Shown here: one piece after another, positions 1 through 25,766 of the stretch
How positions within the stretch are numbered: the first letter of the stretch is position 1
How the letters are laid out: each line of letters starts with the position of its first letter
Assembly: GCA_018398765.1 (NCBI GenBank)
Contig: JAHBMJ010001786.1
Location: 1 to 25,766 of the forward strand
Source of the DNA: Chromera velia
Lineage: Eukaryota; Sar; Chromeraceae
Reading direction: 5' to 3'
Length of the DNA stretch: 25,766 nt
Notes under the pieces: model-generated
Database searches by the model: none
What the model was told of the DNA's origin: nothing
The model's input: only the letters and a program-made list of their open reading frames with translations
Program-made: the position numbers and the translations under genes

Positions 1-1211
1 GGGGGGGGGGGAGGGGGCATCTTGTGCTCCATCTTGGGGCCAGGAGGGGAGGTGGAAAGGAAGGGGGCGGCGGGTTGGGTCTTTGCAGAAGCTGTTGGCT
101 GTGCCTGTGGGGGTTTTGCGAGAAGTCCTTTGGCTTTGGGGGCAAGCGGGTTGGCTTGAGTGGGGGGGGGCGGTGTGGCGATGGTGGCAGAGGGGGGGGG
201 GTTCATTGTGGCGGGGGCAGAGGCTGCGGAGGGAAGGGGTAAAAGCCCCCCTCCTGTGGCATCCCGATTGGCAGATTTTCCCACGGGGGAGTCTCCCATT
301 GGAATTGGGTCTGGCAGTGGAGTCGGTCTGGGCAGGCCACTCTGTTGCGCTGCGAGCATGATTCGTCTGATTTCGTTGATCCGTTTTTCCATCCGATCAA
401 ACCAGTCGTCGTCGATCAGCTCCTCCTCTCGAGGCAGCTTCTTCTTTGCCAAAATGGCCTTCCTGCACCTCTCCCACTCCTCTGTTTGGGGGGGGTCGTC
501 ACGGGGGGGGTTGGGCTTTCGGGGAAAATGCAGCTCGAGTCTTGCCAGACGTTGCTGTTTCTGTTGAGGCCACTTCTTGCCGCTCTTCACTCTGGGCGCA
601 TATGGACACCACTGGCTGTGGGACTGGAACTCCATCACATACCCACTCCATGTGCAGTCATCGTGCTTGCATACTGCAGGCAGGCAGGCAAGTATTCATG
701 TATATGAATGTGTCAAATACATATAGGTACAAATAGTTACTGATTGGGTGCAAAAAAAAACCACATCGAATACAGACTGCAGATGGAAGTTTTGCAACTC
801 GTCCACTGAATGGCCCTCCACTGACTTGCTCACGGAGTCAGGCAATGAATCAGCAAACCAATCAGTTCCTCCATGTCTCCTCGTTCCTATGGTCAATGCG
901 TTACGATTCACTTGGTCGGCTCTGGAGTCCGACCCATGGGACCTTACTAGGTCAGTCTGACTCAACCTGTACGAGAATTTCTTTGCATGTCAACACTTCT
1001 CAAAGAAGGCACAAGTCTAAATGAAAGAAGGAATGTTTCTCGATGTCCACCCTCCCACCACACCGACCCACTGACTGACCAATAGGGAGTGACTGTATCA
1101 GTCTGAGCATGCGTCTGTACATCCCGCCTCGGTTTTGCGTCAGACTTTCGACCTCAGACGCCTTCCTAACTTCGTTACACTCTGGACACGAGGCAGACTG
1201 GCTGTTGTCTG

Positions 1212-1252
<41 letters not shown>

Positions 1253-3698
1253 ACGTTCTTTTTGTACACTAGGGACAGAGCAGCATCAAAGCAGATTTGG
1301 ACACCGGCAGGATCACCACTCGTCCTTTGTCTGTGAAGACACACACATTATGAGAATGGAACCCCCCCCAATATTACACCCCACCCCTTCACAGACCACT
1401 CACCTTCATCAGCATTTCTAGCTGCCACAGCGTAGCTCTTCTTGTCCTTCGAATTGTACTCCTTGAACCAGATTTCCAGGCACTTGTCGCAAAACACGTG
1501 CAGGCACGGCGTCACCAGTACAGGGTGCTCTACCACATGGAAGCAGATGGCGCACTCGGCCCTGAAAGAAAAAGGAAACAAACAGACAGGCAGCAGAAAG
1601 AAGGGAAAGGAAAGGAAAGGAACAGAGACGGTTAGAAGCACAAAGAGATGGAGTCAAGGGAGAGAGGTACACGCTATCTTTGGTATCCACTCACTTTATC
1701 TTGGCTCTCATCAGAAGGCGTGCAGGGAAGGGAAACATCTGACAGGGTGCGAAGGAAAACAGGGAAGGAAAACAAAAATCGGGTGGACAAAAAGCAAACA
1801 GGACAGGAAGGACCTGGCAACAAACAGACACAGCCCAGCGCACACATTCAGGCAGACAGGCAGGCAGACAGGCCCTTGATAGATTGAATGAAGATGCTGG
1901 AGGGATAAGGATACCGCCTCACGCATTCTCTCCCTCCTTCGAACGAACGATCTCTTCAAGCCTCAGACACCACATGCAGTCCACACAACCAAAACCGAAA
2001 GCCGAGAAAGCGAAGGAATGGAGGAAGACAAGGAAAAAGGAAGAGGGCAAAAGGGGACACAGCCAGAACATGTAAGCATGCAGAGAAACAACCATCCCCC
2101 CCCCCTCAACCCACCAGTGTGCTGGGAGAAGCAACTGACTCTCCTCCACGCGATGATCATAATTCCCATCATCTCCACCTCCACCTCCACCTCCCCCACT
2201 GGCATCTCCTGCCGACCCACTCGCTCCTGCTCCACCTGAGGCCCCCCCTTGTTGAGACCCCGACAGAGACAGAGATGGATTGGCCGAAGAGGCAGCCGCA
2301 GAATAGGCAACCCCACCTCCACTCAAACTCCCTCCTCCTGGTGCCCCCACTTGAGGTTCACTTGCTCTTCTGCCCTCTAGGCCCGGACCCCCTGCACCTC
2401 CAGCCCCCGGGGCAGCACCCCACACAGAGGCGGCAGCGGCAGAAGCGGCAGCGGCAGCACTGGAGGAAGAGGCAGCACCGGACCCGGAGGCTCTCGACGG
2501 CTGGTTGCGTCTCTGCTGGGCCTTCTGCTGCTCCCTCTGCTTTATCAACTTTTCTGCACATGAAGAACGCAACTTATTCAGAAAAGATTGGATAGTCCGG
2601 ATAGGGACATGAGACAACAAACTTGAAATTCTTTCCTCTCAGACACGCAGAAAGTGATTCACACGCGCGACGTTCAGGCGCTGCCTGCATACTGCAGTTG
2701 TACGTGCTCCTCCTCTACCTTCGAATCGCCCAACATTGACGAACACGCCACACCCCACAGACAGATCCATAGAGGGAACAAGACAGAGAGCATACAGACA
2801 GACGACGAAGAAACACATGGACAAACGGATAGAGCGCATTCACGTGCAGAAAGAAGAAATGCGAGCACAATTTGTGCTGTGATTGTAGACAACGCCGACG
2901 AAGGCAGGCTTCACGTGAGAGAGACCAACAGACAGACGGACACGGCAGCTGACCGTATGCTTTCTGAGCCGCTTCTTGTTCTCCTTTTCCGTGTGCGAAT
3001 CTGCATTCCTTTGCCGAGAACAAGCAGCAGCCCTGCAGAATGGACAAGAAGAGACAGACGCAGAGACAGAGAGTGCGAAAGGTTTATGGGGGCCTAAATC
3101 TTAATCGTGCGCAGAAAAAAAGGGGATTATCAGAGAGGATGTGTGTGCACTTCTCTCTTGAGAGAGATTGTTGAAGGCCCCGCCTTCCCGACCTGCTCGC
3201 TCTTCATGCACCTTCTCTACCGCTGCCTAGTCTCAGTCCATCCAAGACCAACACGGCCGTAATCAATGCCTCATTCCTCCACTTCGATCGACCCCGCGCC
3301 CCAACAACCTAACTACCCAGCCCATCTGACGAGAAACTAATCCACCGACTTACACACCTCCTGCCACTTTTTGCACATGTCCAGTTTGGCTCGATCGTAC
3401 GGTTTTAGCTCGGCCTGCATGTATGAAGGGGCAGGCAAATAATGCGTAAAGAGAAAAGAAAACACGAATAAAAACAAAAAGAGAGTGACTGGACATGGAG
3501 AGAAGAGGGTTTCTACCAACCCAGCCAATAAGCGGACAGACTGTATGTTTCTTCTTCTCCCTTCTTTTCTTCACGCACACAACAGACAAGAAGAAAGAAA
3601 GAACAAAGACAATAGAACAACGTGGGCAGGGGGCCCGAAAGGTGAGAATTAAGCGCCCCTTACCTCTCCACCTCCCGACAGACTTTCACGTGATCATA

Positions 3699-3731
<33 letters not shown>

Positions 3732-4787
3732 AAGACTATATGGTTTCTTTCCCTGACAGGCTAAATGTTTCTTCTTCTCTCTTCTTTTCTTCATGTACAT
3801 AACAGGCAAAAAGAAAGAAGGAGCAAAGACAAAAAAACAGACCCTGACAGACTGTATGGCTTTTTCCCCTCCTCTTCTTCATGAACACAACAGACAAAAA
3901 GAAAGAAAACAACAGACAGACTATATGTTTCTTCTTCTCCCTTCTTTTCTTCATGAACAGACAGACAGAGCGACAGACAGAGAGAGAGACAGACAGACAG
4001 ACGAGTGCATGATGAAGAGGTGCGCGTGGTTCCTGACTGAAGGACCCCTTTGGAGAAACACGGGCATACTCCACTCTGATTGCACTACTCAATGAATGAA
4101 TTCCAATTCCCTCACGATCCCCTGCATTCATGCCCTGTGTGCAGACCTCTGTGTGTGCGCCTGGGCAGTTTTGGGGCTGGCTGGCGAACGGACACCGACC
4201 CTGCATGGGTGGATGCATGCATTGGATCGGAGTGTTTTTTTTGGAGTTTGCCCAGGAACATGAGACCACAAATTTGTTTTGATTTCTCTGTATGCTGTTT
4301 AAACAGCCTCCGTGCACTGAAGACTTGGAGGAATGATCTCAACCAAACGCAATTCATGGCCGAGGCACAAAGGGGAGAGGAGCGGACTGCGAAAATGAGA
4401 GGGGAAGAGTCTTGGTTTCATCCAAGGACTGATAACGGAAACACAGGAAGGAAGAAAGATCCTGTTCAAGGTGCGATCGAAAAGACAACTGCTATCTTCG
4501 GCTGTACGTTTGCACGGCGACAAGTCTGAAGGCACGCTGAGTTGCCAAAATTAGGATGCCGCTGGCCACGGTGTGAAGCAAATGGGATCTGACTGTCCGC
4601 GGATAACCAGCCTTGACGGAGGTTTCCGACGCGATGCCGAAAAATGAACAACAATTCGATTGACCCATCCTACAAAAACAGGGACAGGCAGAGAGTCGAC
4701 TGTCTGACTCACCACTTTGTGCATGGCACAGAGGCGGGTCTTCCACATGTGTTTCGGAACGTGAGACGACGACGACATTTTCGACAA
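1..4787 (-). CDS. CCCH-CCCH-RING-TRAF-type zinc-finger protein, probable E3 ubiquitin ligase (3' end off window)
   Basis: Exons in transcript order: 4787-4713, 4200-4147, 3414-3358, 3032-2954, 2553-2115, 1561-1404, 1208-1080 and 673-1. All junction phases agree and give 554 visible residues. The start is the ATG at 4787. CCCH finger 1 uses C20, C28, C37 and H41; CCCH finger 2 uses C57, C65, C72 and H76. A Gln/Ala/Gly/Ser-rich linker follows (about residues 95-230). The C3HC4 RING uses C238, C241, C254, H256, C259, C262, C295 and C298, so its last two Cys lie in the next exon. A TRAF-type finger follows directly (C332, C337, H349, C353, reading CKHDDCTWSG). The tail is charged, then Pro/Ala-rich, and stays open to base 1. 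RING plus TRAF finger predicts a ubiquitin ligase; CCCH fingers usually bind RNA. Weakest points are the donors after exons 2 (GTCTGC) and 3 (GTGTGT). The exact family is not recognised. Confidence 0.82.
1214..1250. repeat. (CA)n microsatellite in intron
   Basis: An alternating CA run on the plus strand lies in the intron between the two RING exons. In the transcript it reads (UG)n and ends only a few bases before the acceptor at 1209-1210, so it forms the 3' splice-site tract. Confidence 0.95.
1562..2114 (-). other. Intron of the RING/TRAF gene
   Basis: This stretch of about 550 bases separates the linker exon from the RING exon. It is pyrimidine-rich on the sense strand and includes a CAGG/CAGA tetranucleotide run near 1850-1871. 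No coding exon that fits the flanking phases was seen. The flanking junction (phase 2 to phase 2) makes a continuous protein without it. Confidence 0.6.
3415..4146 (-). repeat. Intron with degenerate minisatellite and (GACA)n tracts
   Basis: Between the second and third exons lies a degenerate repeat. A TATGTTTCTTCTTCTCCCTT-like core followed by CTTTTCTTCA recurs near 3543, 3763 and 3922, with a shorter relative near 3855. Each copy is followed by an ACAGACAAAAAGAAAGAA-like segment. Runs of GACA occur at about 3699-3731 and 3958-4001. No exon that fits in phase was found here. Open frames across the block are products of the repeats. Confidence 0.75.
4201..4712 (-). other. First intron of the RING/TRAF gene
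   Basis: This 512-base intron interrupts the first CCCH finger between its first and second Cys. The donor is GTGAGT at 4712-4707 and the acceptor is at 4202-4201. No other gene was seen inside it. Confidence 0.7.
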
Positions 4788-5719
4788 CGGCCTGCTGGAC
4801 TGCTGGTCACTCGGTCGGTGTGTTTCTCAGTCAAATTAGTCAGCCCCCCTCTCCCAACAGCACAGCGCTGGAGCACCAAGGGAGTTAAAGAAGGCTGGCT
4901 GTTCCTGCAGCCACACTCTGTAGAGGAATGGCCCGCCCCCTCCAAAAGAGAAAAAAAGAGGGCAGAGCAGATGAGAGACGCCTCGTTGGAGAGTCGTCTC
5001 TTCGTTTCAAATAACACTTCTTCTCCCAGAAAGTCCCTTCAGCTTCGTGTCAGCACCCACAGAGCAGACCGTATTGGTGTGTGAACACTGCGAACCGCAC
5101 AGACGGCTGGAATCAAAGGGCGGGCGACTGCAAAAACGGGATGAAATCTCTTTCCCGTCTTCAACCCGACGAAGAAGTGAAAAACACCACAGCTTGCCTT
5201 TGCCGCACGCTCACAGATCACTGATCTCTCTGGTTACCAATTTTTGCGTGGATGTCCAGAAATCCGTGTGAACTGGCGGGCAGATCACTGGCTTCTTGAA
5301 CCTCTTAATTCCTGCGTCGACCAACCGAGCATGGCATCCATATGCATCCATTGCATGGCGTCCATATGGCGTCCTGCCAAAAAAATCTGACGCACGCGCA
5401 GTGAGGTGCATGTGCGCGAACCCCCCCGGAAAGCCGCAATGCATGGCTCGGAATGGCTCCGCAACCTGTTTTCGCGCGTGCATGCACGGATACGCACGTA
5501 CGCGGTCCTCAGACGCAATACCTGCATCTTTCTGTGATTTCTTTTCCTCTCTCTATAGCTTCTTTCTGCATTAGGCGCTGTGTTCTGACGTGACCGACGT
5601 GCCCGTGAGTCAGTTGCTTCTTACAGTGTGGTCTGACACCCTGCGAAGAGGTGTTTCTACCGAATTTACACGTACACAAAAAACCGCAACAACAGCGCCT
5701 GACCTTTGTGGGTAGCAAG
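4788..5719. promoter_or_regulatory. Divergent intergenic promoter region
   Basis: The minus-strand zinc-finger gene and the plus-strand secreted-protein gene start back to back, 932 bases apart. No convincing exon was found between them. The most structured part is about 5330-5515. It has repeated GGCATCCATATG / GGCGTCCATATGGCGTCC blocks (about 5332-5375), then CpG-rich sequence containing TGCATGCACGG at 5479-5489. TGCATGCA is the known target of some apicomplexan ApiAP2 factors, but it also occurs in introns here, so a regulatory role is only inferred. No TATA box is claimed. Confidence 0.5.
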
Positions 5720-8353
5720 ATGCGTTTCTTGCTTGGTGCCTTCGCCCTCCTAGCGGGCAGGCACGCATCAGGCGACAGCGTGATGGACTGCGTGCTCCAC
5801 CCGCCGGAGGACGCGAAGGAGTACGAGTCTTGTCCCTCCTTCTACAAGCTCTTTCCAAAAAATGAATCTCAGAAGTTTTCAATGTCACCAGGCCCGAACG
5901 GACAGTACTACGAGAACAAATCGAGCAGAGTGGGTCTGTCACATTTTGAGGACGAGGAGCGAGTGCAGGCTGTGATGTCTGAGAGTGTGAAGGCACAGGA
6001 CAACACGTACATCGCAAAGCTGTTCAGTGACATGAGCGGCATGTGGCTCTTCTCAGACGAGAACGGAGATGCCGTCGGAGCTCACTACACATTCGATCTT
6101 CTGGAGGCCAACCTGCCTCCTGAGGAAATGCACGTCCTCATGCCCTGCAAGAAAACTGCAGTACTGAAGATGGAGTGCAAACGTGAGTCCGGCCATCTGC
6201 ACTATGGACATCTGCACTATGCATGCATGTGTATTAATTGGATTCATTGACCTCTTTGGTGAGTGACTGACCTTGCTGAGCGATCGCGGCTTTGAGGTGG
6301 AATGCTGCTCTCTCTACTTGGAAAGTGCCGTCTATGTGACCCTCCTCCTGGGCTCTTCTTATATACCCTTCCTTCTTTTGTTTGTGTGCCTTTCTTGATG
6401 CGAGTTGACGGGAGGATCTGTAAGGAGTCACACATATGGACCTGACGCCAGCAGGACACTACACGAGAACTTCGTATACTCAAAGTCGAAAACGGTAAAA
6501 CAAGTGTGTGTGATATCATGAGACACATGAATGACAACGCGTGGTTGCAGCCTTTGACTGGTTGCCTCTTCTGGAGGTCGGGTGGAAAGACTCGGCCTGT
6601 ACGTGGACGGGTGTGTGCGAGGAGGAAGCAATGGAGTGCAGAAAAATTACACCGGTAGGTAGGAGGGTCAATGCATGAGGAAAGGGAGTTCGCTGTGTCT
6701 GACTCGCTTCTTCTCTCTACTCTTCTTTGCCGTGCTTCCTCATCTTTTTCAAATTCTGGAGCACCAAGATGCAGGCAAGCAGGCAGGAGTTCCCTTCCGG
6801 ATTCCCTTCGTATCCTCGCTGGCAAGCCTCCTCCTCACTTCCCCTTCCTGCCCCGCTCTCGTGTCAGAAGTGTTCTTGATTTCTCACACCTTTCTGGTTT
6901 TCCGTTCGCGCTCCCTCTGCCCCACCTTGTCCGCATGCAGTACTTCTCCAAGTGCTTGCCTGCCGAGGACTTCAACGAGGATGACACCTTCAAGGGAAAG
7001 CCGCAGAGCCTGAATGGCGCTTCCTCAGAGACGGAGACGGGGAAAGAGGGGGGAGAAAAGAACTCAACAAGCAAGGCGACGTACAAGAAGGTCACGGGAC
7101 CTGAGGCGGTTTGGCCCTGGGACAATTGCTATTTCTCTGGGCAGTGTGCAGTAGAGGGATACCAATGTTTCAAGAACACGAGATGGCCCCTCTTTGCGCA
7201 GTGCATGCCCGCAGAGAGCTGTCCTAGGCCGAGAGGGAAGGACACGCTGAAGTTGCAGGAGGTGTGGGGGGTCGATAAGGCTTCAGATATGACTCCACAG
7301 AAGGTGGGCCGCTATATAGCTGTGTGTTTGTGTGGGAGGGAAGCGGGAGAGAGAGGGAGTGTGTGAGAGAGGGGGTGGGGAAGGTGAAGAGTCATGAGAG
7401 TACTGACCAGTCTTTTTTGCCATCAAGGTCTTCAGTCTGCCTACCTGCTTGCCTGTCTGCTGAGCGATATGACGAGAAGATATGTCTCAAGGCACCAAAT
7501 TCGTTCTTTGAGTGCCAATGAAGACTGATGAGATTGGCTTTTAATCCTGATCGCTCACTTATTCCTCAAGATCTTCGGTTGATCAGAGTGTCTCCGGCAA
7601 TGGGGAATACAGCCTGTAAACGAGAATATTTTTCTCTATTCTCCCCTGCAGATGGTTCGTCGTCTTCTAGAGCACCCTGACAAAACAGGCTACCCCGCCG
7701 AGTGGAGAGGAGAGAACGGAGCCCTGAAGCGCAGGAGGTTGAAGGAGTGCGCAGAGAAGAACAGCGAGGTCGGTTCTCTGGCCTCCGCGAATTTCGCATA
7801 CAAGGCGGAGGACCATGTGAAGGCTGTGCAGTCTGTGTTCTCGAAGTGCGGGGACGAGTACTTTGACTTTGCCAAGGTGGACGAGGTGGAACAGCCTAAG
7901 GTTTTGGATTTGGATCTGTCTGATGTTTTGGACTTGGACAAAATCGATCTGGGGTTCGTCGGTTTGTGGATGAGTGCATGTGCGTGATGAAGCAGAATTT
8001 TTCTTTTATTTGTGTTGATGCGGTGCCGTCTCGGTCTTTGTGTGAATTGGTGCATGGTCTTTTTGAGAAGGTGGTTAGCTCGGGGGCTGTAGTTTTGTAT
8101 GCATCTCCAGCGAGAGATGTTGATCGAGGAGGAAATCTCAACGGAGATGCCCGTGATGTTGAGTTGGGGGAAGCCACAGAGAAAGAGAAACTCAGTCTGC
8201 CATGCCTTTCCCGTTCCTCCATGCCATCAGTTCTTTTTGTCTTTTTGTTTGGTGCAAAATGGCAGCGCTTTGCAGATCGACAAAGGCTTGTGTTCAATGA
8301 GAATGCACAAGGAGAAGTGGAGCAAGACATTCTTACACTGACTTGTTGCCTGC

Positions 8354-8388
<35 letters not shown>

Positions 8389-10833
8389 CCTGTCTGTCTG
8401 TCTGTCTGTCTGTCTGTCTGCCTGTCTGCCTGCCTGCCTGCCTGCCTGCTTGTCTGCAGATGGGACTGGATGGACGAGAAGCTCTACGAGGAGGCTGGAG
8501 GTTCAGAGGGCTGGGACTGTGACAACCCTCTGGGCCCTGAGGCTTCCTCTGACACGGGTGCCTTGAAGAGAGACGAGGCCCGTGTGACTGCATGGAAGAT
8601 GGGATTGGACCCTTGGGAGACTGTGCCTGAGACCAAAACCTCCAGACGGAGACGCCTGCAACAAATTGAGGTGGCCTCAAGCACCTTCAAGGGTCTACAG
8701 GCAACGCAGTACCAGGGAGAAGACACGTACTTTGCAGAGTCGAACCCCGATGTGTATGACCTCCCCCCGCCCCCGAAGGAGAAAGAGTACAGTTACTTCA
8801 AAAAGAAGATGTGCGGAGATGTCCCCTACCACTCATGGGCTCCCGATAAGAATTTGGCTTTCAAGCTCATGTGTGCCCCTCTGTACACCTGGGCCCCCAA
8901 CATCTTGTTGGCCCCCGGCTTCTACTTTGCCCCCAAGTTCACATGGGCCCCGGCCATCACCCTGGCACCTGAGACGATCCTGGCACCCAAGGGGGTCTGG
9001 GCACCTCTCATCCAGACAGGTCGGTTGGTTGGCTGCGTGCGAGCTGGGACAGGAATAGATAGATAACGAATCGTTTGGGGGTATCGGACTGGCTGGCAGA
9101 CAGACGGCCGGTTTTGTTTCCCTTCAAGTGTTCTTAATTCTTTATTTCAATCGTCTTGTTGGGAGACTCTGCAAGTCCATCCATACGTGCTTTGAATAGG
9201 GGGCTCTGACTTATACATCTCCATCCTTCATTCACATTGCACAAAGAAGATTGGAAGCACTACTCATTGAAAGCCTTGATCGATGCATGCACATGCACAC
9301 GCTCGCTACATTTAAATGAGAGTCGCAGGTCCGACAGTTGTGGCCGCCCCCCTGTGGGTATTCGCCCCCAAGATCGTCCTCGGAGGGCAGTTCGTGTTTG
9401 CACCCGAGAACGTGTTTATTCCTTTCATGGTGGCGGGAGTGGAGACGGTCCTCGCACCTCTCAATGTAATTCCAGGTAGGTCTGCCTGCTTGTGACTGCG
9501 CTCGCTTTGGGTCAATTTGCACTTGCTTGCGCATACATCCACATAGATAGAAGCACACACGCACAGAGGAGGGAGGAGGGGAAGATGTCTTTTTCTGAAG
9601 GCTGCAAAATTTCTTTCGGGAAACACAGAAGAAAAAACGTTGTAGAGGGCCTAAGGCACTTTTCTCGCAAGGGGCTGGGGAAATTGATCATTGTAGTAAA
9701 GCGAAAGGGGTACAAGCTTTCCTTTCTTTGGCTGCGACGCCCTGGAACGTCCCAAGACGTGTTTATTTTTTTCACCAACTCACTTCCTGAAGGTCGAAAG
9801 GGTTGAGCAAATACTCATCACCCACCCTTTGCACGAATTTTGTGCAGACATCTTTGCCGACTGGGTGTTCAAGAGGACAGACTTTGGGGAATCCAAAGTA
9901 AAGAGATTCGACGACAAGATCTTCAAAGCATCGGACAAGAAGTTCATCGCAGATAAATTGGACCCCGTCTTCACGTTCATCGAGGAGGTGGACTCAAAGG
10001 TCAGTCGGCTTATTGATTTTTCTGGCTGCATGGCACGTCTGTTTGCTTTCTCTGATTTCTTTCTTGTCAGAAGAGCTTGGAAACAAAGAAAGAGAAAAGA
10101 CCTGCACCTTAGATCACTTTCGAGCGTTGGAAGTCCTTATGAAATCTGATGGCCGCTGAGTGTTTGGAGAGGCCGTCAGTTTGTATTGCATCTCTGAGAG
10201 GAGTCGGAAAAACAACGGAACCATGAATGCAAATCAGCGAACACTTACATTTCTCTTGAACTTTTGTGGCTTTTTGGACGACTCTGAATTCCTGTCCCCG
10301 TCCGGGCACACACATCTTGAATCGAATCCTTTCAGGTTGGGGACGTCCCCCTTCCCCTGCCTCTCAGCGAGGAGAAGGCGAAGAAGATCGGATTGAGAAA
10401 GTCCCTCACTCTCGGTCAGTGGGAGGGGTTCAGGAAGAAAGAGTGCTCTCTCCCTCAGGCCCGATTTAATGGACGTTCTCTTCACTTCGTCTCAATGATT
10501 TTTCTCAGTTGGGTATCCTAGTCGCTTTCCACATTTGTCCTTCTGCCTGCTGTGTGTTTTTTGTTTGCGTTTCCTCTCTCAGCTGTTTGGCTCCTGGACA
10601 TATGATCAGTCTTGCACATTCCGATCTGAACCCTGCAGGTGCATTCTTCTACAGCGCCATTGGCCTGAAGGTAGTCTGCCCCAGGTATCGCGTAGACAAG
10701 GACAAGAAGCCACTGGAGCCCCTCAGCGTGAAGGTGTTCTACTATGAACCTAGGGACACCAGACTGAAGAAGGACGAGGAAGAGAAACTCTCAGACCAGT
10801 GAGTCACATTTTGTGTGGCGGTGTGTGTGTGTG

Positions 10834-10865
<32 letters not shown>

Positions 10866-10894
10866 TGTGTGTGTGTATGCGTATGTGTACGTGT

Positions 10895-10927
<33 letters not shown>

Positions 10928-11023
10928 GTTTAGAGATACAGGTATGACGTGTGTCTATGTGTGCGTTTGTGGCTCTTTCTCTATCTATCTATCCATCTAT
11001 ATCTATCTATCTATCTATCTATA

Positions 11024-11065
<42 letters not shown>

Positions 11066-11802
11066 CTCTATATATATACATACATACATATCCATGTTTC
11101 TCTGCATGTGCGATTAGGTGGGTGGATAGCAGCGTGTGTAAACTCTCTCTTTGTATGTGAGACGGTGTGATGCGGCGCTGTCATGCGGAAGGAAATCTCG
11201 TCGGAAGCCGTTGGGTCTCAGGATGGCTGGTCACCTGTCCCACCCTTGTCCTCATTTCCCCGTGCGCTGAGCAAACCCGCTCAGAACTCTTTTGTGAACT
11301 CTTCAAGATGGTCGAGAAATCGTTGTATGTTTTGCCTCCTTTTGTCCCCTGCAGATGCGTTGTTCCCTATCCCTCTGACGTCCTCCGTGACCTTCCCCAT
11401 CTGCCCAAGGAGGCAATCTATGCCATCAAGGCCTTTGAGATCGCAGAGAATTTGATTCCAAAACCAGTCAAGGTGGCAGCCAACCAGATCCTGACGTTCT
11501 CGACCATCCTGGCTGAGGGCAAGCTGCCTGACGTGCAGAAGTGGCTTGCTGACGTGTTGGAGATCGACGAGAAGGACTTGGAGAAGGAGGACAAAGAGAA
11601 GGACGAAGATCTGAAGGGTATGGGGGCATCTGGGCTTGGTTGGGGTCCTGCTCTCTACCAGTCACAGCACTCTAAGTTTCCCTTGGGGGACTTGGAGAAG
11701 CTGTTCGGGACGAACTCGACGATTCTGGACATGGTCAAGAAGGTGGAGATGCCCTCGATCTCCCCTTGGGAGTATTGGCCTTTCAAGAAGGAGACTCCCT
11801 AG
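5720..11802 (+). CDS. Secreted Cys-rich protein with 18-copy hexapeptide (xAPxxV) repeat
   Basis: Exons: 5720-6182, 6551-6654, 6941-7303, 7652-7953, 8460-9019, 9329-9475, 9848-9999, 10336-10414, 10639-10798 and 11355-11802 (stop TAG). All phases agree, giving about 925 residues. The ATG at 5720 starts a signal peptide (MRFLLGAFALLAGRHASG). Two Cys units share spacing: C171-x5-C-x6-C-x9-C and C252-x5-C-x6-C-x11-C. A basic RRRR patch precedes 18 consecutive hexapeptides (residues 537-644, WAPDKN to LAPLNV). The C-terminal third is Lys/Glu/Asp-rich with few Cys and ends in a Trp/Pro-rich tail. No membrane anchor is obvious. It is probably an exported, wall or matrix protein, but this is inference; the family is not recognised. 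Least certain are the exon 4 donor (7953 with GTTCGT, or 7957 plus an extra exon 8276-8316) and the exon 9 acceptor. Confidence 0.82.
8346..8457 (+). repeat. (TGTC/TGCC)n tetranucleotide tract at a 3' splice site
   Basis: Runs of TGTC, then TGCC, occupy the end of intron 4 and run straight into the acceptor CTTGTCTGCAG before the exon starting at 8460. The repeat serves as the polypyrimidine tract. Confidence 0.92.
8836..9468 (+). repeat. Protein hexapeptide repeat array spanning two exons
   Basis: Ten hexads occupy 8836-9015 (including WAPDKN, CAPLYT, WAPNIL, LAPGFY, FAPKFT and WAPLIQ). One hexad is split by the intron (9016-9019 plus 9329-9342). Seven follow at 9343-9468 (including AAPLWV, FAPKIV, FAPENV and LAPLNV). 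Position 1 is W, L, F or another hydrophobic residue in most copies. Position 2 is nearly always Ala or Gly, position 3 mostly Pro, and position 6 Val in the last eight or so copies. DNA identity between units is low, so the pattern is held at protein level. Confidence 0.9.
10799..11354 (+). repeat. Intron 9 with compound (GT)n-(CTAT)n-(TA)n microsatellite
   Basis: Just after the GTGAGT donor lies a long TG-rich tract (about 10816-10924). It is followed by CTAT tetranucleotides and long TA runs (about 10981-11090). The intron ends at CCCCTGCAG before the exon at 11355. The long TA part could form hairpins and is a likely slippage or assembly hot spot. Confidence 0.9.
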
Positions 11803-12349
11803 CTGAATTAAGGGAAAGCTGACAGACTGACCTTTCTGGAAGATCCAATGAATCGGACTCCTGGAGGAAAGGAGATGAACTCCTGAAGTCAAGAAAAGAA
11901 GAAAGAAAGTGGAATCAAATTGAAAACAAGGGGGGGAAGTGAAGGTCCGGGGTCGACTCTGGGGGGTGTCGAGGAAAACAAAAAAGGATTTATTCCTCGG
12001 AAGAATGTAGAGACTGTCTCTCTGATCTTTCGAAGGTTCCGAAAGAAGAAGAGCCGGCAGGGGAGATCCAGCGGATGTAGGTGCACGGGTGGAGGGAGAT
12101 CTTGTTGGTTGGACGGGACTTGAAGGGAATGAAGACTGGCGTCTAATTCGATCAAGGAAAGGCTGGTTGGCAGGCAGTCTGTATTTCTTTCTTTCTTTCT
12201 TTCTTTCTAAGTTTACCTGTATGCCAAGAAAAGAGGCAACAGGCGGGGGGGATGGACCGCTACGGTTTGGGTTTCTTTTGTACACCGTTGATCGGCGTAG
12301 CGCTATACCAATCCGAGCGGATGAGAATGTGCAGGTCAAAAATTGCTCT
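11803..12349. other. 3' flank of the secreted-protein gene
   Basis: This non-coding stretch follows the TAG stop. It contains a purine-rich start and a short TTTC tetranucleotide run at about 12186-12208. No exon, RNA gene or clear polyadenylation signal was recognised. Confidence 0.5.
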
Positions 12350-14440
12350 GTTTAAGTTTGATTGTCTTAATTGCAAATGAATTCAAATAATCAATCAGGG
12401 TCGGCGTGCACTCAATTGCACGACTGATCGACTACATTTTATCAGAAGGTTGTCATGTGCCGGTCGTCTCGTTTAAATCATGCGAAGATGACGTTACCGA
12501 TTGAGGAGCGGCATCGGATCGAAAGCCTCTTGCATGATTGATAGACCACTTCTCTCTATTTCTCTTTCACTGCATTTCCATACAAAAAACAAAAGATATT
12601 ATATTTAACAAAAAATGGGCCCTTTTTTTAATGGGATTCGTTGAACGCTATTTTTTTTCTAATTTTGGCTAAAAATTTGCTTCATTGGACCTCAACTAAG
12701 AATTCAATTTTAAAAAGTGACTGTTTAAGACCTGGAGAGGCTGCGACCAGATAATTGCTATCATTTGTCACATGAACTACTTATAATAACAATTAACCAG
12801 CCGGACCTACTTATGATAACTATAAGACCTAAGCCGTTTTGTAGGCCGGTTTATACATTAATTAGTAATTATAGTAATGGAATGTCTAGCTAGATCTAGA
12901 TCTAGATGGAATGTATCTAGGAATGTATATAAAATTATATATATATTGTATTTGCATATATTTACAATATTTTATAATCTGAAAGAGTCGCCACGCAGTC
13001 GTGGTAGTGTCTACAACTAACTTGTCATATGTTGAACCCAGTGTTGAACTCGAACCAAGTGTTTGAGGACCAGCCAAATCGGGTCAACCAATTGATGCAA
13101 GACCGTTTTGTCTCTATACTAAAGTCCAAACCAAAGTGAGTGATTATACTTTTGGCTAAACAGCCTAGACTTTCGATTATACAATTTAATGATTCATTTA
13201 TAAATATAGTAATCTCAATAATTTTGTAAGAAAGGTTCTGAGAAAGCTTTTAAGTTTATATGATTCTAGAATCTAGATATGACTACTTTTATTATAAAGT
13301 ACAGACCTGTAACTACTAACTACACACTGAATTTTTAATTAAGTATAAACTAGCTCACACTAAAATAAAAAATCATGTAATTAATATTTTTTTTATACGA
13401 TCGACTCTCAAACTTTCTAGAAGACCCTCTTCTAGACCCTCTTTTGGGTTACGTATATATTATGAACGGAAAGATGATATCAACAGTGCAAGTCGAGGCC
13501 CGGGCCGCCCGGCAGTGGGCCGCAGGGTGAATCGGACAGGTGATCCGAAACATAAATCCTATCCTACTATCTTATCCTTCAAAGATAAAAAAAAAAAGAA
13601 TACTAGACCGGCCATCTCTATGGCCATCTTAGAAGGGATGGAAGCAAGAAGACAACTGAGGGAGGGAAGAAGGGAAATCATGGGAAATCGCTAAGAGAAG
13701 AATATGAAAAGAGGGCCGCACGGCGTACACAATGCCAAAAGGTCCTTTCGTCCTATTTTATTGGATCAATTTTTTGAGCAGCCCTTTCTGAGCAGCCCAG
13801 AGATCACAGTATCTAAAGCGCAGACAGATTGTTGTTTGTTAGCGCGGCCTGGGAAACCAGCTAGGCGGACTATGGGGTGTGGTCTGAGCCTCAGCCATGA
13901 GGTACACCCCCCTGCCGTTTGCAGGGGCGACCTCTATAAGACAAAACGGCGATGGTGCTCTTAGCACTACCTACTACTACTAGGCTGCACTGTCTAGAGC
14001 ACTGCTCCTATAGCACTGCTCTAAGGTACTAGCTAGGGCACCACTCAATGACTTAATTACCAGATTTTATATAATTTCAATTAATTAATATTTAGATTAA
14101 TGTGTAACACTGACCTAGTGTGTGACTCAAATTACAAACTGTTTATATATGATTAAACAACAGACTTGATAGACCACGCCTTACATCGCGATCGTAAGAT
14201 AGCTAGAGATGCCTTATCTAGTGCCTTATATGAGCTATAATTATATCATAATTATATATGAATGTAATACTAGGTGCAATTAATAGGCTGAAAGTGACTC
14301 TGTGTGCATTCTATTATAGCATAATGATAACGATGATCACTTTCAACTCAAAGTTTTATTGTTTCAAGACACCAAAGGCAAACATTTTTAGGCAAGGAGC
14401 TGTGCAAAAAGAAGTTTTGCGGCAGCGTGCGCAAAAACGA
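12350..14440. other. AT-rich island of distinct composition, possible mobile-element remnant
   Basis: Sequence changes abruptly from the mixed, repeat-speckled local style to AT-rich DNA with palindromic AGATCTAGATCTAGAT (about 12895-12908), TCTAGA-containing direct repeats (13419-13442) and two short GC-rich cores (13495-13525, 13840-13935). Near-identical CTACTTATAATAAC / CTACTTATGATAAC copies lie at about 12777 and 12807. GCACTGCTC occurs twice near 13999-14020. No long reading frame, transposase motif, terminal repeats or target duplication was identified. It lies between two convergent genes, where an insertion would be tolerated. It could be a decayed transposon, transferred DNA or a misassembly. 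Boundaries are approximate. Confidence 0.45.
13899..13934. other. Strong stem-loop inside the AT-rich island
   Basis: The inner stem pairs CCCCTGC (13909-13915) with GCAGGGG (13921-13927) around a CGTTT loop. The outer stem pairs GAGGT (13899-13903) with ACCTC (13930-13934). It is the most GC-rich structured element in the island. Its role is unknown; it could be part of a transposon end or a small RNA. Confidence 0.45.
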
Positions 14441-14641
14441 TCTGTACACAAAATGACTACGACACGTATACACCACAGCAGTCAGACTTCAGTCCCTATG
14501 CCAGTCTGGAAGCCAGTACGTGAATGACTGAGTCAGCGGGGGGTCCTGGCTGGCCAGCTGGATCAGTCATTGCCCCTCTTCAATACACAAGCATGTGAAT
14601 ACATACAAACCCACCAGCATGCATGTGGGGGTCCTTCCGCT
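14441..14641. other. 3' flank of the minus-strand RE/RD-rich coding block
   Basis: This sequence lies between the island and the TGA stop at 14642. Plus-strand frames here look fairly open near 14400-14520, but no start, splice partner or family was recognised, so no gene is called. Confidence 0.4.
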
Positions 14642-16865
14642 TCACGGACGCCCCCCTCCATGGAGCAGCCAGTCGCCCCTCCTCTCAGGCAGACCCCGAG
14701 GAGGCGGGAGGGCGTGGGCACCGGGATGAGAAGAAGAGAGGACGTCGTTGTCACCCCTGTAGGGTGAGATGGAGGAGACGGGAGGATGACGGTTGTCCCC
14801 TCTCCAAATTCCTGTGGCAGCCAGACGGGAGGCAAGGGCACTGTCCCTCTCTCTTTCCCTTTCCCTTTCGGCGGATGGGAGACGGTAACGCCGTCTGCCG
14901 CTGCTGTCCCCATCCCTGTCCCCCCTCTCATGCCAGTCAGATGATGATCGGGGAGGAGGATAGTCACCCCCGTCACGACGCCTCTCCCTAAGAGAATCCC
15001 TCCCTTCCCCCCCTCCGGCCCAGTATCCTCTCACATCCCCGTCCCTCTCCCTCTCCCTCTCGCGTGACCTTTCCCTTTCCCGCCTGTCTCTCTCCCTTTC
15101 CCTTTCCCTCATTCCCATCCCCCCGTCCCCTCTGCTCCCCCCTCTGAATCCAAATCCATCCCAGGCCCCATGCCCTCCCCTCTCCCTGTCCCCTCGCAAC
15201 AACTGCCTCTCTCGATCCCTGCCTGCAGGATGCTCCCTCTCTCTCAACTGCCCCCTCTCTCTCCCTCTGACCCTGTCCCCGTCTCTTCGTCTACCCGACG
15301 AGTGCCCCCCCTCATCAGACCCTCTGAGCTCCTCCTTCACTCGCTCCCGTCCTGGCCTCAGCATCTCACCCGAAGGCCCAGAGGAGGAGTGCCCGACATC
15401 TGAGCTGCCGCCGCGCCGACTTGAAAGGAAGGAAAGTGGGAGCTCCCCGCTCTGGTATCTCTCCAGCTGCACGCAGGGAGGGGGGGGGGAGGACGCGATA
15501 GACGAAGAAGGAGAAGAAGCATCAATCATGAGGGAAGGAAGAAAGAAGGGAGGCGGAAAGGATGCACTACACCGGCCAGAGAAGTGAAGTGAGAGGCATG
15601 CAGCTAGACACACACCGGCAAGAAAAAAACAGACAAAGATGCAGGGGATGCACGAAGAAAAGTTCTTCTGCCACTGCTTCCTTCCTTCTTTTCTTCTTCC
15701 CTTCTTCTCCCGACACAAACTCATTTTCTGTCATGCAGTAACTCAGACTCCTTGCTCCTCAGTGTGACAGTCTGTGTCTCGGAGCGCATGCACTGACTGA
15801 CCTCCTCATGCCCCTCTCCATGAGAATTTCCCTCCCTCTGCACTGTGGCACGGGGAACGCTGGGCACATAGCGGCTTCCTTCTTCTTCTTGTTCTTCTTC
15901 CTCCTCCTCTCCTCCCTCTATCACCTCCTCTTCTTCTATCTCTTCTTCTTCCTCTTCCTCCTCCACGTGTCTCTGTTCATGTTCTTCGTATTGGTCTCGC
16001 TCTTCTTCCTCCTCTTCCCCCCCTGCGTACTCCCTCTGATCCTCATCACTGGGCATCGCTGTCTGTTTCTGCTGAGAAATCCCACGTTTGTTGCCCGGCT
16101 GCTTCGGCTGTTGGTTGCCGCTCTCGGAGCTCAGCAGGTCAAGCAGACAAGGGCGCCACCATGCAGTCCAGTTGTCTGCTAGGGCGGCGCTCAAGGCTGC
16201 CTTGTGGGCCCGCACAAAGTCCCTCTGGGCCTCTGCGGTGTCTGGCAACTCGTGCAGGAGGGGGCACTCGTCGTTGCCTGACTTGCACTCCTCTGCAAAT
16301 TAAAACAATTGTGCATGAATACGATTCATCCAATCCATTCGTGTGCACTTTCGTTCGTTAATTCTGCACATGCGTCAAGGTTTTTCAATGAGTGAGAAGA
16401 CATGCATGCACCCTTTCATGACGTCCATTTTTCTGCAAGCGGCTGGCCGAGGAAAGGAAGAGCTGGGAGAACAGAAGGACACAGGAGAGAAACAAAAAAG
16501 CGGAAGGAAAGGAAGGGGGACAGAAAGGAGAAAGAAAGAAAAATGAGAAGGAATGACCGAACGAAAAAATGGACCTCGCTCAAACAGTCAAGCCTGACCC
16601 AAGTGAGAAGAGGAAAACCACACAGAGAGACCCGCTCGATGAATTAATTCACCACAACCCCCTTTTCATAGAAACTGAGCATGCGATGCGACAACAACGA
16701 CGCCCAAGAAGAGGGAGAAGAAAACGGAACGGGAGGCTGCACCAAGCCCTTAAGGAAGAAGAGAGGGAAAGAGACAACGATGAACTCACCAAAAGCGAGG
16801 AAGTAAAAACAAGGAACCCCTGCCAGAACTTTCTTCAGCGTCTGATCATTCATCTGCAAAGGGAC

Positions 16866-16896
<31 letters not shown>

Positions 16897-17460
16897 CAAA
16901 TGAAAAGACACGAAAAGTAAGGGAGAAAGGGAACAAGAGACAGAGAAGGCAGACCGATGGAGCCTCCATACACCGCACAAGCAAAAGGCACCAAAAAAGA
17001 AGCACACACACGAAAGCGCAGAGGGTCTCATTGCTCTTTCTTTCACACACACACACACACACACGCACGCACGCACGCACGTACACACACACACACACAC
17101 ACTCACTCACTCACTCACACACGACACAAACATTCGCGCAACCGCGCGCCCAAACATACACCACACAAATATCCAACAAGCATTTCAGATTCAAAGCTGC
17201 AGAAAGAGCAAGAGGGAGGCGACGCAAATGAAACCCAAAAGGAGCAACCAGCTATCACCAACCCTTTTCAGTTCCTCGGTGACTGTCTCAACCCGGTCCG
17301 CATCCGTTTGCCTCAGAGTGGGAGGAGCGCGTGATGCAGGCCGTTGCGAGACGGGGGGTGCGCCTCGAGGAAGGGGGGAGGCGGGTCTGCAGGCACGCTC
17401 ATGCATTTTATCACCAACGGTGAGACACGACGAGGATCGGCACATTGGGCAAGTGTGCAT
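14642..17460 (-). CDS. CCCH finger protein with acidic and RE/RD-rich domains (or 3' half of the adjacent CCCH gene)
   Basis: Well-supported exons in transcript order: 16853-16790, 16292-15802 and 15466-14642 (stop TGA). A tentative first exon is 17460-17263 (ATG at 17460, Cys/His-rich start, phase 0 exit through a weak GTTGGT donor). A CCCH finger is split by an intron: C from CFYFLAF, then EECKSGNDECPLLH, giving C-x8-C-x6-C-x3-H. A short helical segment with WTAWWRPC follows. Next comes a long Glu-rich acidic stretch and then about 270 residues dominated by RER, RDR and RGD runs resembling SR-like RNA-processing proteins. This suggests a nuclear RNA-binding or splicing-related role (inference). 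Exon 16853 enters in phase 0, so it could equally follow the exon ending at 18786. In that case this block is the C-terminal half of the neighbouring gene and 17460-17263 is intronic. Confidence 0.72.
16867..16894. repeat. (CA)n microsatellite at a 3' splice site
   Basis: The repeat reads (UG)n in the minus-strand transcript and lies directly upstream of the TTGTCCCTTTGCAG acceptor for the exon starting at 16853. Confidence 0.9.
17045..17118. repeat. Compound (CA)n-(CGCA)n-(CTCA)n microsatellite
   Basis: CA, GCAC and ACTC repeats on the plus strand lie in an intron of the minus-strand gene. They read as UG-rich sequence in the transcript. Confidence 0.92.
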
Positions 17461-17463
17461 CCG

Positions 17464-18785
17464 CAAATGAATATGCAGACGCAGAAAGAGAAGAGAGGGA
17501 AGGATGGACGGCGGAGCACCAGAAAAGAAAAGAAAAGAAAAAAAGAGTGAAACTGAGATCGAGAGGCAGGGAGAGAAAGTGGGCTGGAAGAGATTGAAAT
17601 TCAAACATTTTTCGGGAAGCACCCAGGACTACTACACGACACCCCCCCCCAATTTCCCCGAATCTCACCCTCCTCCATGCATGCACCCCCTCAAAAAACG
17701 CGTCCATCTACGTCCCTTTTCAGCCTCCTAGTTGCCATCCATCGAGGTCCCTTCACAGAAAGAACTCCACAGACATTCAAATCTGGACTGCCTCCCTGGG
17801 CAAAACAAAAAAAGGAACATCATCGAAAGAAATAAACCCAACTGACCGCGAGTGACCAACGCTCCGTGTGTCTGCAGACGAAAGGGGAGAAAGGAAGGAA
17901 GCGAGAGAGAGAAAGGAAATGAGGTGCGCAAAGATACACACACAGAAAAGGAAACGGTAGAGGCAACATGAAAAGACGCAAGCAAGCAAGGAAAAGAAAA
18001 AGGAAGGCGGGAACAAAGAGAGGAGACGAGTGGGGGGAATCAAACACCATCAACCGGTTGAAAGGTCTCTCTTATTGCAGCAGGACAACTGGCCGAAAGA
18101 AGCAAGAAAAGAAAAGGCCAACACAGCGAGGTCAGACGTCTCACAGGAAGACAACCGACCTCTAGGTTCCTCAACATAGTTGCCTGCTGGCTGCAAATAG
18201 GAGGCAGGCGGGTAACCGAAAGACCAGGGGGGGGGGCGGGGGGCTCTCTTGTTTGTGCAAGGCAGGACACTATATTGGAAGCGGCAAGAGGGTAAGTTGG
18301 GAAGTCCGCGAAGAAGAAAGGGGAAAAAGCGAGCGAGAGTTGAATGGCAGATGGAGAGACGCACAATCCGAGAGGGTTGTTTGAACAGAAAGGGAAACCC
18401 AGAGAGCTCTGCCGTGAAATCAGATCTGCATAATTCCTTTGTCCGGCCGACCAGGCATCGAGGGAGGCAGGAGGGGGCCCGCCCTCAGATAGATGAATCA
18501 ATCGGGTGCATGGTGGAAGGAAGGAATCTGAGCTAGATAGAGAAAGACTGAGAATGTTGAAAGAAGAGAATCACTCTCGATTCTTTTCCTGATGCCATGT
18601 CCGTCAGGCAGGCAGGCAGTGGGTGAGTGCGTCACAAGCTAGCTTTGTACACAACGCCTCTATATGCAAGCATAGTTACCGGGCCTTTCCCAATGAAACT
18701 CTCTACTGTCGCTCCTTTCGAAGGCGATCAAACTGAACATATTGCGGCGACCGAAATGCGTACTTTTTTGACCTTGCACACTCAC
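17464..18785 (-). other. Intron-like stretch between the two CCCH coding blocks
   Basis: This stretch of about 1.3 kb is strongly pyrimidine-rich on the minus strand, like the introns around it. It lacks the CpG-rich motifs seen in the two divergent promoters. Possible small exons fit phase: 18190-18145 (coding PAGNYVEEPRGRLSS), 17871-17847 and 17795-17777. Together they would end the upstream gene at a TGA at 17777. None has a recognisable domain, so they stay tentative. A CAGG repeat lies at 18606-18620. Confidence 0.4.
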
Positions 18786-20381
18786 CTTTCCATGGAGCTC
18801 CTGGCGTTCTCTAGATTCCTCCCGGGGGACTCCCAGAGCGTTTACGCCTGTCGGATGCGCCCTCGAAGCACCGTGACCCGAGAGATCACCCCCACCCAGT
18901 GGGACTGCAGAGGTGCCATTGAGCGCCGCCGCTGCCGCAGCAGTAGGCTGTTGAGTGCTTCCTGGGGGTGGGCTTGTTTGGGTGTAGGGAGGCACACTAG
19001 GAATCGGAGACGGGTTACGAGAGGAGGCATTCGCGATATGAGACGGCGGCGCCATCGCAGAGAGACCCGCTTGGTGCGGCGCCGCTAGATTCCATGGTGA
19101 GGGGCTGTCTGGGATGTAGGCGTCATAGTTTGGATGTGGCTGGAGGGTTTGTGGTCTCTCTTGGTAGTGGTCGTAGTAATTGGAAGCCTGGCCTGGAACG
19201 GAATACCCATACTGATACGCAGCGACGGGATCCTCATGCGGTTGCTGGTAGGAAGAGGAAGACTCCAGATGACCGTTTGGTCTCTCTCTGTCTTCCCTGT
19301 CCCTGAGGGCTCTGGGATTGGGTTTGAGCATGGCACGAGTAGGATTGGGATTGGGTCGGTTGGAGTCGGAGCTGATGATTCGAGGGGGTGGGGGGAGCCT
19401 GGAGAGAGAGTGACCTTCGGAGATGTCGTCTTGGTCTCGGAGGTATCTGTCCCCGTCTCCGTCTCCCTCAATTGGTGCCTCTTCAACGTCTCTGCCCTCA
19501 TAAGATGCCCCCCTCTCCTCCTCCCATATGGGAAACCACCACCTGTGGCTGTGCTCCTCTACACCCTGATTCAACACAACACTGGTCAGTTTTTCCATGT
19601 ACTCCAGCACAAAGTTCTTCCGCTCCTTCTGTGCTTTCAGAGGACCGTGGAAGAAGTAACAGTTCCGGTGCTTGCAGGTGTCTGCATGCGAAAGCGGACG
19701 TATACCATTATGAGTGAAAATCAGTATGTTCATACAAACGGGAAAGAAAATAGAGGCAGGAGGCAAAAAGACACACACACACGCACACACACACACACAC
19801 AGAGTGGGGGGGAGGGGGTGTAGGGCGAGAACGGAAGAAGGGGTCCACGAAGGGGCAAGACAAAGCAGAAGGAGGGGATGAGACGCGAGAGCAAAGAGAA
19901 AAACCAAGACACGTGGAATGGAAAAGGGTGGAGAAAGACAATGATCCCTCCCTTGAAGAAAAGAGGAACAAAACTAGCAGGCACCGATCGATGCTGACCG
20001 AATCCGACCCCCGCAAAGCACCCGAGCGAATGAGCGAAGGGACAAAGGTCCCCCTCTCTACACCTCCTCTTAGGACCCCAAAAGTAGAGGCACATGGTCA
20101 TCCGGGAACTCTGCAAGGTTTCCTTGTCATGAGAATATCGGCAGCTCTCACCCCTCGTGCACCTGCGCGCACGTGGAAGTGGACAGTGCCGAAGGGGCAC
20201 AGAGTCAGTGTGCATGTATCTATTTATCAACACACGTACGCATCATTCATCTTTGTGGGGAAAGCAAGGACTGAAAAAGTCGTTGAAGGAAGGGAGTCTC
20301 TAAGCGGGGCCAGGTGAAGAGACTGGAGACTCACAGGGTGCCATCCCTCCTGAACACTTCGCAAGGCTTCTTCCCTGCCAT
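18786..20381 (-). CDS. Triple CCCH zinc-finger protein with disordered tail
   Basis: Exons in transcript order: 20381-20335, 20162-19999 and 19681-18786. They join in phase to give 369 residues ending in frame at a GTGAGT donor, so coding continues downstream. The start is the ATG at 20381 in a GCCATGG context. Three CCCH fingers follow closely, and two are split by introns: C7-x9-C-x5-C-x3-H, then C-x9-C-x5-C-x3-H (ending CREGDLCPFAH), then C-x8-C-x4-C-x3-H (ending CKHRNCYFFH). A short helical, Trp-containing segment comes next. The tail is long and low-complexity, rich in Pro, Ser, Asn, Tyr and Gln, with an Ala run. CCCH arrays of this kind usually bind RNA; the tail looks prion-like or disordered. 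The 3' end is unresolved: the next exon may be 18190-18145 or 16853-16790, both phase 0. If it is the latter, the protein would be about 828 residues. Confidence 0.82.
19771..19800. repeat. (CA)n microsatellite in intron
   Basis: A CA-type tract on the plus strand reads (UG)n in the minus-strand transcript. It lies in the intron that splits the third CCCH finger. Confidence 0.9.
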
Positions 20382-20958
20382 GGCGATCCGTCGAATTTCA
20401 GGAAGACAAACTAAAATTGATGCTTCACCTCTGTGTGGTGACAGAACAATCAACAGACGAAGAAGACGACAAAGAGATGCAAAAGGAGACGGGATTGAAC
20501 AAACTAGTCGTCTGATGCTCCAGCAGCCTCAAGTGCCTTCCCGCCGTCCATCCACCTCTGCCGGAATCCGTTCTGCCACAACGCCAACCGTCCAATGAAT
20601 ATGCTTCTCGATGGCGACAAACCGCACACTTTGAATGGCTCCACTGAAGTATTCTGAATTTATCGATAACACTGAGTCCAGAAAATTCCACGCAGAAACA
20701 GAGTTTCAGTCTTGGCATATAGACCTTGCATGGCATATTATAGACTTGGCACTGATGCATTCCCGCGGCCCCATGCATGCATGCATGCACGGCACCGCGC
20801 GCGCGCGGTGCGAGCGGGGCGGCATGCACTCAGCGGACGGGCCCGCCGGGCCGAACCCGCGCCGCATCGCGCCGCGAAAAAAAAAATCTTGATTGCCCGT
20901 ACGATGCCCGTACGTGTTTTCTATTGTTTTCTCAAATTTTTCTCAATCAGCTGAATCG
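20382..20958. promoter_or_regulatory. Second divergent promoter region with CG palindrome
   Basis: The triple-CCCH gene and the demethylase gene start 577 bases apart in opposite directions. The core carries imperfect repeats of TTGGCATAT / ATGGCATATT (20713-20752), overlapping TGCATGCA copies (20771-20789) and TGCATGCACGG at 20782-20792. A perfect 20-bp palindrome GCACCGCGCGCGCGCGGTGC lies at 20792-20811. CpG-rich sequence continues to about 20876, and GCCCGTACG occurs twice near 20896-20914. The same TGCATGCACGG within CpG-rich DNA occurs in the other divergent region. Confidence 0.55.
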
Positions 20959-22694
20959 ATGAACCATGATGGACCTTCTGCCTGGAAATCGTTGAGACCC
21001 GGTGCTTTCAGAGCGCCGACCACCTCTACGCCAACCGACCTCTTTGCCGAGTGCGCTCTCCGGCTAACGACTCCTCGGAGCCTCGTGAACATTCTCAACG
21101 ACCCCGCTCGTATAGGACTTCGTTTTGCTTCAGTTGACGGTAGGCTGGTTGATGATGATCTCTAGCGCCCCCCCCCTTTCCTTGGTTTTCCTGTTTCTTC
21201 GCCAGAATAATGTATGGTCTCGTGGCTCTGCTTCGACTTCTTCAACTAGTGGTGTGCAAGCTGTGCAGTGAAGGTTTAGCCTTGCTTCCACAAACAACAC
21301 TTTTTTGCTCCCTTTCCCAGAGACGGCAAGAATACCACTTCTTTGTTTTGCTCCGTTTTGACATCTCAGTGTAGAATCTCTGCTCGTTCAGCAGGTGAAA
21401 AAAGAGTGCATGCTTGATGCTTTTCTCTGGGATCGTGAGTAGCTTTTTCTGTCTTGACTGCGTGGTTGATCTCTTCTTTTTCACTCCTATGACCTTGGAT
21501 ACACTTATCGTTCGTGAAAAGTCTACTTGTTTCTGTCTGCGCTTTCGTGATCTCCTGAAAGATCTCTGGCGTGATAATGTGCATGATCGGCTGGGAAGTG
21601 TCTTTCTCTTCTTTCTTCCTGGAGACTCATCGTGTTTCTCGGTCAGACTCTGTCAGCTCTCTCTTTTGGGTCCCCCTTGCCGTTTCTCTGTGGCCGGTGT
21701 GTCCTTGGCTTTGGCTTTCTTCTCTCAAGAGAGGTGAGGAGTCGCGTCGAGGCATTGGACTTGCAAGTGTCCTAGAGGTAAACGTGATCTCTGACTTCAT
21801 CTTGGATATTCTTTGCAGTCCCTTGACGACCTCCATCCGACTGCCGTCTCCACGTCTTCGTCTCCGTCTCCGTCTCCAACATGTCCAACAGACTTAGAAG
21901 AGAGTCGGTCTGACGTCTGGACGTTTCTTTGGCTTTCGAACCTCATTCTTCTCTTCATAGAATTCTCGTCAGCGACTGTCTCTTTCCAAATTTATCCAGA
22001 CAGTTGGCGACTGAAAGTTTGGAGGCATCAAGAACAAAAAAAAACAAGAACAAGAGAAAGTTTGGAGGCATCAAGAACAAGAAACCGGCTGTCTTCTTCC
22101 TAAGAGACTTTCCACTCATTCCCACGATATATTTCGACAGCTTTTTCCACATTCTCTTGTTCCATGAAACCGATTCCCCCTGCGCACTCTCCACGCCTCA
22201 ATGGTCTGCCGGCCCTCCCCCCTGTCCCTTTGATTGTGCACGACTCCCGGCCGCTGGATTGACTGTCAATTGTGGTGTCATCCGATTGATCGTAAAAACT
22301 GTGACCACCTCGAATTGCATGGACACATGTATGGATATGGCATGCACGCAGGATTGAGGACCACAACCCCGCTCCGGAGGTTCATGGCGGGCAGTCTGCC
22401 CTCCCGACTCTCCGCCCCACCGTGGCGGACTTGAAAGCCTTTCCGTAAGTCTGTAGTGAATGCGGCTCGTCGAACCAGCTCGTTTGCCGGTTGAAGAGCA
22501 TCCTCTCTTTCTTTTTCGTGGTCTGAAGGACGACTGACGGGATCTGTCCTACTTGAGTGTCCCACCTGTTTGCTTCCTGTTCGTTCTGTGCTCTTCTGGA
22601 ATCAGCTTTGGGTCATGGCTGCAAACTCACCTGCCTGCATATGCGTTATTGCATGCATGTGTGCGAGTGTGCGTGTCTGTGCGTACACTGTGTG

Positions 22695-22736
<42 letters not shown>

Positions 22737-24665
22737 TGTGTGTGTGTTTGTGCAGTGACTTCGTGGAGAGGAAGTACAACAGTGGGATCTTCGCTTTTAA
22801 GGTTGGTTGTTTGGTTGGTGTGCTTCGCGTTCCTGCATGGGGTCCTACTCAGGCTTCCTTCCGCTAGGCTTTGAAATTCCTTTTCTTGTGTTCTTTGCCC
22901 TGGCCGCTGAACGCTTCTCTTCAACTGGCTGTGTGGCTCTCTTGGCCTTCTTTTCCTTTCCCTCTCCTCGCCTGTATCTCTTGGAACAGCCTCTCTCTTC
23001 AGAAGAACCTCTGTATACCGATTTTGAGTCTCCTAGTCTCCCTTTTCCATCGCACCCGATTGCCCTCATGCGGAGAACGTGCGTATGTATAGGGAGATGA
23101 GTTTGATCCTGAAGTCCCTGACGCTCTATCTATACCTTCTTTGCATTCTCCGGCCGGTGCCCTTGCTCATACGCATGAGTGCATACATGCAGCTGCAGCC
23201 CCCGAAGTGAGGTTGGCATCCCCGGGGGCCGGGTGGGTACGAGACTCCAGAGTTCCTGGATCGCACGCTGGGGGTACCAATGAGGCAAATGACGGTCCCG
23301 GCAAGTCTGACAGGAGCTGCTGGAGTCTCGATTCTGAGGAATGAAGACGCGACAAAGTTCTCTGGAAAGTCAGTCAGTTGATAACACAAACATCTGATTC
23401 AAGTAATCTGTAAGTCGACATACGTCAACGGATTCATTCGCTTAGCGGAATACTGGATGAGCTAGCTGGATGAGTCAACCTCGGCATACAGATCAGGCAG
23501 TCGACACAGAGATATCCACACACAGTAGCGTGCGCACGCGCACTCTCTCCCAGAGAATTAAGAGAGAGGAAGAGAGAACCAGGCTGAGCAGACCAACTGG
23601 CCGACATGGTTGTGACTGTAATTGAAATGCGCCTTTTCCCCACCCCCAGCACCCTTCTGTACATGTGGAGCTGATGAAATTGATAACGAATGCCGATAGG
23701 TTCAAGAAATTTCAAGAACATTATGATGCATGCATGAGTGGCTGCTTGCAGGACGATCAAAGAGTACAAGGAAGTGGCTGAGAAGTTGGCGAAGGGGACT
23801 GGGAGGGGAGCGGAGGAGAAGAAGAAGAAGAGAGAGAGCGGAGAGATGCCCGTGGAAGAAATCGAGAGGAGTTTCTGGAATTCGGTACGTCGGTCTGTCC
23901 GTCCCCCTTGTTTTTGTCTGCTCATGATAAACCTTCACATCGTCAATTCTTCTCCCCCAGCTTCTCACTGCATTCCATCATTTCGACCAGATTGCTTGTG
24001 AACATTCATGAAGCTTCACGCGCATGCATGAATAGCTGATCAATGCATTTACGTATTTTATCGTTTCTGCTTCTCACAGACAAAGCCCTTTTTCTTATCA
24101 TGCGCATGAAGTAGCCTGCATTCATTCTAGCTATGGTCAATTCCTCTTCTCTCTTTGTCTCCGTGCTGGCCCTAGCTCCAACATGCACGTGCGTGAGCGT
24201 GCAGGCGTCCTTGGTGGGAGCGGCGAGGGACCGTATGCCGATGTACGCGGCAGATGACGGTGGGGGCTCTTTCTTTGACAAGAAGACGTCCCCCTTCTCA
24301 TTCGAGAACATGCCAGGGGATCTCCTGAGGAAGCTTCCCTCTGTGCCTGGGGTAAACACCCCCTATGGCTACGTTGGTCAGTCAGTCAGTCAGCTGTCTC
24401 TTTATGTGAATGTTTAGAAACGAGGGACGTTCTTCTCTCTGTCTCTCTCACTCGAATTCATTCTTTCTTTCTTTCTTTCTTTCTTTCGTTCGTTCGTTCG
24501 TTCGTTCGTTGGTTCGTTCGTTCTTTCTTTCTTTCTTTCTTTTTCTTTCGTTCGTTCTTAAAGTTTCTTTCTTTCTTTTTTTTTTCTTTCTTTCTTTCTT
24601 TCGTTCGTTCGTTTGTTCGTTCTTTCTTTCTTTCTTTCTTTCTTTCTCTTTTTTTTCTTTCTTTT

Positions 24666-24701
<36 letters not shown>

Positions 24702-25416
24702 TCGTTCGTTCGTTCGTACGTTCGTTCTTTCGTTCTTTCTTTCTTTCTTTTCTTTCTTTCCGTCTCCTTCGTTTTTTCGTCTCGTAGTCTCTGCACAGCT
24801 GCCCTCTCTGATGGTTCTGTCCAGTGCCGCCTCTCTTTTTTCCCTTTTGCGTACCCTCGCCAGCTCATTAGATGAATCCTCCCTCGATCGGTCGACCTGG
24901 CTGGTATTGCAGGCATGTGGAGAACCTGCTTTGCGTGGCATAAGGAGGTCAGCCAGAAGGGGGGGTGTCTGTGTCTCAACTGGACTTGACAAAGTGTTTG
25001 GTGATCATTGATCTCTCTTTAATTAATTCTCCTTCGGTTTCTCTCGATCTTTCACTGTTTTTTCATTTACGTGTTTCATTTTGCTTTGTCTGTTGCCTTC
25101 GGTTCTCTGCAGCATCTGCTTTATTGCCACTCTCTCCATCCGATTCTTATTTTTTTCTTTGTCAGCGTCATTCAGCGTCCATTTTGAGGTGCTTTCCTGC
25201 TGAAACCCCGTCATGCAAGAACACATGCATGAAGGAAAATGAGGAATCATTCGCGTCGTTTTCCCTTTGCGGGAGACGGCATGTCCGTGGCTGCATTTGT
25301 TTGAAGGCACCTGCATGAATGTATGTCCTTTCAAATGTGGAAGTGTGAACTGACTATGTGTATGTGCAGGACATGGACCTGCCCTCCGCCAACTATCTGC
25401 ACCATGGCGCGTGCAA
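20959..25416 (+). CDS. KDM4/JHDM3-like JmjN-JmjC histone demethylase (3' end off window)
   Basis: Probable exons: 20959-21139 (or -21132), 21819-21907, 22352-22444, 22756-22801, 23193-23372, 23650-23699, 23752-23884, 24205-24376, 24913-24947 and 25370-25416. From 21819 on the phases agree. JmjN begins at [15 protein letters not shown], continues with [15 protein letters not shown], then LQPPK, an in-frame TGA, and GWHPR. A charged linker includes [11 protein letters not shown] and [10 protein letters not shown]. JmjC shows [10 protein letters not shown], then [22 protein letters not shown] and [16 protein letters not shown] supplies the first two Fe(II) ligands (H-x-E), and NY matches the KDM4 2-oxoglutarate-binding Asn. 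The third His lies beyond the window. The family removes methyl groups from histone H3 lysines using Fe(II) and 2-oxoglutarate. Exon 1 ([11 protein letters not shown]...) is linked less securely: 21139 leaves phase 1, while 21132 fits but uses a weak GTTGAC donor. Confidence 0.83.
21140..21818 (+). other. First intron of the demethylase gene (unresolved)
   Basis: This pyrimidine-rich stretch of about 680 bases separates the first exon from the Ser/Pro-rich second exon. Open frames occur, for example near 21630-21735, but none joins both neighbours in phase. A missed small exon here could explain the phase conflict at exon 1. Confidence 0.45.
21908..22351 (+). other. Intron before the JmjN exon
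   Basis: This stretch of about 440 bases contains a direct duplication: GTTTGGAGGCATCAAGAACA occurs at about 22017 and again near 22060. No exon that fits the phase was seen. Confidence 0.5.
22688..22754 (+). repeat. (TG)n microsatellite at a 3' splice site
   Basis: An interrupted TG run on the sense strand ends in TTTGTGCAG, the acceptor for the JmjN exon at 22756. Confidence 0.93.
23208..23210 (+). other. In-frame TGA within the JmjN motif
   Basis: In the 180-nt exon 23193-23372 (phase 0 at both ends) the frame reads CTG CAG CCC CCG AAG TGA GGT TGG CAT. The reading LQPPK-stop-GWHP matches the JmjN PPK-x-W motif on both sides. The frame is then open for another 54 codons and joins the next exon in phase. 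Confidence 0.65.
24377..24912 (+). repeat. Intron with long (TTTC/TTCG)n tract inside the JmjC coding region
   Basis: Tetranucleotide repeats of TTTC, interrupted by blocks of TTCG, run from about 24462 to 24765, within the intron that splits the JmjC domain between YGYV and GMWR. Phe/Ser-rich and Lys/Glu-rich frames across it come from the repeat and are not proteins. Confidence 0.93.
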
Positions 25417-25766
25417 GTGAGTGAGTGGGTGGGTGGGTGGGTGAAGGCCTTGGAAAAGGGAAAATGAGTCAGCCAGGAAAAGAGGGTCCGATCAAAGAAC
25501 GAGGCAGAGGAAGCCGTCGAGAGGGTCCATGGGTGGGTGAAAAGAGAACGAAAGAGAATTGAGGTGACCCGGCGGATGGATTTGAGAACTGTCTACTTGA
25601 GTGAGCAAGGACTAGCTCTCTTGTTTGAGTTCAAGTACCTTTCTTCGAATACTCGGGGCCTCAATCCTTTCTCCGCTCGATCCCTCTTTGTGTCATTGTG
25701 CGCTACATGTCGATTTGTCGGCTCTTTTCCGTGCGTGTGTGTGTGTGTCTCCCTCTCTCCCTCCCC
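25417..25766 (+). other. Intron of the demethylase gene, open to the window edge
   Basis: This begins with GTGAGTGAGT and a GGTGGGTG run, and no further JmjC exon is recognisable before the edge. The next exon should contain the KDM4-like WY segment and later the third Fe(II) ligand. Confidence 0.6.

Follow-up and report, generated by a model that had tools for sequence, protein, structure and literature searches.

An array of eighteen Ala-Pro hexads in a Chromera velia protein family, predicted to form a triangular β-solenoid

Triangular β-solenoids in which each coil takes up 18 residues are a known protein shape. In left-handed β-helices (LbH), such as those of LpxA, GlmU, γ-carbonic anhydrase, CcmM and NeuO, the shape is built from six-residue units, three to a coil, with a hydrophobic residue at position 1, Ala or Gly at position 2 and Pro permitted at position 3. 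The zinc site of γ-carbonic anhydrases and the active site of the acyltransferases need His. Bactofilins, which are cytosolic and cytoskeletal, form a triangular β-helix of about 18 residues per coil that is right-handed. Among alveolates, short repeats rich in Pro and Val are found in the alveolins, cytoskeletal proteins that have no signal peptide. For LbH units the published motif is [LIV]-[GAED]-X2-[STAV]-X or [LIV]-G-X4 (PMC12081914).

The window analysed here is a stretch of 25,766 nucleotides of Chromera velia DNA (contig JAHBMJ010001786.1), in which a multi-exon gene on the forward strand at 5720-11802 carries an array of Ala-Pro hexads as one domain (Table 1). Eight exons between 6941 and 11802 join into a single open frame of 736 codons and a stop, and all seven introns of this eight-exon model have GT...CAG ends. 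The N-terminus MRFLLGAFALLAGRHASG was judged signal-like by eye on the translation. The exon that encodes it matches the genome at 10 further places, spread over 9 other contigs, and Cys 24, 38, 143 and 153 are invariant in its alignment (A3). Inside the intron at 7954-8459, just upstream of the first array exon, lies a microsatellite in which CTGT recurs about 27 times (8350-8456). Elsewhere in the window, G+C at 12500-14400 is below that of the surroundings (0.33 at 12501-13500), possibly marking a mobile-element remnant, and a TTCT repeat of about 77 copies occupies 24457-24760, near the right end. Ten other open reading frames of the window (18660-19907 and nine more) were without a Pfam match at an E threshold of 0.01.

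Table 1. Exons of the hexad-array gene and the intron that interrupts the array, in window coordinates.
Feature	Position	Strand	Remarks
First coding exon	5720..6182	+	Starts MRFLLGAFALLAGRHASG, signal-like; four-cysteine domain common to paralogs
Further provisional small exon	near 6415-6507	+	Borders provisional
Provisional small exon with Cys	6551..6654	+	Open frames, GT/AG ends read by eye; borders and phases provisional
Exon with five-cysteine module	6941..7303	+	Conserved C.....C.VEG.QCF.N......A.C.....CP; no Pfam family above cut-off
Charged linker exon	7652..7953	+	Spliced open frame
Array exon 1	8460..9019	+	GGSEGW.CD.PLG motif, Arg-rich and Pro-rich stretches, Cys, hexads 1-10 and residue 1 of hexad 11
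Phase-1 intron	9020..9328	+	GTCGGT...CAG; interrupts the Gly codon of hexad 11
Array exon 2	9329..9475	+	Remainder of hexad 11 and hexads 12-18; array ends at 9468
Three exons after the array	9848-9999, 10336-10414, 10639-10798	+	DIFADWVFKRTDFG..KVKRFDD and CPRY motifs, as after the array in paralogs
Last exon	11355..11802	+	Family signature CVVPYPSDVLRDLPHLPKEA...N..L, stop codon; alignment A5

As read from the DNA, joining 9019 to 9329 gives an array of 18 in-frame hexads (8836-9019 and 9329-9468; 108 residues, WAPDKN...LAPLNV) that keeps its register across the intron, so that the limits 8836..9468 and the intron 9020-9328, as the sequence-only reading had placed them, are exact on the spliced reading. 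The first nine units are WAPDKN, LAFKLM, CAPLYT, WAPNIL, LAPGFY, FAPKFT, WAPAIT, LAPETI and LAPKGV, and the last nine WAPLIQ, TGPTVV, AAPLWV, FAPKIV, LGGQFV, FAPENV, FIPFMV, AGVETV and LAPLNV. Reading through the donor site leads to a stop at 9064-9066. The splice is supported by paralogs, including C96, C3669, C79, C2193 and C1948, in which the entire array lies in one open frame; these uninterrupted arrays match the spliced window in unit number (18), save for one extra residue in three of them, and they bear out the 18 hexads in register. The highest-scoring relative of both window exons, C3905 (44% and 55% identity), has introns at two other points of its array, and its three pieces, by eye, fit a total of 18 units, introns interrupting two of these. 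Comparison of the window, C3905 and the uninterrupted paralogs thus indicates that the position of the intron varies and the number of units is constant.

All 18 units are distinct, with a mean pairwise identity of 0.32. A pattern hydrophobic-Ala-Pro-x-x-(Val/Thr) had been proposed for them; its core holds, with Pro at position 3 in 15/18 units and Ala or Gly at position 2 in 17/18, but Val or Thr occupies position 6 in only 12/18 and the strict form x-A-P-x-x-[VT] is found in only 8/18. The repeat itself is real: its phase score for Ala/Gly and Pro is 32, a value reached by none of 20,000 shuffles of the same residues, the highest of which scored 17.

Periodicity at a higher level is apparent from the first residues of units 1, 4, 7, 10, 13 and 16 of the window, which are W, W, W, W, F and F. 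When the order of the 18 units was permuted, 0/5000 permutations reached the three-hexad period of the window array taken by itself. Over 14 aligned arrays (the window and 13 paralogs), period three gave P=0.0003, as against P above 0.9 for periods 2, 4 and 5 and a weak 0.04 for period 6, a multiple of 3. Period three persisted without two near-duplicates (0.0006), without the window (0.0004) and in C96 alone (0.006). Gly at position 2 is likewise unevenly distributed, being present in 50% of the mid-triplet units of the 14 arrays versus 8% and 13% of the others. The composition and period tests were run without L030, whose exon starts inside unit 2, and without the duplicate fetches L028 and L036; unit 1 of L050 lies outside its exon and was padded, and an extra residue in unit 17 of L008 and L031 was left in, which puts their last units off register. 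Because this super-period is evidence from sequence, it supports an 18-residue coil independently of any predictor, and three hexads per coil are well supported.

The fold was predicted with AlphaFold2 (AF2) for the array of C96 (18-row alignment) and for the first array exon of the window, which contributes 10 hexads (14 rows). In the C96 model each hexad contributes one strand of three residues, at positions 4-6 (18 strands in all); block means of pLDDT are 85-95 over residues 1-100, and values are largely under 50 in its C-terminal part. The window-exon model, with a mean pLDDT of 80, has its strands placed as in the C96 model. The single strand that both AF2 models assign to each hexad, together with the super-period, agrees with the regular coil, per hexad or per three hexads, that the sequence-only reading had put forward as its structural check. 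Searches of the PDB with Foldseek gave no significant match for either model. It has been pointed out that AF2 can produce unrealistic β-solenoids, a bias that may matter only for near-perfect repeats, a point its authors leave open (PMC11795689); it would be less applicable here, given how far the units have diverged. The constant number of units and the super-period support a solenoid without recourse to AF2. Hydrophobic residues occupy positions 1 and 5 in 80% and 82% of the units of the 13 paralogs, and positions 4 and 6 in 50% and 53%; in the window the distinction between inward and outward positions is less clean, with hydrophobic residues at position 6 in 72% and at position 5 in 67%. 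The core volume per coil was not found to be held constant (standard deviation 96.9, against a null mean of 102.3, with 18% of the nulls as low).

Comparison with known structures bears mainly on the hand of the helix. The C96 model was compared by VIA-align with the top 16 Foldseek chains; among the 12 listed, nine superpose at 1.9-2.3 Å over 97-112 residues (γ-carbonic anhydrases and relatives, CcmM and NeuO), and a bactofilin, a fungal ice-binding protein and SV2, chains which we take to be right-handed, are at 11.6-12.4 Å. For the window-exon model the relation is reversed among the 50 matches listed: bactofilins fit at 2.0 Å (over 63-65 residues), ice-binding proteins at 1.8-2.5 Å and SV2 at 2.2-2.5 Å, and the left-handed enzymes are at 10.2-10.7 Å, though five of them lead by Z (7.0-8.1). 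Since a distance-based Z is blind to hand, we read a high Z with an rmsd of 10-12 Å as the sign of a mirror image, including the 11.6 Å that separates the C96 model from bactofilin. The two predictions thus disagree on the hand, the full array of C96 being modelled as left-handed and the 10-unit window exon as right-handed. A solenoid of the same three-hexad build that shares the right-handed coiling of bactofilins and makes its corners of Ala-Pro in place of the Gly/Asn turn would account for the fit of the window-exon model to the bactofilins 6ria, 6rib and 2n3d and to the ice-binding proteins, and also for the rarity of Gly or Asn at position 4; we regard it as unlikely, in that the window model represents a 10-unit fragment with lower pLDDT, whereas the 18-unit C96 model, which covers the whole domain with higher confidence, is left-handed. 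Gly-Pro at positions 2-3 also occurs in true LbH hexads, including hexapeptide proteins encoded by this genome, which again favors the left hand. Given a solenoid, a left-handed one is therefore likely in our judgement, which is not a measurement.

Three further accounts of the array depart more widely from a structural solenoid. It might be a flexible Ala-Pro-rich linker, elastin-like or polyproline-like, for which AF2 invents a fold; the reported solenoid bias for near-perfect repeats (PMC11795689) and the low-complexity nature of the leading PDB match of the array profile (see below) point that way, but 18 distinct units, a unit number that is constant in diverged paralogs, a super-period independent of AF2 and the hydrophobic positions 1 and 5 of the 13 paralogs make a linker improbable. 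Binding of ice or crystals through one flat outward face would fit the Val, Ile or Thr found at position 6 in 72% of the window units and the presence of ice-binding proteins near the window model, and it is more improbable still, as positions 4 and 6 are not both Thr in any of the 18 window units and the outward positions vary widely between paralogs. That the array is a catalytic left-handed β-helix, in a secreted relative of the γ-carbonic anhydrases or hexapeptide acyltransferases, is suggested by the γ-carbonic anhydrases being the leading structural neighbors of the C96 model; it is scarcely credible for arrays in which His is absent altogether, namely that of the window and 9/13 of the paralogs.

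We thus favor the reading, at a probability of roughly 55%, that the 18 hexads form an autonomous triangular β-solenoid of six coils, its hand more likely left, that serves as a non-catalytic extracellular rod or assembly module. Each coil would comprise three hexads (18 residues); every hexad would supply a short strand, and Ala/Gly-Pro would form the corner from one strand to the next. If known hexapeptide helices are a guide, the bulky hydrophobic core would consist of the inward-facing residues 1 and 5, residues 4 and 6 would face outward, and the aromatic residues of units 1, 4, 7, 10, 13 and 16 would stack along one edge. The left hand that we hold to be the more likely one would be that of γ-carbonic anhydrase and the hexapeptide acyltransferases. 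In the protein, which starts with a signal-like sequence and is probably secreted, the domain is preceded by Cys-rich N-terminal modules and followed by a conserved C-terminal one. The flat, partly hydrophobic faces of the domain may pack with themselves or with partners in an extracellular coat or matrix. The outward residues differ between paralogs, being very hydrophobic in C72 and C3669 and charged at 10/36 positions in C79 and 8/36 in the window, a variation that fits modules packing with different partners. From the signal-like start, the Cys-rich modules and the expansion of the family in this lineage, we infer that a rigid structural or adhesive extracellular module is the most likely role.

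How far the array departs from canonical LbH can be stated position by position. Window units conform to the first form of the LbH motif in 1/18 cases and to the second in 1/18, and each form is found in 25/233 units of the 13 paralogs. Pro at position 3 and Val at position 6 had been thought to conflict with this motif, which is mistaken, as both fall on X positions of the published motif (PMC12081914). The real departures are at position 1, with Leu, Ile or Val in 6/18 units and aromatics in 8/18, and at position 5, with Ser, Thr, Ala or Val in 3/18 and a bulky residue (FWYILM) in 11/18. The corner chemistry speaks for some difference from canonical LbH, Gly or Asn being rare at position 4: it is present in 27/60 E. 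coli LbH hexads versus 14/233 in the 13 paralogs and 2/18 in the window, a comparison that is fair at positions 3, 4 and 6 only, as the E. coli hexads were selected for their residues at positions 1, 2 and 5. The array thus resembles LbH in its six-residue unit, three per coil, its hydrophobic position 1, its Ala or Gly at 2 and a Pro at 3, but differs in that this Pro is near-fixed, position 5 bulky and position 1 often aromatic, and in its setting, a protein whose start is signal-like and which contains Cys-rich modules. The Pfam Hexapep model (PF00132) recognized none of 15 array sequences above its cut-off, two of these being the halves of the window array, but it matched 5 other places in the same genome and 14/14 control genomes. 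The array would thus work like an LbH or a bactofilin-type prism and, judged by its residues, is no member of the Hexapep family.

Other candidate relatives were sought in sequence and structure libraries. The family proteins scanned gave no match to Pfam Bactofilin, nor to the alveolin (IMCp) family PF12314, a model with 11 matches in the genome, none of them on contigs of the hexad family, that also matched one bacterial control. The uncharacterized chain A of PDB entry 5vj4, with VGPExG hexads, shares Gly-Pro at positions 2-3 in register with the array (E 0.079), but the match is not significant and the repeat of 5vj4 is polar and almost perfect, position 4 being E, position 5 S or A and position 6 G. 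Nothing rose above cut-off when the array, C-terminus, five-Cys module and first exon were scanned with Pfam, NCBIfam scans of the array and C-terminus gave a best E of 0.19, and no match in the viral structure library was significant (best E 0.03). PDB sequence searches returned nothing at E 0.001 or better, the best values being 0.0093 (designed helical proteins matching the C-terminus), 0.0042 (a low-complexity Ala-Pro-Lys stretch, the top match of the array profile), 0.59 and 0.012. Given that no match rose above cut-off in Pfam or NCBIfam, the repeat class is absent from both, and the earlier proposal of an undescribed solenoid or repeat class is upheld as regards the family and not as regards the triangular 18-residue shape.

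For the first exon, a likeness to SRS/SAG surface antigens (PF04092) was rejected (14.5 bits against a cut-off of 21, E 0.061, in 1/8 members), and PF04092 was not found in a genome-wide search run without a positive control. For the Cys-rich exon, an EB module (E 0.073, 1/8 members) was dropped, and a likeness to CBM1 cellulose-binding modules found no support in the searches. WSC domains have 65 matches in the genome, many of them in long runs on C253, C3440, C3534 and C1743. On C1659, a MACPF match is accompanied by WSC matches about 15 kb away, perhaps not in the same gene, an arrangement that recalls the MACPF-WSC proteins reported for Chromera (PMC4501334).

Searches of the organism's own genome at a threshold of E 0.001 place members of the hexad family on 25 contigs, the window and 24 others, the weakest being C3885 and C1304 with one match each (3.7e-5 and 6.3e-4). 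The C-terminal signature CVVPYPSDVLRDLPHLPKEA has 22 matches, including the window, on 21 contigs. The common plan comprises the four-Cys domain, the five-Cys module, a charged linker, the 18-hexad array, DIFEDWVF..TDFG, CPRY and CVVPYPSDVLRDLPHLPKEA; it is a composite, individual members having been checked for some parts each. Alignment A2 contains the first array exon of the window, and the second half was compared separately. Some copies may be assembly duplicates or recent duplicates, since C3503 and C3676 have the same C-terminal stretch, identical over the part seen. Two members, L035 (C3391, 1510-3327) and L037 (C3869, 1474-3294), have long tails with spaced cysteines beyond the C-terminal signature, and the tail of L037 gave no Pfam match above cut-off. 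With the C-terminal alignment, 46 pattern matches in genome_contigs and 17 in viral_contigs were obtained and none was confirmed, nor was any of 10 obtained in viral_contigs with the window array exon; as the collections searched are not eukaryotic, these results say little about other alveolates. No description of an Ala-Pro hexad repeat was recognized in the one literature library queried, on the terms searched, and the family is not among the amplified families described in section 55 of PMC4501334.

It may be proposed, tentatively and with considerable doubt, that the Ala-Pro hexad represents another way in which sequence can encode the triangular 18-residue β-solenoid, with Ala/Gly-Pro corners in place of Gly/Asn turns, a core of bulky residues, a stacked aromatic edge and a hand that the known rules do not prescribe, and that it is an alveolate invention deployed in some two dozen secreted proteins. 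LbH proteins are recognized by a small-core motif, and Ala-Pro hexads, which standard motif models miss, seem to retain the three-hexad coil with another corner and another core. The family would thus allow a test of which features determine the hand of a triangular β-helix. The finding also brings to light, on 25 contigs of an alveolate, a protein family that had not been listed and whose N-terminus is signal-like, in a chromerid that is a close free-living relative of the apicomplexan parasites and whose extracellular proteins are of evolutionary interest.
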